64,000 bases of DNA from Acidimicrobiia bacterium (GTDB lineage: Bacteria > Actinomycetota > Acidimicrobiia > Spongiisociales > ZC4RG35): positions 1 through 64,000 of the forward strand of contig JANQRA010000012.1 in NCBI GenBank assembly GCA_028284765.1, in the 5' to 3' direction. The notes under the pieces are model-generated. The model was not told the origin of the DNA, made no database searches, and was given only the letters and a program-made list of their open reading frames with translations. A program made the position numbers and the translations under genes. Below, one piece after another: positions 1 to 64,000 of this stretch; within the stretch, counting starts at the first letter, position 1; every line of letters begins with the position of its first letter.

Positions 1-680
1 TCGGCCAACTCTGCCAGACGGTTCTTTTCACCCGGTCTAGCCCCCGCCCCGGCGAAGATCATCACCTGCTCGGCTGAGCTGATCTTCTCGACGATCTCGC
101 CCAGAGTCGACTCGTCAACCCCGAAACCTGCTGACTGGCGGTACGACTCCGGCATCTTGACTGCCGACTCCTCGACCATGTCGAACTGCACGTCCATTGG
201 TATGTCCAGGAATACCGGCCCACCTCTCCCTTTGAAGGCATTCCTTGCCGCGGTTGCGACGTAGTCGCCAAGCCGATCCACTTGCCAAGCTGTTGCAGCC
301 CAGTTGGTGATGGAATGGAAGAGCCGGGTGTGATCCATCTCCTGGAGCCCACCCTTCAGCTCCTGGCGCACGAGGTGTCGGCCACCGATGACCAGCATCG
401 GAGTACTTCCGTAGAAAGCTGTGGCGACCCCGGTGATCGTGTCGGTGACTCCTGGACCAGCGGTGACGGCGGCGACACCGAGCCTCCCGGTCAGCCTTGT
501 GTAGGCCTCCGCCGCATGTGCAGCCGTTTGTTCGTGGCGGACGTCAACGACCCGGATCCCTTCGGTGACACACCCATCGAGGATGGGAACGATGTGTCCG
601 CCGGTGAGGGTGAAGAGCGTGTCGACACCTTCGTTCTTGAGAGCTCTGGCGACGATCTGGCCGCCATGGATCTTGGCCAT
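1..680 (-). CDS. Thiamine-diphosphate enzyme, acetolactate synthase-like (3' end off window)
   Basis: The ORF track misses this gene because it runs off the left edge. Reading the minus strand from ATG at 680 gives an intact N-terminal TPP-binding (PYR) domain of about 226 residues starting MAKIHGGQIVARAL. Family marks are TLTGGHIVPIL, the RHEQ motif whose Glu activates the cofactor, the TAGPGVTD loop and GGPVFLDIPMDV at the end of the PYR domain. It follows dapB by 9 bases and is the last visible gene of an MFS-small membrane protein-dapB-TPP operon. Acetolactate synthase large subunit, 2-hydroxyacyl-CoA lyase and other carboligases share this half, so the substrate cannot be fixed without the C-terminal half. 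Confidence 0.85.
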   Translation of the reverse strand, partial: MAKIHGGQIVARALKNEGVDTLFTLTGGHIVPILDGCVTEGIRVVDVRHEQTAAHAAEAYTRLTGRLGVAAVTAGPGVTDTITGVATAFYGSTPMLVIGGRHLVRQELKGGLQEMDHTRLFHSITNWAATAWQVDRLGDYVATAARNAFKGRGGPVFLDIPMDVQFDMVEESAVKMPESYRQSAGFGVDESTLGEIVEKISSAEQVMIFAGAGARPGEKNRLAELA

Positions 681-689
681 CCGAAGACC

Positions 690-1439
690 TTACGACAGGA
701 CGTGTTCGAGGCCGAGATGAACGCCTGCCTCAAGCGATTGAATGTTGCGCACTGCCAGAACGGCCCCGGACGCAAAGGACTCATAGCTGGTCGATAGATG
801 CTCGATGGAGAGGACCTCTCCGGTGTTGGACAAAGCAACCTCTTGCTGTGAGATGAGACCGGGTAGCCGAAGGGCATGCACCCGAACACCCTCGACGTCA
901 GCCCCTCTCGCGCCTGGCACCAGCTCCTCCGAGCCGCCCGCTGATGACCCACCACCCGCGTTGATTCCCATGGCTGTAGCAAGAGCTGTCCCGCTCGGTG
1001 CGTCGGGCTTAGTGGAGTGATGACGCTCGATGACTTCCACCGCCTCGAAATGCTCCGCTGCCTCGGCGGCGAACTTCATCATCAAGACCGCGCCTATCGA
1101 GAAGTTCGGGACCACAAGGCAGGGGGCCTCGCTGATCCATAGTCTCCGCAACTCGTCGAGGCGCTCAGGTGTGAAGCCGGAGGTCCCAACCACGGTGGCC
1201 ATCCCCAGTTCGGCCCAAACAGTGAGATTGTCGAACACGACATCCGGATGGGCGGTCTCGACCATCACGTCGGCATGGGCTCGCAGCGGATCAGCGACAA
1301 TCGTCACCCCGCCCATTTCCTGGCCAGCCCGGTTGGGGTTGTACAGCGACGTGATTTGGAGGTCGTCGGCTGCCGAGACGGCATCGATGATGGGGCCTGC
1401 CAACTTTCCGCCAGCCCCTGAGACGGCAACCTCGATCAC
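690..1439 (-). CDS. dapB: 4-hydroxy-tetrahydrodipicolinate reductase
   Basis: DapB reduces the product of DapA with NAD(P)H in the diaminopimelate/lysine pathway in the cytosol. The 249-residue protein has the N-terminal nucleotide-binding glycine loop (VSGAGGKLAG) and the catalytic/substrate motif ERHHSTKPDAPSGTA, with the His pair, the Lys and the DAPSGTA loop all present. Length is normal for the family (about 245-270). The start is GTG at 1439, three bases after the stop of the small membrane protein, so translation is probably coupled. Placement with an MFS carrier and a TPP enzyme is not the usual dapA-dapB arrangement; no dapA is in the window. Confidence 0.95.
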   Translation of the reverse strand: MIEVAVSGAGGKLAGPIIDAVSAADDLQITSLYNPNRAGQEMGGVTIVADPLRAHADVMVETAHPDVVFDNLTVWAELGMATVVGTSGFTPERLDELRRLWISEAPCLVVPNFSIGAVLMMKFAAEAAEHFEAVEVIERHHSTKPDAPSGTALATAMGINAGGGSSAGGSEELVPGARGADVEGVRVHALRLPGLISQQEVALSNTGEVLSIEHLSTSYESFASGAVLAVRNIQSLEAGVHLGLEHVLS

Positions 1440-1442
1440 AGG

Positions 1443-1673
1443 TCAGTCCATCGTCATGGCAGTGCCGGCAAAGCCACCAGCAAAACCGCCAAGCAGGACT
1501 CCCGGCAGCGCCGCGGCCGCAAAGGAATCGAAGACGTCGAGATCAGTTATCAGCCAAACCCCCAGCGTGAGAACGACGAGGCACGCAGGGATCCCGATGA
1601 TCACCCCACGACTGATGGCCTTACCCATCCGAGCGGCAGGTGTGACGCCGCCTTCGTCAATAGCTTCAGACAT
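1443..1673 (-). CDS. Small membrane protein, two predicted TM segments
   Basis: A 76-residue protein with a short charged N-terminus followed by two hydrophobic stretches, roughly residues 24-45 and 50-72, the second very rich in Gly and Ala (GVLLGGFAGGFAG). I do not recognise a family. It sits nine bases after the MFS gene and three bases before dapB, so it is almost certainly co-transcribed and translated as part of this operon. The Gly-zipper-like second helix could mediate helix packing; that is inference only. Confidence 0.7.
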   Translation of the reverse strand: MSEAIDEGGVTPAARMGKAISRGVIIGIPACLVVLTLGVWLITDLDVFDSFAAAALPGVLLGGFAGGFAGTAMTMD

Positions 1674-1682
1674 GTTTCGCCA

Positions 1683-2963
1683 TCATGCCAGATCAGCCTC
1701 TGGTTCGTTGTCAACGGTGGTTTGTACCAGGTCCGCTGGTGAGTCCATCCGACGGGCAGCCCATATGAACGGAAGCTGAAGCACATAGAGACAACCGGAG
1801 ATCGCGTATGCCAGCCCGAGGGAGTAGACGTCGGCCACTCTTCCGAGCACTGGCTGTGCGACGACACCCCCAGCGCTGCCCATCAAGGATGAAAACGACA
1901 GCACCGTGGCTCGCTGTTGTGATGGGATGAGGGCGTTGACGTAGGCCTGCTGCATTGGGCCGGACAGAGCCCATCCGAGTGCCGTGACAGTCAACAACGC
2001 TGTCGCAAACCAGAATCCGATCGGAATCTCGAAAAGGGTCGCTGCACCAACACCCACGAGGGCGACCGACGAAAAGACGACCTGGGCCATGATCACTCCA
2101 GTCCGCGTCTTGAAGCGTTTACGCGCCCAACCAACCGAGGCGCCGCCAACCATTTGCGCCACAGCGAAGACCGCTGCGGCGATACCTGAGAGATAGAAGG
2201 CCTCGGGATCGCCGAAGAGCTCCAGGAGGTAGGGCTGAAAGGCGTAGAAAACCCAAATCCCCACACCCGCCGAGAAAGGTGCGGCAAGCATGAACATCCG
2301 GACCGGTGGATTGCCGAGGCCGTGTTTGACAGATGCTTTGACGATTTTTTGGACCTCGTCACGGACAGAACTACCTGTCACCGGGGTGTAGCCAATGTCG
2401 TGCATCGCGACGAATGCGGCAATGATCACCGCAACCAGAAGCACCGACCGCATCACGTATGGAACACCAAGGCTGATCTGAGCGAGAAAGCCTCCGGCAA
2501 TGGTTCCGATGAGCGTGGCGGCACCAGTGACTGTCTGACCTCTCCCGAAGACCGTTTCAATCGGCCCGTCGAAACCTGTCGCGTCGAGTGCGTCAACGAG
2601 CCAGGCCTCCGTGGCACCTGAGAAGAATGTGAAACCAAGACCGATGAGGGCCGACACGACAATCCACCAGACGATCCCGGCCTCCCAAGCCCAGAGACCC
2701 AGATAGGCAGCGGTCGTGATGAGCAACGTCGTAGCGCCAAGGATGAACGATGCCCGTCGGCCGATGGTGTCCGCCACGACGCCTGTTGGGACCTCAAAGA
2801 GGACCATGCCGGCCGTGAACGCGGCGTTTGCCACGAACGCCTCGGTTATCGATAGCCCCGCATCGAGAAGGAACAACGTGTTGACACCCCAGATCAACGA
2901 GGCGGCGAGCGTTTGGAGGAGCAGCAGCGTGAGGTATGTGCGTTTGACGCGCTCCGGCGTCAT
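1683..2963 (-). CDS. Major facilitator superfamily transporter
   Basis: A 426-residue integral membrane protein with about twelve hydrophobic segments, starting MTPERVKRTYLTLLLLQTLAASLIWGVNTLFLLDAG. The loop after TM2-TM3 reads PTGVVADTIGRRAS, matching the MFS signature between TM2 and TM3. It belongs to the poorly defined drug/metabolite MFS carriers; substrate unknown. It heads the minus-strand operon leading into dapB and is divergent from the agmatinase-like gene with a 40-base gap. A TACGCT hexamer lies about 28 bases upstream of the start, so this gene probably has a short leader. Confidence 0.88.
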   Translation of the reverse strand: MTPERVKRTYLTLLLLQTLAASLIWGVNTLFLLDAGLSITEAFVANAAFTAGMVLFEVPTGVVADTIGRRASFILGATTLLITTAAYLGLWAWEAGIVWWIVVSALIGLGFTFFSGATEAWLVDALDATGFDGPIETVFGRGQTVTGAATLIGTIAGGFLAQISLGVPYVMRSVLLVAVIIAAFVAMHDIGYTPVTGSSVRDEVQKIVKASVKHGLGNPPVRMFMLAAPFSAGVGIWVFYAFQPYLLELFGDPEAFYLSGIAAAVFAVAQMVGGASVGWARKRFKTRTGVIMAQVVFSSVALVGVGAATLFEIPIGFWFATALLTVTALGWALSGPMQQAYVNALIPSQQRATVLSFSSLMGSAGGVVAQPVLGRVADVYSLGLAYAISGCLYVLQLPFIWAARRMDSPADLVQTTVDNEPEADLA

Positions 2964-3003
2964 GACTTCCGACTGTTCAAAGTCCAGTTAGCGTAACCGG
3001 CAG

Positions 3004-4014
3004 ATGTATGTCCCTTACGACGAAAGAAAATCCGAGATCCCATTCGCTTCTGCCGAGTACATCTCGTTTGCTTCACGTAACTCGTTCCTCGGGTGCCCAG
3101 CGGTTCCAATCGACGACCTAGGGGACGGCGAGGTCGTAATCGTCGGTGCGCCGTTCGATTGGGGTACCTCCTACCGGCCCGGGGCGCGATTCGGACCATC
3201 AGCCATCCGCAAGGCTGACTACGGAGCCATGGACGGCTACCGACCCCATCTCCCGACAGGTCTTGATCCGTTTGAGGTGCTCGGAGTGGTCGACGTCGGT
3301 GACGTATACGTCCTCCCCGGCCAGCTCGAAGGCTCAATCGAGCGAATCGCCGACGTAGTCACCAGTATCTGTGCGGCCGGGAAGGTGCCGATCATCTTGG
3401 GTGGTGACCACTCGATCACGTGGCCGAACGCCCTCGGGGTAGCGCGGGTCCACGGGTTTGGCGAGGTTGCCCTCATCCACTTCGACGCCCACGCTGACAC
3501 CGGGTTCGTGCAGAACGGGTCACTAGCCGGGCACGGCACACCGATGCGACGCCTCATCGAATCCGGAGCGATTCCCGGTCATCGTTTCGTCCAAATCGGT
3601 CTACGCGGGTATTGGCCGGAACCTCAGGTGATGGAGTGGATGAAGGAAAACAAGATGCGATCCTTTCTGATGCAGGACATCGTGAAGCGGGGGCTACCGG
3701 ATGTAGTCGACGAGGCGGTGAACTATGCGATGGATGGTGGTGCCAAGGGCGTGTTCATCTCCGTAGACGTGGACGTGGTCGACCCTGGACTTGCACCCGG
3801 GACCGGTACCCCAGAGCCCGGAGGTCTGAACGCCAGGGAAATCCTCGACTCGGTCCGACACCTGTCGCGCGAGTTGAACGTCCTCGGGGCTGATGTCGTC
3901 GAAGTCAGCCCTCCCTACGACGGAATCGCAGCACAAACCGCCTATCTGGCAAACCGGATTGTCCTCGAGGTCATGAACGGGATGGCGGAGCGAAAGACCG
4001 CCACCGGTCCCTGA
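3004..4014 (+). CDS. speB: Agmatinase-family ureohydrolase
   Basis: Ureohydrolases cleave a guanidino group to urea using a binuclear Mn centre. All metal-ligand motifs are visible in this 336-residue protein: GGDHSITW, HFDAHADT and SVDVDVVDPGLAPGTGTPEPGG. The last is typical of the agmatinase/guanidinobutyrase branch rather than arginase. Agmatine to putrescine plus urea is the likely reaction, but guanidinobutyrate or guanidinopropionate cannot be excluded. TAGCGT lies 9 bases before the ATG and there is no Shine-Dalgarno, so the transcript is probably leaderless or nearly so. Its last 44 bases overlap the convergent DUF4126 gene. A class III aminotransferase and an amine-oxidase-like gene lie 4-6 kb away and could belong to the same amine metabolism. 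Confidence 0.88.
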   Translation: MYVPYDERKSEIPFASAEYISFASRNSFLGCPAVPIDDLGDGEVVIVGAPFDWGTSYRPGARFGPSAIRKADYGAMDGYRPHLPTGLDPFEVLGVVDVGDVYVLPGQLEGSIERIADVVTSICAAGKVPIILGGDHSITWPNALGVARVHGFGEVALIHFDAHADTGFVQNGSLAGHGTPMRRLIESGAIPGHRFVQIGLRGYWPEPQVMEWMKENKMRSFLMQDIVKRGLPDVVDEAVNYAMDGGAKGVFISVDVDVVDPGLAPGTGTPEPGGLNAREILDSVRHLSRELNVLGADVVEVSPPYDGIAAQTAYLANRIVLEVMNGMAERKTATGP

Positions 4015-4570
4015 CCCTTCGATAGCCGCGCCTCACCGCCCTGAACAGCCAGATCGTCAGAGCGGTGGCTGCAATCACGAGAACGATCACGACGATGATC
4101 GCAAGAATCGGGTACTCGATTGCCAATAAGACGAGCGTGGCGACACCCAGATCCTCTCCCAAAGACACAGCCACGTTGGACACGGGCTCCGGCGAGGTGT
4201 TCACCGCAACTCGAGTGCTCGCCTTCGCCGCATGAGCATCGAGAGCCAGCAGGCCCGAGGTGATGGCGCCCACGGCAGCGCTGATGCTTTCTGACTCGCC
4301 AGCGATGACTGCGCCGAGAGCTGCAGCTCCGATCGGTCGGACAAAGGTGTGGATCGTGTCCCAGAAGCTGTCGAGAAACGGAACCTTGTCTGCGAAGAAC
4401 TCGACAACGAACAGGATCCCAGCGACAACCATCACATCAGTTCGTTGCAGCACTTCCGGGACGTCGGCCCAACCGGTCCGACCGGCCGCGCCGAGCATGA
4501 GCGTCACCAGGTAGAGGTTGATTCCTGACGCCCACCCGGTGCCAGCGATGGCGCCAAGTGTTTCAATCAT
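3971..4570 (-). CDS. DUF4126-type membrane protein
   Basis: A 199-residue protein with several hydrophobic helices, beginning MIETLGAIAGTGWASGINLYLVTLMLG and containing the FFADKVPFLDSFWDTIHTFVRP stretch typical, from memory, of the DUF4126 family. An Ala/Gly-rich helix follows, and a positively charged tail (RRGYRRVRDRWRSF) suggests a cytoplasmic C-terminus. A GAGGAG ribosome site lies upstream of the ATG. The last 44 bases run antisense into the 3' end of the agmatinase-like gene, so the extreme C-terminus is the least certain part. Function is unknown. Confidence 0.8.
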   Translation of the reverse strand: MIETLGAIAGTGWASGINLYLVTLMLGAAGRTGWADVPEVLQRTDVMVVAGILFVVEFFADKVPFLDSFWDTIHTFVRPIGAAALGAVIAGESESISAAVGAITSGLLALDAHAAKASTRVAVNTSPEPVSNVAVSLGEDLGVATLVLLAIEYPILAIIVVIVLVIAATALTIWLFRAVRRGYRRVRDRWRSFAPPSRS

Positions 4571-4582
4571 GGTGCGTACTCC

Positions 4583-5614
4583 TCAGAGCTGGAACGTCTC
4601 CCAGGGGTGGTCACCCGGGACGCCCCACACTGCCCTCATGGTCCTCTTTGCAGGTTCCACGATGATCGCACCGCAAGTACCGACCTCGGTCATGTCGTCC
4701 ACACGTCGTGATATCTGCGGATCGGCGAAGAAGGCTTCGAGATCATCCGCAGTTTCGATGCCGATCTGCAGTCGGTCTGCGGAGTTGGTCACCCAGATCG
4801 GGTCGCGAGGACCCTCTTCGGCCGCCGTCTCTGGCACGAGACAGCTGTTGGCGTGAACCAACGGACGACCATTGGTCCTCGTGACCTTCTTGTTTTCGGG
4901 CATGGCTTCGATCATCGCTCCTTGCCCGTCGGGTCCCATCACGAAGTAGTTGTGACCACCGGCCAGGTCGGCGTCGAGGATCACCTTGACAGCATCGTCT
5001 AGATCGGTCTGCTCGAGGGCCTTCCGCACCACGAAGGGCCAGGTGACACCTGGCTTTCCCCAGGCCGTGAGATTGTTGATGCCCACCCCGATCCCGGCTT
5101 CGTTCATTCCCATCTGACCGAGACAGCCCGTGGTGGTCTGCACGTACGCATCAGGACCGACAAGCGGGTCGATCTTCAGAATGATCACGAACTCGCCGGC
5201 CGAGGCGTGCATGTCCCAGGTTTGGGCGAAATACCCCTTCTCAGGATTGATGATCCCGGTGCAGTTGTGCTCCTCTGGCCCGCTACCTACCCGCGTCCTG
5301 ACCACATCGACGAGATCGGTGAACCCACCGACGGCTACTGCTTCTTCAAGAGAGATGCCTGCGCTCATCGCCATGGATGCCATCTCTTCGTAGAGACTCT
5401 CCGAGAAGGCTTCATGGTGAGGCAGTGTCTCCGCGGCGCAGCTGAGAATGAGGTCCCGATTGGTCTCGCCGCCCGCCCAGGTCTCCTGGGAGCTCAGTTC
5501 AATGCGATCGTCGACGTACTTGCGGATGAGGGCGGCGCAGGTCTCGCCGTGCGCTACTCCAAGGTCGGCCGCATCTCCATACACCTCGAGAACTCGCAGA
5601 TCTCCGCCAAACAT
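4583..5614 (-). CDS. C45-type peptidase / acyl-CoA:6-APA acyltransferase-like Ntn hydrolase
   Basis: A 343-residue protein of the acyltransferase/C45 N-terminal-nucleophile family. The likely nucleophile is Cys118 in EEHNCTGII, which becomes the new N-terminus after self-cleavage; later family marks are AQTWDMHA, GMNEAGIGVGINNL and GHNYFVMG. Known members hydrolyse or transfer amide-linked acyl groups, but the natural substrate is unknown in most bacteria. The residue before the Cys is Asn rather than the more usual Gly. The start is ATG 5614, seven bases after a TACATT -10, which marks a leaderless transcript. It ends 12 bases beyond the start of the DUF4126 gene, suggesting co-transcription. 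Confidence 0.85.
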   Translation of the reverse strand: MFGGDLRVLEVYGDAADLGVAHGETCAALIRKYVDDRIELSSQETWAGGETNRDLILSCAAETLPHHEAFSESLYEEMASMAMSAGISLEEAVAVGGFTDLVDVVRTRVGSGPEEHNCTGIINPEKGYFAQTWDMHASAGEFVIILKIDPLVGPDAYVQTTTGCLGQMGMNEAGIGVGINNLTAWGKPGVTWPFVVRKALEQTDLDDAVKVILDADLAGGHNYFVMGPDGQGAMIEAMPENKKVTRTNGRPLVHANSCLVPETAAEEGPRDPIWVTNSADRLQIGIETADDLEAFFADPQISRRVDDMTEVGTCGAIIVEPAKRTMRAVWGVPGDHPWETFQL

Positions 5615-5621
5615 GGACCCA

Positions 5622-5627
5622 AATGTA
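5622..5627 (-). promoter_or_regulatory. -10 box TACATT for leaderless C45 gene
   Basis: TACATT lies exactly seven bases upstream of ATG 5614 with no Shine-Dalgarno between, so transcription should begin at or next to the start codon. Confidence 0.55.
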
Positions 5628-5652
5628 GTTGGCGCGCCGCTCTCTCTTCCGA

Positions 5653-6099
5653 TCAGCCGTCGAGCGTCACCGTGTGAGTCGCATATTCCTCTTCGGTCCG
5701 CTCAAAGCCGAGTGCCTCGTAGAACCGCGACCCATCGTCGGTCACCGTACGCACCCGAACCCGATCAAAGCTCTCTCGCGCATGGTCGAGCAGCACTGTC
5801 ACCAGGTCGGCCCCGACCCCAAGACCCCGGAAATCGGAGGCGACATACACGTGACGGATGCGTCCGACACCAGGCTCATCGATGTAGGGATCGATGTTGA
5901 GGCCGCCAACGGCGATCGCCTGGTGCCCATCAGAGACGACAAGCAGGATCTCACCAGTTCGATCGAATCGATTCGCTCCCGACTCCCAGCTCTCGAGGAG
6001 CTCGGACATCATCCCGAACCCTTCAGTCCGCGCCGCCGCCTCGAGTCCTCCCAGCTCCACCGTCGCGTCGGTAACTCGGACAGTTGTAAGTCCTGCCAC
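5653..6099 (-). CDS. GNAT family N-acetyltransferase
   Basis: A 148-residue acetyltransferase. The acetyl-CoA pyrophosphate loop is seen in HVYVASDFRGLGVGADLV (R-x-x-G-x-G) and the terminal FYEALGFERTEEEY strand-helix is typical of GNAT. The ORF track begins 32 codons further out at 6195, but that would read through the start of the divergent kinase and has non-conserved Arg/Pro-rich sequence. GTG 6099 gives the canonical N-terminus and sits six bases after TACGAT, so the transcript is probably leaderless. Substrate unknown. Confidence 0.85.
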   Translation of the reverse strand: MAGLTTVRVTDATVELGGLEAAARTEGFGMMSELLESWESGANRFDRTGEILLVVSDGHQAIAVGGLNIDPYIDEPGVGRIRHVYVASDFRGLGVGADLVTVLLDHARESFDRVRVRTVTDDGSRFYEALGFERTEEEYATHTVTLDG

Positions 6100-6105
6100 G
6101 ATGCC

Positions 6106-6111
6106 ATCGTA
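6106..6111 (-). promoter_or_regulatory. -10 box TACGAT for leaderless GNAT gene
   Basis: TACGAT on the minus strand is six bases upstream of GTG 6099. The hexamer overlaps the first base of the ATG of the divergent kinase gene at 6111. Confidence 0.5.
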
Positions 6112-6656
6112 TGGAGCGGATCGTCGTCGTGGGTACCAGCGGGTCGGGCAAGACCACGCTGGGACGCGCTCTCGGCGAGGTCCTGGAGATCCCACACCTG
6201 GAGATGGATTCCGAGTTCCATCGAGAAGGCTGGGATTCGACCCCAGACGACGAGTTCGGGGAGATCCTTCGAGAATTCGCAGCGCAATCCACCTGGGTGG
6301 CGGACGGGAACTACACCAGCCACGGGAGTCGAGAGCATCTCTGGCCCAGGGCAGACACCTTCATCTGGCTCGATCTCCCGAAACGGACGATCATGCGGCG
6401 CGTCGTAGCTCGAACCCTGAAAAGGGTCGTCACCAGGGAGAAACTGTGGGGCACGGTGGTCGAGCCGTGGTCGAACCTGTACAGCACCGACCCCTACAAA
6501 AACCTCATGCTCTGGGCGTGGCAGACCTACGACCACAATCGGGAGAAGTACGAGAAGATGATCGCCGATGGCTCATGGAGCCACGCTGAGGTCTACCGGC
6601 TGCGCACACCGGCTGAAGTCGACTCCTTCGTCGTCGGACTCAGGCCAGATCGTTGA
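6111..6656 (+). CDS. P-loop kinase, adenylate kinase/topology-modulation-like
   Basis: A 181-residue P-loop protein starting MERIVVVGTSGSGKTTLGRAL, a Walker A of the small-molecule kinase kind. It continues with the IPHLEMDSEFHREGW segment, WVADGNY and FIWLDLPKRTIMRRVVART, all typical of the adenylate kinase-like family often annotated as topology modulation protein (FlaR-like). The phosphate acceptor is unknown. It is divergent from the GNAT gene with only 11 bases between the starts. Its 3' end overlaps the convergent glycosyltransferase by 17 bases. I see no clear ribosome site or TANNNT hexamer at the expected place, so how it is expressed is unclear. Confidence 0.82.
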   Translation: MERIVVVGTSGSGKTTLGRALGEVLEIPHLEMDSEFHREGWDSTPDDEFGEILREFAAQSTWVADGNYTSHGSREHLWPRADTFIWLDLPKRTIMRRVVARTLKRVVTREKLWGTVVEPWSNLYSTDPYKNLMLWAWQTYDHNREKYEKMIADGSWSHAEVYRLRTPAEVDSFVVGLRPDR

Positions 6657-7722
6657 CTCGGTCGTCGTAGATCGGCGCAACCTTCGACCAGTCGAAACGA
6701 CCGACGTCTTCTGAGGTCACTCTCGAAAGTCGCGCTCGACGACCACCATCCGAGACGGCCTTGACCAGGAGAGCATCGAGTTCGCTGTCGCTCTTGTACA
6801 GCACCTCGCGATGGACTGGTTCCGGCAACAAACCCGGATAAGACAGGTCGTCAGGAAGCACTGGCACGGCGCCGGCAGCCATCGCCTCCACCACAGCTAT
6901 GCCGAAGAACTCATGGTCGGCGGTGCTGAGCACCACGCTCGCTTCATTGAGCAGGGCCTCGTATTGGTCCCTCTCCGCGAATCCATAGTGAACGACCCGT
7001 TCCCCTAGGGCTGCGCGACCCTCCTCGAAACCCTCGGGAGTATTGGCGAAGTTCTCGCCGCAGATAGCCACCCGGAAGTCCAACTCCGTATCGGCGAGTC
7101 GGGCCAGCGCACTCCACATACGTGCGGGATTCTTGTCGTGCTCCCACCTCTGATTCCAGATCACTAGCGGGGGTTCGGGCTTCGGACCGCCTTTGACAAA
7201 TGTGAGATCTACTCCAACGGGAACCACGGTCGACTTCAACCACACTCCGTCGACGAGGCTCGTATGCCGGTGGTCCGGGAAGTGATTCAAGAACTTGGGC
7301 AACGCTTCGAAAACGGCATCGCGATGGAATGCGGTGTTGAACCAGACCTCGTCAGCGCGAACCATCGACGACCAGTTCATATAGGCATAGGCAAGGTCGT
7401 CTCGTGCAGTCGGCGACAGCGGATAGGTGAGCTGGTTTTCGTGCATGTAGAGCACGGTCTTTGCATCCGCAAGACGTCTCCCTGCATGACCCAGATACGA
7501 CGGGAGGTCGAGCATGTCACTGGCAATCACCACATCCGGCCTCAGGTCGGAGGCAGTGAGCTTTCGAGCGAGAGTGAGAGAGCCTCCAAACATTCGCCAC
7601 TTCCAGAATCGGCCCGCCAACGTATGCAAATTCACATGGTGGGTGCTCGACGATGCATACCCCTCAGCCCAGGCCCGGTGGGAGCCACTGAAATAGGGCT
7701 CTACGAGAAGGACTTCAGACAC
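6640..7722 (-). CDS. DUF3524 glycosyltransferase, tRNA-queuosine alpha-mannosyltransferase homologue
   Basis: A 360-residue GT-B fold glycosyltransferase. The N-terminal part (LLVEPYFSGSHRAWAEGY, then MHENQLTYP and YAYMNWSSMVRADEVWFNT) matches the DUF3524 domain of GTDC1, the vertebrate enzyme now known to put mannose on queuosine in tRNA-Asp. The C-terminal half has the donor-binding pattern ADHEFFGIAVVEAMAAGAVPVLP. Bacterial homologues are common, but whether they modify tRNA is not settled to my knowledge, and no queuosine synthesis gene is in this window. GTG 7722 lies six bases after TAAGTT, so it is leaderless. The 3' end overlaps the kinase gene by 17 bases. Confidence 0.85.
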   Translation of the reverse strand: MSEVLLVEPYFSGSHRAWAEGYASSSTHHVNLHTLAGRFWKWRMFGGSLTLARKLTASDLRPDVVIASDMLDLPSYLGHAGRRLADAKTVLYMHENQLTYPLSPTARDDLAYAYMNWSSMVRADEVWFNTAFHRDAVFEALPKFLNHFPDHRHTSLVDGVWLKSTVVPVGVDLTFVKGGPKPEPPLVIWNQRWEHDKNPARMWSALARLADTELDFRVAICGENFANTPEGFEEGRAALGERVVHYGFAERDQYEALLNEASVVLSTADHEFFGIAVVEAMAAGAVPVLPDDLSYPGLLPEPVHREVLYKSDSELDALLVKAVSDGGRRARLSRVTSEDVGRFDWSKVAPIYDDRVNDLA

Positions 7723-7728
7723 CGGCTC

Positions 7729-7734
7729 AACTTA
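7729..7734 (-). promoter_or_regulatory. -10 box TAAGTT for leaderless glycosyltransferase gene
   Basis: TAAGTT lies six bases upstream of GTG 7722 and no Shine-Dalgarno is present. Confidence 0.5.
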
Positions 7735-7756
7735 GGCCGACAAACGATTCCAGAAC

Positions 7757-7762
7757 TAGCCT
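7757..7762 (+). promoter_or_regulatory. -10 box TAGCCT for leaderless aminotransferase gene
   Basis: TAGCCT is seven bases upstream of ATG 7770. The track's GTG at 7764 would start one base after this box, which argues for the ATG. Confidence 0.5.
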
Positions 7763-7769
7763 CGTGGCC

Positions 7770-9005
7770 ATGGGATCTTTCTGGCATCCCTTCGCCGAGA
7801 TGTCCAAGGTGCGGCATGCGCCTTTCATCATCGATCGCGGCGAAGGCATTTACGTATACGACGAAGACAACAACCGCTATCTAGATGCGGCGGCATCTCT
7901 GTGGTACATGAACATTGGCTACGGCCGTGACGAGATCGTCGACGCGATGGACGCTCAAGCTCGCAAGCTGCCTGCCTTCCACTCATTCATCGACTACGGC
8001 ACCCGTGCGCCAATGGAGCTGGCAGCCAACATCGCCGCCGTCTCCCCCGACCCGGAGTCGAAGGTCTTCTTCGGATCAGGGGGGTCAGACGCAATCGACA
8101 CCGCTGCCAAGCTCGCGCGTAGATACTTCAATGCCATCGGCCAGCCGGAGCGGACCGTGTTCATCTCTCGGGAGTGGGGCTATCACGGAATGCACACCTA
8201 CGGCACGACACTTGGTGGCATGGAGCCGAACCTGGCCGGATACGGCGGCGATCTGGTACCTGATGTGATCACTGTCCCCTACGACGACTCTGAAGCGGTG
8301 GAGAAAGCGATCGACCATGCAGGAGCCGACCGAGTCGCCGGAATCTTCGTAGAGGCGGTCATTGGAGCCGGTGGGATCAGACCGGTCGAACCCTCTTACC
8401 TGACGGATGTCCAACAGCTGGTGCACGATGCTGGCGGCCTGTACATCTCCGACGAAGTCATCACCGGCTTCGGCAGGGTCGGTGGCTGGTTTGCTGCCAG
8501 CAAGTACGGGCTACAACCCGACCTCATCACCTTTGCCAAGGGAGTCACGTGCGGATACGCACCTCTCGGCGGCGTGGTGGCGGCGTCGCACATCGCGGAG
8601 CCTTTCTTCAACACGCCGGGGCTTATCTTCCGCCACGGCTACACCTATTCGGGCCATACGACGGCTTGCGTAGCCGGACTGGTGGTGATGGATATCATCG
8701 AACGGGAAGGACTTCTCGCCCGTGCCGCAAAACTCGAGGGTGAGATCTATGACGCGTTGGCACCGCTCGAAGAGCTGGATGTTGTCACCAACGTCCGCCG
8801 AGGAGTGGGTGCGCTGGCCGCAATTCAACTCGACACAGCTGATGACACGCTTGCGCCACGCGCCGCCACGGCCTGTCGTGAAGCGGGCGTCCTGACGAGG
8901 GCAGTCGGCGGTGGCGGCCTTCAGGTGAGCCCGCCCTTGACCATGACCCCAGATCAAGTCGAAGAGATGGGTTCTCTATTCAGGGCAGGGCTCGAGACTC
9001 TGTGA
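7770..9005 (+). CDS. Class III PLP aminotransferase
   Basis: A 411-residue fold-type I aminotransferase of class III (omega-amino acid:pyruvate / putrescine / taurine-pyruvate group). Marks are the N-terminal WHPFAEMS, GSGGSDAIDTAAKLARRY, SREWGYHGMHTYGTTLGG, ISDEVITGFGRVGGWFA and the PLP lysine in TFAKGVTCGYAPLGG. The downstream FAD-dependent oxidase overlaps it by 4 bases (GTGA), so the two form an operon, as seen for polyamine and omega-amino acid catabolism. The exact amine donor is not evident. Start chosen as ATG 7770 rather than GTG 7764 because of the leaderless -10 spacing. Confidence 0.9.
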   Translation: MGSFWHPFAEMSKVRHAPFIIDRGEGIYVYDEDNNRYLDAAASLWYMNIGYGRDEIVDAMDAQARKLPAFHSFIDYGTRAPMELAANIAAVSPDPESKVFFGSGGSDAIDTAAKLARRYFNAIGQPERTVFISREWGYHGMHTYGTTLGGMEPNLAGYGGDLVPDVITVPYDDSEAVEKAIDHAGADRVAGIFVEAVIGAGGIRPVEPSYLTDVQQLVHDAGGLYISDEVITGFGRVGGWFAASKYGLQPDLITFAKGVTCGYAPLGGVVAASHIAEPFFNTPGLIFRHGYTYSGHTTACVAGLVVMDIIEREGLLARAAKLEGEIYDALAPLEELDVVTNVRRGVGALAAIQLDTADDTLAPRAATACREAGVLTRAVGGGGLQVSPPLTMTPDQVEEMGSLFRAGLETL

Positions 9006-10279
9006 AACAAGCCCCGTTCTGGGTCGACGATCATCCGCGACCCGACGGACTGACCGGAGAACTCCCCGACCAGACCGACTACCTCGTGGTCGGGTCCGGA
9101 TACACCGGGCTCTCAGCGGCGCTCCGGCTGGCGGCTGCGGGCAAGGACGTAACTGTGATCGACGCCGGAGACATCGCTGGGGGCGCCTCCAGTGTCAACG
9201 GAGGGTTCGTATCGCGCGATGTGAAAGCAGGCATCGACAGTGTCTACGCCGCCTACGGCCCTCAGATCGGACATGAGATGTGGAGAGCGACAGAGCGAGC
9301 CGTTGAGCTCGTCCGGGACTACGCAGAACGGCCTGGGATCAACGCGGTCACCCATACCGGTGGGATGGCGGCATTGGGCCGAGGTTCCAAGGACCTCAAG
9401 AGATTCGACCGACACGCTGCCTGGTTCCGGTCGAAGTTCAACACCAACTGGGAGGTTGTCGACGCGCGAGACATCCACACGCTGGTCGGTGGCGAAGCCT
9501 TCAACGTCGCACTTTTTGATCCCGACGGTTTTGGGGTTCACCCAGCGCGCCTTGCGTTCGGTCTGACGAGGGAAGTCCATCGCGAGGGCGTCCGTCTCGT
9601 CGACGGATGTCGTGCGATCGGCTTGGAGCGGAGCTCCAGCGGAATGCGAGTGACCACCCAGCAAGGGGCTATCGAAGCGGGCGAAGTGATCCTCGCCACC
9701 AACGGACACACGACGAGGGAACTCAGCAAGGAGTTGAATCGGCTCCTTCTCTCGATCGGGTCGTACATCATCGTCACCGAGCCGCTGGGAAGGGAGGCCG
9801 CCGAAGCCATATTCCCTGGAGGGGTGGTCGCGTGGAGACACAAGCGCCTGCTCAACTACATGCGACGCACGCACGACGATCGAATCCTCATCGGTGGTCG
9901 CAAGAGCCTGCACACCGGTCTCGACCTAAACGAATCAGCCGAAGACCTGCGCGACGCCCTCCTCGGCTACTGGCCCGAGCTGGAGTCAGCGGCAATCACC
10001 CACGTCTGGGGAGGAAACCTGGGCGTGCCGTTCGACCTGACACCCCACATCGGCCGCATCGACGGTGCCTGGTACGCGCTCGGTTATGCGGGCCATGGGG
10101 TGGCTTTGTCGTGCCAACTCGGGTTCGAACTTGCGGGGATGCTGTTGGGAGAGGACCCGCCGAGCGCGTTCAGCCAGATCCACCACCCTGCACGGTCTTA
10201 CTACTCAGGGCGCAGCGACTGGTTCTTGACGCCCGTCTCGACCGTGTATCGGTTCCTCGACAGATTGAACATCGGGTGA
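9002..10279 (+). CDS. FAD-dependent oxidoreductase, DAO/PuuB-like
   Basis: A 425-residue flavoprotein with the Rossmann motif LVVGSGYTGLSAALRLAAAGKDVTVIDAG near the N-terminus and the FAD-closing segment GYAGHGVALSCQLGFELA near the C-terminus. It resembles gamma-glutamylputrescine oxidase and other D-amino acid oxidase-fold enzymes that oxidise C-N bonds to an imine with release of H2O2. GTG 9002 overlaps the aminotransferase stop as GTGA, giving translational coupling. An oxidase beside a class III aminotransferase suggests removal of amino groups from an amine or polyamine; that is inference from context. Confidence 0.87.
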   Translation: MKQAPFWVDDHPRPDGLTGELPDQTDYLVVGSGYTGLSAALRLAAAGKDVTVIDAGDIAGGASSVNGGFVSRDVKAGIDSVYAAYGPQIGHEMWRATERAVELVRDYAERPGINAVTHTGGMAALGRGSKDLKRFDRHAAWFRSKFNTNWEVVDARDIHTLVGGEAFNVALFDPDGFGVHPARLAFGLTREVHREGVRLVDGCRAIGLERSSSGMRVTTQQGAIEAGEVILATNGHTTRELSKELNRLLLSIGSYIIVTEPLGREAAEAIFPGGVVAWRHKRLLNYMRRTHDDRILIGGRKSLHTGLDLNESAEDLRDALLGYWPELESAAITHVWGGNLGVPFDLTPHIGRIDGAWYALGYAGHGVALSCQLGFELAGMLLGEDPPSAFSQIHHPARSYYSGRSDWFLTPVSTVYRFLDRLNIG

Positions 10280-10290
10280 GCCAAAACGGA

Positions 10291-10296
10291 TACTCT
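10291..10296 (+). promoter_or_regulatory. -10 box TACTCT for leaderless DUF2752 gene
   Basis: TACTCT is six bases before ATG 10303. The same hexamer recurs before the genes at 17480 and 28940. Confidence 0.55.
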
Positions 10297-10302
10297 GAAG
10301 CC

Positions 10303-10689
10303 ATGCCTGCCATCTGGCGCGACCGACTGATCTACGCGGCGCCGTTCATCGCTGTGGCCGGAATGCTGGCGGTCGCTCCTTCTGACGACGGGCCGACGGT
10401 CTGCCCAATTGCTCTCTGCACAGGCAACGCATGCCCAGGCTGCGGGATGACTCGGGCGATCTCATGGCTGATTCGAGGTGACTTCGCTACCGCCTTCACC
10501 TATCACCCTCTCGTCCCCTTGATTTCAGTCCAGTTGGTAGGTGGATGGATCTGGTTCGTGCTCCGACGCACCGGCAAGGTGGCACCAATGCGTCAGCGAA
10601 CGCTCAACGCAGTCCTCATAGTGACAGGGGTTGCTCTTCTTGCGGTCTGGGTGACACGTTGGGCGCTGGGGACACTTCCCCCGGTTTGA
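10303..10689 (+). CDS. DUF2752 small membrane protein
   Basis: A 128-residue membrane protein with the family signature CPGCGMTRA, a CPxCGxTR motif where the Cys pair sits just before a hydrophobic helix, plus about three TM segments. Function of DUF2752 is unknown. The ORF track carries 232 extra codons upstream that shadow the FAD oxidase in another frame; ATG 10303 gives the family-like N-terminus and lies six bases after TACTCT, a leaderless arrangement. Its last 74 bases overlap the convergent membrane protein gene on the other strand, the longest overlap in the window. Confidence 0.82.
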   Translation: MPAIWRDRLIYAAPFIAVAGMLAVAPSDDGPTVCPIALCTGNACPGCGMTRAISWLIRGDFATAFTYHPLVPLISVQLVGGWIWFVLRRTGKVAPMRQRTLNAVLIVTGVALLAVWVTRWALGTLPPV

Positions 10690-11497
10690 ACCGACGCCGC
10701 GCCAAATAGATCACCAACGCCAGCCCACCGGCCACCAAAGCGACCTGGAACGGCACAGACCATTTGGAATCGGCGAGATTCGACAAGGTGTCTGCGATCG
10801 GCGCTCTTCCGCCAGTTGGGTCGAGCACCCAGGAGCCGACCCGGAGCAACACCGCGAAGGTCAAACCAGTGACGGCCACCTTCGTCAACAGCTCCCGGAA
10901 CGCACCGTATTTGTCTTCCGACACAGCCACGATCGAGTAGCCGAGCACACCGATACTGAGCGAGGCAATCAACACCGCAATCCCCAATCGCGAAGCAGCA
11001 GGTGAGGAGGCGCCGACGATGGCGCTCGTCCCCGGCTCGCGGATGACCAGAGGGTCGAGATCGTTGACAATCTCAGTCACCTCAGAGATCGAAACCGGAA
11101 CTCCGACCTGCGATAGCCCTGATGCGACGTCCGGGATCAGGGGTGTCAACAGACCTTGCATGTCGATTGAGGAGCCACCCGGGTGCGACGAGGCGGCAGC
11201 TTCGACGACTTCGTTGACGAATCGTTCGAGACTTCCACCCACGGCCGTGGACTCAACCAGATACGTAACTGTCGGCTCGACGAGGTCAATGTCCACTCCA
11301 GCTGCAAGAAACTCAGCGGTGGCCCAGTCGGCAATCAGGTCGAACGTTTGAGTCGACTCAGCCAGCGGCGCAACCGACTCAGCAAGCTCATCTGTGTCCA
11401 CCACAATTGCGCGGCCCCATAGGGCCAGAAACAAGACAGTGACACTCAAGCCAAACAACCACGTCGCCGTGGTCTTCCACACCTTCGCCAGTTTCAT
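10616..11497 (-). CDS. Membrane protein with large extracytoplasmic loop, family not recognised
   Basis: A 293-residue protein with an N-terminal TM helix (about residues 12-32), a hydrophilic 130-residue region rich in Ser, Val and acidic residues, then three further TM helices and a Pro-rich tail. The layout resembles actinobacterial hypothetical integral membrane proteins with an external helical domain. Its ATG overlaps the stop of mrp by 4 bases, so it is co-transcribed with the Fe-S carrier gene. The 3' 74 bases are antisense to the DUF2752 gene. I cannot assign a function. Confidence 0.78.
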   Translation of the reverse strand: MKLAKVWKTTATWLFGLSVTVLFLALWGRAIVVDTDELAESVAPLAESTQTFDLIADWATAEFLAAGVDIDLVEPTVTYLVESTAVGGSLERFVNEVVEAAASSHPGGSSIDMQGLLTPLIPDVASGLSQVGVPVSISEVTEIVNDLDPLVIREPGTSAIVGASSPAASRLGIAVLIASLSIGVLGYSIVAVSEDKYGAFRELLTKVAVTGLTFAVLLRVGSWVLDPTGGRAPIADTLSNLADSKWSVPFQVALVAGGLALVIYLARRRFKPGEVSPAPNVSPRPQEEQPLSL

Positions 11498-12576
11498 TTG
11501 ATGACGAGTGCAGGGTTACTTCGAATACGCGGCCGCTTCTCGATCACAGCGTCAGCCAGCTGGTCAAAGGCACGGGCAGCCTCCGACTCAGGTGCGGCCA
11601 GCGAAACCGGAACACCGGAGTCTGCGCCGCGACCCATTTCCGGAAGCAACGGAACCTTGGCCATGAGGTCGACTTCGAGCTCGTCTGCGAGGGCCTGGCC
11701 GCCACCCGAGCCGAACAGCTCATAGCGCTTGCCATCGTCGCCAGTGAACCAAGACATGTTCTCCACCACGCCGATCACCTGTTGATCAACTTCTGCTGCC
11801 ATCAACGCTGCCCGTCTCGCCACCCGCTGTGCCGTGGGCTGTGGGGTGGTAGCCACCACGACCTGAGCGCGAGGAAGGAACTGAGTCATCGAAATCGCGA
11901 TGTCACCGGTGCCCGGTGGCATGTCGACGATGAGGAAGTCGAGGTTGTCCCAGAACACGTCCTTTAGGAACTGCTCGATCGCCTTGTGCAACATTGGCCC
12001 TCGCCAGATGACTGCCTTGTCCTCACCGACGAAGTAGTCCATTGACATCACCTTCACGCCATGAGAGACAGGGGGGACGATCATCTCGCCCACCATCACG
12101 GGCGGATTCACGATGCCCATCATCGCCGGGATAGAGAAACCCCAGATGTCTCCATCCACGATTCCGACCTTGTTGCCCTTCTTGGAGAGTGCAACCGCAA
12201 GGTTGGAAGAGATTGAAGACTTGCCGACCCCGCCCTTTCCGGAGGAGACAGCAATCGTTCTAGTTGCGGATCCAGGTTCACCAATCGGTGGACCGGACTT
12301 CTCCTTGAGATCTGTCATCCAAGTGGTGACCGCCTCGTCGTCCATGACCTCGACATCGACGTCGACGCTGTTGGTGTGACCATCGAGGGCCTCGCGAAGA
12401 CGCTCGTCCAAACCGTCTGGCGGGCCGCCGGTGGGAAGGAGAAGTTCGACTTTGACTTTGCCGGTGAGCTTCTTCGAGACCTCCTTGACCAGTCCGAGCT
12501 CACCCAGGGTGCGGCCGACGAAGAGTGGAGATTCGATGGACGCGACAGCGTCGAACAGTTGGTCTTGGTCGGGCAT
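11494..12576 (-). CDS. mrp: Mrp/ApbC-type iron-sulfur carrier ATPase
   Basis: Mrp proteins are P-loop ATPases that hold and pass on Fe-S clusters. This 360-residue protein has an N-terminal MIP18/DUF59-like domain (about residues 1-90), then the deviant Walker A SSGKGGVGKSS, VDGDIWGFSIPAMMG, WRGPMLHKAIEQFL and the LIVDMPPGTGD switch motif. The CxxC found before the C-terminus in many Mrps is missing: the segment reads VVENMSWFTGDDGKRYELFG with no Cys, as in several actinobacterial homologues as I recall. It is divergent from a SufR-like gene across a palindrome, and a GGAA ribosome site precedes the ATG. The next gene overlaps by 4 bases. Confidence 0.93.
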   Translation of the reverse strand: MPDQDQLFDAVASIESPLFVGRTLGELGLVKEVSKKLTGKVKVELLLPTGGPPDGLDERLREALDGHTNSVDVDVEVMDDEAVTTWMTDLKEKSGPPIGEPGSATRTIAVSSGKGGVGKSSISSNLAVALSKKGNKVGIVDGDIWGFSIPAMMGIVNPPVMVGEMIVPPVSHGVKVMSMDYFVGEDKAVIWRGPMLHKAIEQFLKDVFWDNLDFLIVDMPPGTGDIAISMTQFLPRAQVVVATTPQPTAQRVARRAALMAAEVDQQVIGVVENMSWFTGDDGKRYELFGSGGGQALADELEVDLMAKVPLLPEMGRGADSGVPVSLAAPESEAARAFDQLADAVIEKRPRIRSNPALVIK

Positions 12577-12604
12577 TTGAGAAATTCCTGGAAGGTGTAG
12601 GAGC

Positions 12605-12629
12605 CTTCAAAAACTATAGTTTTGGAAAG
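12605..12629. promoter_or_regulatory. Palindromic operator between mrp and SufR-like gene
   Basis: A perfect 14-bp palindrome, AAAACTATAGTTTT (12610-12623), lies in the 65-base divergent region. It extends with one mismatch per arm to CTTC-a-(core)-g-GAAAG. The core contains TATAGT on both strands, a near-consensus -10 for each direction, so one protein bound here could block both mrp and the regulator gene. The likely ligand is the SufR-like protein encoded alongside. Confidence 0.65.
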
Positions 12630-12641
12630 GGACAACCCCAC

Positions 12642-13346
12642 ATGGACAACAAGACTCTCGATCGCCGCATCTCAGACCTGACGACAGCGTTGGGAGACCC
12701 GACGCGGCGCGCTATCTACATTGCAATTCGAGAGTCCGGGGAACCGATGACCACCTCAAAGGCTGCCCAACTCTTTGAGATCCACCCAAACGTGGCCCGG
12801 CACCATCTGGACTTGCTCACGGAAGGCGGATTTCTCCAAGAGACTCAGACGCGGGTCAGCGGATCCAGTGCCGGACGTCCCGCCAAGGCCTACGAGGCTA
12901 CGAGCATGGAAGTGGACCTCCACTTCGCCCCTCGTCGTTTCGAGATGCTCACCGAGATGCTGTTCCAGGTTCTCGAGGAAGTCTCGCCCCCCGATGTGGC
13001 CGAGGTGGCGGAGAAGGTCGGCCGCACTTATGGAGAACGTCTCGCTGCCGAGATCGGCACCCCCACCGATCCCGGCTACGACGAAGCGGTCCAGGCGGTC
13101 GCAAGCGCGATGACCGGCTTGGGTTTCTTGGTTGACCCCGATGTCGAGGGCCAACGGCTGCTGACGTCGCATTGTCCGTTCGGGGAGACTGCAACTAGCC
13201 ACCCTGAAGTGATCTGCTCTCTGGACCGCGGGATCGTGAGAGGTTTGTTCGGAGCACTGAGTTTCAACTGCGACCCGGTCGTCATTCCCCATCAGCAGCT
13301 CGACGACGACTGCGTCACCCAAGTACCTGTCACGATCAGCAACTGA
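12642..13346 (+). CDS. SufR-like ArsR/DeoR-type iron-sulfur regulator
   Basis: A 234-residue regulator: an N-terminal winged helix (about residues 10-85; ALGDPTRRAIYIAI, then HPNVARHHLDLLTEGGFLQE) and a C-terminal sensor domain. The end of the protein has four cysteines in CPFGE, VICSLD, NCDPVV and DDCVTQ, spaced about 13, 17 and 13 residues apart. This resembles the cluster-binding domain of SufR-type repressors of suf operons. Divergent placement from the Fe-S carrier mrp supports a role in sensing Fe-S status. Start is ATG 12642, with GGAAAGGG upstream; the track start at 12525 shadows mrp. No suf operon is adjacent; a lone sufB lies 35 kb away. Confidence 0.85.
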   Translation: MDNKTLDRRISDLTTALGDPTRRAIYIAIRESGEPMTTSKAAQLFEIHPNVARHHLDLLTEGGFLQETQTRVSGSSAGRPAKAYEATSMEVDLHFAPRRFEMLTEMLFQVLEEVSPPDVAEVAEKVGRTYGERLAAEIGTPTDPGYDEAVQAVASAMTGLGFLVDPDVEGQRLLTSHCPFGETATSHPEVICSLDRGIVRGLFGALSFNCDPVVIPHQQLDDDCVTQVPVTISN

Positions 13347-13358
13347 CCACTAGTCAGT

Positions 13359-13408
13359 GAACCCTGGGTTCCTGACTTCGCTGGGCGGGGGTACGAACCC
13401 AGGGTTCG
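13359..13408. repeat. REP-like inverted repeat element, copy 1
   Basis: Two self-palindromes, GAACCCTGGGTTC and CGAACCCAGGGTTCG, are reverse complements of one another and can pair as a 13-bp stem around a 22-base loop. A second copy lies at 37267-37317. No T-run follows, so it may act as a bidirectional terminator or as a dispersed repeat. It sits between the regulator gene and acnA. Confidence 0.7.
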
Positions 13409-13472
13409 CAGTAACGAGAAGGTTGGGCGGTCTTGCGCGGTTTGGGGGAATGGGCGAGCTTCCAGGGCTAGT

Positions 13473-13478
13473 TAGGCT
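13473..13478 (+). promoter_or_regulatory. -10 box TAGGCT upstream of acnA
   Basis: TAGGCT lies inside the 13-mer TAGTTAGGCTCAA, which is repeated exactly in front of the LysM/M23 peptidase gene. Initiation about seven bases later would give a leader of roughly 28 bases containing a GAAAGG ribosome site. No convincing -35 is seen. Confidence 0.45.
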
Positions 13479-13512
13479 CAAAGAAGCTTTGAAATAACCC
13501 GAAAGGCTGAAC

Positions 13513-16170
13513 ATGTCCAACGACCCATTCGGGGCACGCACCACGCTCGAAACAGCGCTGGGTTCACGCGAAATTGCCCGAATCGGCGCTCTCGAAGGCG
13601 TCGGAAATCTCCCATATTCGATCAAAGTCCTGCTCGAATCCGCCTTGCGTAACCTCGACGGTGTCGCCGTTACCGAGAAAGATGTGCGAGAAATCGCCGC
13701 CTACAACGCCAAAGACGTGGGCGAAGTTGAAATTCCCTTCATTCCAGGACGCGTAGTGCTCCAGGACTTCACCGGAGTACCTGCAGTCGTCGACCTCGCA
13801 GCAATGCGAGCCGCAATCGTCCGTATGACCGGCGATGAAGGCTCGGCACAGAAGGTCAATCCACTGATCCCTGCCGACCTCGTGATCGACCATTCGGTTC
13901 AGGTCGACGCTTTCGCTCGGCCGGATGCGCTGTTGATCAACTCAGCGAAGGAGTTCGAGCGCAACCAGGAGCGATACGAGTTCCTCAAGTGGGGACAGTC
14001 GGCCTTCGCCAATTTCAGCGTCGTCCCGCCGGCGACAGGCATTGTCCACCAGGTCAACCTCGAGTATCTGGCCAAGGTGGTCTGGGACGATGGCGAGCAC
14101 CTCTACCCGGACAGCCTCGTTGGGACCGACTCGCACACGACGATGATCAACGGCCTCGGTGTCGTCGGATGGGGCGTCGGAGGCATCGAGGCCGAGGCTG
14201 CCATGGTCGGCCAGCCGATCTACATGCTCCTTCCGGAGGTCGTCGGCTTCAGGTTGACGAACAAACTGCCTGAGGGCGCAACCGCCACCGACCTGGTTCT
14301 CCGGGTCACTGAGATGCTGAGGCAGCACGGTGTTGTCGGCAAGTTCGTCGAGTTCTACGGACCAGGCCTCGACGACATGCCTCTTGCCAACCGAGCGACG
14401 ATCGCCAACATGGCCCCGGAGTACGGGGCGACCGTCGGATTCTTCCCGGTTGACGACCAGACACTGAAGTACCTGCGACTGACCGGACGCGACGACAAGC
14501 TCATCGACACAGTTGAGGCCTACTACAAGGAGCAGGGTCTATGGCGTGACGAGAGTCACGACATCACCTACTCGGCAACTCTCGAGCTCGACATGTCAAC
14601 GGTTGAACCGTCACTTGCCGGGCCGAAGCGTCCTCAAGACCGCATTGCCTTGTCGGCTATGCAAGACCAGTGGCAAACAGACCTGGCAAACACGTTCGGT
14701 GGAGGCGGAAGCGGCCCCGCTCAGACCAGCTACGAGGGAGCGGACTTCGACCTCGTCGACGGTGCTGTTGTCATCGCCGCGATCACCTCTTGCACCAACA
14801 CCTCGAACCCCGACGTCATGGTCGGGGCGGGTTTGGTGGCACGAAAGGCACGCGAACTCGGCCTACAACGTCAGCCATGGGTCAAGAGCTCTCTGGCACC
14901 CGGATCCAAGGTCGTCACTGAGTACCTGACCGTCTCAGGATTGCTCGAAGACCTCGAAGCTCTGGGTTTCGGCGTGGTCGGCTACGGATGCACCACCTGC
15001 ATTGGCAACTCCGGCCCACTGCCGGACCCGATATCGGCATCAATCAACTCGCACGACTTGGTTGCGGCCTCAGTCCTTTCAGGCAATCGGAACTTCGAAG
15101 GGCGCATCAGCCCGGACGTAAAGGCCAACTACCTGGCGTCTCCACCCCTGGTCGTCGCGTACGCGTTGGCCGGTTCGGTCGATTGGGATCCTGTCAACGA
15201 GCCGATCGGCCAGGACCGCGATGGCAACGACGTGTTCCTCGCCGACATCTGGCCGACACAGGACGAGATCGCCTCGATCGTCGCCACGAGCGTCACCCAA
15301 CAGCAGTTCATCGAGAAGTACAGCGACGTGTTCACCGGCTCGGACGAGTGGCGGTCGATCGCTACCCCAGAGTCCGACCTGTATTCATGGAACGAAGAAT
15401 CCACGTATGTGCAGGAGCCCCCGTTCTTCACCGACCTGACACCTGATGTCGCGCCTATCCAACCGATCGTTGGTGCGCGCGCCCTCGCCAAGTTGGGAGA
15501 CTCGGTGACTACGGACCACATAAGCCCTGCCGGCTCCATTGCCGTCGACTCACCCGCCGGGCAATACCTGATCGACAACGGTGTGCAGCCGCCCATGTTC
15601 AACAGCTACGGCTCACGGCGAGGCAACGACCGGGTCATGACGCGCGGCACGTTTGCCAACATCCGTGTTCGCAACGAACTGGCACCTGGGACCGAAGGTG
15701 GTTGGACAACTGATTTCACAGACAACGAGGTGAAATCGATCTACGAGGCTGCTCTCTCCTACAAGGAGGAGGGCGCTCCCCTCATCGTCCTCGGTGGCAT
15801 CGACTACGGAATGGGCTCATCTCGCGACTGGGCTGCGAAAGGGACGTTCCTCCTCGGAGTCAAAGCCGTGATCACCAAGTCATTCGAACGGATCCATCGT
15901 TCCAACCTGGTGATGATGGGAGTCCTACCCCTGAACTTCGTCGACGGTGAAGACGCAGCCTCATTGGGGTTGGACGGAACCGAGACCTACAACGTGGAGG
16001 TCAACGACGACCTGCGTCCGCGGCAGACGATCAAAGTCACCGCAACCAAACTGGACGGGACGGTCGTCGAATTCGACACAGTGGCACGAGTGGACACACC
16101 CATCGAGGTGGAGTATCTCCGCAACGGTGGGATCCTTCACTACGTGTTGAGAAAGATGGCTTCTGAGTGA
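13513..16170 (+). CDS. acnA: Aconitate hydratase A
   Basis: Aconitase isomerises citrate to isocitrate in the TCA cycle with a [4Fe-4S] cluster. The 885-residue protein carries the cluster cysteines in [10 protein letters not shown] and [12 protein letters not shown], the [10 protein letters not shown] motif and the C-terminal swivel domain with [10 protein letters not shown]. Length is close to that of other AcnA enzymes (about 890-930). A GAAAGG ribosome site precedes ATG 13513. Being a major Fe-S enzyme next to the Mrp/SufR-like pair is suggestive, though the REP-like element separates the transcripts. The TlpA-like gene begins inside its last codons. Confidence 0.97.
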
Positions 16171-16696
16171 TAGCGGGCCGGGGCCGCTGCCCCGGCCAAG
16201 CTTCAAACTGACCGGCATTTTCGTCGCGGTGCTCGCGGTCGGTCTGCTGATCGGTTGGATCCTGCAATCCGACTCGTCGTCCAGTGCCGTGGCGACCCAG
16301 GGGGAGCCAGCCCCGAACTTCACCGTTGAACTCGTCGAAGGTGGCACCTACACCCTCTCCGAGTCAGTAGGCCAGAAGGTTGTCGTCAACCTTTGGGCGT
16401 CATGGTGCCCACCCTGCCGGGAGGAGATTCCAGACATCTCGATTTTTGCCGAGGCGAATCCGGATATAGACGTGATCGGCGTTGCTGTTGAAGAACCGGC
16501 TCAGACCGCGATTGACTTCGCGAACGAGATCGGTGCCTCGTATCCGCTCGCAATCGGGACCGAGGAGTTTGAGGATGCGTATCCGAACTTTGGCCTGCCC
16601 GTGACCTACATCATCGATGAAGACGGGAATGTGGCCACGGTGTGGAACGGCATCGTCGACCAGTTTGTTTTGGACGACCTCGTGAAGTCGTCCTGA
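16163..16696 (+). CDS. TlpA/ResA-like membrane-anchored thioredoxin, probable CTG start
   Basis: A thioredoxin-fold protein with the redox centre WASWCPPC and a cis-Pro loop ([12 protein letters not shown]), anchored by an N-terminal TM helix ([18 protein letters not shown]) and so acting outside the membrane as a disulfide reductase. The track starts at GTG 16229, which would cut the TM helix in half and lacks a ribosome site. Upstream in the same frame to the stop at 16148 there is no ATG, GTG or TTG. CTG 16163 gives a natural N-terminus ([15 protein letters not shown]) and overlaps the acnA stop, with a GAGAAAGA sequence upstream. That start is inferred; the function call is firm. Confidence 0.8.
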
Positions 16697-17401
16697 CTAC
16701 GAGAACTTGGCCTTGTGGAGTTGAACGAACTCGAAGTTGGGGCCCGACACCATCTCTGCCCACAGGACCAGCCGCTCGCGTGCCGAGAACTTCGGATGAC
16801 AGGTCGTGAGAGTCAGCCAGCCGCCTGGGCGTGGATCGGTGACCCAGATATCCGTAGGCAGGACGACCTCGATCTCCCTGACCTCATAGACATGGGTGCC
16901 TACAGCCGACTCAACTGATATTCGGTCGCCAGCCACGAGCTGATCGAAGTCGAAGAACGGCCGACCGTAGGTGGTCCGATGTCCAGACAGAACTGAGTTG
17001 CCAGGCTGGCCGGGCAACGGGGTCGATGGCATGTGACCAGGACCGCTCCTCAACGTGGCGCGGTCCACCCCTTCGTAGACGACGAGACCGTCAATTCCGA
17101 GCTTGTCGATCGACAGAAAGGCGAACGCAGATCCAGGCTGTGGCGTGTCCTCTGTGAAGAGTTCAACGGCATCAGGGGTTTCCGGCGGCGGTGCCACGTC
17201 CGGGGGGAGGAACTCCGCTGGGTCGACTGTCTCGACGTCCGGTTCGACGGCTTCGAGCTCCTCGACCAACTCCTGCTGAGCTTCCTCCTGCACGCCAGCG
17301 TTGAGCCAATCGGTGACAAACAGCTGCCAACCGAGATAGCCAAAGATGAAAACCCCACTCCAAATGAGGGTCCAACCGACAACCTGGACTCTGTACCGCA
17401 T
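16697..17401 (-). CDS. Class E sortase
   Basis: Sortases cleave a sorting signal on exported proteins and join them to the cell wall. This 234-residue protein has an N-terminal TM anchor (about residues 7-30), an acidic Pro/Glu-rich stalk (about 40-90) and a sortase barrel with the catalytic His in LSGHRTTYG, the Cys in TLTTCHPK and the Arg in ARERLVLW. It fits class E, the actinobacterial housekeeping type that often prefers LAXTG-like signals. No protein in this window shows an obvious sorting signal. ATG 17401 is eight bases after TAGCCT (leaderless). It is divergent from a beta-lactamase-fold lipoprotein, and its stop is next to that of the TlpA-like gene. Confidence 0.92.
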   Translation of the reverse strand: MRYRVQVVGWTLIWSGVFIFGYLGWQLFVTDWLNAGVQEEAQQELVEELEAVEPDVETVDPAEFLPPDVAPPPETPDAVELFTEDTPQPGSAFAFLSIDKLGIDGLVVYEGVDRATLRSGPGHMPSTPLPGQPGNSVLSGHRTTYGRPFFDFDQLVAGDRISVESAVGTHVYEVREIEVVLPTDIWVTDPRPGGWLTLTTCHPKFSARERLVLWAEMVSGPNFEFVQLHKAKFS

Positions 17402-17409
17402 CGGCGGTC

Positions 17410-17415
17410 AGGCTA
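17410..17415 (-). promoter_or_regulatory. -10 box TAGCCT for leaderless sortase gene
   Basis: TAGCCT is eight bases upstream of ATG 17401; no ribosome site lies between. Confidence 0.45.
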
Positions 17416-17466
17416 AATCCGGACGGGGCCTAATCCAGGCGGGAACTTCGTCGGAATGGCGGCAGT

Positions 17467-17472
17467 TACTCT
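17467..17472 (+). promoter_or_regulatory. -10 box TACTCT for leaderless beta-lactamase-fold gene
   Basis: TACTCT is seven bases upstream of ATG 17480. This supports that start over the GTG at 17456 given in the track. Confidence 0.55.
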
Positions 17473-17479
17473 CGTCAAC

Positions 17480-18853
17480 ATGACGCGCGGACGAACGATC
17501 GCAGTGTTCCTGACAGCGCTCAGCCTCGTAGTTGGAGCATGCAGCGGAGCAGGGACGACGTCCACGACCACCACACTCCCGACGCCCACGACCACCACGG
17601 TTCCAACATCCTCAACGACTGAACATGAGGCCACCGATGTACAAGACGAGCTCAATTGGGTCGTTGACCTCCTAAACGGCGAGGAACTGACCACTGAGGA
17701 CTACGAGACGAGATTCAGCGAGTCGTTCCGAGCCATCGTCTCATACGAGCAGATGGTGGAGATCGCCAACCAGTTCGGTCTCACAGCGCCGTATTCGGTG
17801 GTCGAACGGTCGGGCGACGCAACGGCCGGGCAAGTCGTCGTTGTTTCGGCTTCTGGTGAGGAGTTGGTGGTCATAGGCGAACTCGACGCCAACGATCAGT
17901 TTGAGACCCTCCTCCTCCAACCGAGAACCCCCACCCTCGAAGATCCGCCTGACACGATCGAAGAGGCGTTTGACCGGACGGCCGAGATCGGAGACTTCCG
18001 AGGAATGGTTGCTGAGATCGGCGTGGACGAGTGCTTGCCGATTCAGTCCGCAGCTCCGGCCGAACTCGCTCCGCTCGGGTCGATCTTCAAGCTCTACGTG
18101 CTTGCTGCCCTCGGGGAGGCTATCGAGAACGGAGACCTGGCATGGGATGACACATTCGAGGTCCGAGAAGAGTTGAAGAGCATTCCAACTGGTGACCTAC
18201 AGAACCGACCCGTCGGCTCCGAGGTGAGCGTCCAGGAGGCCGCGCTCTTGATGATCTCGATCTCGGACAACACGGCCACCGACCACCTCATCGACCTCCT
18301 CGGAAGGGAACGTGTGGAACAAACTCTGGCCGAATACGGCCACAACTCACCACAGGCCAACATCCCGTTTCTGAGCACCCGTGAGTTCGCCACCCTCAAG
18401 ATCGGACCTGCGTCAGGTCTACGAGACCCGCAGTGGATAGAGGGCGATGAGGCAGCGCGCCGAACCATCCTCAATCAGATTGCCGACATCTCTGTCGATG
18501 ACTTGCCGGTCGGTGAGTGGGTGGCACCGATCGACCCCGACCTGGTCGAATGGTTCGCAAGTGCCGAGGATCTCTGCAGGCTTGGGTCCAGTCTTCTGGC
18601 TCTTGCCGAGGAGGTCCCGGAGATCGTGCCCATCCTGTCGACCAATCCTGGTGTCCCACAGCAAAAAGATCACTGGGGGGATATCTGGTTCAAGGGAGGA
18701 TCAGAACCAGGGTTGCTTGCCATGTGGTGGCTTACCGAGGCCGACGGACGTCACTTCATGACCTTCGGCTCGGTGGTCAACCGCGACGTGGTCTTCGATC
18801 AGATGGAGCCGATCCTGCTCCTAGCCGCGGCCCGGGACCTAATCGAGCCCTGA
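17480..18853 (+). CDS. Class A beta-lactamase-fold serine hydrolase, lipoprotein
   Basis: A 457-residue exported protein. The signal peptide ends in a lipobox (LVVGACSG), followed by a Thr-rich linker, a region of about 130 residues that resembles an NTF2/transpeptidase-linker domain, and a serine-hydrolase domain. The three active-site elements of class A beta-lactamases are present: SIFK (S-x-x-K), SDN in ISISDNTATDH and KGG in place of KTG. It could be a beta-lactamase, a D,D-peptidase or an esterase; the KGG variant and missing Glu166 consensus make plain penicillinase activity uncertain. The divergent sortase suggests a cell-envelope role. It is leaderless from ATG 17480. Confidence 0.85.
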   Translation: MTRGRTIAVFLTALSLVVGACSGAGTTSTTTTLPTPTTTTVPTSSTTEHEATDVQDELNWVVDLLNGEELTTEDYETRFSESFRAIVSYEQMVEIANQFGLTAPYSVVERSGDATAGQVVVVSASGEELVVIGELDANDQFETLLLQPRTPTLEDPPDTIEEAFDRTAEIGDFRGMVAEIGVDECLPIQSAAPAELAPLGSIFKLYVLAALGEAIENGDLAWDDTFEVREELKSIPTGDLQNRPVGSEVSVQEAALLMISISDNTATDHLIDLLGRERVEQTLAEYGHNSPQANIPFLSTREFATLKIGPASGLRDPQWIEGDEAARRTILNQIADISVDDLPVGEWVAPIDPDLVEWFASAEDLCRLGSSLLALAEEVPEIVPILSTNPGVPQQKDHWGDIWFKGGSEPGLLAMWWLTEADGRHFMTFGSVVNRDVVFDQMEPILLLAAARDLIEP

Positions 18854-18858
18854 GCGGA

Positions 18859-19629
18859 CTAGCGGCCCGACCACTCCGGTGGACGTTTCTCGATGAAGGC
18901 GCGCACACCTTCCTCGGCGTCATCGGACAGGGCTATCGCCGTCAGGCCACCCTGGAGTCGATCCAGTGCGGTGTCGAAGTCGGCGTCGGACATCCCATTG
19001 AACGAGTCCTTGCCCATGAGGAGCGTCGCTGGACTCGCCGCGACAAGGCCCGCCACGACTTCGTCCACCGCCGCGTCGAGATCGGTTTTAGCAACGACAC
19101 GACTCACAGCTCCGAGTCGCTGGGCTTCGTGAGGGTCGATGATGCGACCAGTCATCATCAGATCCAGAACAGCCTTACGGGGCATCGACCGCAGGAGGAT
19201 CGCGGAGATCATCATCGGCCACAGTCCGACACGGACCTCAGTCGTTCCGAGTTTGGCTTCCTCCACACAAATGGTGATGTCGCACGCAACGGCAAGGCCA
19301 AAACCGCCCGCGAGGGCGTGACCGTTCACTCGAGCCACAGTGGGCTTCCCGCCTCGCACCATCGTCCGAAAGAGATCGGCGAGAACTCCACGCTGTGCAT
19401 GTAGACCGATAGGATCATCGACAAATGAGCTACTGAGGTCTCCGCCGGCGCTGAACGCTTTGTCGCCAGCGCCGGTGTAGACGATCACACCCACATCAGG
19501 ATCGGCAACGGCCTGCTTTGTGTACTCATAGAGCCCCGCCATCACATCGACCGACATCGGGTTTCGACGCTCCGGGTCGTCGATCGTGATCGTCGCCCGG
19601 CGCTCACTCACCTCATATCGAACACTCAT
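18859..19629 (-). CDS. Enoyl-CoA hydratase/isomerase family protein
   Basis: A crotonase-fold protein of 256 residues with the oxyanion-hole segments AFSAGGDLSS and NGHALAGGFGLAVACD. Family members hydrate or isomerise enoyl-CoA esters; the residue pattern is that of the general EchA-like group, without a clear substrate. The track start at 19713 adds 28 residues of low-complexity sequence that shadow the divergent gene; ATG 19629 begins MSVRYEVSERRATITID, the usual crotonase N-terminus. It converges on the beta-lactamase-fold gene with five bases between stops. No MenB-type signature is present, and menB itself lies at 55.5 kb. Confidence 0.88.
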   Translation of the reverse strand: MSVRYEVSERRATITIDDPERRNPMSVDVMAGLYEYTKQAVADPDVGVIVYTGAGDKAFSAGGDLSSSFVDDPIGLHAQRGVLADLFRTMVRGGKPTVARVNGHALAGGFGLAVACDITICVEEAKLGTTEVRVGLWPMMISAILLRSMPRKAVLDLMMTGRIIDPHEAQRLGAVSRVVAKTDLDAAVDEVVAGLVAASPATLLMGKDSFNGMSDADFDTALDRLQGGLTAIALSDDAEEGVRAFIEKRPPEWSGR

Positions 19630-19667
19630 GTCTCTAGCCGTTCTCCAAGCACTACCGTCGGGACCCC

Positions 19668-20261
19668 ATGCTATGGCTTGCGATCGTCCTCTTCTGCGCT
19701 CTGGCGATAGCAATGCTCAGAGGAGGACGGTTGGTCAACCTGGGCGACATCGAGCTCCGGTCCTGGTGGCTGCTGGTGCCAGCCATTGCTCTCCAGTTCG
19801 CAACTCGATTTGTCCCCGAAGACGAGTCGTTGGAGTGGATCGGAATCGGGATGGTGTTGGCCTCCTTTGCCTTGCTCCTGATGCTCGTCGTTTTCAATCG
19901 AAGCCAGCGCGGAATGTGGATCGCTGGGGTGGGGGTGCTCATGAACTTCCTAGTTATTGCTTTCAACGGAGGCATGCCAGTACTTGCAGAGGCTGCCGAG
20001 GTGGCCAGCGGCTTCACAGTCGCCGAGCCCGATGTCAGCGGAACCTTCAAACACACACTGATGGACGAGTCGTCTCGTTTGGTCTTCCTCGGAGATGTGA
20101 TCCCGCTGCGGTTCGCAGGTGTCAGCGAAGTGATCAGCCTGGGAGATGTGTTCTTGGCGCTAGGCCTTGGAGTCTTTCTCGAACATGAACTGCGTCGGCC
20201 GAGACGATTCTTCAAGAGGGGTGCTCAGGCCGAGCCAGGCTCAGCCCGGCGTCAGGACTGA
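19668..20261 (+). CDS. DUF5317-type membrane protein
   Basis: A 197-residue protein with about five hydrophobic helices and the NGGMPVLAEAAE segment that I associate with DUF5317, a family confined mostly to Actinobacteria and Firmicutes. The C-terminus is basic (ELRRPRRFFKRG) and probably cytoplasmic. Function unknown. TACCGT lies nine bases before the ATG and no ribosome site is evident, so it may be leaderless. The end overlaps the convergent HD-domain gene by 10 bases. Confidence 0.78.
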   Translation: MLWLAIVLFCALAIAMLRGGRLVNLGDIELRSWWLLVPAIALQFATRFVPEDESLEWIGIGMVLASFALLLMLVVFNRSQRGMWIAGVGVLMNFLVIAFNGGMPVLAEAAEVASGFTVAEPDVSGTFKHTLMDESSRLVFLGDVIPLRFAGVSEVISLGDVFLALGLGVFLEHELRRPRRFFKRGAQAEPGSARRQD

Positions 20262-21502
20262 ACGGGAACGGACCCCAGAACTCCTCGCCGGTCGAGGATT
20301 CTGCGGAGAGTGGCGACCATCGCCGGGTCGTACTCGTAAGCAGCACCGGCGTGCAACTCCTCGAGCGCATTCAACGGCGACATCCCATCACGATGGACTT
20401 TCCAGTCGTAGGCAGCAGCAACCTTGATGATCCTGGATACGAGTGAAATGTCAGGGTCGGTCTGCTCACCCGGCCGACGATAGGGCTCGTACTGCTGACG
20501 GACCTTGTCCGCGACACTTTCGACATAGGGAGACTCGGCGATGATCTCAGCACTCCATCGGGCGATGTCATCATCCGTGTAGCCCATCCGAATCACCTGG
20601 GGCTCGCTCAACGAGACCCGGCCAATGTCGTGCATTAGTGCGGCGTACTCCACCTCTTCCACCTGGACCGGACCGAGCCCGATGCCCTTGGCGATGGCGG
20701 TGGCCATGTCCGTCGTCCTGTCGGCGTGGCCGTCGACACCCAGACCGGAAACCTCCGGTATGCGTGCCAAGGCACGGATCGTCTGTCGGTAGGTCGTCTT
20801 GGTGTCCTGGAAGCGCTTGAAGGCAACGTGGGCAAAGGAGTACGGCAATAGGGCGATCGGGAGCGCCCACCAAGTGATCTCAGGGAACAACTCGCCAAAG
20901 AGCGCTCCGGTCAGAGTCAGACCCATGAAGACATTCAGGTCTTGAAGGAAGGCACGGGCTAGATAACTCCGGGAGAGTTCACGCGGCCCCACCACCAGCA
21001 GCGCCCGGATCAGTACTTCTGCGACCAGCCATGCGCTGACAGCCACGGCAAAGGGGAAGAGGTCTTCCCATCCGCCATCGAGGTCGGCAAACAAGCCAAC
21101 ACGCATCGAGGAGTAGACGATCGCATAGACCACATAGCCACCGAATCTCCTGACCATGACCGGCAACAGTTCGTTGTGGCTCTCGCCTCGCGAGTGGCGC
21201 AGGACCCAAACGGCGGTCAATCCGATGCCGTAGGCAGCGATCGAGCCGGCTGGCTCGATCATGTCGAGTCCGGAGAACACAAACGGAACCGCTGCAGCAA
21301 CGGCCAGTCCCATCGTGAAGTGGTTGCCCGAGTTCGATGTCGCCACCCCGAACATCGAGCCCAACGCCAGGGCGGTCGAGGCAATCAGGATGTAGAACGG
21401 ATTGCCGCCCGCTTCCATCGCCGAGAAGATCCCGACGATCAAGGCCACGATCGGGAACAGCCACGATGCGGCGAGAATCACTCGAGGGTGCCAGTTAGCC
21501 AC
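20252..21502 (-). CDS. Membrane HD-domain protein, degenerate HD-GYP
   Basis: A 416-residue protein: a hydrophobic N-terminal half with about six TM helices (residues 1-230) and a C-terminal HD phosphohydrolase domain. The metal motif is present (YAALMHDIGRVSLSEPQV), as is the first His in VDGHADRTTDMA, but the HHExxDGxGYP block of true HD-GYP phosphodiesterases is replaced by QQYEPYRRPGEQ. It may bind or weakly cleave a cyclic dinucleotide, or be regulatory. It overlaps the preceding HD-GYP gene by 8 bases and has the same architecture, so the pair probably arose by duplication and works together. Confidence 0.85.
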   Translation of the reverse strand: MANWHPRVILAASWLFPIVALIVGIFSAMEAGGNPFYILIASTALALGSMFGVATSNSGNHFTMGLAVAAAVPFVFSGLDMIEPAGSIAAYGIGLTAVWVLRHSRGESHNELLPVMVRRFGGYVVYAIVYSSMRVGLFADLDGGWEDLFPFAVAVSAWLVAEVLIRALLVVGPRELSRSYLARAFLQDLNVFMGLTLTGALFGELFPEITWWALPIALLPYSFAHVAFKRFQDTKTTYRQTIRALARIPEVSGLGVDGHADRTTDMATAIAKGIGLGPVQVEEVEYAALMHDIGRVSLSEPQVIRMGYTDDDIARWSAEIIAESPYVESVADKVRQQYEPYRRPGEQTDPDISLVSRIIKVAAAYDWKVHRDGMSPLNALEELHAGAAYEYDPAMVATLRRILDRRGVLGSVPVQS

Positions 21503-22889
21503 GAAGCGTCAACTCCGGCTCTTCGGCGAGACGTCGTGCCATCTCTTCGTCGTTGACATGCGGAGCACCCCAACGCCGACCAGACTTCTTTAGAGCACGT
21601 TCGAAAGCATCTACCACCTCAGGGTGGAATTGGGCGCCCGACTGATTACGGAGCTCACTCAAGGCATACCGCTGGGACAAGGCCATCCGGTATGACCGAG
21701 CAGAGGTCATGGCGTCGAAGGCGTCTGCAACCGCCACGATGCACGCAGCAAGACTCGGCGTCTCACCCTCCTTGTGGCCACGCCCGCCGTATCCGTTGCC
21801 GTCGTAGTGACTGTGATGCCCGGATGCGATCTCGACCATCGGCTGCAAGAAGTCGACCTCGGCCAGGATCTCCTCGACGAGATGCGCGTGCTCCTTCATG
21901 GTGTCGTACTCCTCGTCATCGAGACGCCCCCGCTTGCGGATGAGCTCAGTCGGTACGGCAAGCTTGCCTAGGTCATGGATGAGAGCCGCCCACTTCAGCT
22001 CTTCGATCTGGGTGCCACTGAACCCGTACTCCTCACCGATCATCTCGGAGAAGTAGGCAACGCGTTCGGTGTGGCCACGGGTGTACATGTCTTTGGCCTC
22101 GAGAGTCTTGACAAAGCCCTTGATTGCCGAGAGATGGGAAACCCGAAGCTGGGCGTAGGCGTACAGCGACATGTGGCCGATCCCGTAGACCCCGATTATC
22201 AGGACCAGCACCGCCGGACGCTCGGCGATCAGGTAGGCGGCACCAATCAGGCCGCCCAGGGTCCCCATCGAGAACTGTGCGAAGAAGAGTGCTCCCAGGT
22301 GCGACCACGGCTCGAGACGGTCATAGGGGTAGACAGTGCGAACAGCATGCCGAATCAGCGCCTGCTGGAGAAGAACAAAAAAGGCGGATGCAACAATGGC
22401 GGCGGGAAGCACTACAAACAGCGTTTGCGCCTCAAGCGATGTGACTTGTCTCAGACTCACATCAAGGATGAGGCCCGACACGCCGGCCGCGATGACCATC
22501 TGCCCGAAATTGGCCATTGGTTGGAACCAACGACGTTCCTTGAAATCGGCCGGCACAAATGGGCCCAAGGCCGCCATCAGCACCATGCCCAGGGTCGCGC
22601 TTGACCCCGGTTGCAGAGCGAAAATCACCCCGGCGGTCATGATCACCATGATCGACGAGGACTGGTAGAGCTTGTCGTTGACCTCGACAGCGAAGAACTC
22701 GAGGCCCACGTAGAGAACCGTGAAGAGGGCCCAAAGTGCCCAGTCCGGGGCTTCGCCGAGCACGGCGGAGGCGACGAGGATGGCAAAGCCCATAACCGAA
22801 TAGGGCACAGCGACTTTGAGTCTGCGCTGCACCGCTGGATGAAGACGCCACCAACGACGTCTCGCTTTGTCCAACCCTGGGATCTTCAC
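21495..22889 (-). CDS. Membrane HD-GYP-type phosphodiesterase
   Basis: A 464-residue protein with an N-terminal membrane domain of roughly seven to eight TM helices (residues 25-250) and a C-terminal HD-GYP domain. Visible are RGHTERVAYFSEMIGEEYG, AALIHDLGKLAVP (the HD pair), the KEHAHLVEEIL helix and HHSHYDGNGYGGRG. The last is the HHExxDGxGYP block with GYG in place of GYP. Such proteins degrade cyclic di-GMP to GMP; the GYG variant leaves the exact nucleotide open. It is the first gene of a two-gene unit with the degenerate HD protein, and is followed upstream by a 440-base non-coding stretch. Confidence 0.88.
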   Translation of the reverse strand: MKIPGLDKARRRWWRLHPAVQRRLKVAVPYSVMGFAILVASAVLGEAPDWALWALFTVLYVGLEFFAVEVNDKLYQSSSIMVIMTAGVIFALQPGSSATLGMVLMAALGPFVPADFKERRWFQPMANFGQMVIAAGVSGLILDVSLRQVTSLEAQTLFVVLPAAIVASAFFVLLQQALIRHAVRTVYPYDRLEPWSHLGALFFAQFSMGTLGGLIGAAYLIAERPAVLVLIIGVYGIGHMSLYAYAQLRVSHLSAIKGFVKTLEAKDMYTRGHTERVAYFSEMIGEEYGFSGTQIEELKWAALIHDLGKLAVPTELIRKRGRLDDEEYDTMKEHAHLVEEILAEVDFLQPMVEIASGHHSHYDGNGYGGRGHKEGETPSLAACIVAVADAFDAMTSARSYRMALSQRYALSELRNQSGAQFHPEVVDAFERALKKSGRRWGAPHVNDEEMARRLAEEPELTLRG

Positions 22890-23329
22890 AACAGGTTTGC
22901 CTTCTAACGGTGGTGAGGCGACGTCTCCTACTCAACCGATCTTCGAGCCCCTAGACACAATCAAAAAGATGTGTCCGGTGGCGCTCGTTCAAGAGACGAA
23001 CCCAACGGTTGCTCATTTGAGTATCACGTCCACCGAAATAGTCATTTGTGTCAGCGTTGGGCGCCAGACACAGACAGTTCCGCTCCGCTTAGGTAGATGG
23101 GCGAGTGATTTACATCACGGCCGATCGAAGACGTCGCTTCTCACCAAGTTCCCTGAATCGGGAACCCTTCAGATGTCAAAAGGCCCCTGACTACGCCCGC
23201 CATTGGGATACGGCAGTCGGTCAAGGACCGTCTGCCCCACTATGCCCACATGGATTTCCTTCCAGCGGAAGGCAATCTAGACCCATGTGAGGATCCTCAC
23301 AAGAGAAAAGAACCTCCACGGGTATCACA
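22890..23329. other. 440-base non-coding region upstream of divergent genes
   Basis: This is the longest stretch without a convincing gene. Short ORFs in the track here look random. It contains a hairpin GTTCCC-TGAATC-GGGAAC (23148-23165) and an inverted TGTGTC...GACACA pair (23047-23072). Neither is followed by a T-run. It must hold the promoters for the HD-GYP pair (leftward) and the gene at 23330 (rightward), but no clear -35/-10 pair stands out. An unrecognised RNA is possible; I cannot show one. Confidence 0.5.
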
Positions 23330-23986
23330 TTGAGTGGTCAACGTATACGCTTGGTAGCAAGTCGGATGGACGTAGTCGCACTCCAGGAAAAGATCAGCAG
23401 GATCGATGGGGTCGAAGCCGCAAGGGTGGTAGCGGGGAACGGTCACATTGATGAGGTCCATGTACTCGCGCGCCAAAACAAGGCCCCGAAGCAACTCGTG
23501 CGCGATGTGCAGTCGCTCGGCCACGCCCTTTTCGGGATCAGCATCGACCGACGAGTTGTCTCCGTTGTCCAACTCTCGGACGCCGCTCTTGGCTCGGGCG
23601 ACCGACCGGCACTCGTCGATGTCGCTGAGACGCTCGAAGGCAGCCAGGCCGAGATAACCGTCACCCTCAGGTGGAAGGAGCGTCTTCTGGTGGGCCAATC
23701 AACTGGAGCCGCAGCCTCTGCGACGCGGTGGCGCCTGGTTGCCGAGGCGACTCTGGAAGCTGTCCGTCAGTCCATCCACAGCGACATCGGCCTTGGCGTC
23801 AGTTCAGTGGACATTCCGAGCCTGGGAAGTCGCAGGATTGCCATTTCCCAAATCGTGATGGTCACCGATGCCTCAGAGCGGATGCTCATCGGCTCCGCTT
23901 ACGTCGAGGACGAGGAATCGAGGGCTGTCGTCCGTTCGGCACTCGATGCCCTCAACAGGTTGCTGCCTGACCTGAAGACACCTTGA
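23330..23986 (+). CDS. Conserved protein of unnamed family
   Basis: A 218-residue soluble protein without TM segments or cysteines. The N-terminal half has a recognisable pattern (DGVEAARVV, EVHVLARQNKAPKQLVRDVQS, then FGISIDRRVVSVVQL). I recall it from uncharacterised proteins of Firmicutes and Actinobacteria. The second half ends in RLVAEATLEAVRQ and a VRSALDALNRLL helix. Alternating strand-helix units suggest a two-domain alpha/beta fold. The TTG start at 23330 follows the track; ATG 23366 (MDVVALQEKI) is an alternative and neither has a good ribosome site. Its stop overlaps the TTG of the gamma-glutamyltransferase gene, so the two are coupled. I do not know the function. Confidence 0.7.
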   Translation: MSGQRIRLVASRMDVVALQEKISRIDGVEAARVVAGNGHIDEVHVLARQNKAPKQLVRDVQSLGHALFGISIDRRVVSVVQLSDAALGSGDRPALVDVAETLEGSQAEITVTLRWKERLLVGQSTGAAASATRWRLVAEATLEAVRQSIHSDIGLGVSSVDIPSLGSRRIAISQIVMVTDASERMLIGSAYVEDEESRAVVRSALDALNRLLPDLKTP

Positions 23987-25530
23987 CCGTCAACGCGGTC
24001 GTAACCCCCCACCATCTGTCAGCCGAGGCGGGGCGCACGGTCATCGAGGCAGGCGGCAATGCGGTCGACGCCGCGATCGCAGCCGTTGCGACACAGGGTG
24101 TTGTCGCTCCCGAGACCTGCGGGCTCGGCGGAGACCTCTTCGCTTTGGTCCACACACCGGGATGGGACGTCCCACTTGCCCTCAACGCATCGGGACGCGC
24201 AGGGTCCCGGGTGTCGGCTGAGTCGCTGCGAGCAGCAGGTCACGAGACCATTCCCGAAGACAGCGAGGCAGTCGCGACGATCCCCGGATGTGCGGACGGC
24301 CTTGCCACATTGGCAGCAAGGCTTGGTTCGCTGTCACTGCAGGCTGCGCTACAACCGGCGATCGACCTTGCAAGTCAGGGCTTCCCTGCTTCTAACGAGC
24401 AATCAAGAGCATTCCAGCGCCAGGCAGCCGTCTATTCGACCAATCCTGCAGTGCGCAGCTTCTACCCCGCCGGCCAGCCGGTCTCGCCAGGTGACCAGGT
24501 TGTGCGCCCGGACCTGGCGCGCACTCTCAGCGATCTCGCCGAGGGTGGCAGGAAAGCCTTCTACCTCGGGATTCCCGGTGAGGACATCGTGAGAGCGGTC
24601 GATGATGCCATCACACGCGAAGACCTCGAAGAGAACCAAGCCGAGTGGATCGAGCCAATCTCGGTGGATGTTGCCGGTCTCACTGCGTGGACAATCCCAC
24701 CGAACTCCCAGGGCTATCTCGGACCGGCCACCCTCGCAGTTTTCGAGATGCTGGACCCTCCTGACGATGCCGACGACCCGATGTGGTGGCACCTCCTGAT
24801 TGAGGCGTATCGGTGTCTCGCTTGGGAGAGAGATGACATCGTTTCCGACCCATCGACGGCTCCACTTCCTGCCAACCTGCTGATGGATCGTCCCAGGTTG
24901 GAACGAGCAGCGGCGACGGTTTCCAAGACCACGACAGGTACCTGGCCGACCGACTTGGGACGAGCATCCGGCACCGCGTATCTGACTGTGACCGACACCT
25001 CTGGCATGGCAGTTTCGATCATCCAATCCAACTACCGAGGCACAGGGTCGAGGTTCGGCGCTGATCGTTCTGGATTCCTTCTGCAGGATCGGGGCCTCGG
25101 CTTCAATCTGACATCGGGGCACCCCAACGAACTTGCCCCCGGCAAGCGGCCACTGCACACGCTGTCACCGACCATATGGTCCGACGAGTCGGGCCCTCGT
25201 TGGACGCTTGGCTGCCGCGGCGGGCCCATCCAGCCCCAGCTCATCGCTCAGGTGGGAGCCCGCGCCATCTTGGGGCAGTCCGACTTGGAGGTAGCTCAAG
25301 ATGCACCGCGATGGACAATTGGTGACTTTGGGCCGAATAGCCCGTCGGTGCTAGACATCGAACCGGGTATCCGGTCAGCAGTCACCGACGACCTGGGTGC
25401 AAAGGGTCACCACCTCAACCATCTGGAGTCACCTCAGGGCGGCTGGGGCCCGGTCTCGATCATCGATGTCCAAGGCGGACGGGCGGCAGCAGACCCCCGC
25501 GTGGACACAACACATGCGTTGGTCTTCTAG
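23983..25530 (+). CDS. Gamma-glutamyltransferase family protein
   Basis: GGT enzymes are Ntn hydrolases that cut themselves into two subunits and transfer or hydrolyse gamma-glutamyl groups. This 515-residue protein has the N-terminal HLSAEAGRTVIEAGGNAVDAA and GGDLF patterns of the large subunit. The likely nucleophile is the Thr in GTAYLTVTD, seven residues before the Asp as in the E. coli enzyme, followed by the GPRWTLGCRGG segment of the small subunit. No signal peptide is seen, so it is probably cytosolic, unlike the classical periplasmic enzyme. TTG 23983 overlaps the preceding stop. The partner gene of unnamed family is a constant neighbour only within this window; wider linkage is unknown. 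Confidence 0.87.
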   Translation: MTVNAVVTPHHLSAEAGRTVIEAGGNAVDAAIAAVATQGVVAPETCGLGGDLFALVHTPGWDVPLALNASGRAGSRVSAESLRAAGHETIPEDSEAVATIPGCADGLATLAARLGSLSLQAALQPAIDLASQGFPASNEQSRAFQRQAAVYSTNPAVRSFYPAGQPVSPGDQVVRPDLARTLSDLAEGGRKAFYLGIPGEDIVRAVDDAITREDLEENQAEWIEPISVDVAGLTAWTIPPNSQGYLGPATLAVFEMLDPPDDADDPMWWHLLIEAYRCLAWERDDIVSDPSTAPLPANLLMDRPRLERAAATVSKTTTGTWPTDLGRASGTAYLTVTDTSGMAVSIIQSNYRGTGSRFGADRSGFLLQDRGLGFNLTSGHPNELAPGKRPLHTLSPTIWSDESGPRWTLGCRGGPIQPQLIAQVGARAILGQSDLEVAQDAPRWTIGDFGPNSPSVLDIEPGIRSAVTDDLGAKGHHLNHLESPQGGWGPVSIIDVQGGRAAADPRVDTTHALVF

Positions 25531-27890
25531 GGGCAGGTGAAAGCCTTGTACTCAGCCTCGCTGGCCAACATCTCCTTCAGACGAGCCTGAGCCTGCTCCA
25601 CGTGCTCGACAGCGGTCTCCTTGCTCGGAGAATCTGCCCGATTACCAATTGTCTCGGTCTGTGAGTCGGTCGAGTGCTCCTCGGTTTCCCAGTTCCCAGT
25701 CGCTTCCCAGACACCGCCACGACAGACGTACCACTGCTTGCACACGACCGTCACCCGCTTGAAGGTGATTTCGGGGTGGATGCGCACTTTGTCGGTCGCA
25801 GTGTCAAAGTCCCCTAAGGCATCTTCGATCTGTCCCTTGGTCAACCCGGCCAGGGTCCCCTGAGCAATGCCTGCCTGCCCGCCAAAGAGGCGATTCCAGG
25901 ATGCCATCGAGGATCTGATCACAACATTCCCCAAAGGAACGGTGAAAATCTCCTTGGACTCATCGACGAGCTTCGACTCACCTTCAGTGCACTCCCCGGA
26001 GGGCTCAGGATCACTCGGCGGAGTCGGGCTCGGAGGTGGCGGTGGCGTCGACCCGGGAAGGGCGCCTGCGGCACCAAGACATGCGTCAAGGGCAGCTCGC
26101 GCTCTGGACATCGCCTCCCGAGCGGTCTCGACAGCAGCGTCGGCTTCGGCGAGTCGTGCTTCAGCCTCGGTCAGATGTGCTTCGACATCCGGGCGGATGC
26201 TCTCGGCCGCGTCGGCCTCTGCCTCCTTCTCCTGCCAGAGCCGCAACTCTTCAGGATCCTCGCCGTCGGGTTCGGATAGCCGGTGAGACGTCGCCTGATT
26301 TACCCGACTGACCTCTGCACTGGCCCGGTCTCGGTCGGCCTGGGCATGCGCCTGAGCTTCTCTCGCCCGCTCGTATGCCCATGTCGCAGCGTCATAGGCC
26401 TCCTGTTCGGGTTTGCAATCCTTGCGAGACCTAGTCCTCCCGACCGCAACTGTCACGCCCGCCACGAGCGCCAAGGCAACGGCGATCCAGAACCAAGGAA
26501 CTCCACCGCTTTCTTCCAGATCGGATGGCGGCTCGGTTGACTCGACCTCACCGGATCCCTCGTCGCCTCCGCCGACCTCGGCATCTCCAATTGGCTCGCC
26601 GTTGACCAGGACGACCCCTGTTCCGTCACACGCCTCCGGGCCGGAGACCTGAGTGGTGACGTTGCCCGTATTCGGGTCAATATCGATCTTGAACTCGTCC
26701 CCGCCGGGGCTGGTGCCTTCAATACGGACAAACCCACTGACAGCAGCCCAAAAATTCGTTCTCGCTCCGGACTGGTTCCACACCTGACCGTCCTGACCCT
26801 CAACGAAGGTCCCAGCGAGGATGTCTCTGACGAAGTCCTCTTTGGCGAAATAGCGCGTGCCCGGAGGTGGGCAGCCACCAGTCCCGATGAGGACCGGTGT
26901 GGGCGTCTCGCCTGTGAAGAGCAGATTCAAAGCCCCCGGTGCACCTTCGAGCTCGTCTTCGGGGATATCCATCTCAAACGTGAGCTCTTCGCTGAACTCG
27001 GAGTACACGTCTGTCACCGGTGCCGGAACCGGGCCGGATGACTCAAAGACGCTCACCGGACCTCCGGCACCGTCATTGGCATAGAGCGCCGGGTCGATCT
27101 GCAGCTCACCCACTCCGAAGATCCTCTCCGGGCCCAAGAACGCCACGGTCGTGTCCTTCACCATCGCCACCACGTCCGTCGGCCCGAATGGCCGGGCCAT
27201 GTCGTTCTCGTTGACACGCAGTGCAATCACAACTGGTTCAGGACCATCGCAACCGACTTGAAGGAGCCTTGTCCGCTCTCCATCGACAAGTGCGTCATGA
27301 GTGCCCCCGGGAAACCACTGAGCGAGGTTCTCCGAGGTCAAGGGATTGTCGACCGAAGTCAGCGACTCACCGACCCAGGTTCGACCTACCCAGCGAGGAG
27401 TTTCGCAGGTTGTATCAAAGGGTTCGGCGAGCTCGACAGCCCATATCAACGCCGGAAACTCCGGAAGGATCACAGGTTCATCGATCAGGCCGGACTCGCC
27501 GTAAAACTCCCAGTCGGCGAAGAGGACCGCTAGATCGGCTTCCACACCAGGGTTCAGCGGTGGAAGCTCGTTGAACGTATCCCCGAAGAACTCACTCAAA
27601 TCTGTAAGTGCAACTTCCGCGTCAGCTGACACTCCACTCGGGTAGATCCCCGATTCTGTGTCCACGAACACCGGGCCCGACCCGAAGTTGACGACGGATT
27701 GCATCTGTCTGACGATCGGCGAGTCGGTGTCTTCGTTCTCGACGGCGGCGCCTTCCATTTCGTCCCCAGCGCTGAACCCTTCAAGCAGCTGGACAACAGG
27801 TTCGTAGCTCGTGAGCGATTCCTGAGCCACGGCGCCCAACGAGAGCACGAGCAAGCCAACAGTTGTGAGGGTGACCACCCACCTATTCAT
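25527..27890 (-). CDS. Signal-anchored 787-residue protein with coiled coil, no recognised family
   Basis: I do not recognise this protein. It has a signal peptide (residues 1-22, LVLSLGAVAQ), an extracytoplasmic region of about 440 residues, rich in acidic residues with a few paired cysteines, and one TM helix (about 462-484, WFWIAVALALVAGVTVAVG). Beyond that is an Ala/Glu-rich segment with heptad character (about 494-605), a Pro-rich linker (PPPPPSPTPPSDPEP, about 613-628) and a C-terminal domain of about 155 residues with CKQWYVCRGG. The topology puts the coiled coil and C-terminal domain in the cytoplasm, linking an outside sensor-like region to an inside helix bundle. AGGAGG precedes the ATG by five bases, so unlike its neighbours it is a leadered gene. 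Its stop overlaps the GGT stop by four bases. Confidence 0.8.
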   Translation of the reverse strand: MNRWVVTLTTVGLLVLSLGAVAQESLTSYEPVVQLLEGFSAGDEMEGAAVENEDTDSPIVRQMQSVVNFGSGPVFVDTESGIYPSGVSADAEVALTDLSEFFGDTFNELPPLNPGVEADLAVLFADWEFYGESGLIDEPVILPEFPALIWAVELAEPFDTTCETPRWVGRTWVGESLTSVDNPLTSENLAQWFPGGTHDALVDGERTRLLQVGCDGPEPVVIALRVNENDMARPFGPTDVVAMVKDTTVAFLGPERIFGVGELQIDPALYANDGAGGPVSVFESSGPVPAPVTDVYSEFSEELTFEMDIPEDELEGAPGALNLLFTGETPTPVLIGTGGCPPPGTRYFAKEDFVRDILAGTFVEGQDGQVWNQSGARTNFWAAVSGFVRIEGTSPGGDEFKIDIDPNTGNVTTQVSGPEACDGTGVVLVNGEPIGDAEVGGGDEGSGEVESTEPPSDLEESGGVPWFWIAVALALVAGVTVAVGRTRSRKDCKPEQEAYDAATWAYERAREAQAHAQADRDRASAEVSRVNQATSHRLSEPDGEDPEELRLWQEKEAEADAAESIRPDVEAHLTEAEARLAEADAAVETAREAMSRARAALDACLGAAGALPGSTPPPPPSPTPPSDPEPSGECTEGESKLVDESKEIFTVPLGNVVIRSSMASWNRLFGGQAGIAQGTLAGLTKGQIEDALGDFDTATDKVRIHPEITFKRVTVVCKQWYVCRGGVWEATGNWETEEHSTDSQTETIGNRADSPSKETAVEHVEQAQARLKEMLASEAEYKAFTCP

Positions 27891-27911
27891 GTGTTCCTCC
27901 TGAAAGACAGC

Positions 27912-28940
27912 CTAAGCCGTCAATCCGGCCTGAAGCTGCGAAATCACCTGCTTCAGGGCATCCCGATCTTCAGTCAGGGGCCCTCCGATCGTGTAGAACC
28001 CGACTCGCTGGACCCGGTCGCCGTAGCGGTCTTTGATGGCAGAGGCCAGCTTGTCCAACGGAGCGATGACACCTGCTCCTTCGAGCGCCGCTTCCGGGAC
28101 CTCCCCAGGCATCTTGTCCCACTCACCACGTTTCGACATCGCCGTGAGCTTGGCTCCGAAGTCCCAATCACTTGCCTCGAGTACATGGCGATAGGAGGGT
28201 GTCGAGGCGTAGAAGGAGATCTGTTGCCGGACCGCCGACTTGGCACTCTCGATCTGCTCCTCGGTCTCCCCGGTCATCACGAACACCGTGGTGACCATCT
28301 CCACATCCTTGACCGAACGACCGGTTTTCTCTGCGCCTGATGCCATGTTCGGGAAGACGACCTTGTCCAGGTACGGCACGGTGTGAAAGGGATGGACGTG
28401 AAAGCCTTGACACATCTCCCCGGCCAGAGCGGAGAGGTATGGCCCGACGCCCGCGATGTAGACGGGGACGTCAGCGTGAGGCATGGGTCCCGGATCGAAG
28501 AACGGGGTCATTAGCGACAGCTTGTAGTACTCACCTTCGTACTTCAGTGGCTCGGACATGTTCCAGGACCGCCAGACCGCTCTCATGGCTTCGATGTACT
28601 CGCGCAATTGAGGGCCGGGCTTGCCCCACTGGGACGAGAAGCGCCTCACGATGTGTCCACGCACTTGGGTGCCCAGACCCAACATGAACTTCCCCTCTGT
28701 CTGACGAGCGAGGTCGTATGCGGTCATGGCCATCGCAGTTGGCGACCTAGGGAACGCGACAGCAATCGCTGTCCCAAACTCGAGCTCAGGAGCAGCCGCC
28801 GCCGCGTGGGTTACCGGCAAGAACGGGTCGTACTGAGTCTCGGCGGTGAAGAACCCGTTGTATCCCAGATCGGCAGCGTCCCTTGCCGCGTCCGCGGCGA
28901 GATCCGGAGGAGATGGGGTGAAGTAGTAGTCGACCTTCAT
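27912..28940 (-). CDS. LLM-class F420-dependent oxidoreductase
   Basis: A 342-residue luciferase-like TIM-barrel protein beginning MKVDYYFTPSPPDLAADAAR. Marks include DLGYNGFFTAETQYDPFLP, the GTAIAVAFPRSPTAMA strand-helix and FMLGLGTQVRGHIVRRF. From memory it fits the TIGR03617-type group of putative F420-dependent oxidoreductases, common in Actinobacteria. The hydride acceptor is unknown. Start chosen as ATG 28940, eight codons inside the track ORF, because TACTCT lies seven bases upstream and the family N-terminus starts here. It ends 21 bases before the large unknown protein. Confidence 0.88.
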   Translation of the reverse strand: MKVDYYFTPSPPDLAADAARDAADLGYNGFFTAETQYDPFLPVTHAAAAAPELEFGTAIAVAFPRSPTAMAMTAYDLARQTEGKFMLGLGTQVRGHIVRRFSSQWGKPGPQLREYIEAMRAVWRSWNMSEPLKYEGEYYKLSLMTPFFDPGPMPHADVPVYIAGVGPYLSALAGEMCQGFHVHPFHTVPYLDKVVFPNMASGAEKTGRSVKDVEMVTTVFVMTGETEEQIESAKSAVRQQISFYASTPSYRHVLEASDWDFGAKLTAMSKRGEWDKMPGEVPEAALEGAGVIAPLDKLASAIKDRYGDRVQRVGFYTIGGPLTEDRDALKQVISQLQAGLTA

Positions 28941-28947
28941 TGAATCC

Positions 28948-28953
28948 AGAGTA
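28948..28953 (-). promoter_or_regulatory. -10 box TACTCT for leaderless LLM gene
   Basis: TACTCT is seven bases upstream of ATG 28940; it faces TACGCT of the divergent gene in a 45-base gap. Confidence 0.55.
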
Positions 28954-28973
28954 GAACGCCACAATCGGACGGG

Positions 28974-28979
28974 TACGCT
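28974..28979 (+). promoter_or_regulatory. -10 box TACGCT for leaderless HhH gene
   Basis: TACGCT is six bases upstream of ATG 28986 and drives the HhH-rlmN pair. Confidence 0.55.
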
Positions 28980-28985
28980 GTCGGG

Positions 28986-29297
28986 ATGAAGAAGTTGGCC
29001 AAAGCCATCGGTTTCATCGGCGGAAGCCTTGCGGTCGTCTGGGCGATGCGAGACCGCTTCATTTCGGTTGCGACATCACGGGAGCCGGAGCCGCCAACCT
29101 TCAGAACGAGCGAACCCAAGCCCACCGTCGACACGATTGACGGCATTGGGCCGGTGTTTGCAGAGCGCCTGACAGCTGCCGGGCTCGGCGATTTAGAACG
29201 CCTCGCTTCGGCATCGCCCGACCAGGTGGCGGAGGCTGCAAGTGTCAGCGTGGCGAGGGCCAAGAAGTGGATCGACCTCGCTCAACAGTCCGACTGA
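28986..29297 (+). CDS. Small membrane-anchored helix-hairpin-helix protein
   Basis: A 103-residue protein with a short N-terminal TM helix (about 6-22) and a Pro-rich spacer. A helix-hairpin-helix module follows (about 50-100), starting DTIDGIGPVFAERLTAAGL, the G-x-G hairpin form seen in proteins with helix-hairpin-helix_5 domains. Such modules bind DNA or other HhH proteins without sequence preference; here it would sit at the membrane face. The gene ends directly at the GTG of rlmN (stop and start adjacent), so they are co-transcribed. Confidence 0.75.
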   Translation: MKKLAKAIGFIGGSLAVVWAMRDRFISVATSREPEPPTFRTSEPKPTVDTIDGIGPVFAERLTAAGLGDLERLASASPDQVAEAASVSVARAKKWIDLAQQSD

Positions 29298-30332
29298 GTG
29301 GCCTACCTCACAGCCCCAGAAGACCTGGGCGACCTCTTTCCCAACGAACCCTCGTATCGCGCTGACCAGTTGCGGGAGTGGCTCTACCGCACTCCGGTGA
29401 TGAGCACTGACGACATGACCAACCTTCCCACCGCCATCAGGGAGTCAGTGGACCTTTGGCCGTTTGAAGTCGAGATCGAGCAATCAGCAGACGGCGGACG
29501 CACTCGCAAGTGGCTGTTCAGAGCGCCGGACGGGGCAGCAATCGAGGCTGTCTTGATGGGCTACTCCAAACGTGCGACCTTGTGCATCTCCAGCCAGGCG
29601 GGTTGTGCGCTGGCTTGCACTTTCTGCGCGACGGGCCAATTCGGATTCGAGCGTCATCTCGAACCGGGGGAGATCGTCGCGCAGGTCGCATATGCCCAGG
29701 CGTTCATGCGTCAGATAGGCATGCCGGGAGTTCCTAGCCGCGTGACCAATGTCGTGTTCATGGGCATGGGCGAGCCGCTTGCCAATTACGACAGGGTGCG
29801 AGAGTCGATTCGCAGAATGATCGAGGTCATGGGCATGTCTGCCCGGTCGATCACCGTGAGCACTGTGGGCATGGTCCCCGGGATTCGCCGACTCGCCGAT
29901 GAACCGTGGCCGGTATACCTGGCAGTGAGTTTGCACGCCGCCGATGACGAGTTGCGCACGTCGCTTGTGCCGATCAACAAGAGATACCCGATCGCCGATC
30001 TCGAAGCGGCGGCCTGGGAGTACTTCGAGAAGAAGGGACGTCGGATCTCGATCGAATGGACGATGATGGATGGTGTAAACGACACCTTCGATCAGGCAGA
30101 CAAACTCGCAGCCATCGCCAAACGTCTCCGAGCGCACGTGAACCTGATCGCTCTGAATCCGACACCCCTCAGCGACGAGCGCGCGCCGACCCGTCTACAT
30201 ATCCAGGAGTTCGCGGACTTGCTCAAACGAAAGGGAGCAAACGTCACGATCCGGGACACCCGCGGCAGAGATATTGACGCTGCCTGTGGTCAGCTCCGAG
30301 TTTTATCTGGAAAATCCCGGAGAGATAGTTAG
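29298..30332 (+). CDS. rlmN: Dual-specificity 23S rRNA A2503 / tRNA A37 C2-methyltransferase
   Basis: RlmN is a radical-SAM enzyme that methylates C2 of A2503 in 23S rRNA and A37 in some tRNAs. The 344-residue protein has the cluster motif GCALACTFCATGQFGF (C-x3-C-x2-C), NVVFMGMGEPLANYD, SVSLHA-type strands (LAVSLHAADDELR), IEWTMMDGVND and the catalytic C-terminal Cys in DIDAACGQL. All are as expected for a functional enzyme. GTG 29298 directly follows the stop of the HhH gene. The stop codon lies inside the promoter-like 13-mer of the next gene. Confidence 0.95.
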   Translation: MAYLTAPEDLGDLFPNEPSYRADQLREWLYRTPVMSTDDMTNLPTAIRESVDLWPFEVEIEQSADGGRTRKWLFRAPDGAAIEAVLMGYSKRATLCISSQAGCALACTFCATGQFGFERHLEPGEIVAQVAYAQAFMRQIGMPGVPSRVTNVVFMGMGEPLANYDRVRESIRRMIEVMGMSARSITVSTVGMVPGIRRLADEPWPVYLAVSLHAADDELRTSLVPINKRYPIADLEAAAWEYFEKKGRRISIEWTMMDGVNDTFDQADKLAAIAKRLRAHVNLIALNPTPLSDERAPTRLHIQEFADLLKRKGANVTIRDTRGRDIDAACGQLRVLSGKSRRDS

Positions 30333-30335
30333 GCT
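30330..30335 (+). promoter_or_regulatory. -10 box TAGGCT upstream of LysM/M23 gene
   Basis: TAGGCT begins in the rlmN stop codon, within TAGTTAGGCTCAA, the same 13-mer as before acnA. The leader would be about 38 bases. Confidence 0.45.
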
Positions 30336-30360
30336 CAACCACGCGGAGCGAGTCAGGGGC

Positions 30361-30379
30361 TGAAGGAGCTGTGCCTTCA
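30361..30379 (+). promoter_or_regulatory. Ribosome-site hairpin next to LysM/M23 start
   Basis: TGAAGG-AGCTGTG-CCTTCA forms a 6-bp stem immediately before ATG 30381. The ribosome site AAGGAG is partly in the stem, so folding should lower translation; the sequence suggests a switch or thermometer but does not prove it. Confidence 0.4.
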
Positions 30380-30380
30380 T

Positions 30381-31517
30381 ATGCCCAAATCCCGTCGATT
30401 AAGAGCCCTATTAGTTGGCTCTGTTCTTGCGCTGGTCATCGCGGCCTTTTCGCTCGACTACACCGTCAAGAGAGGTGACACTCTCGGAAAAATCGCCAAA
30501 GAACATGGCGTTTCCGTTGCCGATCTAGTCGCCGAGAACAACATCTCGAATCCCGATCTCATCAGGGTCGGTCAGGTTCTACGTATCCCCGGAGAGGACG
30601 ATGAACCTGATGTGATCCACGTAGTCGCCTGGGGTGAGACCCTGGGAAGAATCGCGAGCCAATACGGCACCTCTGTCAGTGCGATCGTTGAGTCCAATGA
30701 CATCTCAAACCCCAACTTGATCAGGGTCGGCCAGGAGCTGGTTATCGCCCCCAACAGTGGAGGTAGCGGCAGCTCGGGCTCGAGCGGCGGAGGAACCTCT
30801 TACGCCGGGCAGCGTCACGTGGTGAAACGCGGCGAGACGGTCAAGCGAATTGCTGATCAGTACTCAGGTGTGAGCACCAGCGACATCATCGCCGCCAACG
30901 GCATCATCAACAACGTCATCTACTACGGGACCGGTCTTCTCCTCACAGGACCGAGCTACGTTGCCTCCGGAACCGAAGGCAACTCGACCTACACCGTGCA
31001 GCGCGGCGATCGACTCGCCGACATCGCCGCACGTCACGGCATCGGCCTCCAGCAGTTGATCGCCCTCAACAACATCACCAACCCGAACCTCATTCGTGTT
31101 GGCCAGAAGCTCGACATTCCGGCAGGGTCCCGTTGGGTGTGCCCGATCGACAACGCGTCGTTCAGAAACGACTGGGCCTTCCCACGCGGTGGTGGCACAC
31201 GATGGCACGAAGGCAACGACCTCTTCGTCAAGCAAGGGACTCCGGTGATGGCCCCGGCTCCAGGAACGGTCACGTTCAAGACCGGCACCATCGGTGGCCT
31301 GCAGTTCACACTCAAAGGTGACGACGGCGTGACCTACATCGGGACCCACATGAGCGCGTTCGGCAACGACGGCCGCGTCAATGCTGGCGACGTGGTGGGG
31401 TACGTAGGCAACACCGGAAACGCGGTTGGCACGAGCCCTCACCTGCACTTCGGTATGTACGTGGACGGGCGAGTTGTGAACCCCTACCCCACGTTGCATG
31501 CCCACGGCTGCACGTAG
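30381..31517 (+). CDS. LysM-repeat M23 family peptidoglycan peptidase
   Basis: A 378-residue exported protein. A basic N-terminus and hydrophobic helix (about 8-25) serve as signal or anchor. Four LysM modules follow (about 27-70, 80-123, 146-189 and 204-247), each starting Y/H-x-V-x-R/W-G-E/D and ending NLIRVGQ-x-L or similar, with a Gly/Ser linker between the second and third. A C-terminal M23 domain (about 260-370) has zinc ligands in HEGND and HLHFG. LysM modules bind glycan strands and M23 domains cut peptide cross-links, so it is probably a cell-wall hydrolase. The third LysM is the most divergent. Confidence 0.92.
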
Positions 31518-31519
31518 CC

Positions 31520-32128
31520 TCAGTTGGGTCTGGTGACCTCGAAGCGTTCTTTGGTCCCGATGTAGCTGTTGCCGGCCATCCGGCCAACTGCCCGTAGGGC
31601 ATCGTTGTCCACTCGGGTTCCGTCCAGCACGCGCTCCTCGGCGTGAATTGCAACCACGTCTCCAACCACAAGACGGGTCAGGCCCGCCTCACCAAGCTCG
31701 ACCACCTGGCTGACTCTGCACTCGAGGTTGGCGGGCGACTCGGCAACCAGCGGCGCATCGACAACCGAACCTTCCATTGCTGTAAGGCCGGCAATCTCGA
31801 ATTCGTCCGCATCGGCGGTGAAGGAACCAGACGTCACCGACATCGCCTCTACGACCTCTTCTGAAACGATATTGACTGTGAACTCACCGGTTCGTTCCGC
31901 AAGGGTTGACGAGTCTTTGGGTCGATCAGGATGGCTGCCTGCCGAAAACAGAACGACAGGTGGGTTCGAGCTCACCACGTTGAAGAAGGAGAAGGGTGCG
32001 AGGTTGTTGGAGCCATCCTCACGCCTGGTCCCAATCCACCCGATGGGCCGTGGCACAACTAGACCCGAGAGCAGCTTGTAGTTGTCTCTCGTCTCGGTTC
32101 GGGAGAGATCGAAGAACCTCTTGCTCAA
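31520..32128 (-). CDS. Flavin reductase-like FMN-binding protein
   Basis: A 202-residue split-barrel FMN-binding protein with the motifs SGLVVPRPIGWIGTR, NLAPFSFFNVVSSNPPVV and TLAERTGEFTVNIVS, all characteristic of the flavin reductase-like domain family. It may reduce FMN for a partner oxygenase or act as an oxidoreductase itself. Its ATG overlaps the stop of the DUF885 gene by four bases, so they form an operon. It converges on the LysM/M23 gene with two bases between the stops. Confidence 0.85.
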   Translation of the reverse strand: MSKRFFDLSRTETRDNYKLLSGLVVPRPIGWIGTRREDGSNNLAPFSFFNVVSSNPPVVLFSAGSHPDRPKDSSTLAERTGEFTVNIVSEEVVEAMSVTSGSFTADADEFEIAGLTAMEGSVVDAPLVAESPANLECRVSQVVELGEAGLTRLVVGDVVAIHAEERVLDGTRVDNDALRAVGRMAGNSYIGTKERFEVTRPN

Positions 32129-33747
32129 AGCATCACCTCTCTGAGGTGGTCGAGCCGGATCGCACCAGCAGCAAGCATCTTGCGATGGAACTCCCTTGGG
32201 TCGTAGTGGGGTCGGGAGTGTGCCTGATCACGTATGCCGAGGATCTCACGCTCACCGACCTTGTACGAGATGGCCTGGCCGTACCATCCGAGGTAGCGCT
32301 TCACCTCAGACTCCGAGATGTCGCGAGGCTGGATTCCGACGACGCTCATGTAGTCCACGGCCCGTTCGTAGCTCCACTCCTCGCCGGCGTGCATTGGGGC
32401 ATCATCGGGAATCCTCAACCCGAGATGACAGCCGATGTCGACGACGATCCGACACGAACGAAACAGCTGGCTGTTCAAGAGACCGAGGCGATACTCAGGC
32501 TTCTCGAAGTAGCCCAACTCGTCCATGAGTCGCTCTGCGTAGAGGGCCCAGCCTTCACCTGACCCCGAATACCAGATGACCGTTCGCTGGAATCGAGACA
32601 GGTTCTCTTTCTCGAACATGGCAGTTCCAACTTGTAGATGATGTCCCGGGAAGCCCTCGTGATAGCCAGTTGAGACCTCCTGGTAATACGGAAGCCGCTC
32701 CCTCTCACCAGGCGCGTACCAAATCGAGCCCGGGCGACTGAAGTCTTCCGATGGGCCGACGTACCAAGCACCTAGCGGCACTCCGGGAGGTGCGACATTC
32801 ACCGTCACTGTGCGCAACTCCTGAGGGACCTCGAAGTGCGCTCCAGCTAGCTGGTCGATGGCTTGCAGCTGAAGATTGGAGATGAACTCGACAAACTCTT
32901 CCCTGGTCGCGGCTGATCGCGAAGGGTCGGTCTCGAGCAGCTCGATCACCTCCTCGACACTCATTTCGGAATCGACTTCGCGAGCGGTCACCTTCATCTC
33001 GTCGCGAATCCGGCGTATCTCATCCCAACCCCACTCGTAGGTCTCTTCAGGATCGAGTTCCATCCCTAGAAACTCCTCCGCACCGAGCAGGTACTCATCA
33101 CGCCCCACACCGTCCTCATCACGGGCTGATGAGAGATATGAGCCTTCGAGGAAGTCAGCCAACCTGCCGGAGGCTTCTCGAGCACGGCCGATTGCAAATC
33201 CAAGATCGTCGACTTCCTCACCCAGCTTGTTGAACAACGAGTCCTCGGATGCAGCGAACCTGGCTTGGGCAATCACCGACTCAACCTGACGGCGGGCAAC
33301 CGTGTCTCCTCGATCAAGGCCAAGCTGGAGCGAGTTGATGTACCCATCGACCATCTCACCCATCCCGTTGAGGCGAGCCCGGATGGCATCTCCTGCTTCG
33401 CCGTCCCCTTTTGGCATCACGTCGAACACGTCGCGCATGACTTGGAAGGGGCTGTAGATGTGGTTGAGGTCTCGCTGCCATTTGAGGGACTCGTGCCGTT
33501 CCAGTCTCTCCGCTATCCAACGGCTGAGCACCTCGGATGCGAACTGCTGTTTGGGCTCGTCCGCTTCCGATGCGGCGAGGCGGTCGAGAGTTGAACGATA
33601 CAAATCGGCCCTGGCCTCATGGCCTTCCGGCGAGTAGTCGGTCAACTGCTCGTCTCGTCCGCCGATGCCGTAGTTAGTGGCTGAGATGGGATTGAGGTCG
33701 GCGTACGCCTCGGTGAATTCGTCGGAAATCTGAAAAGGAGTGGGCAT
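32125..33747 (-). CDS. DUF885 family metallopeptidase-like protein
   Basis: A 540-residue soluble protein of the DUF885 family. The zinc-site-like motif STGYHEGFPGHHLQ (HExxPGHH) is intact, followed by YSGSGEGWALYAERLMDELGYF, which supplies the downstream Glu. DUF885 proteins are thought to be metallocarboxypeptidase-like but substrates are mostly unknown. No signal peptide is seen. TAGCCT lies nine bases before the ATG with no ribosome site, so it is likely leaderless. It leads an operon with the flavin reductase-like gene and is divergent from a phosphotransferase gene. Confidence 0.88.
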   Translation of the reverse strand: MPTPFQISDEFTEAYADLNPISATNYGIGGRDEQLTDYSPEGHEARADLYRSTLDRLAASEADEPKQQFASEVLSRWIAERLERHESLKWQRDLNHIYSPFQVMRDVFDVMPKGDGEAGDAIRARLNGMGEMVDGYINSLQLGLDRGDTVARRQVESVIAQARFAASEDSLFNKLGEEVDDLGFAIGRAREASGRLADFLEGSYLSSARDEDGVGRDEYLLGAEEFLGMELDPEETYEWGWDEIRRIRDEMKVTAREVDSEMSVEEVIELLETDPSRSAATREEFVEFISNLQLQAIDQLAGAHFEVPQELRTVTVNVAPPGVPLGAWYVGPSEDFSRPGSIWYAPGERERLPYYQEVSTGYHEGFPGHHLQVGTAMFEKENLSRFQRTVIWYSGSGEGWALYAERLMDELGYFEKPEYRLGLLNSQLFRSCRIVVDIGCHLGLRIPDDAPMHAGEEWSYERAVDYMSVVGIQPRDISESEVKRYLGWYGQAISYKVGEREILGIRDQAHSRPHYDPREFHRKMLAAGAIRLDHLREVML

Positions 33748-33791
33748 TGACCGAGCAGGCTAGGCGCCGCTGGGCGTTGTTCGCTTTCCGA

Positions 33792-33797
33792 TACTGT
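33792..33797 (+). promoter_or_regulatory. -10 box TACTGT for leaderless phosphotransferase gene
   Basis: TACTGT is seven bases upstream of GTG 33805. Confidence 0.55.
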
Positions 33798-33804
33798 TGC
33801 CGAG

Positions 33805-34851
33805 GTGTCAGAGCTGATAGAGGTCCGTGAGGACGAACGATTCGATACGGGCCGACTCACGCGTTGGCTATCTGACCAGCCGGGTCTTCCCGAAGGTCAA
33901 CCCCAGGTCCGACAATTCGGTGGAGGGAAAGCAAACCTGACGTATCTGCTGCTCTTCCCTGGAGGCGAGGAGCTAGTGCTGCGCCGCCCTCCACTCGGGC
34001 CAGTCGCGAAGGGTGCCCACGACATGAGTCGGGAGTACCGGGTTCTCAGCAGGTTGTGGCAGTCGTTTCCGAAGGCGGCACGAGCAGTGGGGTTCTGCGA
34101 TGACGAATCCGTAATCGGCTCAGAGTTCTTCATCATGGAGCGACTCGACGGCGTTGTTGTTCGCGGTGAGATCCCCGAGGTGTTCGGGTCGGGCAAGAAC
34201 CCAGATGCCAATCGAGGACTCTCGGAGGTTGTGATCACCACGTTGGCCGAATTCCACTCCGTCGACCCTGCCGAATGTGGCCTCGACGACCTCGGACGTC
34301 CCGCCGGCTTCCTCGAAAGACAGGTGGTCGGATGGAGGGAGCGTTGGGCGAAAGCGAAACACGAGGAGAACGAAACCGCTGAAGGCGTAGGCGCCTGGCT
34401 GGCCGACCACCTCCCTCCAGAGGAGAACCCAACTCTTCTTCACAACGACTGGCGTCTCGACAACATGGCGGTTTCGGAAGCCGACCCCCGCGTCTGTGTC
34501 GCGGTGTACGACTGGGACATGGCGACGCGTGGCGATCCACTGGCCGACCTTGGGACGCTGATGGGCTCCTGGTTCGACCCCGGGGAAGCGCCAGACGGTC
34601 TGTCGATGATGCCAACGACGGCCGAGGGATGGATGCGACGCGCAGAGGCCACTGAGTTGTATGCCGAGAAATCCGGGCGAGACATGTCACACATCGACTG
34701 GTACCTGGTCTTCGGATCCTGGAAGCTGGCCGTGGTCCTCCAGCAGATCTACATCCGCTGGCTGAGGGGTCAGACTCAGGATGAGCGGTTCGCAATTCTC
34801 GATCAAGGCGCCCGCCATCTATTCGAGCTGGCACAGGCCCGGATTCCCTAG
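33805..34851 (+). CDS. APH-type phosphotransferase family protein
   Basis: A 348-residue protein with an aminoglycoside phosphotransferase/choline kinase fold. The catalytic loop is LLHNDWRLDNMAV (H-x-D-x4-N with Asn in the usual Gly position) and the metal Asp is in VAVYDWDMATRGDPLADLG. The N-terminal nucleotide-binding region contains VRQFGGGKANLTYLL. This subgroup (ACAD10/11-like) is often found with acyl-CoA metabolism genes, and the substrate is probably a small alcohol or hydroxyacyl compound rather than an antibiotic. Leaderless from GTG 33805. It is followed 28 bases later by an ABC exporter pair. Confidence 0.87.
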   Translation: MSELIEVREDERFDTGRLTRWLSDQPGLPEGQPQVRQFGGGKANLTYLLLFPGGEELVLRRPPLGPVAKGAHDMSREYRVLSRLWQSFPKAARAVGFCDDESVIGSEFFIMERLDGVVVRGEIPEVFGSGKNPDANRGLSEVVITTLAEFHSVDPAECGLDDLGRPAGFLERQVVGWRERWAKAKHEENETAEGVGAWLADHLPPEENPTLLHNDWRLDNMAVSEADPRVCVAVYDWDMATRGDPLADLGTLMGSWFDPGEAPDGLSMMPTTAEGWMRRAEATELYAEKSGRDMSHIDWYLVFGSWKLAVVLQQIYIRWLRGQTQDERFAILDQGARHLFELAQARIP

Positions 34852-34879
34852 CCCCACAACTGCCTACCATCGCCGGTTC

Positions 34880-35854
34880 ATGCAAGCGGTCGAAGCAACA
34901 GACATCGTCAAGACTTTCGGAGACGTCGTCGCACTCGATGGAGTGAGTCTCGAGTTTGAAGAAGGCATCGTGTACGGGTTGCTCGGTCCGAACGGAGCGG
35001 GCAAGACGACTCTGATCCGTGTGTTGACAACGTTGTTGAAGCCAGACTCCGGCACTGCGACTGTCGCGGGAGTAGACGCAATCAACGACCCGGTCGGAGT
35101 CCGGACCAAGATCGGCCTCGCCGGACAATTCGCCGCTGTCGACGAGTTCTTGACCGGTCGTGAGAACGTGGAGATGGTCGGCCAGCTCTACAACCTGAGC
35201 AAGGAAGAGGCGAGCAGCCGAGCGGACGATGTTCTGGAGCGAATCAATCTCATCGACGCTGCCGACCGCCCGGTCCGGACCTACTCGGGAGGCATGCGCA
35301 GACGTCTCGACCTGGCCGCTTCGATGGTGGGGCGGCCCGAGGTGTTGTTCTTGGACGAACCAACAACCGGCATCGACCCTGGCAGCAGACTCGACCTATG
35401 GGACCTGATCGAAGAACTGGTCGAAGGTGGAACCACCCTCTTGCTGACGACCCAATACCTGGACGAGGCCGATCGACTCGCCGACCGGATTGGAGTCATC
35501 GACCATGGGAAACTCATCGACGAAGGCACCTCTGACGAGTTGAAGGACCGCACGGGTGGAAGTGTCGTTGAAGTTCATGTCGCTGAGCAAGACCGATCGA
35601 CCGCAGCTTCGGCTTTGACACCTGTCGCGGGAGGCGAGCTGATCACCGAAGGTCAGGCGTTCATGATTCCGGCCGGACGGGGAGCCGAGACACTGACCGA
35701 CGCGGTGAGAGCCCTCGACGATGTGGGCGTGAAAGCCCAGGACATCGGTCTTCGCCGACCGACACTCGACGACGTGTTTCTGACTCTTACGGGACACAGG
35801 GCACAGGAGGATTCCGAACCAGATGCGGAGCCGGCCCGCAGGGGGCGCCGATGA
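34880..35854 (+). CDS. ABC transporter ATP-binding protein, DrrA-like
   Basis: A 324-residue ATPase of the daunorubicin-resistance (DrrA) type. Visible are Walker A GPNGAGKTT, the signature YSGGMRRRLDLA, Walker B EVLFLDEPTTGID and a C-terminal extension with a RRPTLDDVFLTLTG end, typical of this group. It powers the ABC-2 permease encoded next, overlapping by four bases. The track start at 34781 extends into the preceding gene; ATG 34880 gives a normal N-terminus (MQAVEATDIVKTFGD) and is nine bases after TACCAT. The exported molecule is unknown; drug, lipid or polyketide are all possible. Confidence 0.92.
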   Translation: MQAVEATDIVKTFGDVVALDGVSLEFEEGIVYGLLGPNGAGKTTLIRVLTTLLKPDSGTATVAGVDAINDPVGVRTKIGLAGQFAAVDEFLTGRENVEMVGQLYNLSKEEASSRADDVLERINLIDAADRPVRTYSGGMRRRLDLAASMVGRPEVLFLDEPTTGIDPGSRLDLWDLIEELVEGGTTLLLTTQYLDEADRLADRIGVIDHGKLIDEGTSDELKDRTGGSVVEVHVAEQDRSTAASALTPVAGGELITEGQAFMIPAGRGAETLTDAVRALDDVGVKAQDIGLRRPTLDDVFLTLTGHRAQEDSEPDAEPARRGRR

Positions 35855-36696
35855 CTGTCAGAACCACTAAGCCTCGCAAGAGAGTCAAGGTGTCGGATGC
35901 GGTGAGACACACCGCAGTTATCACGCGCCGCAACACTCTCCGGGTCGTCCGACTGCCGCAGCTTCTGCTCTTCTCGACGATCCAGCCGGTGATGTTCCTG
36001 CTGCTCTTCAACTACGTGTTTGGAGGCGCGATCTCACTAGGCGGTCCGGGCACACCCACTCTCGACCAGGACTACATCAACTGGCTGATCCCCGGGATCC
36101 TGGTGCAGACTGCGGTATTCGGCGCCACCGCAACCGCCCTGGGTCTCACAGAGGACCTGGGAGCTGGTGTCATCGACCGCTTCCGATCGTTGCCAATGGC
36201 GAGATCGGCAGTCCTCGCCGGCCGCACGTTTGCCGACCTGGTTCGCAACAGCTTCGTGAACGTCTTGATGCTGGTAGTTGGGTTCATGATGGGATGGCGC
36301 TTCGAACAGGGTGCATTGAAGATGCTGCTGGGCGTCTCCCTGGCGTTGCTCTTTGGCTACGCCTTCAGCTGGGTCATGGCGACCATCGGATTGTTGGCGA
36401 AGACGCCCGAAGCCGCTCAAGCGGCCGGGTTCCTGCCGATATTCCCGCTCGTGTTTGCGTCGTCAGTGTTTGTCCCAACTCAAACTATGCCGGAGTGGCT
36501 GCAGGTCTTCGCGGAAAACCAACCGATCTCGGTCCTCGCCGACACGGTGCGATCACTGATGGTCCCTGAAGAGTTTCTCGGCGTGCTTGGCTATGACCAG
36601 GGTCAGCTGATTCTCCAATCACTCCTTTGGATCGCGATCATCATTGCGGTCTTCGCCCCTCTCGCCGTTCGGCAATACCGCAGGTCGGTCGGCTGA
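35851..36696 (+). CDS. ABC-2 type permease, DrrB-like
   Basis: A 281-residue membrane protein with about six TM helices and the ABC-2 sequence FVPTQTMPEWLQVFAENQPIS near the C-terminus, followed by a final helix and a basic tail. It forms the channel for the DrrA-like ATPase; ATG 35851 overlaps the ATPase stop. The N-terminal cytoplasmic stretch (TRRNTLRVVRLPQLLLFSTIQP) is normal for the family. The pair stands alone, without biosynthetic genes beside it. Confidence 0.92.
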   Translation: MTVRTTKPRKRVKVSDAVRHTAVITRRNTLRVVRLPQLLLFSTIQPVMFLLLFNYVFGGAISLGGPGTPTLDQDYINWLIPGILVQTAVFGATATALGLTEDLGAGVIDRFRSLPMARSAVLAGRTFADLVRNSFVNVLMLVVGFMMGWRFEQGALKMLLGVSLALLFGYAFSWVMATIGLLAKTPEAAQAAGFLPIFPLVFASSVFVPTQTMPEWLQVFAENQPISVLADTVRSLMVPEEFLGVLGYDQGQLILQSLLWIAIIIAVFAPLAVRQYRRSVG

Positions 36697-36789
36697 CTTA
36701 ACCGATTCCTCACCCTGCCCTGAGGCTGATCTAACCCCCAACCGCGACCTTCTGACCAGGACGTTGGTCGACAACAAGGAGGAATGATC

Positions 36790-37260
36790 ATGCGTCGAAA
36801 ACTGAAGACACTGGGTGCAGCGCTTCTCAGTGTTTTCCTCGTTGCCTCGGTGGCATTCGCCCAGGAAGATGCCCCCACGCCTGAGCATGGGGACCGGCCC
36901 GGCAAGTCGATATGGGCCATGGGTGACGGCTCGGCAGACCTGAGTGTCGACCGCGGTCGGGTGCGGGTCTTCGTGGTTGGCGATATCACGATCGAAGGTC
37001 CGGCCGACCTCGACGTTCAGATCGAGTCGTTCGAGACCTCGTTCGCTCTACCCGAGTCGGACGGAGGTACCACGTCGATCAGCCTTGCGGGCTTTTCGGG
37101 GTCTGTCCTCGTCAAGGGTGCCGACTACACCGTGTCGGTAGAGGGGAACATGACCTTCCACGGACATGGCAGCGGTGACGTATCCCTCGACGGAGAAGGC
37201 CTGTGGAAGACCCGCAGCGACCAGGGAGTCTGGCCCGAGGACCTCGGCTTCAACGACTAG
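36790..37260 (+). CDS. Small secreted protein of unknown function
   Basis: A 156-residue protein with a clear signal peptide ending SVFLVASVAFA, followed by a mature part of about 130 residues rich in Gly, Asp, Ser and Val with alternating hydrophobic pattern, suggesting a beta-sheet fold. No family recognised. ATG 36790 is chosen over ATG 36784 because AAGGAGG lies at the right spacing for it. It follows the ABC exporter by about 90 bases and has its own ribosome site; a link to the exporter is possible but unproven. A strong inverted repeat follows the stop. Confidence 0.72.
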   Translation: MRRKLKTLGAALLSVFLVASVAFAQEDAPTPEHGDRPGKSIWAMGDGSADLSVDRGRVRVFVVGDITIEGPADLDVQIESFETSFALPESDGGTTSISLAGFSGSVLVKGADYTVSVEGNMTFHGHGSGDVSLDGEGLWKTRSDQGVWPEDLGFND

Positions 37261-37266
37261 ATAACC

Positions 37267-37317
37267 CGAACCCTGGGTTCCTACCTTCGCATAGCGAAGG
37301 CACGAACCCAGGGTTCG
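37267..37317. repeat. REP-like inverted repeat element, copy 2
   Basis: CGAACCCTGGGTTC and GAACCCAGGGTTCG form a 14-bp stem, with a second inner stem CCTTCGC-ATA-GCGAAGG, giving a hairpin of about 21 bp. It lies between convergent genes (secreted protein and cobS), where it would stop transcription from both sides. It shares the outer palindrome with copy 1 at 13359. Confidence 0.75.
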
Positions 37318-37320
37318 TCA

Positions 37321-38061
37321 TCAGGCCCACCAAAGTGAACTGCCGGTCCACGAAGCCGCTGCCACCAGGGTGAGGATCAGAACCTCGCCGGTTTGCTCGC
37401 ACGCGCCAAGGACATCTCCGGTGATCCCACCGACCTTCGAAAGTGACGCTCGTCGCCACCACCAAACTCCAATCCCAACAAGCACCAAGCCTGGAATTGC
37501 CCACCAGCCCAGGGCGGCGCCTGAAACCAGCAGCGCAAACAACACACCGACCAGGGCACCGCGTCGACCAATGGCCAGGACCCCCAAACCATCCGACCTG
37601 GCAGGTGGAGCGAGGACCATCAGCGTGATCGCACCGGCCCGTCCAAGCGAATGCGCCACAACCAGACCCGCCAAAGCTATCTCCGGGCCAAGCGATCCGA
37701 CCGCGAGCACTCGCCAGACGATTGAGATCGAGAGCGCGGCAGTGCCATAGGTGCCCAGCCTCGAGTCCCGCATGATCTCCAGAGCCCGATCGCCAGTGGC
37801 TCCCGAGCCGAAGGCGTCGGCAGTGTCAGCGAGCCCGTCCTCGTGAAATGCGCCCGTGAGCAGCAGGCCAACCGAAATCGCGATGAGCGAGGCCAGAGGA
37901 GAAGGGAGAACCTGATACGCCGCCGAGTACACCCCTGCCAAGACGAGGCCCACGACCAACCCGACCACCGGGAACCAAGGAGCCGCACGACCCAGCGCAT
38001 CTGGTCGCTGAGGGACCGGAATCCTGGTGAGAAAGCCGGCGGCCGCGACCAAGCCGCTCAC
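37321..38061 (-). CDS. cobS: Adenosylcobinamide-GDP ribazoletransferase
   Basis: CobS joins adenosylcobinamide-GDP with alpha-ribazole to finish the nucleotide loop of cobalamin, in the membrane. The 246-residue protein is strongly hydrophobic and carries GLLLTGAFHEDGLADTADAFG, the Asp/Glu-containing family signature, near residue 70. Length matches other CobS proteins. It is the last gene of the btuFCD-cobOUTS operon, overlapping cobT by four bases, and ends at the REP-like hairpin that probably terminates the transcript. Confidence 0.93.
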   Translation of the reverse strand: MSGLVAAAGFLTRIPVPQRPDALGRAAPWFPVVGLVVGLVLAGVYSAAYQVLPSPLASLIAISVGLLLTGAFHEDGLADTADAFGSGATGDRALEIMRDSRLGTYGTAALSISIVWRVLAVGSLGPEIALAGLVVAHSLGRAGAITLMVLAPPARSDGLGVLAIGRRGALVGVLFALLVSGAALGWWAIPGLVLVGIGVWWWRRASLSKVGGITGDVLGACEQTGEVLILTLVAAASWTGSSLWWA

Positions 38062-39041
38062 AAGAGCCCGATCTCTTCGAACGTCGCGACATCCGTCACC
38101 GACCTTGCTGCGATCCTGACGATAGGAAGAGCGGCGAGCGCACCACTGGCCTCACCCAACCGAAGTCCGAGATCGAGGATTGGGTGCCGCCTCAGTTCTT
38201 GAACGAGAAGCCGGTGGCCACGCTCTGCCGACACGTGACCTGGCCAGCAGTGGTCGAGCAAGCCTGCGTGAGCCAGCTCGAGCGGCATGACAGAAGCAGC
38301 AACCACGAATCCGTCCAACAGCACGGGAACGGACGACACGCGAGCCTGGTAGACCGCGCCGGCCATGGCAGCGAGTTCCCACCCTCCGAGTTCACGCAGA
38401 ATCTCGAGTGGATCATCTGTCTCCACACGGGCGACGGCCTCCTCGACGACCCGCTTCTTTCGCTCCATTCCCTCAGAGTCCAGGCCAGTTCCATGCCCTA
38501 CCCAGTCCGAAACAATCCCGTCGAACAGTGCGTGCGAGACAGCAGATGCGGCCGTGGTGTTGCCGATGCCAACCTCACCCGGGATCAGCAGGTCGAGACC
38601 CTCACCAGTACCGACGCTGTCACGCCCAGCTTGAAACGCGTCGTCAAACTCCTCAGGCGTTAGAGCCGGTTCGACTCGAATGTTGCCTGAGCGGATCTCT
38701 CCCAACCCAAGCGGAATGACTTCGATCGTGGCTCCGACCGCGTCAGCCATTGCGGAAACGGTGGCAACACCAGACTGGATCGCCTCGACCATGGCCACAG
38801 TCACGGAGGCGGGATAGGCACTGACGCCTTCATGTGCCACCCCATGGTCGCCGCCGAACACAACGACCTTGACGGTCTCGACTCGTGGTCGGGAGTTCCT
38901 TTGCCAAGCAGCAAGCCAGACAGCCAGATCGTCGAGAGCCTTGAGCGCTCCGTTCGGTCGAAGGACCCGCGAGGCTCGATCGAGTACGGCAGCTGCCGCA
39001 TCCTCATCAGGTTGAGCCAGCGCAGCAGGATCAATCAGCAA
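38058..39041 (-). CDS. cobT: Nicotinate-nucleotide-dimethylbenzimidazole phosphoribosyltransferase
   Basis: CobT makes alpha-ribazole phosphate from nicotinate mononucleotide and a lower-ligand base. The protein has VVVFGGDHGVAHEGVSAYP, GEVGIGNTTAASAV and the DGFVVAASV segment. The track start at 39245 shadows cobU. TTG 39041 lies behind GGAGG at good spacing and gives a normal N-terminus (LIDPAALAQPDEDAAAA) and 327 residues, close to the family length of about 350. It overlaps the 3' end of cobU by 11 bases. Expected to be under cobalamin riboswitch control. Confidence 0.93.
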   Translation of the reverse strand: MLIDPAALAQPDEDAAAAVLDRASRVLRPNGALKALDDLAVWLAAWQRNSRPRVETVKVVVFGGDHGVAHEGVSAYPASVTVAMVEAIQSGVATVSAMADAVGATIEVIPLGLGEIRSGNIRVEPALTPEEFDDAFQAGRDSVGTGEGLDLLIPGEVGIGNTTAASAVSHALFDGIVSDWVGHGTGLDSEGMERKKRVVEEAVARVETDDPLEILRELGGWELAAMAGAVYQARVSSVPVLLDGFVVAASVMPLELAHAGLLDHCWPGHVSAERGHRLLVQELRRHPILDLGLRLGEASGALAALPIVRIAARSVTDVATFEEIGLL

Positions 39042-39549
39042 GCAGGTCCTCCAGCTCCAAAGCTCTTCCCGCAACGACCAAATATGCCTGAGTGGACGCT
39101 CTGGCGAAAACCTGATTCGCAAACCCTTGAAGATCCCTGAATCTGCGTCCGAGCGGGTCCATGGGCACAAGCCCCGTACCGACTTCGTTGGAGACCACAA
39201 TTGTCGTACCAAGCCTTTCGGCAGCACTTCCCGCTGCCGAGCCAACGACCGACATGATCTCTTCGTCGGTGTGATCGGCCAGCAAGTTCGAGATCCAGAG
39301 CGTCACACAGTCGAGAATCAGCGTTCCGGCAGGGTCGCAGCCGGCAATCGCTTCAACTAGATTTACCGGCTCCTCGACAAGAGCCCAATCATCCGGCCTG
39401 CCGGCTCGGTGCCTTCGGATTCGGGTCTCCATTTCGTCATCGCTTGCTTGACCCGTGGCCAAGAAAGTCACTGGCGCACCGGAGCGGTGAGCTAGATCAA
39501 CGGCGAGCCTCGACTTCCCAGAGCGCGCGCCACCGAGAAGGAAGATCAA
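39031..39549 (-). CDS. cobU: Adenosylcobinamide kinase / adenosylcobinamide-phosphate guanylyltransferase
   Basis: CobU phosphorylates adenosylcobinamide and then attaches GMP. The 172-residue protein starts MIFLLGGARSGKSRLAVDLA, with the P-loop, and has RIRRHRAGRPDDWALVEEP, which includes the His that carries GMP. It ends with a normal C-terminus. It overlaps cobO (ATGA) and cobT (11 bases) within the operon. With cobO, cobT and cobS it forms the salvage branch that turns imported corrinoids into coenzyme B12. Confidence 0.94.
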   Translation of the reverse strand: MIFLLGGARSGKSRLAVDLAHRSGAPVTFLATGQASDDEMETRIRRHRAGRPDDWALVEEPVNLVEAIAGCDPAGTLILDCVTLWISNLLADHTDEEIMSVVGSAAGSAAERLGTTIVVSNEVGTGLVPMDPLGRRFRDLQGFANQVFARASTQAYLVVAGRALELEDLLAD

Positions 39550-40112
39550 TAGTCGATGCCCCTTCGGGCCATCACACCCTGGTCGAAGGCGTGCTTGATC
39601 TTGACCATCTCCGTGGCGGTGTCAGCTGCAGCAACAAGCGCCTCTGACGCGTCGCGACCGGTGAGCACGAGATTGACTTTCTCAGGTCGGCTCTGAATCG
39701 TCTCGATCGCCGTCGACTCATCGATCCATCCCCAGTTGATCGGGTACGTGACCTCATCGAGTACCACCAGGTCGTAGTCGCCGCTCGAGATCACCGACAC
39801 CGCGTGATCCCAAGCAGCACGGGCGATCGCTTCAGACTCGTCCATGTTCTCTGAGTCCCAGGTGAAGCCATCTCCCAGTGCCCACCAATCGATCCCGATC
39901 TGGGCACCAACCTTCTCCTCGCCAACGCTCCACTTGCCTGACTTCAGAAACTGGATCACAGCCACATTCCAACCCCTAGCGATGGCGCGAATCGCCGTAC
40001 CGAACGCCGCAGTGGACTTTCCCTTGCCATCTCCGGTATTGATGAGAACAAGCGATTTGGCGCGGACGTCTCCGGTTGGTGGCGCTTCTGTAGGTGGCTT
40101 TTGATCAGGCAT
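39546..40112 (-). CDS. cobO: Cob(I)alamin adenosyltransferase, CobA/CobO/BtuR type
   Basis: This enzyme adds the adenosyl group to cob(I)alamin or cobinamide. The 188-residue protein has the modified P-loop NTGDGKGKSTAAFG, the VIQFLKSGKW strand and VVLDEVTYPINWGW, all of the BtuR family. The N-terminal 18 residues are Pro-rich and probably disordered. It overlaps btuD by eight bases and cobU by four, so the operon is tightly coupled. Confidence 0.94.
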   Translation of the reverse strand: MPDQKPPTEAPPTGDVRAKSLVLINTGDGKGKSTAAFGTAIRAIARGWNVAVIQFLKSGKWSVGEEKVGAQIGIDWWALGDGFTWDSENMDESEAIARAAWDHAVSVISSGDYDLVVLDEVTYPINWGWIDESTAIETIQSRPEKVNLVLTGRDASEALVAAADTATEMVKIKHAFDQGVMARRGIDY

Positions 40113-40860
40113 TTGTGCTCCTCATTGGTACGACGACCGGGCCATCGGGGTCGTTCAACACCCTGATGCTCGGACCGTAATGGGGTTTGAGTACAGCCTC
40201 GGTGAGTACTTCTGCTGGAGGGCCCTCGACGACGAGGCGACCTTCACTCATCAGTACCAAACGGTCCGCGAACCGTCCGGCGAGAGTCAGGTCATGGGCA
40301 GCAAACACGACTGTCAGACCCTCTTTGCGACGCAGGTCATCGATGACGTCTAAGACCTCGACGGCGTGCCCAACGTCGAGGCTGGCGGTTGGCTCGTCGA
40401 GCAGAAGGACAGGGGCCTCCTGGGCCAGGGCCCGAGCCAATACCGCCCGCTGAGCTTCACCACCCGAGAGGGTCCCGAGGGGTCTGCGGGCAAGGTCGAC
40501 CAGATCGAGGCGTTGCAGCGCTCGCCGCATCGTCTCGACGTCGTGGGCACTCTCGGCTTGTAAGTAGGTGAGGTGAGGAGTGCGACCAAGCAGCACATAG
40601 TCACCGACACCCATGTCATCCGGCAGGACCGGTCGCTGTGGCATCCAGGCGATGTCGAGCCCAGCTCGCGCCGCGCGATGGTCGAAGCTGACCAGACCCG
40701 AGTACTCGACCGACCCGACCGCCGCATGCATCAGAGTGGACTTCCCAGCTCCATTGGGCCCGATAACGCCGACCCACTCTCCTTCGGCAACAGAGAGTGA
40801 AACCGGCCCCACAGCCGTATGCCCGTTGAATTGAACCGTTACCTGGTCCCAAGAGATCAT
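40105..40860 (-). CDS. btuD: Cobalamin ABC transporter ATP-binding protein
   Basis: A 251-residue ATPase of the FecE/BtuD group: Walker A GPNGAGKST, signature LSGGEAQRAVLARAL, Walker B VLLLDEPTASLDVGH and the switch His in VFAAHDLTLAG. It energises BtuC. Sequence alone cannot separate heme, siderophore and B12 importers. The adjacent corrinoid genes and the upstream cobalamin riboswitch make B12 or cobinamide the likely cargo. Confidence 0.92.
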   Translation of the reverse strand: MISWDQVTVQFNGHTAVGPVSLSVAEGEWVGVIGPNGAGKSTLMHAAVGSVEYSGLVSFDHRAARAGLDIAWMPQRPVLPDDMGVGDYVLLGRTPHLTYLQAESAHDVETMRRALQRLDLVDLARRPLGTLSGGEAQRAVLARALAQEAPVLLLDEPTASLDVGHAVEVLDVIDDLRRKEGLTVVFAAHDLTLAGRFADRLVLMSEGRLVVEGPPAEVLTEAVLKPHYGPSIRVLNDPDGPVVVPMRSTNA

Positions 40861-41858
40861 GTAGGCCCTTTCATGGTCCGCAGGACGAGCAGAAAAAAGG
40901 GAGCTCCGAGGAAGGCAGTTACAACGCCAATTGGGAGTTCTGCGGGTGAGACCACCGTGCGCGCCACGATGTCGGCCAGCATCAGGAACGCAGCCCCGAA
41001 CAGAACCGAGAGGGGAATGATGACTCGGTAGCTCCAGCCGAAGAGAAGTCGAACCGTGTGCGGAACGATGATCCCCACAAAGCCGATGAGCCCGCTCACC
41101 GACACGGCCGCAGCAGTGGCCAAAGTGGCCGCCACGATCACGACAGCTCGCACCCTTCCAACGCGCACGCCGAGTGCACCGGCCTCGTCATCTCCGATAC
41201 TGAGCACGTCGAGAAGACGTCGCGCCCCAAACAGGACAATGGTTGCCACCAACGCGTACGGGAGGAGACCCACGATCTCACCCCACCCGACTGTGTTGAG
41301 CCGCCCGAGAATCCACGCATACACCTCGCGGAAAGTGTCCACATTCCGCTGCTGAAGATACGTTTGGAACGCCGTCGCAAATGCTGCGACAGCAACTCCA
41401 GCGAGTATCAGAGAGGTAGCCGATCGCCTTCCGACCGAACGACCCAGGGCATACGTAACCGCAACGGCCGCCATACCCCCGACAAAGGCAAGCGGTGCAA
41501 GCCAAGTCGTGTCTTCCGTCACCACGAAAGCGAACGTTGCGCCGAGGCCGGCACCTGCGGCCACACCCAGCAGGTAGGGGTCCGCCAACGGGTTGCGAAA
41601 GACACCCTGATAGGCGGCGCCTGCCACCGCAAGGACGCCGCCAACGATTGCCCCGAGAACCACCCTCGGGAGACGGATCTCGAAGAGGATGTTTCTCTGG
41701 ACCTCGCTGAGCCCAGACTCAAGGTCCACTCCGGGGATCAGGTCGAGCAGAGCGCGAATGACAGCCATCGGCTCGAGACCGGCCGCACCGACAACCGACC
41801 CGAGAAGAGCAGAAGCACCCACCACAATCATTGAGATCGTGAGAGCCTTCCACCCCAA
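40857..41858 (-). CDS. btuC: Cobalamin ABC transporter permease
   Basis: A 333-residue FecCD/BtuC-family permease with about ten TM helices. Family marks include LPRVVLGAIVGGVLAVAGAAYQGVFRNPLADPYLLG, seen around residues 48-85, and the ATPase-coupling loop GLIGFVGIIVPHTVRLL near residue 255. It overlaps btuD by four bases and follows btuF by 34 bases. Confidence 0.92.
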   Translation of the reverse strand: MGWKALTISMIVVGASALLGSVVGAAGLEPMAVIRALLDLIPGVDLESGLSEVQRNILFEIRLPRVVLGAIVGGVLAVAGAAYQGVFRNPLADPYLLGVAAGAGLGATFAFVVTEDTTWLAPLAFVGGMAAVAVTYALGRSVGRRSATSLILAGVAVAAFATAFQTYLQQRNVDTFREVYAWILGRLNTVGWGEIVGLLPYALVATIVLFGARRLLDVLSIGDDEAGALGVRVGRVRAVVIVAATLATAAAVSVSGLIGFVGIIVPHTVRLLFGWSYRVIIPLSVLFGAAFLMLADIVARTVVSPAELPIGVVTAFLGAPFFLLVLRTMKGPT

Positions 41859-41892
41859 TCGGGCCGACCTGGCGTGTGTGGAGTGGGTCGTG

Positions 41893-42870
41893 TCAGCTCT
41901 CGCTTACGTAGGAGTCCAAGGCATCAGCCACGGACTGGGCGAATTCAACGATTCTCGGTCCCCAACGGGACGAGACATCAGAGTCCAACTCGACGATGTT
42001 CCCCGACATGACGGCGCTCATCACATCCCATCCGGGTCTCGCCGAGACGGTCTCGACTGACTCGCCGTACAGGGTGTTGGACAGGAATATCAAATCCGGA
42101 TCGGCGCCGACGACGAACTCGCTCGATAGCTGGGGGAACCCAAACGCTGAGCCATCTTCATCGGCGGGATCAGCGATGTTGTTCAGACCGAACAACGAAT
42201 ACAACTGACCGATAAACGTGGTCGAGGTCGCCGTGAAGAGCGTGCTGTCGATCTCGTGGTAGTAGCTGATCTGGGCACCATCTGGTGCATCGGCCGCGAG
42301 CTTCTCCAGGTCGTTCTGGATGCTCTCATTGACCACAACAGCTCCATCGATTTGGCCGGTGGCGATGCCGAGACCCTCGATCTGTCGGTAGACATCGTCG
42401 ATGGTGAATGCAGATCCGTAGGAGATCACGGCCACGTCGGCCGCCTCCAGCGATGCGACCACATCACCGGGATCGAAGCTGATGACCACGAGGTCAGGCT
42501 CGAAGGCGAGAATTGCCTCCACGTTGGGTGTGAAACCAGACAAATCCGTCATCGGTGCCTCTGCCGGGTAGTTCGACTGATCGTCTACCGCAATCACTTG
42601 CGGGCCAGCTCCAATGGCGAACAACATCTCAGTCGCCGTAGCCGAGATCGAAACGATTGACTCCGGTCGCTCGTCAATAGTCACCTCTCCGTTGTCGGCA
42701 GCGACGGTGGCCGGGAAGTCGGCCATCGCTGCTTCCGTGGTGGTCGTCGCCGGTGCCAGAGTTGTGGTTGTGGCAGGCGCCTGCGTCGTTGTGGTGGTCG
42801 ACTCCCCTTCGCCCGGGCTGCAAGCCACGAGCAAGAGCAGAAGCGCCGCACCTACTGCGGTCTTTCTCAT
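41893..42870 (-). CDS. btuF: Cobalamin-binding lipoprotein
   Basis: A 325-residue solute-binding lipoprotein of the BtuF/FepB class: lipobox LLVACSPGEG, then a Thr-rich linker (STTTTTQAPATTTT) and a binding domain with ESIVSISATATEMLFAIGAG and FEPDLVVISFDPG. The track begins at 42960, inside the riboswitch leader; ATG 42870 gives the proper signal peptide (MRKTAVGAALLLLL) and has GGAGG ten bases upstream. That ribosome site is in the 3' arm of a hairpin, so expression should respond to cobalamin. It is the first gene of the operon. Confidence 0.93.
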   Translation of the reverse strand: MRKTAVGAALLLLLVACSPGEGESTTTTTQAPATTTTLAPATTTTEAAMADFPATVAADNGEVTIDERPESIVSISATATEMLFAIGAGPQVIAVDDQSNYPAEAPMTDLSGFTPNVEAILAFEPDLVVISFDPGDVVASLEAADVAVISYGSAFTIDDVYRQIEGLGIATGQIDGAVVVNESIQNDLEKLAADAPDGAQISYYHEIDSTLFTATSTTFIGQLYSLFGLNNIADPADEDGSAFGFPQLSSEFVVGADPDLIFLSNTLYGESVETVSARPGWDVMSAVMSGNIVELDSDVSSRWGPRIVEFAQSVADALDSYVSES

Positions 42871-42877
42871 ATAGAAA

Positions 42878-42940
42878 CATCCTCCGTTTAGGAGGATGAA
42901 GCGGTGGGGTTTCCCTGAACCCACGGTTCCGTCTTCATCC
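42878..42940 (-). promoter_or_regulatory. Expression platform: ribosome-site sequestering hairpin with competing pairing
   Basis: On the minus strand CATCCTCC-TAAAC-GGAGGATG (42898..42878) folds into an 8-bp hairpin that buries the btuF ribosome site. An upstream GGATGAAG (42940..42933) can pair instead with CTTCATCC (42901..42894), which uses most of the hairpin's 5' arm and would free GGAGG. The two folds exclude one another, as expected for a translational riboswitch. Confidence 0.65.
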
Positions 42941-42960
42941 GAGACATTCACGTGGCCCAA

Positions 42961-43102
42961 GGGTCAGGCGACCTGGCTTAGAACGGCTCAGATCGGGCGA
43001 TGATTTCATCGAACGACTTGAGACGCCATCACAGTTGCGGGACAGCGCCGGACTCTCACCGGCTTCGCTGTTCCCCCGGGCACCTGCCTTTTGTGGCAGG
43101 CC
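42961..43102 (-). ncRNA. Cobalamin riboswitch aptamer
   Basis: The minus strand reads GGGGGAACAGCGAAGCCGGT, then GAGAGTCCGGCGCTGTCCCGCAACTGTGA, matching the conserved core of B12 riboswitches (GGGAA...CCGGTGAGAGTCCGG...CCCGCAACTGT). It is followed by AGCCAGGTCGCCTGACC, the usual 3' closing motif. The 5' boundary is approximate, set from a TAGCCT hexamer at 43109-43114 that could be its -10. It lies 90 bases upstream of the btuF ATG and just downstream of the HtrA gene. Confidence 0.9.
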
Positions 43103-43108
43103 CCCGGG

Positions 43109-43114
43109 AGGCTA
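43109..43114 (-). promoter_or_regulatory. Possible -10 box TAGCCT for btu/cob operon
   Basis: TAGCCT lies just upstream of the first riboswitch stem; no good -35 is visible. Read-through from the HtrA gene 32 bases further up is an alternative. Confidence 0.35.
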
Positions 43115-43145
43115 ACAGCGAGGAGGAATCGATGTGTTGGCCGCT

Positions 43146-44219
43146 CTAGCTGGTTTCTTCGGTCCGCACTCCCAGCGTCACCGTGACGGTCTGTTCTTCT
43201 CCATCCCGGACGATGAGAACATCAACTGTCTGTCCCGGTTGGTTGGCTCTCACCTGTGCGATGAGATCGCCCTGATCGAGGATGGGGACCCCGTCGAAGG
43301 CGATGACAACATCGTCAACCTGGAGCCCAGCCGCTTCCGCAGCGGAGTCAGGAACTACGGAGGTAATTACCGACCCAGCTTGACCGTCCGACAGCATCGA
43401 CTCACCGGTGACCCCCAAGAAGGCTGTCTCGAGAGGAATCCCGGAAACAATGCTGTCGGCGTAGGCGATGGCAATGTCCGAAGGAACGGCGAAACCGACA
43501 CCATCGTTGGCACCGGACTCGGTGAAGATCGAAACGTTGATCCCGACCACTGAGCCGCTTCTATCAACCAACGCTCCGCCGGAGTTGCCGGGATTGATCG
43601 CCGCATCGGTCTGGACCATCGCCGAGCAAGTATCAAAGGAGCAATTCGTCTGGTCGACCGCGGAGATGATTCCGGCAGTGACGGTGGATTCGAGGCCCCA
43701 TGGGCTGCCGACTGCTACTGCGAGCTGACCCACCCTCGGCTTGTCGGTGTCGAAAGTCGCGGGAGTGAGCCCAGTGCGATCGACCTGAATGACCGCGATA
43801 TCGACCTGTGGCGCTGTGCCCAAGACTGTGCCGGTCATCTGCTCGCCGTCGCTGAATCTGATCCGAACTTCCTCTGAGCCCTCGACCACATGAGCTGCAG
43901 TGATGATGAGTCCATCTGCGTCATAGACCACACCTGAGCCGAGCCCCCCAACGGTCTGGATGTGGACCACGGACGGGAGGATCACCTCAGCGGCGTCGGC
44001 GACTGGCTCTTCGCCGGGCGTGAAGATTGGTGCGACGACATCCACGGCTTCTGGCGCGGTCGTCGTCGTGGTGGCCCCTTCCACGCCGAGGGCCGGCTCG
44101 TCGCCGTCGGCTGTCAAGAACATGAGTCCCGCAACGATGGCCGCGACGGCGCCGAAGAAGAGAAGTGCTGCAAGCCAGTGGGACATGCGCCCGTCGTTTG
44201 CCGTCTGTTGCTCAATCAA
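43146..44219 (-). CDS. HtrA/DegP-type membrane-anchored serine protease with PDZ domain
   Basis: A 357-residue protease: N-terminal TM anchor (about 13-36), Thr-rich linker, trypsin-like domain with His in TAAHVV, Asp in DIAVIQVD and Ser in NPGNSGGAL, then one PDZ domain (about 265-350) containing AAGLQVDDVVIAFDGVPI. All catalytic residues are present. It degrades misfolded exported proteins in this family. TTG 44219 has AGGAGG seven bases upstream. It lies 54 bases after a sensor kinase gene in the same direction, an arrangement that recalls envelope-stress systems where a two-component pair controls HtrA. Confidence 0.92.
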   Translation of the reverse strand: MIEQQTANDGRMSHWLAALLFFGAVAAIVAGLMFLTADGDEPALGVEGATTTTTAPEAVDVVAPIFTPGEEPVADAAEVILPSVVHIQTVGGLGSGVVYDADGLIITAAHVVEGSEEVRIRFSDGEQMTGTVLGTAPQVDIAVIQVDRTGLTPATFDTDKPRVGQLAVAVGSPWGLESTVTAGIISAVDQTNCSFDTCSAMVQTDAAINPGNSGGALVDRSGSVVGINVSIFTESGANDGVGFAVPSDIAIAYADSIVSGIPLETAFLGVTGESMLSDGQAGSVITSVVPDSAAEAAGLQVDDVVIAFDGVPILDQGDLIAQVRANQPGQTVDVLIVRDGEEQTVTVTLGVRTEETS

Positions 44220-44273
44220 TTCTGACCTCCTGGAACCCCGAACATATATGCGAATCGCTAACCGGGGCCTAAA

Positions 44274-45428
44274 TCAATGGTGAAGCTCTTGTAAAGGATT
44301 CGTTGTCGGAATCGCATCGGATGGCTGCTCTGTCGGAAGCCACACGACCATGGTCGTACCTCGGTCGCCAACGCCGGAGAAGCTGCCAAGTCCTCCTCCG
44401 TGCCCCTGGGCGATCTGGGTCACGATCGACAACCCGAGGCCAATCCGATCACCGGGATCGTCCGGCAAGCCAGGCCCGGAATCATTTACCGCCAACCATG
44501 CCCAGCCGTCTGTCACGCCACTGGCAACCAACACCTTCGAGTCAGGCGGAGAAGCGTTCACTGCGTTGTCGATGAGATTCGTTAGGGCACGATCGAGCGC
44601 AACTTCGACGCCCAAGACGACTGCCGGGCTGGGCTGGGAGCTGAGAGTCACACCACGCTCGCTCACCAAATTGGTCAGGTCCGACACCTTGTGTTCGACG
44701 ACGTCTGCCAGGTCGAGAGTCACCGATTGGGAACGGCCTGCCTGGAGCCGGGCCGCTGCCAGCAGCTCCTCGATCATCTGCGACATCCGTTCGGCGTTAC
44801 GACGAATCGCCTGTCCGGCTGACTGCCACTCTTCTTTGGTTGCCGCTGGATCGTCCGCAAGCAAGTCGACATTTGACCGGATCACGGTCAACGGTGTTCT
44901 CAGGTCGTGGCTGGTGTCCGCGAGGAACTGGCGCTGCGACGTGAATGCAACGTCGAGCCGTTCGAGCATCTCGTCAAACGTGTCACCCAGCTGTTTGATC
45001 TCGTCGTCGGGGCCATCGAGATCGATCCTCCGACTCAAATCCGACGCTTGGATGTCACGAGCGACTGAGGTGATCTCAGCTACAGGTTTCAACACCCGAC
45101 CCGACATCACCCAGCCGACGACGATGCTCAGAAGGAACAGCGCCGCTATCGCTACAAGCGTGGTCTGAGCGACGCGATCGAGAACGATCTCGTTGTAGAT
45201 CGACTCGATTGCTCGGGCTTCGACTTCCTTGATCTCGGGCATGACCACGACCGTGCCATCGACGAGTGCAACCCGCTGGCCGGTCACAACCGAGGTCATC
45301 ATCGTCTGCGACTGAAGCCATTGGCGATTCAGGAAGTACAGAAGAGCGAGGAGCCCACCTCCGATGCCGAAGACAAATGCGGAGTATTGGACGGAAAGAC
45401 GGAACCTGATCGACTGCCAGCTGGGCAT
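44274..45428 (-). CDS. Sensor histidine kinase
   Basis: A 384-residue OmpR-partner type kinase: TM1 (about 14-32), an extracytoplasmic loop of about 55 residues, TM2 (about 88-110), a HAMP linker, the H box FLADTSHDLRTPLT with the phosphorylated His, the N box LTNLIDNAVNASPP and the G box GIGLGLSIVTQIAQGHGG. The sensed signal is unknown. It overlaps the response regulator by one base and is followed by the HtrA-type protease gene. Confidence 0.93.
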   Translation of the reverse strand: MPSWQSIRFRLSVQYSAFVFGIGGGLLALLYFLNRQWLQSQTMMTSVVTGQRVALVDGTVVVMPEIKEVEARAIESIYNEIVLDRVAQTTLVAIAALFLLSIVVGWVMSGRVLKPVAEITSVARDIQASDLSRRIDLDGPDDEIKQLGDTFDEMLERLDVAFTSQRQFLADTSHDLRTPLTVIRSNVDLLADDPAATKEEWQSAGQAIRRNAERMSQMIEELLAAARLQAGRSQSVTLDLADVVEHKVSDLTNLVSERGVTLSSQPSPAVVLGVEVALDRALTNLIDNAVNASPPDSKVLVASGVTDGWAWLAVNDSGPGLPDDPGDRIGLGLSIVTQIAQGHGGGLGSFSGVGDRGTTMVVWLPTEQPSDAIPTTNPLQELHH

Positions 45429-46105
45429 CAGTCGTCTTCCAGCTTGTAGCCCCGTCCCGGAACCGTCGTGATGAGTTGAGGGTCGCCCAGTTTCTTGCGC
45501 AGGTTGCTGACGGTCACACGTACAACGTTGGTCAGTGGGTCCGTCATCTCATCCCACACATGTTCCAGCAGGTGCTCCTGGCTCATGACGATGCCGGCGT
45601 TTGCCATGAAGTAGTGGAGGAGGGCGAACTCCTTTGCCGTGAGGTCGAGTTTCTCCCCGTCCCGCGCAGCGGTGAAGCGCGCATGGTCGAGGACCAGCGG
45701 CCCGACTTCAAGCACGGGATCGGTTTCAGTGTCTCTTCGAATCAGGGCTCGCACCCGCGCTGAGAGCTCTGGAAACGCAAACGGCTTCACGAGATAGTCG
45801 TCGGCTCCCGAGTCGAGGCCAGCGACACGGTCTTGAACATCGTCGCGAGCAGTGAGCATCAGGATTCGCGGCCGATCTCCCTCCAAGGTTGGGAGGTCTC
45901 CGGACACCAGGTCCCGGCACAGCTGAAGACCGGAACCATCGGGCAGGTTCCAGTCGAGCACCACGAGGTCATAGCCATTGGAACGCAGCTTCATGTCTGC
46001 GTCATACGAGGTGAGGGCGACATCAATCGCATGACCATCCCTACGGAGGCCACGGGCGATCACATCCGCCAAGTCTGGTTCGTCTTCAACAACAAGTAGG
46101 CGCAC
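45428..46105 (-). CDS. OmpR-family response regulator
   Basis: A 225-residue regulator: receiver domain with acidic pocket (VVEDEPD), phospho-accepting Asp in VVLDWNLPDGSG and Lys in YLVKPFAFPEL, then a winged-helix DNA-binding domain ending VRVTVSNLRKKLGDPQLITTVPGRGYKL. The start is GTG 46105, nine bases after TATCGT. It is first in a regulator-kinase-HtrA unit, so it likely controls that unit or other envelope genes; no direct repeats matching a known OmpR-type site were found upstream. Confidence 0.94.
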   Translation of the reverse strand: MRLLVVEDEPDLADVIARGLRRDGHAIDVALTSYDADMKLRSNGYDLVVLDWNLPDGSGLQLCRDLVSGDLPTLEGDRPRILMLTARDDVQDRVAGLDSGADDYLVKPFAFPELSARVRALIRRDTETDPVLEVGPLVLDHARFTAARDGEKLDLTAKEFALLHYFMANAGIVMSQEHLLEHVWDEMTDPLTNVVRVTVSNLRKKLGDPQLITTVPGRGYKLEDD

Positions 46106-46182
46106 AGGAAGAAAACGATACGCCGCGATACGTAATTGGCGAATAAACCGGAATTTCGCGGCTCAAGGGCAAGTATGGACTT

Positions 46183-46214
46183 CCGACCTATAAGGGTCGG
46201 CAACCTTTTGCCGA
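46183..46214 (+). promoter_or_regulatory. Two mutually exclusive hairpins before small ORF
   Basis: CCGACC-TATAAG-GGTCGG (46183-46200) and TCGGCA-ACCTTT-TGCCGA (46197-46214) share the TCGG segment, so only one can form at a time. They lie 21 bases before the 58-residue ORF. A role in attenuation is a guess. Confidence 0.35.
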
Positions 46215-46235
46215 AACTCAGAGTCGGAGATACTG

Positions 46236-46412
46236 ATGGTCGTGACATTCATCACAGAAGACCGGGACGGGTTTCACACCTACACCGGACATGTGGTCAG
46301 CCGGGGACCCTCAACCATTGTGGTCCTGCTCACAGAACCCTTCGGTCTCGCCGGACGATCGGTCCAGTTTCCGATCGACGACGTGATCGAAGAGAAGGTG
46401 ATTTCGGCCTGA
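46236..46412 (+). CDS. Small protein of 58 residues, not in ORF track
   Basis: Below the length cut of the supplied track. ATG 46236 has GGAG six bases upstream and opens a 58-residue frame, MVVTFITEDRDGFHTYTGHV to DDVIEEKVISA. It has no TM segment or cysteines and looks like a small beta-rich protein. It sits between the response regulator (divergent) and a convergent glycosyltransferase, filling what would otherwise be a 330-base gap. Composition looks coding, but no family is recognised. Confidence 0.6.
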   Translation: MVVTFITEDRDGFHTYTGHVVSRGPSTIVVLLTEPFGLAGRSVQFPIDDVIEEKVISA

Positions 46413-46435
46413 CCCCAGGACAAGCCAGCCTTCCG

Positions 46436-47266
46436 TTAGGCGCTGGAAACGCGCCCGCGGTAGGAGCCCCACTTCCAGGCGACCCGCGCCGGGCCCGCTC
46501 TGAGAAGATCGGGCACTGTCCCGACGACCACTCTGAGTAAGGCCGCGACGTTTCTCCACACAGTCCTATCCACCGAGGGAACCCCATGCTTTCTCTTGAG
46601 AGCAGCTCTGGCGGTGGCATAGGTCCGGGCCTGCCGATATACCCCAAGCAGCGAATCCCGATATCGGTAGTGAACCACGGCCTCCGGAACCCAAACCAGC
46701 TCTGCCCCGACCTCGGCCGCCCTCCAACAGAAGTCAGTGTCGGAGAATCCCGGAAGGTCTTCGTCGAAGCGACCAACCATGTCATAGACATCTCGACGGA
46801 ATCCGAGATTGCTCGAAGCCGAATGCCGAAGCTCAGGATCCCGTTCTTGTAGGCCGCGAGTCTGGGGAGCGCGTCGTTGCTTCAGCCAGGTACCACTATT
46901 CAGCTCTTCGACCTCGAGCCGACCGGCTGCCAGTTGGTTCTCCTCGAGCGCTGCACTCAATGCCTCGATCCATCCGTCCCCAACAACATCGTCTGCGTCG
47001 CAATGCAGGATTACCTCCCCTTCCGACGCTTCAAGCCCGATATTCCGGGCGTAGGCAACGCCCTTCTTGTCGGAGGCAGAGACAACCACAAGTCGCTGGA
47101 TCTGGTCCCGGAAACTCTCGACGATCTCGAGACTGGAGTCGGTGGAGCCATTGTCGGCAACCACCAGTTCCCATGGATGAGGGCACTCTTGCGACGCGAG
47201 AGCGTTGAGCTGCTCCCCCACGAAGCGCTCCTCGTTGTAGACCGGCATAACGACGCTTATGAGCAC
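46436..47266 (-). CDS. Family 2 glycosyltransferase
   Basis: A 276-residue GT-A glycosyltransferase: ISVVMPVYNEERFVGEQL at the N-terminus, VADNGSTDSSLEIV, GVAYARNIGLEAS and the DxD-like HCDADDVVGDGW. The acceptor-side motif GFSDTDFCWRAAEVG is intact. It could act in cell-wall polymer, exopolysaccharide or glycolipid synthesis. GTG 47266 lies eight bases after TAGCCT, leaderless. No other polysaccharide genes are adjacent. Confidence 0.88.
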   Translation of the reverse strand: MLISVVMPVYNEERFVGEQLNALASQECPHPWELVVADNGSTDSSLEIVESFRDQIQRLVVVSASDKKGVAYARNIGLEASEGEVILHCDADDVVGDGWIEALSAALEENQLAAGRLEVEELNSGTWLKQRRAPQTRGLQERDPELRHSASSNLGFRRDVYDMVGRFDEDLPGFSDTDFCWRAAEVGAELVWVPEAVVHYRYRDSLLGVYRQARTYATARAALKRKHGVPSVDRTVWRNVAALLRVVVGTVPDLLRAGPARVAWKWGSYRGRVSSA

Positions 47267-47274
47267 TGGGTGTC

Positions 47275-47280
47275 AGGCTA
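47275..47280 (-). promoter_or_regulatory. -10 box TAGCCT for leaderless GT2 gene
   Basis: TAGCCT is eight bases upstream of GTG 47266. Confidence 0.45.
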
Positions 47281-47337
47281 TTGGCGACCACTCCCATAAC
47301 TCAAGAGGGTGCCCTTTTGCGGCGGGAGCGATGGAGA

Positions 47338-47343
47338 TAGTCT
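47338..47343 (+). promoter_or_regulatory. -10 box TAGTCT for leaderless small membrane protein gene
   Basis: TAGTCT is six bases upstream of ATG 47350. Confidence 0.55.
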
Positions 47344-47349
47344 GATCTC

Positions 47350-47619
47350 ATGTTCTTGGACGCTTCGACACTCGAGGCGATGGCCATCGTCGGTGGGATG
47401 GGAGCCATCGGTGGGCTCATCGGTGGGTTCGTGGCTTCTGCCGACAGCCTGTTTGGGTCAGTCCTCGTAGGGATCATCGGCGGCGTTGCCCTCTCCGCCA
47501 TCCTCGCAGGAGCCGGTGCTCCGGCCCTCTACGGCGTGGGAGAACAGAACTTCTCCATGGTGTGGGGTGGCATCGGCGGTCTACTTCTCGGCTACGTCGT
47601 CGGCCGCTCCAACGTCTGA
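47350..47619 (+). CDS. Small Gly-rich membrane protein
   Basis: An 89-residue protein made almost wholly of three hydrophobic, Gly-rich helices (MAIVGGMGAIGGLIGGFVAS; LVGIIGGVALSAILAGAG; GGIGGLLLGYVVGR). It resembles GlsB/YeaQ-type stress membrane proteins in size and composition, but I would not name it on that basis. It is leaderless. The stop codon is the first part of the 85-bp tandem repeat array that follows. Confidence 0.75.
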   Translation: MFLDASTLEAMAIVGGMGAIGGLIGGFVASADSLFGSVLVGIIGGVALSAILAGAGAPALYGVGEQNFSMVWGGIGGLLLGYVVGRSNV

Positions 47620-47932
47620 GCGTCTCCTATCGGAGACGTTGGAGTTTCTTCGAAACTCCCGCTCCGCGGAACGGACTGAGTTGGCAAGGCAAACTCAAAC
47701 CTGAGCGTCTCCTATCGGAGACGTTGGAGTTTCTTCGAGACTCCAACACCTCGCAACGGCCTGAGTTTACAAAGCAAGCGCACACCTGAACTTCGCGTAT
47801 CGGCGACGCGGTAGCAGCCGGCCGACCGGCGTCTGAGCGTCTCCTATCGGAGACGTTGGAGTTTCTTCGAAACTCCCGCTCCGCGGAACGGACTGAGTTG
47901 GCAAGGCAAACTCAAACCTGAGCGAAGCTCAG
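47616..47932. repeat. 85-bp tandem repeat array with hairpins
   Basis: Units start CTGAGCGTCTCC at 47616, 47701 and 47833, with a truncated, diverged unit at 47786-47832 and a final stub CTGAGC-GAA-GCTCAG at 47918-47932. Units 1 and 4 are identical over 85 bases; unit 2 matches them over its first 43 or so and then drifts. Each full unit encodes two stems, CGTCTCC-TATC-GGAGACG and GGAGTTTC-TTC-GAAACTCC (GGAGTTTC-TTC-GAGACTCC, with one mismatch, in unit 2). It fills the gap between convergent genes (small membrane protein and sufB) and may act as a bidirectional terminator. It is not a CRISPR. Confidence 0.85.
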
Positions 47933-47939
47933 GCATCAA

Positions 47940-49349
47940 TCAGCCGATGGCGCCGGCCGCAGCCATGTTGAGCTCGATGAGACGGTTCATCTCGACCGCA
48001 TACTCCATGGGGAGCTCCTTGATGATCGGCTCGATGAAACCGGCCACGATCATCGACGTTGCCTGGTCTTCGGTCAGACCGCGGGACATCAGATAGAAGA
48101 GCTGATCCTCGCCGACCTTCGACACGGTGGCCTCGTGACCCATCTCGGCGTCGTTCTCCTCGACCTCCATGTACGGGTAGGTGTCAGACCGGCTGTCCTC
48201 ATCGAGAATCAAAGCGTCGCATCGGACGAAGCTCTTGGCGTTCTCGGCGCCGGGCTCAACACGGACAAGACCGCGGTATCCGGACCGACCTCCGCCCTTG
48301 GAGATCGACTTGGACACAATCGTCGAAGTGGTGTCGGGAGCTGCGTGAACCATCTTGGCCCCTGCGTCCTGATGCTGACCCTCTCCAGCAAAAGCGATTG
48401 AGAGCACCTCGCCATGGGCGCCCGGCTCCATGAGCCAAACCGCCGGATACTTCATCGTCAGTCTCGAACCGAGGTTGCCATCAACCCACTCCATCGTGGC
48501 GTTCCGATATGCAGCGGCACGCTTGGTGACGAGGTTGAAGACGTTGTTCGACCAGTTCTGGATCGTGGTGTATCGGCAGCGACCACCCTCTTTGACGACG
48601 ATCTCCACCACCGCCGAATGCAGCGAATCGGTGGTGTAGGTCGGCGCCGAGCAACCCTCGACGTAGTGAACGTAGGCACCTTCGTCAACGATGATCAGAG
48701 TCCGCTCGAACTGACCCATGTTCTCCGAGTTGATGCGGAAGTAGGCCTGCAGCGGCTGTTCGACGTGGACGCCAGGCGGCACGTAGATGAACGACCCACC
48801 GGACCACACAGCCGAGTTCAGAGCAGCAAACTTGTTGTCGTTGGGCGGGATGACGGTGCCGAAGTACTCCTGGACGATCTCCGGGTACTCACGGACCGCA
48901 GTGTCCATGTCGGTGAACAAGACACCTTGAGCCTCGAGGTCTTCCCGGTTTCGGTGATAGACCACCTCGGACTCATATTGAGCGGTGACGCCAGCCAGGT
49001 ACTTGCGCTCTGCCTCGGGAATCCCCAACTTCTCGTACGTCTCCTTGATGGACTCCGGAACCATGTCCCAGTCCTTCTGCTGTTCACCCTCAGGCTTGAC
49101 GTAGTAGTAGATGTCGTCGAAGTCGATGGTGTCCAGCGCACCGCCGCCTCCCCATTGGGGGATCGGCTTGCTGAGGAACCTCTTATAGGCCTTGAGCCTG
49201 AAGTCGAGCATCCATTGCGGCTCCCGCTTCATCGCGGACATGTCACGGATGACGTCCTCGTCCAGACCCTTCCGTGGCTCGAAGGCCAGCTCGACTTCGT
49301 CTTTCCAGCCGAGTTGGTAACCACCTAGATCAATATCAACTGTTGCCAT
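47940..49349 (-). CDS. sufB: Fe-S cluster assembly scaffold subunit SufB
   Basis: SufB, with SufC and SufD, is the scaffold on which Fe-S clusters are built. The 469-residue protein is full length and carries the family run [61 protein letters not shown] and the C-terminal [18 protein letters not shown]. Here it stands alone: no sufC, sufD, sufS or sufU is adjacent on either side. The leader of about 60 bases has a GAGGTG ribosome site, a strong promoter and a palindrome over the -10. Other suf genes must be elsewhere. Confidence 0.96.
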
Positions 49350-49391
49350 TTGGCATCACCTCAGAGTTTTCAACAGGATCGGATGCGTTTG

Positions 49392-49419
49392 AATTTCCAC
49401 TATGCCGATAGTGGCAATT
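49392..49419. promoter_or_regulatory. Palindromic operator overlapping sufB -10
   Basis: AATT-t-CCACTAT-gccg-ATAGTGG-c-AATT is a near-perfect inverted repeat with 11 pairing bases per arm and one mismatch. It overlaps the sufB -10 (49417-49422) and the expected transcription start, the classical position for a repressor. Confidence 0.7.
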
Positions 49420-49445
49420 GTACCCGCCCGTCCGGGACACGTAAA
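49417..49445 (-). promoter_or_regulatory. sufB promoter
   Basis: On the minus strand TTTACG (49445..49440), a 17-base spacer and TACAAT (49422..49417) give the best -35/-10 pair in the window. The start would fall near 49410, inside the palindrome. Confidence 0.65.
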
Positions 49446-49453
49446 ACGCCTGC

Positions 49454-50230
49454 TCAGCGCCGCCGGGCCACTACCCGGACGATTGGCCATGTCACGAATC
49501 TGAACATCTCCGCAAGCTCCTCGAGCATCTCGCGGATGACACCGGGTCGCTCATAGGTTCCTGGTGCTCGATCAACCAGATACCGACGCTTTGTCGACAT
49601 GACGTCTCGACCCAGACGCTCCAATACGCCTTCGTCCACGCCTTCGAGCGAGGTTGGAAACGTAAATGGCTCGGCGTGCTCGGCCGTTTCGATGTCGAAG
49701 CCGCGGTTCTGGAGTGTCGTCACCAGCATCGGGACCTTCAGGCCATACCCGGTTTCTCCGTGGGGTCCCTCCCGAGGCGGGAGGCCGAGGTAATTGACGA
49801 GTTCGCGTCGCCCTTCGTCGAGGGGCATGGCGAACTCATGGAACGCGATCACGAGGCGGCCGCCAGGGCGGAGGACTTGGCCGAACTCCTCGACGACGGT
49901 GTCGGGGTCGGCCCGGTCACCCTCCCACGTAGGAAACTGCAAAACCATCCGAGCCACCGCTAGATCAAACAACCCGGCTTCGAAGGTCTCAGCGATACGG
50001 CCTGCGGCAATTCCGGTCACCCAGTTCAGTTCTCCGTTCGGAGCGGTGGCTTCCGGCAAGGTCGACACAACTTCCGCTCCCTGCTCGGTGAGATAACGGC
50101 TGAGATCGCCCAAACCGGCCGAGAAGTCGAGGATCCTCCCATCGGCCATCTCCCTGGGAACCAGGTTTTCGATCAGGTAGTAGACGAGCGGCCGCATCAC
50201 GTGCCACGACCGATTGGCTTCCCATGTCAT
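49454..50230 (-). CDS. Class I SAM-dependent methyltransferase
   Basis: A 258-residue methyltransferase with SAM-binding motif I ILDFSAGLGDLSRYL, a LFDLAVARMVLQFPTW motif corresponding to motif IV, and VLRPGGRLVIAFHEFAMP. Motif I has DFSAGLG in place of the usual E/D-x-G-x-G-x-G, a modest variant. The substrate is unknown. It ends about 100 bases before sufB and could be read through into it, but sufB has its own promoter. The start lies only 18 bases from the divergent gene at 50249. Confidence 0.83.
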   Translation of the reverse strand: MTWEANRSWHVMRPLVYYLIENLVPREMADGRILDFSAGLGDLSRYLTEQGAEVVSTLPEATAPNGELNWVTGIAAGRIAETFEAGLFDLAVARMVLQFPTWEGDRADPDTVVEEFGQVLRPGGRLVIAFHEFAMPLDEGRRELVNYLGLPPREGPHGETGYGLKVPMLVTTLQNRGFDIETAEHAEPFTFPTSLEGVDEGVLERLGRDVMSTKRRYLVDRAPGTYERPGVIREMLEELAEMFRFVTWPIVRVVARRR

Positions 50231-50235
50231 TGAAG

Positions 50236-50241
50236 TATCTT
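50236..50241 (+). promoter_or_regulatory. -10 box TATCTT for leaderless NAD-binding gene
   Basis: TATCTT is seven bases upstream of ATG 50249 in an 18-base divergent gap. Confidence 0.5.
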
Positions 50242-50248
50242 CGTCCGT

Positions 50249-50689
50249 ATGCCAGTGATTGTGGTTGGCGCTGACACCGAGGCGGGCGAATCGATCCTGA
50301 ACGCCCTTTACTCACCCGACAGAGAGATACGCGTTTTCGTGTCCGATCCCAGTCGAGTGGACTCCTACCGGGCGCGCGGTATCAAGGTGGCGCTGGGCGA
50401 CGTTTCCGATGACTCCCACGTCGAGGGGGCAGCTACGAGGTGCTTCTCGGCTGTGCTCATTGGCACGGCAGCCCGTGACGGTCGAGAGAGGTCGTTTGCC
50501 AAGGACGAGCGCGCGGTGCTCGACGGTTGGGCCTCGGCCACCGCCAACTCTCAGGTAAAGAGAGTCATCTGGGTCGACGTCGAAGACCCTCCCGCCTCCA
50601 ACGCACCCGAGGAAGCGTCGGTGGCCCTAGACGAAGATGACTATGCGATCAGAGTCGCTGAGCTCGATGAGGCTCACTCGATCGAGTAA
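50249..50689 (+). CDS. Short NAD(P)-binding Rossmann-fold protein
   Basis: A 146-residue protein that begins MPVIVVGADTEAGESILNAL, a Rossmann glycine-rich-like loop (G-x-x-x-x-x-G). It continues with REIRVFVSDPSRVDSYRARGIKVALGDVSD, like the first half of NmrA/SDR or TrkA-N proteins, and stops where larger family members continue. It is probably a stand-alone dinucleotide-binding domain; partner and role unknown. The 3' end overlaps the convergent M23 peptidase gene by 16 bases. Confidence 0.75.
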   Translation: MPVIVVGADTEAGESILNALYSPDREIRVFVSDPSRVDSYRARGIKVALGDVSDDSHVEGAATRCFSAVLIGTAARDGRERSFAKDERAVLDGWASATANSQVKRVIWVDVEDPPASNAPEEASVALDEDDYAIRVAELDEAHSIE

Positions 50690-51288
50690 TCGCCCAGATC
50701 TCTGAGAGGACCTGCCAGCCTTTCGGCCTCGATCATGTCACGCTCGAAGGCCTCGACCAGGATGAAATAGGGATTGATCGACCTGCCGTTCAGGCGAAGC
50801 TCGAAGTGGGTATGAGGGGCAGTGTTCTCCGCGTTGCCCGAGTCGCCAACCCACCCGATCACCTGACCCTTCTTGACTTCGCGGCCTTCTTCGATGCGCG
50901 GCGCCACTGTCATCGTCCACGGGGCATCTCCGTCATCTGTGCCGGGGGTGTCGTTGTTGAGGTGTACGTAGTGGGATGTCCACCCGGCTCCGTGCGAGAT
51001 ACGGACGCTACGACCGGCTGAGCCGTTGTAGCGGATCTGGTCGACCACGCCATCGGCAACTGCGTAGACCTCGGTCAATCTGGGCGCCATCAGGTCGGTG
51101 CCTTTGTGACGTCGCCCACCCGGGCGGGGCACACCCCAAGTGTTCGAGAATGTCGTCTCAGAGATTTCTTGGGGAAAGGCAACCTCGAAAGGAGGTGCCG
51201 AGTGGTGGGCGGCAACTGGAGTAGTTGGAACTGTCATCAGCCCGGCGAGGGCGAAGACGAACACGGCTATTGAGACTCGGGAATTCAC
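50674..51288 (-). CDS. Secreted M23 family metallopeptidase
   Basis: A 204-residue exported peptidase: signal peptide (FVFALAGLMTVPTTPVAA), then an M23 domain with zinc ligands in HKGTDLM and HTHFELR. It lacks extra targeting domains, unlike the LysM/M23 protein at 30.4 kb. The start is GTG 51288 with GGAGG six bases upstream. It has a leader of about 110 bases with stable stems. Likely to cut peptidoglycan cross-bridges, or to be a degenerate activator; both His motifs are intact, so activity is plausible. Confidence 0.88.
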   Translation of the reverse strand: MNSRVSIAVFVFALAGLMTVPTTPVAAHHSAPPFEVAFPQEISETTFSNTWGVPRPGGRRHKGTDLMAPRLTEVYAVADGVVDQIRYNGSAGRSVRISHGAGWTSHYVHLNNDTPGTDDGDAPWTMTVAPRIEEGREVKKGQVIGWVGDSGNAENTAPHTHFELRLNGRSINPYFILVEAFERDMIEAERLAGPLRDLGDYSIE

Positions 51289-51397
51289 AGATCCTCCGTC
51301 GATTGGTGGGTGGATGCCCAGGGTCCTGGCAGATTCCTGGGGCTTGAAGAGCGATATTGGGACTGACTAGTCCCTCGATGCCCCAGAGGTTACGAGA
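51289..51397 (-). promoter_or_regulatory. Structured 5' leader of M23 peptidase gene
   Basis: On the transcript, GGGACT-AGTC-AGTCCC (51374..51359) is enclosed by CTGGGGC/GCCCCAG (51386..51380 with 51343..51337), followed by a CAGG/CCTG stem near 51318-51329. This two-tier stem-loop resembles a regulatory leader, but does not match a riboswitch class that I know. Confidence 0.4.
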
Positions 51398-51403
51398 GGA
51401 CCC

Positions 51404-51432
51404 CGCCTATGCAAACAATTGCAAGCACTCAA
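51404..51432 (-). promoter_or_regulatory. Promoter of M23 peptidase gene
   Basis: TTGAGT (51432..51427), a 17-base spacer and TAGGCG (51409..51404). The -35 touches the stop codon of the upstream DUF6941-like gene. Confidence 0.4.
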
Positions 51433-51890
51433 ACCACCTGTGGAGGCTGAGGTCGCGCCCGAACATTGAACCTGAGCCTCGACACAGGTGCCCCGTCCAC
51501 CGAGATCACAAAGGAGTAAGCCCCTTCTTCCTGGAAGGGGAGATTGTTGAAGGTGAACGATCGAATGAGTCCGTAGTCCGACGCATCAGGCGGTCGTGCG
51601 GCGTTCGGGTTGAGTCTCACGTCGGCTGTCAGAGGCTTCGGGAGGAGCCCCTTTCCGTCAGCATCCTGCAGTTCGACTGAGAGGTTGAGGATTTCCGCAT
51701 CCCAACTGACAGGGACGCGCAGCCGGAGCCCAATTGCGAGACTCGGGTGCCTGGCGGGAAACCCACGAACCCAGAGGGTGTCCCATCCCCCACCGAGGAT
51801 AAAGAGCTTGCCCCGCACGGCCTGAACGGCATCCGCAAGCAGAGCTACATCGACTGTGGGCCCGAGCGAGTCGGGCGGAGTCTCCATCAC
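51429..51890 (-). CDS. DUF6941-like protein
   Basis: A 153-residue soluble protein with DVALLADAVQAVRGKLFILGGGWDTLW near the N-terminus, a pattern I associate with DUF6941, then a beta-sandwich-like C-terminal half ending VDGAPVSRLRFNVRAR. The function of the family is unknown. GTG 51890 is chosen, 42 codons inside the track ORF, because TAGGGT lies seven bases upstream and the region before it is shared with the divergent ino1 promoter. The gene is followed by the M23 peptidase in the same direction. Confidence 0.7.
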   Translation of the reverse strand: MMETPPDSLGPTVDVALLADAVQAVRGKLFILGGGWDTLWVRGFPARHPSLAIGLRLRVPVSWDAEILNLSVELQDADGKGLLPKPLTADVRLNPNAARPPDASDYGLIRSFTFNNLPFQEEGAYSFVISVDGAPVSRLRFNVRARPQPPQVV

Positions 51891-51897
51891 ATGGTCG

Positions 51898-51903
51898 ACC
51901 CTA
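51898..51903 (-). promoter_or_regulatory. -10 box TAGGGT for leaderless DUF6941-like gene
   Basis: TAGGGT is seven bases upstream of GTG 51890. Confidence 0.45.
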
Positions 51904-51939
51904 ACGACCGGCGTATCGGTAACGTCCTCAGCGATCCAC

Positions 51940-53262
51940 ATGACTGATTCACAAAACATCACCCCTGCCGAGGGCAAACTCGGCGTTCTGACTCCTGGCA
52001 TGGGAGCGGTGGCCACGACATTCGCTGCCGGAGTGCTGGCCGCCAGGAAGGGCTATGCCCAGCCGACCGGCTCAGTAAGTCAGCTTTCACACATACGTCT
52101 TGGCAAGCGCGACGAGGACCGGAACCCCCTGATAAAGGACTTCATACCCCTGGCCGGGCTCGAGGATCTGGAGTTCGGCGGGTGGGATCCCTACTCGGAT
52201 GACGCATATGCCGCTGCAATGAAGGCGGGAGTGCTCGACGCTCGTCACATCGAGGGAATCGGTGAGGAGTTGCGTGCGATTCAGCCCATGTCAGCTGTCT
52301 TCTCACCACGTTGGGTGAAGAATCTCGAGGACACCGATCAGGTCAAAGACGGTTCGACGCACATGGACAACGCCGAGTCTTTGATGGAGGACATCGACCG
52401 CTTCCGTGCTGAGAAGCAGGTCGACCGGCTGGTCACGGTGTGGTGCGGATCTACAGAAGCCTACGAGGATCCGAGCGAAGTCCATCTCGACCTCGCCAGC
52501 TTCGAGCAAGGCCTCAAGAACAACGACTCGGCCATCACGCCATCTCAGGTATACGCCTACGCCTGCCTGAAGATGGGAGTCCCATTTGCCAACGGGGCGC
52601 CCAACCTCACGGTGGACATACCGGCGATGCTCGAACTTGCCGAGCAGGAGGGCGTTCCCATCGCCGGGAAAGACTTCAAGACGGGACAAACCCTGATGAA
52701 GACCATGATCGCCCCGGGTCTCAAGTCTCGGATGCTCGGCATCAACGGATGGTTCTCAACCAACATCCTGGGCAACCGGGATGGTGAAGTGCTCGACGAC
52801 CCTGAGAGTTTCAGATCCAAAGAGGTGTCAAAGCTCGGCGTGCTCGAACACATCCTCCAACCCGACGTCTATCCGGACCTCTACGGGGACATCTATCACA
52901 AGGTTCGAATCAATTACTACCCACCCAAAGGCGACGACAAAGAGGGGTGGGACCACATCGACATCTTTGGCTGGCTGGGCTACCCGATGCAGATCAAGGT
53001 CGACTTCCTATGCAAAGACTCGATCCTTGCCGCACCCATCGTTCTCGACCTGGCCCTGTTCATGGACCTTGCGGCGCGAGCCGGCAAGACCGGGATCCAG
53101 GAGTGGCTTTCTTTCTATTTCAAGAGCCCCCAACACGCCGAAGGGATCTATCCCGAGAACGATCTGTTCATCCAGTTGACGAAGCTGAAGAACAACCTCC
53201 GTCACATGATGGGTGAAGATCTGATCACGCACCTCGGCACGGAGTACTACGACGAGGGGTGA
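51940..53262 (+). CDS. ino1: Inositol-3-phosphate synthase
   Basis: Ino1 converts glucose-6-phosphate to inositol-3-phosphate with NAD, the first step to inositol lipids and mycothiol. The 440-residue protein has the NAD loop GVLTPGMGAVATTFAAG and later LKSRMLGINGWFSTNILGNRDG and VRINYYPPKGDDKEGWDHIDIFG, with the catalytic Lys/Asp region. The track start at 51856 lies in the promoter region of the divergent gene; ATG 51940 gives the expected N-terminus. Its presence supports an actinobacterial host. Confidence 0.92.
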   Translation: MTDSQNITPAEGKLGVLTPGMGAVATTFAAGVLAARKGYAQPTGSVSQLSHIRLGKRDEDRNPLIKDFIPLAGLEDLEFGGWDPYSDDAYAAAMKAGVLDARHIEGIGEELRAIQPMSAVFSPRWVKNLEDTDQVKDGSTHMDNAESLMEDIDRFRAEKQVDRLVTVWCGSTEAYEDPSEVHLDLASFEQGLKNNDSAITPSQVYAYACLKMGVPFANGAPNLTVDIPAMLELAEQEGVPIAGKDFKTGQTLMKTMIAPGLKSRMLGINGWFSTNILGNRDGEVLDDPESFRSKEVSKLGVLEHILQPDVYPDLYGDIYHKVRINYYPPKGDDKEGWDHIDIFGWLGYPMQIKVDFLCKDSILAAPIVLDLALFMDLAARAGKTGIQEWLSFYFKSPQHAEGIYPENDLFIQLTKLKNNLRHMMGEDLITHLGTEYYDEG

Positions 53263-53274
53263 TGAAATCAGCTT

Positions 53275-53297
53275 GGAGAATCATGAGATGATTCTCC
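53275..53297 (+). terminator. Perfect 10-bp hairpin after ino1
   Basis: GGAGAATCAT-GAG-ATGATTCTCC lies 12 bases after the ino1 stop. There is no T-run, so it may be a weak terminator, an mRNA-protecting stem or a regulator of the downstream arfB gene. Confidence 0.5.
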
Positions 53298-53320
53298 AGA
53301 GAAGTGGCTGAGGCGGTGCG

Positions 53321-53725
53321 ATGGATGGGATTCGAGTCGGTGATCATCTGATACCCGAATCTGCGCTGGAGGAGATCTTCGAGACCAGCGGCGGACCAGG
53401 TGGTCAACACGCAAATCGCAACGAGACTTCTGTGCGATTGCGGTTGACGGTGTCCGAATCCGGACTCCCCTCTCACCTCGCTTCAACAATCGTGACCAAG
53501 CTGGGCCCGGTCGTGGAAGTGACGAGCTCCGAGTCGCGATCGCAATTTCGCAATCGCTCGATGGCCCGACGCAGGATGAAAGAGCAACTCGAGCAAGCAC
53601 TGAAACCCGAACGCACCAGAAAGCCGACCCGCCCAACGCGCTCATCGCAACGCCGCAGAGTGGAATCGAAGAAAGCACGCTCGGAGACCAAGCGACTGCG
53701 ACGACGGCCCAACATCGACGACTGA
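53321..53725 (+). CDS. arfB: Alternative ribosome-rescue factor, ArfB-type peptidyl-tRNA hydrolase
   Basis: ArfB frees ribosomes stalled on mRNAs without a stop codon. The 134-residue protein has the catalytic GGQ in SGGPGGQHANRNETSV and a basic, disordered C-terminal tail (KPTRPTRSSQRRRVESKKARSETKRLRRR) of the kind that enters the empty mRNA channel. It lacks the codon-recognition domain of class I release factors, as expected. ATG 53321 is preceded by a weak ribosome site. An alternative annotation is peptide chain release factor-like protein. Confidence 0.9.
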   Translation: MDGIRVGDHLIPESALEEIFETSGGPGGQHANRNETSVRLRLTVSESGLPSHLASTIVTKLGPVVEVTSSESRSQFRNRSMARRRMKEQLEQALKPERTRKPTRPTRSSQRRRVESKKARSETKRLRRRPNIDD

Positions 53726-53730
53726 CCCAA

Positions 53731-53736
53731 TAGGCT
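53731..53736 (+). promoter_or_regulatory. -10 box TAGGCT for leaderless O-methyltransferase gene
   Basis: TAGGCT is seven bases upstream of ATG 53744, in the 18-base gap after arfB. Confidence 0.55.
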
Positions 53737-53743
53737 GCCACTC

Positions 53744-54394
53744 ATGCCTATGACCCCCGAACGCTGGGATTTCATCAGCAACTACGCCACCGAAGTCTTC
53801 CCACCCGCTGACGACCACCTCGATGGTCTGATGGACCGTGCACGCGAAGCCGGGCTCCCCTCGATCGCAGTCAGTTCAGACGTAGGGATGCTTCTGAAGA
53901 TCCTGGTCTCGCTCACCGACGGACATCTCGCCCTCGAACTTGGAACACTCGCCGGCTATTCAGGAATCTGGATTGCGCGCGGCCTGCAGCCAAACGGGAA
54001 GCTGATCACGGTGGAGTACGAAACGCTCCACGCAGAGTTTGCTGAGAGAGAGTTCGAGATGGCTGGCGTTGGAGATCAGGTCGAGATCGTTCGAGGCGCG
54101 GCCCTGGATGTCCTGCCCTCGATCGCTGACAAAGTTGGGAGCGAAAGTGTCGACTTCGTATTCATCGACGCAGTCAAGAGTGAGTACCCCCAGTACTTCG
54201 AAGCAATCCGTCCGCTGATCAAGCCGGGGGGTCTCCTCGTAGCTGACAACGTGTACGGGACCGGTGCGGGGTGGATCGACGAGGGCTACGGGACGGACAA
54301 GTTCAACCGATTGGTGGCGGCGGACCCGGATTTTGATGCTGTCGCAACTCCGATGCGCGAAGGGGTCCTGATTGCCAGGAGAAAGGCCACCTAG
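53744..54394 (+). CDS. Class I SAM O-methyltransferase (catechol-type)
   Basis: A 216-residue methyltransferase of the catechol/caffeoyl-CoA O-methyltransferase family: LALELGTLAGYSGIWIARGL (SAM loop), EIVRGAALDVLPSIADK, FVFIDAVKSEYPQYFEAI (metal Asp) and KPGGLLVADNVYGTG. It likely methylates a small phenolic or similar compound with Mg. It is not the quinone methyltransferase MenG/UbiE despite the menaquinone genes nearby. Its stop overlaps the convergent menE stop by four bases. Confidence 0.9.
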   Translation: MPMTPERWDFISNYATEVFPPADDHLDGLMDRAREAGLPSIAVSSDVGMLLKILVSLTDGHLALELGTLAGYSGIWIARGLQPNGKLITVEYETLHAEFAEREFEMAGVGDQVEIVRGAALDVLPSIADKVGSESVDFVFIDAVKSEYPQYFEAIRPLIKPGGLLVADNVYGTGAGWIDEGYGTDKFNRLVAADPDFDAVATPMREGVLIARRKAT

Positions 54395-55458
54395 ACCAGG
54401 GCAAGGGCTGCCCTGCGGTCGGGCTTCCCAAGCTCGGTCTTCGGGATTGCCTCGACTTCGATGAATCGTTTCGGCCGATCCGGGCCGGTGAGTATTTCCT
54501 GGGTGACCGCAGCCAAGTCAGCATTGGCTCCCACGTAGAGACAAACCACTGCTTGACCCCACTCGTCGTCCGGAACGCCCAAGACGACGACATCTTGGAC
54601 AAACGGAGCGATCACCGCTTCGACCTTCTCCGGATCGACGTTTACTCCCCCGGTGACGATCACATTGTCGGCACGACCCATGACCTTCAGAACCCCTCCC
54701 TCCATCACACCAAGGTCGTTGGTCACGTACCAGCCATCGGCATCCACTACGTCCGTCGAAACCATCGGTCCGCGTATCGCGATCCGCCCTCCACGTATCT
54801 CGATCTCGACACCTGGAAGGGGATGCCCGCCGTATGTGAGCGGCGCGCCTGGTCGAAGAGTCGCCACCTGCCCGAAGGTCTCGGTCATTCCGTAGGTTGG
54901 GAGAACCGGCAGCCCGACACGCACAGCTTGCTCCAACAATCCGGGCGGAATTGGACCCCCGCCCACGAGGACCGCTCGCACTCCATGGAAATGCCCCAAA
55001 GGAATCAGGCGTCTGAGCATTGTGGGCACAACCGAAACCATCGTCACATCCCTTCGGATCGCTTCAGCCGCCGCCTTCGGATCGAAACGGTCGAGACGTG
55101 TGATACATCCGCCCACATATGCCTGCCGAACGACGATGGACATCCCGCCGACGTGGCTCAGGGACATGGCCAACAGCCAGTTGTCGTCTGCACCGTGGCC
55201 GAGGTGTTCAGTCGAGGCCTGAGCGGCCGCCTCGAGGTTCGCCATCGACAGCCTGACAGTCTTTGGAGGGCCTGTCGTACCTGACGTGCGCGCTGCTACC
55301 GATTGAGAACGATCGATCGAGCGGAGCAAGTCGAAAACCGGCTCGTCGCTCGGCGCATCGGAACGCACAACTTCGGTTGCTTCGCCATACGTCCAAGTGG
55401 ACCTTTCGGTGGTGAGGAACGTTCGATCTGGATCGACGCGCTCTAGCCAATTGATCAC
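54391..55458 (-). CDS. menE: AMP-dependent acyl-CoA ligase, probable o-succinylbenzoate-CoA ligase
   Basis: A 355-residue adenylating enzyme: ARTSGTTGPPKTVRLSM (P-loop-like A3 motif), PTYGMTETFGQVATL (A5), GWYVTNDLGVMEGGVLKVMGRADNVIVTGGVNVDPEKVEA (A7-A8) and the C-terminal Lys in PKTELGKPDRR. Its short size fits MenE of Actinobacteria. Divergence from menB-menA, 31 bases away, supports a role in activating succinylbenzoate for menaquinone synthesis. GTG 55458 is chosen; the track start at 55656 runs deep into menB. Confidence 0.88.
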   Translation of the reverse strand: MINWLERVDPDRTFLTTERSTWTYGEATEVVRSDAPSDEPVFDLLRSIDRSQSVAARTSGTTGPPKTVRLSMANLEAAAQASTEHLGHGADDNWLLAMSLSHVGGMSIVVRQAYVGGCITRLDRFDPKAAAEAIRRDVTMVSVVPTMLRRLIPLGHFHGVRAVLVGGGPIPPGLLEQAVRVGLPVLPTYGMTETFGQVATLRPGAPLTYGGHPLPGVEIEIRGGRIAIRGPMVSTDVVDADGWYVTNDLGVMEGGVLKVMGRADNVIVTGGVNVDPEKVEAVIAPFVQDVVVLGVPDDEWGQAVVCLYVGANADLAAVTQEILTGPDRPKRFIEVEAIPKTELGKPDRRAALALV

Positions 55459-55475
55459 GGCCTGATTTTGCCCCT

Positions 55476-55481
55476 TATGCT
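55476..55481 (+). promoter_or_regulatory. -10 box TATGCT for leaderless menB
   Basis: TATGCT is eight bases upstream of GTG 55490. Confidence 0.45.
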
Positions 55482-55489
55482 CCGGCTTC

Positions 55490-56365
55490 GTGGTTTCAGA
55501 GTTGTTTGACACATCAGCATGGAAGAAAGTCGACGAGTTCGACTTCAAGGACATCACATACCACCGGGCCGTTGACGCAGGTGTGGTGCGGATCGCGTTT
55601 GACCGGCCCGAGGTAAGAAACGCCTTTCGACCACAGACAGTCGACGAGTTGTACAAGGCGTTGGATCACGCTCGCCAATCCACCGACGTTGGTTGCGTCC
55701 TCCTGACCGGGAATGGCCCCTCCCCCAAAGACGGAGGTTGGGCCTTCTGTTCTGGTGGCGATCAGCGGATCCGAGGAAAAGACGGATACCAATATGGAGA
55801 TGAGGCCAGCACCGGCAGGCTTCACATTCTGGAAGTTCAGCGTCTGATAAGGACCATGCCCAAGGTCGTGATCTGCGTGGTGCCCGGCTGGGCAGTTGGC
55901 GGCGGCCACAGCCTTCACGTTGTCTGCGATCTGACGATCGCTTCCGAGGAGCACGCAATGTTCAAGCAGACCGACGCAGATGTCGCCTCCTACGACGCCG
56001 GATACGGGTCGGCCTACCTGGCCCGACAGGTTGGACAGAAGCGGGCCCGTGAAGTCTTCTTCTTGGGACGCGACTACTCGGCCCAGGACGCCTATGAGAT
56101 GGGCATGGCGAACGCGGTGGTACCACATGAGGAGCTCGAGGCCGTTGCCCTTGCGTGGGCCAAAGAGGTGGTCGCAAAGAGTCCGATGGCACAGAGAATG
56201 CTGAAGTTTGCCTTCAACATGATCGACGACGGCCTGATGGGCCAACAGGTCTTCGCTGGTGAAGCCACTCGATTGGGGTACATGACCGAAGAGGCCGAGG
56301 AGGGACGGGACTCCTTCCTCGAGAAGCGCGAAGCCGACTTCACACGCTTCCCCTGGTACTACTGA
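55490..56365 (+). CDS. menB: 1,4-dihydroxy-2-naphthoyl-CoA synthase
   Basis: MenB closes the second ring of the naphthoquinone. The 291-residue crotonase-fold protein has RNAFRPQTVDEL, WAFCSGGDQRIRG, GWAVGGGHSLHVVCDLTIAS and FKQTDADVASYDAGYGSAYLARQVGQK. The Asp in QTDADV marks type II MenB, which uses an Asp side chain where type I uses bicarbonate; the mycobacterial enzyme is also type II. The C-terminus ends RFPWYY, as in other family members. menA follows four bases later. Confidence 0.96.
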   Translation: MVSELFDTSAWKKVDEFDFKDITYHRAVDAGVVRIAFDRPEVRNAFRPQTVDELYKALDHARQSTDVGCVLLTGNGPSPKDGGWAFCSGGDQRIRGKDGYQYGDEASTGRLHILEVQRLIRTMPKVVICVVPGWAVGGGHSLHVVCDLTIASEEHAMFKQTDADVASYDAGYGSAYLARQVGQKRAREVFFLGRDYSAQDAYEMGMANAVVPHEELEAVALAWAKEVVAKSPMAQRMLKFAFNMIDDGLMGQQVFAGEATRLGYMTEEAEEGRDSFLEKREADFTRFPWYY

Positions 56366-56369
56366 CCCG

Positions 56370-57251
56370 ATGAGCACAATCGCCGCTTGGAAGACGGCGG
56401 CACGAACTCACACTCTTCCCGCAGCGGCGGTACCCGTGCTGGTCGGCGGTGGCCTGGCCTATGGACAATCGGTGTTTCGGTGGGATGCCTTCATATGGGC
56501 CCTCATCGGCGCACTCGCTATACAGGTTGCTGCGAACTTCGCCAACGATGCCTCCGACGCGAAACGTGGTGCCGACAACGAGGATCGATTGGGTCCACCG
56601 CGGATGGTTGCCGCAGGTGTCATCACAGCCCGCCAGATGTGGATTGCGACATGGCTGGCGGTCGCCGTTGCAGGTGTCACCGCGATCGCCCTCACCCTTA
56701 TCGCCGGCTGGGTGATTCTCGTCATAGGGGTGACATCGGTCGTCGCCATGCTGGGGTACGTCGGCGGGCCGGCGCCCTACGGCTATCGAGGCCTGGGAGA
56801 AGTGTTCGTCTTCATCTTCTTCGGCCTGGTTGCCACCGTGGGCTCACGGTACGTGCATGACATGGAAGCTTCGATTGAGGCTTGGCTCTTGGCGATACCA
56901 ATCGGAATGCTGGTCACGGCGATCCTCGTGGCGAACAACTACCGAGACCTCGCCACTGATCGGGCGGCAGGGAAGCGCACCCTCGCAGTCATCATGGGCG
57001 CGGCCGCAACCCGTCGTCTCTACATGACCTTGATCTACGGCTCATTTGTGGCCGTGGCTGTGTTTGCGATTGCAGGCTGGATTCCCCTTGCCACCCTGTT
57101 TGTCGGGTTCTTGCTCCCGTTTGCATCGGTCCCGGTTCGAATCATCAACGCCAAGACCGACGGACCGGCCCTCATTAGGGCCTTGGTCGCAAACGCTCGT
57201 CTCCACTTCTGGTTTGGAGTGGTCCTGACAGCGGCGGTGGCATTGACATGA
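56370..57251 (+). CDS. menA: 1,4-dihydroxy-2-naphthoate polyprenyltransferase
   Basis: MenA attaches the polyprenyl tail to dihydroxynaphthoate in the membrane. The 293-residue protein has about eight to nine TM helices and the two Asp-rich sites of UbiA-fold prenyltransferases, NFANDASDAKRGADNEDR and NNYRDLATDRAAGKRTLAV. It starts MSTIAAWKTAARTHTLPAAAVPV, typical of MenA. It lies four bases after menB. The remaining menaquinone genes (menF, menD, menC or the futalosine set) are outside the window. Confidence 0.95.
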   Translation: MSTIAAWKTAARTHTLPAAAVPVLVGGGLAYGQSVFRWDAFIWALIGALAIQVAANFANDASDAKRGADNEDRLGPPRMVAAGVITARQMWIATWLAVAVAGVTAIALTLIAGWVILVIGVTSVVAMLGYVGGPAPYGYRGLGEVFVFIFFGLVATVGSRYVHDMEASIEAWLLAIPIGMLVTAILVANNYRDLATDRAAGKRTLAVIMGAAATRRLYMTLIYGSFVAVAVFAIAGWIPLATLFVGFLLPFASVPVRIINAKTDGPALIRALVANARLHFWFGVVLTAAVALT

Positions 57252-57285
57252 AACCGCACAGCGGGTCAGAGTCGTCCAAGTTGTC

Positions 57286-58041
57286 ATGAGAAGGATTCTT
57301 TGGATACTCACTGTCGGACTTCTGATCACAGCCTGTGGCAGCGATGACTCCGGCGACGACTTGTTGGGTGAGTGGCAGCTGATCAATGGAGAGGTCGACG
57401 GGCAGACTCTCGAGCTGGTGCCGTCGCACCCAGTCACCATCACATTCGCGGAGGACGCCTTTGGGGGCACGGCATCTTGCAATGGATACGGCGGGGTCTA
57501 TCAGAGGGCCAATACCGCGATCATCCTCACCGACATCGCGGTGACGGAGATGGCGTGCTCACCGTCTGAGACGATGACGCTCGAATCTCAGTTCCTCGAG
57601 GGGTTAGCAAGGGCCGACGGCTTGCTTCTCGCAGACACCCTGTCGTTGACCGGTGACGGTGTGAGACTGATGTTCCAAGCAGTGGAACCAGTCGAGGAAG
57701 CCGCCCTCCTCGGGACGGTTTGGGTCCTCGACACCCTGATCCAGGGCGACGCGGCGAGTTCGGTTTCCGGAGATCGCGCCACCCTCGAGTTCTTCTCGGA
57801 CGGCTCGGTGATCGGTAGCACCGGGTGCCGGGGGTTCACCGGCCAATACGTGGTCTCGGGAGCGGAAGTGGTCATCACCGACCTTTTGGCAGGTCCCGAG
57901 GAGTGCCCCGGGGAGTTGGCCTCGCAGGACAGTCAGGTCATCTCCGCTATCGAAGGAGGCTTCCGCGTCGACATCGACGGCGACCGCATGACTACCTGGA
58001 CCCACGGCGACGAAGGGCTCGGCTACCGGGCCGAAAGCTGA
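57286..58041 (+). CDS. Lipoprotein with two META domains
   Basis: A 251-residue lipoprotein: signal peptide and lipobox LLITACGSDD, then two META/HslJ-like modules (about 25-130 and 140-245). Each has the family sequence (LGEWQLINGEVDG... SCNGYGGVY; LGTVWVLDTLIQGD... STGCRGFTGQY) with a central Cys. META domains are found in heat-shock and motility-linked proteins, and their molecular role is not established. It lies 34 bases after menA without a clear promoter of its own and may be co-transcribed with it. A strong bidirectional hairpin follows. Confidence 0.85.
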   Translation: MRRILWILTVGLLITACGSDDSGDDLLGEWQLINGEVDGQTLELVPSHPVTITFAEDAFGGTASCNGYGGVYQRANTAIILTDIAVTEMACSPSETMTLESQFLEGLARADGLLLADTLSLTGDGVRLMFQAVEPVEEAALLGTVWVLDTLIQGDAASSVSGDRATLEFFSDGSVIGSTGCRGFTGQYVVSGAEVVITDLLAGPEECPGELASQDSQVISAIEGGFRVDIDGDRMTTWTHGDEGLGYRAES

Positions 58042-58048
58042 CAACCAA

Positions 58049-58101
58049 CCGTTCTGTGAAGATCTAGAGCCCCGTGAGGGGCGTAAACCCTCACAGAACG
58101 G
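58049..58101. terminator. Bidirectional terminator hairpin
   Basis: CCGTTCTGTGA (58049-58059) pairs with TCACAGAACGG (58091-58101) as an 11-bp outer stem, with an inner GCCCC-GTGA-GGGGC stem. It lies between convergent genes and includes the stop codon of the alpha/beta hydrolase gene. Confidence 0.75.
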
Positions 58102-58828
58102 ACAAGAAGCGGTTCACTCGTTCGGCGATGATGTCCGGTCTTTCCATTGGCAGGAAGTGCCCAGAGTCGGGGACGAACTCCACTCCCGCTCTTCGAAACT
58201 GGGCCGCCTGGGCACGTGCGAAGGGCTCGTCAATCGTGTCTGAGCTCTCGCCATACATGAGCAGGACCGGGACTTCGATCGACGGGAGCAGCTCCCAGGT
58301 CGCATGGGCCGTAGACCCTCGATACACATCGGCCTCGACTTCAGCGGCGCAGGCGATCTCCACCGGACCTTCACCCAGCCATCCACCTTCCAGATATCCG
58401 TCAAGTGCGTCAGGATGCCACTCCGCAAAGGCCTCCTTCTCCAGGAAGTTCGCCCTCGCCTCCTCGCGACTCGAGAAGGATGCCTTCCGCTTCAATGCGA
58501 CTTCGGCCATTGGGGTGGGCCATCGGCCAAACGGAGGAGGGAAGACGATGGGCTCGACCAGAATCAGTGCCTTGAACCTCGATGGATCGGCTGCCTGAGC
58601 CATAGCCAACGCTGCAGCCCCCATCGAGTGCCCGACTCCGACTCCCCCCGGCTCCGTGACTGCCAGGACGTGCTCGCCAAATGACTTCCAATCGATCGGG
58701 AGCTCAACCGCAGGACCTTGCCCGTGGCCCGGATGGTCGAAAGCCGCTACCTCGGTCTCGATCGACTCGAATACCGGCCGCCAGACCAGACCGCAGAAGC
58801 TGGTGGCGTGTGAGAAGTAGACAACCAT
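58091..58828 (-). CDS. Alpha/beta hydrolase
   Basis: A 245-residue hydrolase with the nucleophile elbow GVGHSMGAAAL (G-H-S-M-G), an oxyanion-site HATSFCGLVW near the N-terminus (HG-type loop HAT), acid residue around MYGESSDTID and the catalytic His in PDSGHFLPMERPD. It is probably an esterase or C-C hydrolase; substrate unknown. TAGCCT lies nine bases before ATG 58828, suggesting leaderless transcription. It is divergent from ppdK. Confidence 0.88.
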   Translation of the reverse strand: MVVYFSHATSFCGLVWRPVFESIETEVAAFDHPGHGQGPAVELPIDWKSFGEHVLAVTEPGGVGVGHSMGAAALAMAQAADPSRFKALILVEPIVFPPPFGRWPTPMAEVALKRKASFSSREEARANFLEKEAFAEWHPDALDGYLEGGWLGEGPVEIACAAEVEADVYRGSTAHATWELLPSIEVPVLLMYGESSDTIDEPFARAQAAQFRRAGVEFVPDSGHFLPMERPDIIAERVNRFLSVL

Positions 58829-58900
58829 GGCTCGGCGAGGCTAACCAAAGAACGGAAGATGTTTCGGCCCTGTCGAATGGTCGATTTGGCCCTCAGATTG

Positions 58901-58922
58901 GTACGTTGTCGCCTGAGAGGAG
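58901..58922 (+). promoter_or_regulatory. ppdK promoter -10 and ribosome site
   Basis: TACGTT (58902-58907) followed by GAGAGGAG (58915-58922). The ribosome site lies six bases upstream of CTG 58929, the inferred ppdK start. Confidence 0.5.
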
Positions 58923-58928
58923 ACGACA

Positions 58929-61523
58929 CTGAAACAGCTCTACGACTTCGAACAAGGCGACAGCTCACAGCCCGACCTACTTGGCGGGAAGGGAGCCGGG
59001 CTTGCCGAGATGACATCGCTCGACCTTCCGGTCCCACCGGGTTTCACCATCACGACCGAGGTGTGCCGTCAGGTGATCGATACCGGAGAAATCCCGCCCG
59101 GCCTATGGGAGGAAGTAGACGCAGCAATCGAGCGTCTGGAAGCGAAGACCGGCAGGAGCTACGGATCAGGCCCGGTCCCGATCTTGCTATCTGTCCGATC
59201 GGGAGCGAAGTTCTCCATGCCAGGGATGATGGACAGCATCCTCAACATCGGCATCAACGACGAGGTGCTCGAATCGCTCATTTCGTGGTCGGGTGATCCC
59301 CACTTCGCGTGGGACGCATATCGACGATTCGTTCAGATGTACGGGGATGTCGTGCTTGGAGTCTCCGACCACCTCTTCCAGGAGGTCCTCACTGAGCTGC
59401 GGAGGGATCGAGGGGTAACTGACGACTCGAAACTGAAACTGGAAGATCTGCAGAGCGCGACCCACCGATTCAAGGCGATCATCGAGGAACACCGACCGGG
59501 TGAGCTACCGACCGATCCCCGAGAGCAAATCAGAGGAGCGATCACCGCAGTCTTCGACTCCTGGACCAATCGCAGGGCCATCGACTACCGCCGGCTCAAC
59601 GGCATCCCGGACGACCTCGGAACAGCGTGCAACGTTCAGATGATGGTGTTCGGCGACTTGGGCGAGGACTCCGGCACAGGAGTTTGCTTCACCCGAGATC
59701 CGTCAACCGGACAGCGCGTCTCTTTCGGCGACTACCTCCAGCAGGCCCAAGGTGAGGATGTGGTTGCGGGCATCCGAAACACGGTCAGTTTGGATGATCT
59801 CGCAGAGCTTCATCCGGAGTGTCACGGCGAGCTAATCGAGATCATGGAAGGACTCGAGACTCACTATCGCGACATGTGCGACATTGAGTTCACGATCGAA
59901 AAGGACACCCTCTACATCCTTCAGGCGCGCATCGGTAAGCGCACAGCGGAGGCTGCCGTTCGGCTTGCGGTGACGATGGCAGACGAAGGGCTCATCGACA
60001 GAGCGACAGCGATTCGGAGAGTGAACCCTGCATCCTTGGAACAACTGCATCGCCCCAAGATCGACCAGGCCAAGGCACCAAGCCCCCTCGTTAGAGGCGT
60101 GGCTGCTTCGCCTGGTGCGGCGACGGGCAAAGTCGTGTTCACCTCGGACGATGCCGTTGAGTTCGCCAAGGCTGGTGAGCCATGCCTCCTGGTGCGGCCT
60201 GAGACAACACCCGACGACATCCATGGAATGGCTGCAGCGACCGGAATCCTCACGTCTCAGGGTGGAAAGACCTCTCACGCGGCAGTGGTAGCTCGAGGAA
60301 TGGGCAAGCCAGCGGTCACTGGAGCGGCCGAACTCACCGTTGACGTGATCAACGGCATCGCTTCGTACGGCGACATCGACATCTCCCAAGGGGACGTCAT
60401 AACAATCGACGGCACGACCGGTGCGGTCTATCCCCAGCAGGTCGACCTGATCGACCCTGAACAGCTACCGGAGTTGCGAACCCTCCTCGAATGGGCTGAC
60501 GAGATCAAGGGCATGGATGTGCGCGCCAATGCCGACACGCCCGAAGATGCTGCGGAAGCTCGTCGTCTGGGTGCCGTTGGCATCGGTCTGGCTCGAACCG
60601 AGCACATGTTCCTCGGCGAGCGGCTCGAGGTGGTTCAGCAGATAATCCTCAGCGGTCCGGGTGAGGAACGCCAGGAGGCTCTTGCCGAACTCGAGCGTCT
60701 CCAGGTACAGGATTTCGAAGGGCTTCTCGAAGCAATGGACGGATTGCCGGTAGTCATCCGGCTCCTCGATCCCCCTCTGCACGAGTTCTTGCCATCTCGT
60801 TTGGAACTGGGCCAGGAAGCGTTGGTGCGAGTTCGGGCGGGCCGGCCGATCGACGACCTTCAAGCGATGTCGGAACAAGTCGCGCGTTGGGAGGAGGACA
60901 ATCCCATGCTCGGTCTCCGCGGGGTTCGACTCGGGCTGATGCTCGACCAGCTCTACCTGATGCAAGTGAGAGCAGCCGTCACCGCGTATGACCGCAGGGT
61001 GGCTGATGGCGGCTCACCCAAGTTGGAGATCATGATCCCCCTGGTGGCGGCCACCGAGGAGCTCAAGCGGATGCGGCAGATGATCGACCCTGAAATCGGA
61101 GACCGTCCGATTGCGGTGGGGACGATGATCGAGCTTCCGCGTGCCGCTCTCACAGCCGGGCACATCGCCGAGGTTGCGGACTTCTTCTCATTCGGGACCA
61201 ACGACCTGACACAGATGACATACGGTCTGAGCCGTGATGACGCAGAAGGTTTGTTCCTGCGGGCATACATCGACAGGGGCATTCTGGACAGCGACCCGTT
61301 CCAAACACTCGATGTGCGTGGTGTCGGAAGACTCGTGAGGGTCGCCACCGAGGAGGGCAGGGAGACGAACCCTGAGCTAACCGTCGGAGTCTGTGGAGAG
61401 CATGGTGGTGACCCAGCGACGATCAAGTTCGTGAAGAGCCTTGGTCTGGATTACGTGTCATGTAGCCCGCCACGAGTGGAAGGCGCGCGGCTAGCAGCTG
61501 CCCAAGCCGAGTTAGCCGACTAG
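58929..61523 (+). CDS. ppdK: Pyruvate, phosphate dikinase, CTG start
   Basis: PPDK interconverts pyruvate, ATP and phosphate with PEP, AMP and diphosphate, linking glycolysis and gluconeogenesis. The 864-residue protein has the ATP-grasp domain (LLGGKGAGLAEM, CFTRDPSTGQ), the phosphohistidine domain with His in GGKTSHAAVVARGMGKPAV and the PEP domain ending GVCGEHGGDPATIKF with its catalytic Cys. The track starts at ATG 59010, which would remove the conserved first strand KQLYDFEQGD. Between the in-frame stop at 58914 and 59010 there is no ATG, GTG or TTG; CTG 58929 has GAGGAG six bases upstream and gives the exact family N-terminus. The 3' end overlaps meaB by 12 bases. Confidence 0.95.
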   Translation: MKQLYDFEQGDSSQPDLLGGKGAGLAEMTSLDLPVPPGFTITTEVCRQVIDTGEIPPGLWEEVDAAIERLEAKTGRSYGSGPVPILLSVRSGAKFSMPGMMDSILNIGINDEVLESLISWSGDPHFAWDAYRRFVQMYGDVVLGVSDHLFQEVLTELRRDRGVTDDSKLKLEDLQSATHRFKAIIEEHRPGELPTDPREQIRGAITAVFDSWTNRRAIDYRRLNGIPDDLGTACNVQMMVFGDLGEDSGTGVCFTRDPSTGQRVSFGDYLQQAQGEDVVAGIRNTVSLDDLAELHPECHGELIEIMEGLETHYRDMCDIEFTIEKDTLYILQARIGKRTAEAAVRLAVTMADEGLIDRATAIRRVNPASLEQLHRPKIDQAKAPSPLVRGVAASPGAATGKVVFTSDDAVEFAKAGEPCLLVRPETTPDDIHGMAAATGILTSQGGKTSHAAVVARGMGKPAVTGAAELTVDVINGIASYGDIDISQGDVITIDGTTGAVYPQQVDLIDPEQLPELRTLLEWADEIKGMDVRANADTPEDAAEARRLGAVGIGLARTEHMFLGERLEVVQQIILSGPGEERQEALAELERLQVQDFEGLLEAMDGLPVVIRLLDPPLHEFLPSRLELGQEALVRVRAGRPIDDLQAMSEQVARWEEDNPMLGLRGVRLGLMLDQLYLMQVRAAVTAYDRRVADGGSPKLEIMIPLVAATEELKRMRQMIDPEIGDRPIAVGTMIELPRAALTAGHIAEVADFFSFGTNDLTQMTYGLSRDDAEGLFLRAYIDRGILDSDPFQTLDVRGVGRLVRVATEEGRETNPELTVGVCGEHGGDPATIKFVKSLGLDYVSCSPPRVEGARLAAAQAELAD

Positions 61524-62207
61524 ACGGGCTACCTCTTCGAGGACTCCGTCCACACCCTCACCGGTGGTGGCGGTCGTGGACAACACCTTTGCGTCTTTGC
61601 GCTCTGCGGCCTCACGCAATGCACGCCTGACGTCGTCGCCCCCTGGCCGATCACCCTTGTTCACCACGAAAAGGTCGGCCACCTCCACGACGCCCGCTTT
61701 GTCAGCTTGGACGTGGTCTCCCCAGGACGGTCCGACCACCAGGACCACTGCGTCTGCGAGATTCATCACCTCGACCTCGGACTGTCCGACGCCCACAGTC
61801 TCGACCAACAACCAATCGAACCCGGCCTCGCCCATGAGATTCAGAACGTCAGCGGCGGCGGCGGCGAGACCTCCCAAGTGTCCTCGGGTGGCCATGGATC
61901 TGACGTAGACCCCGGGGTCACCGACGTGGTCCTGCATGCGTATTCGGTCGCCGAGAATCGCACCGCCGGTCAACGGACTGGACGGATCGACTGCAAGCAC
62001 CCCGACGGTCTCACCTCGATCTCGGATCAGGGTCACCAGCTCCGCAATGAGAGTCGACTTGCCAGCTCCCGGCGGTCCGGTGATACCAACAACAGGTGTC
62101 GTTGACACACGGCCGGGACCGGGCTCTCCGCCCTCGATACTCGATATGGCGAGCGCCAAGGCTTTGCGATCACCCGATCGGACTCTGTCGAGGAGAGAAG
62201 CGTCCAC
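61512..62207 (-). CDS. meaB: MeaB/ArgK-type G3E GTPase, short form
   Basis: MeaB protects and loads methylmalonyl-CoA mutase. The 231-residue protein has Walker A GITGPPGAGKSTL, AVDPSSPLTGGAILGDRIRM, MATRGHLGG, LLVETVGVGQSE and VNKGDRPG, all family-specific. Most MeaB proteins are about 310-340 residues with extra N- and C-terminal helices for dimerisation; this one ends after the G domain. No mutase gene is nearby. GTG 62207 is six bases after TAGCCT (leaderless). A B12 salvage operon 20 kb away fits with use of a B12-dependent mutase. Confidence 0.88.
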   Translation of the reverse strand: MDASLLDRVRSGDRKALALAISSIEGGEPGPGRVSTTPVVGITGPPGAGKSTLIAELVTLIRDRGETVGVLAVDPSSPLTGGAILGDRIRMQDHVGDPGVYVRSMATRGHLGGLAAAAADVLNLMGEAGFDWLLVETVGVGQSEVEVMNLADAVVLVVGPSWGDHVQADKAGVVEVADLFVVNKGDRPGGDDVRRALREAAERKDAKVLSTTATTGEGVDGVLEEVARLVG

Positions 62208-62213
62208 AGGGGG

Positions 62214-62219
62214 AGGCTA
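62214..62219 (-). promoter_or_regulatory. -10 box TAGCCT for leaderless meaB
   Basis: TAGCCT is six bases upstream of GTG 62207 and eight bases before the end of the NifU-like gene. Confidence 0.5.
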
Positions 62220-62227
62220 CGGGCTGG

Positions 62228-62560
62228 TCAGAGGGTTGGCAGGGAGATGCCGATGCCGTCTTCGGCGTCGTCGAGGCCTGGAGCGTCGGCGGAGGCGACG
62301 ACCTCTCGAACACCAGGAACGCGATCTTTGAGGATCCTCTCGATACCGGCCTTGAGCGTCATCATCGAAAGGGGGCAGCCACCACATGCGCCAACCATCT
62401 GAAGCTCGACCCGGCCTTCATCAGCACCGAGAAGCACGATGTCACCACCGTCGGCCTGGACGGCGGGACGAATGTACTCGAGCGCCTCGTTCAGCTTGTC
62501 GGCGTTGATCGGAACGTCCTCCACAGGAGGAGCAATCGTGACGGGAGTGGAATCAGACAT
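62228..62560 (-). CDS. NifU C-terminal (Nfu-type) Fe-S scaffold protein
   Basis: A 110-residue protein consisting of an Nfu domain with the CxxC cluster ligand in VGACGGCPLSMMTLKAGIE, preceded by NEALEYIRPAVQADGGDIVL, the family signature. Nfu proteins carry [4Fe-4S] clusters to target enzymes. With Mrp, the SufR-like regulator and SufB it is the fourth Fe-S maturation gene of the window, each at a different locus. AGGAAG precedes ATG 62560. Confidence 0.92.
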   Translation of the reverse strand: MSDSTPVTIAPPVEDVPINADKLNEALEYIRPAVQADGGDIVLLGADEGRVELQMVGACGGCPLSMMTLKAGIERILKDRVPGVREVVASADAPGLDDAEDGIGISLPTL

Positions 62561-62608
62561 CGCTTCCTAAAACAGCTTCTCGTTCGAGATTGTTCCGGAT
62601 TGTAGGGC

Positions 62609-63859
62609 TCACGATCGGTGAATATCCGCACCAAGCGAAGCCAACCGCCCAACGAAGTCCTCATACCCCCGGTCTATGTGCGTTGGGTCGGATACCTCGG
62701 TCCTCCCCTCAGCTGCAAGACCAGCCAGCACCAATGCGGCACCAGCACGTATGTCGGGAGCAAGGACCGGACATCCAGAAAGGGCCGGAACACCACGAAT
62801 CACGGCGTGTTGGGCCTCGATCGAGATATCAGCGCCCATTCGCGCCAACTCCCCTACGTATCTGTATCGGGCGTCGTAGAGATTCTCGGTTATGACCGAG
62901 GTGCCAGCAGCCAGCGACAGAAGAGCGACCATTTGGGGCTGCATGTCCGTGTGGAAGCCGGGATATGGAAGCGTGGCGAAGTCCACGGCCGATGGGCGGT
63001 CCGGACCACTGACCCGAAGCCACCCGTCGCCTCGATCGACGTCACATCCAGAATCGGCCAGCTTGCTCAACTCCATTCGAAGATGGTCGGGATGACAACC
63101 CGTCACAGTCACATCCCCGCCAGTGATTGCGGCGGCGACGGCATAGGTACCTGCCTCGAGCCTGTCGGGAATCACCTTGTGGTCAGCCGGCCGCAGACTC
63201 TCGACCCCGCTGATGTTGATGATGGACGTCCCCGCACCCTCGATCTGGGCGCCCATCGAGGTCAGCTGACCGATGAGATCTTCGATCTCTGGCTCGCGGG
63301 CGGCGTTGACGATCACCGTTTCACCTTCGGCCAGGACACCGGCGAGAAGGAGGTTCTCCGTTGCTCCGACGCTTGGGAACGGAAGCTCGATCTCAGTCCC
63401 TTTCAATCGACCGTCAATGGTCCCCACCAATTCTCCGTGGATGAGCTCAAACGAAGCCCCCATCTGCTCGAGACCATGCATATGCCACTCAATTGGCCTC
63501 GCCCCCAGATCGTCACCTCCTGGCAGGGCAACGCGGGCTTCCCCGCACCTTGCAAGCAGTGGCCCGAGCACGATGATCGATGCGCGCATGGCTCGCACGA
63601 GTTCGATGGGTGCCTCCGGGAGTGGCTTGTCCGGTACGACGATCCAGAGTTCGTGGTGTCCGGCCTCCACCTTGCATCCGGTGTGCTCGAGCACCCTGGT
63701 CATCAATTCGACGTCGAGGATGGATGGGACGTTCGTGAGATGGTGACGGCCCGGAGCGAGCAGTGTTGCCACGATCTCCTTCAACACCGCGTTTTTTGCG
63801 CCAAGGGCGTTGACTGTCCCGGACAGCTTCCGGCCGCCCTCAACGATGATCTTCGACAT
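62609..63859 (-). CDS. murA: UDP-N-acetylglucosamine 1-carboxyvinyltransferase with Asp for catalytic Cys
   Basis: MurA transfers enolpyruvate from PEP to UDP-GlcNAc, the first committed step of peptidoglycan synthesis. The 416-residue protein matches the family throughout (GAKNAVLKEIVATLL, LRPADHKVIPDRLEAGTY, PYPGFHTDMQPQ). The active-site loop reads LPGGDDLGARPIEW where E. coli has LPGGCTIGARP, so the fosfomycin-reactive Cys115 is Asp. Mycobacterial and chlamydial MurA have the same change, which makes them insensitive to fosfomycin while remaining active. TAGATT lies nine bases before ATG 63859. It is divergent from rpiB. Confidence 0.96.
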   Translation of the reverse strand: MSKIIVEGGRKLSGTVNALGAKNAVLKEIVATLLAPGRHHLTNVPSILDVELMTRVLEHTGCKVEAGHHELWIVVPDKPLPEAPIELVRAMRASIIVLGPLLARCGEARVALPGGDDLGARPIEWHMHGLEQMGASFELIHGELVGTIDGRLKGTEIELPFPSVGATENLLLAGVLAEGETVIVNAAREPEIEDLIGQLTSMGAQIEGAGTSIINISGVESLRPADHKVIPDRLEAGTYAVAAAITGGDVTVTGCHPDHLRMELSKLADSGCDVDRGDGWLRVSGPDRPSAVDFATLPYPGFHTDMQPQMVALLSLAAGTSVITENLYDARYRYVGELARMGADISIEAQHAVIRGVPALSGCPVLAPDIRAGAALVLAGLAAEGRTEVSDPTHIDRGYEDFVGRLASLGADIHRS

Positions 63860-63940
63860 TCGCAGCAGAATCTACCCGTGGGTCGGGCCAACTCCCGGTG
63901 ACCGCTGAGTGGGCTGATTGGTGGCTACCCTGCCGCCCCA

Positions 63941-64000
63941 ATGAGAATCGCAGTTGGATCTGACCATGCCGGGTACTCCTTGAAGGAGCATCTCTCTACA
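63941..64000 (+). CDS. rpiB: Ribose-5-phosphate isomerase B (start only)
   Basis: Only the first 20 codons are inside the window and they read MRIAVGSDHAGYSLKEHLST. The V-G-S-D-H-A-G-Y/F motif at this position is diagnostic of RpiB/LacAB-type sugar-phosphate isomerases of the pentose phosphate pathway. TACCCT lies nine bases before the ATG, suggesting a leaderless transcript. It is too short to appear in the ORF track. Confidence 0.8.
   Translation, partial: MRIAVGSDHAGYSLKEHLST

Follow-up and report, generated by a model that had tools for sequence, protein, structure and literature searches.

The palindrome that overlaps the sufB promoter of this member of the Acidimicrobiia is almost certainly an operator of an iron and Fe-S regulon. 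It is not specific to sufB, but is one copy of a conserved, genome-wide motif, ACTA-N6-TAGT with AAAT flanks, associated with iron and Fe-S genes. The best explanation as a whole, considered probable, is that this operator is bound by a dimer of a SufR-like regulator, the gene for which lies 37 kb from the sufB operator in the same window (the whole stretch of 64,000 nucleotides that was analyzed). The Acidimicrobiia are mostly known from uncultured genomes, and a regulon of SufR-like type that spans the class, has a new half-site and takes in iron-import genes provides a testable model of their iron and Fe-S control.

The sufB operator and promoter

The operator occupies positions 49392-49419 and reads AATTGCCACTATCGGCATAGTGGAAATT on the minus strand, upstream of sufB (47940-49349, minus strand), which encodes the Fe-S cluster assembly scaffold (TIGR01980, 731 bits, E 3.4e-220). 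It is a 12-4-12 inverted repeat of 28 bp, with arms at 49392-49403 and 49408-49419 that are complementary at 11 of 12 positions, with a single mismatch, across a 4-nt spacer. The ACTA-N6-TAGT core spans 49399-49412 and the conserved AAAT ends 43 nt upstream of the sufB start codon. The sufB promoter, TTTACG-17-TACAAT on the minus strand, presents its -10 (TACAAT, 49422-49417) over the upstream edge of the operator, preceded by a candidate -35 (TTTACG, 49445-49440). The near-perfect 28-bp palindrome over the sufB -10 described in the initial annotation is thus borne out, with arms matching at all but one position and abutting TACAAT. The same annotation called this the best promoter of the window, which holds in part: its -10 is the closest to consensus among the four matches of this type in the 64 kb, but its score of 9/12 is only the joint best of the four.

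The bare palindrome is not significant, since order-1 Markov sequences with the composition of the window are expected to contain 0.2 such repeats per 64 kb with a spacer of 4, or 1.6 with spacers of 3-8. Palindromes of equal quality are therefore not rare by chance, which lends some weight to a fortuitous repeat, and part of the palindrome would be transcribed at sufB, which does the same for a hairpin formed by the sufB leader RNA. The palindrome is judged to be real from its conservation and recurrence, not from palindrome statistics.

SufB was detected in 33 of the 34 genomes of the same family, and the DNA upstream of the main sufB copy was readable in 31 genomes, 27 directly and four (G008, G009, G015 and G022) upstream of intein-bearing copies. 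Of these 31, 26 carry the operator core (ACTA-N6-TAGT and AAAT), comprising 22 aligned promoters and those of the four intein-bearing copies; the five genomes that lack it all belong to a single genus, g3, and outside g3 the operator is found in 26 of 26. Poor conservation in close relatives had been named at the outset as the observation that would count against the palindrome, and this degree of retention instead supports the original reading of a repressor-type operator on the sufB -10 and start region. Within the 22 anchored promoters, the half-site letters CTA and TAG and the AAAT that trails them show almost no variation, unlike the spacer, with fixed core columns of ~1.3-2 bits and distal flanks mostly below 0.6 bits. 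The -10 of the relatives is mostly TACAAT or TATAAT, and no -35 consensus was seen across these 22 promoters, such that the TTTACG hexamer present here shows no conservation. The sufB genes of G008, G022, G009 and G015 are contained in long open frames (L389 1469-4036, L390 1557-4127, L391 1669-3942 and L235 2124-4391, respectively) in which the SufB matches are split at residue 127 by a middle insert that looks as expected of an intein.

The iron and Fe-S regulon

Motif sites are found at six loci of the present genome, every one upstream of Fe-S or iron genes. In addition to the sufB site, and with neighboring genes assigned by Pfam, they lie between the genes for a Fe(III)-type ABC transporter solute-binding protein and ferritin (L070 3986-4011), between a second mrp gene (mrp2) and an A-type carrier (L071 3949-3974), between a transporter gene for a FecB-type binding protein and an EfeO-like imelysin (L072 4008-4033), before sufD-Rieske-sufC (L073 3022) and before sufC-sufS (L073 14720). 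Two further weak matches, at C5:431822 and C10:115412, carry two mismatches and were seen on one strand. The same set of motif-preceded genes is found again in relatives, and the 28 family genomes outside g3 hold 197 strand matches to the motif against 21 for the reversed control, compared to 7 and 2, respectively, in the six genomes of g3. The sufB, sufD and sufC-sufS units are also preceded by the motif in distant families of the Acidimicrobiia, where the counts depend on the strict pattern used; genomes of families f18 and f48 with counts of zero do carry variant operators.

Two promoter geometries are represented among these sites. The operator of sufB adjoins the -10 with its upstream edge; at sufD, sufC-sufS and the mrp2/A-type carrier locus, a -10 of the TACGAT/TATCAT type lies beyond its downstream edge. 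In either arrangement, a bound dimer would occupy the site needed by the polymerase. Seated on ACTA-N6-TAGT and its AAAT flanks, the SufR-like dimer would cover the -10 and start site of sufB and exclude RNA polymerase, and at sufD, sufC-sufS and mrp2/A-type carrier it would block the polymerase from a position immediately before the -10. If the regulator behaves as SufR does, its cluster-loaded form would act as a repressor, and iron starvation or oxidation would strip the cluster and lead to the joint derepression of Fe-S assembly and iron import, the latter of which is probably also governed by this regulator. The second geometry bears directly on the possibility of an RNA hairpin, since a motif upstream of the predicted -10 at sufD, sufC-sufS and mrp2 would not be transcribed, which makes a role in RNA unlikely. 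Fixed half-site letters around a variable spacer speak against hairpin and chance alike, and an explanation of either kind is hardly credible beside that of a protein-bound operator.

The SufR-like regulator

The proposed binder of the operator is an ArsR/DeoR-type regulator (12642-13346, plus strand) with an N-terminal winged helix of the kind found in SufR proteins (PF12840, HTH_20; E 2.7e-12). It is divergently transcribed from mrp (11494-12576, minus strand; PF10609, E 5.8e-87), which encodes a NUBPL/ApbC-type Fe-S carrier, and this synteny is kept class-wide, with the two genes in divergent orientation at nearly all loci read. The lead to this protein came from weak Rrf2-HTH matches adjoining motif sites, as those proteins are its orthologues. 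The orthologues adjoining the motif are mostly 58-68% identical to it within the family, and 37-68% overall, in a gene order of mrp and the regulator transcribed apart, with acnA following the regulator. An orthologue was found by search in 33 of the 34 family genomes; two of these 33, G018 and G019, gave only weaker, paralogue-like matches. With the regulator as query, a SufR-named NCBIfam model gave no match up to E 10, matches being to general ArsR/SmtB models only, and a search of PDB sequences returned only weak winged-helix matches. An AlphaFold model of the regulator built from four sequences had a mean pLDDT of 44 and was discarded. A perfect 13-nt inverted repeat, GAACCCTGGGTTC/GAACCCAGGGTTC, is present at 13359-13407 of the window, between the regulator gene and acnA.

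That the SufR-like protein is the binder of the operator is very probable, a judgment made from sequence comparisons and founded on the presence of the motif in the orthologues' own promoters and on the changed recognition helix in the motif-less genus g3. The operator or a variant of it occurs in the gap between mrp and the regulator in about a third of the family (about 11 of 30 genomes). In the present genome and its nearest kin, the operator in the regulator's own promoter has degenerated, and none is recognizable there. Across the class, the operator core lies within ~100 bp of the regulator start in 36 of 78 loci, a fraction that is not an unbiased rate because 11 of the 78 were picked for a site already seen, and these occurrences extend to 12 families outside the home family. 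In many of these loci, the right half-site runs into a -10 (TAGGTAGAATA).

These autoregulatory sites are important in weighing a Fur-family iron repressor as the owner of the operator, in which case the site beside mrp and the regulator gene would reflect only that mrp is an Fe-S gene. The content of the regulon, with iron import, ferritin and suf genes, is typical of Fur-like control, and Fur-family proteins were found by profile search in 33 of the 34 family genomes. Their presence is non-discriminating, however, as Fur homologues are also found in the motif-less g3, and G015 carries the motif with no Fur match, albeit in an assembly that is only 78% complete. The known Fur box is AT-rich, and the operator motif is unlike it. 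In distant families, the site falls within the promoter of the SufR-like gene itself, overlapping its -10. On the whole, ownership by Fur is unlikely.

An Rrf2-type regulator had been put forward in the initial annotation as an alternative. IscR/RirA-type Rrf2 regulators adjust Fe-S assembly and iron import to the Fe-S status of the cell; this functional coupling is like that proposed here, but the protein family is a different one and the motif needs no Rrf2 protein. In other organisms, Fe-S assembly is under the control of IscR-type proteins (PMC8593673), and the present genome encodes one clear Rrf2 protein. The gene for it, the only clear one of its kind here, is located within a nos-like cluster that lacks the motif, and no Rrf2 match was obtained in four motif-bearing genomes (G011, G014, G024 and G025). 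Two genomes, G015 and G018, have a second sufB copy in the neighborhood of an Rrf2 gene (G015:C56 and G018:C82), and the copy in G015 (L029) lacks the palindrome. An Rrf2/IscR-type owner of the operator is thus very improbable. The additional sufB copy of such relatives suggests that they have a distinct Fe-S system under Rrf2 control.

Iron is usually regulated in Actinomycetota by DtxR-type proteins, which recommends a DtxR/IdeR-type repressor as a further candidate for the operator. No DtxR match (PF02742) was found in the present genome (G000, 98% complete), and DtxR is also absent from 19 others of the 34 family genomes, many of them with the motif; the chance that such a repressor owns the operator appears vanishingly small. 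With slightly better than even chances, a SufR-type repressor of the Acidimicrobiia with its own operator, ACTA-N6-TAGT, may have become a broad iron regulator of scattered suf units, mrp, the A-type carrier, iron importers and possibly ferritin, replacing DtxR/IdeR where this is absent, and g3 would since have rewired both helix and operators.

The gap between mrp and the regulator also contains a palindrome of its own (12606-12627, assigned to no strand), composed of TTCAAAAACTA and TAGTTTTGGAA with a core ACTATAGT at 12613-12620. This core reads TATAGT on both strands and is kept in nearly all of the 30 family genomes read, including those of g3, with a few variants (e.g. G009, G010, G027 and G028); in about a third of relatives, the ACTA-N6-TAGT operator stands beside it. 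Its conservation even in the operator-less g3, together with the symmetric TATAGT, makes it more likely that ACTATAGT is a bidirectional -10 used by both mrp and the regulator than an operator, and this is likewise the more likely reading of the AACTATAGTT region of the gap. Symmetric promoters with divergent transcription are established in bacteria (PMC12825309, PMC10268837). A shared -10 would explain why this palindrome has ACTA letters in common with the sufB operator and yet a different centre, from which a second dimer spacing had earlier been proposed. That proposal finds no support, as ACTATAGT reads as a symmetric -10, although the palindrome may still allow a second mode of binding.

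Regulator and motif across genomes

The recognition helix of the regulator is IHPNVARHHLDLL, and 21 aligned motif-bearing family proteins have HPNVARHHLD at this position (HANVARHHLD in one). In genus g3, the SufR-like gene is likewise transcribed away from mrp, but the motif is missing and all six proteins bear an altered recognition helix, HRNLARHHLE or HRNLARHHME. This genus represents only one evolutionary event; its paired change of helix and motif nevertheless offers a way to learn how the regulator reads DNA. An operator proper to g3 was not found, the near-matches fetched being either intragenic or not close to Fe-S or iron genes. A general co-divergence of helix and motif across the class was considered and rejected, as it holds for g3 but fails for families f27, f40 (genus g149) and f44, where the canonical helix occurs without strict motif matches. 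At E<=1e-20, families f7 (12 genomes) and f8 (four genomes) have neither a regulator orthologue nor the motif, and a few genomes (e.g. G227 and G275) have motif sites with no regulator match. Homologues in f71, a family of another class, adjoin sufB across a gap with neither ACTA-N6-TAGT nor CAAC-N6-GTTG, and their location supports the kinship of the regulator with SufR. In the f75 genomes (7-10 Mb), the best matches are not adjacent to sufB.

Comparison with known SufR proteins

The SufR of Streptomyces avermitilis binds CAAC-N6-GTTG, the first half of which overlaps the -10 (PMC11995493). This protein and its counterpart from Corynebacterium glutamicum (CAAC/GAAC-N6-GTTG) resemble the present regulator in the ArsR/DeoR-type winged helix, the C-terminal Cys region, the control of suf genes (here predicted) and a 4-6-4 operator overlapping the -10 (PMC11995493), as seen here at sufB, sufD and sufC-sufS, in this genome and in other families. 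The half-site differs, being ACTA/TAGT here and CAAC/GTTG there, as does the genetic organization: the Acidimicrobiia regulator gene is divergent from mrp and outside a suf operon, the suf genes are distributed over several units and the regulon includes iron import. The cyanobacterial SufR (sll0088), described as dedicated to suf, binds the same CAAC-N6-GTTG motif and is similar in its predicted nature as an Fe-S sensing repressor, its palindromic 4-6-4 operator and its autoregulation, for which the sites at the regulator gene of many relatives suggest a parallel here (PMC8593673). It differs in its half-site and in its cysteines, C-X12-C-X13-C-X14-C compared to C-x12/13-C-x31/32-C. The overall cysteine pattern is nevertheless similar to that of known SufRs: the present regulator has C-x13-C-x31-C, its three cysteines, candidate ligands of a [4Fe-4S] cluster, being invariant in 27 aligned family sequences, and most homologues of the class have C-x12-C-x32-C, the third spacing being unlike that of described SufRs. 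Rv1460, the SufR of Mycobacterium tuberculosis, needs C203, C216 and C244 (PMC6034842); the first two of these essential cysteines are x12 apart, as in most Acidimicrobiia homologues, whereas the third follows after x27 instead of mostly x31-32, and the Rv1460 gene heads the suf operon. The regulator is predicted to work like SufR on an operator that retains the 4-6-4 spacing but has another half-site, and it is named SufR-like here because its expected working is that of SufR and its operator is not CAAC-N6-GTTG. At the time of one review, SufR was known in Gram-positives from only two Actinobacteria (PMC8593673).

Other features of the window

Three copies of a 95-nt repeat, two identical and one 81% identical, lie at 47613-47924, between sufB and a glycosyltransferase gene, and the repeat contains a hairpin with a T-rich tail. 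A cobalamin riboswitch (42950-43102, minus strand; Rfam RF00174, 43.7 bits) is located upstream of genes for an Fe/B12-type ABC transporter and cobinamide genes.
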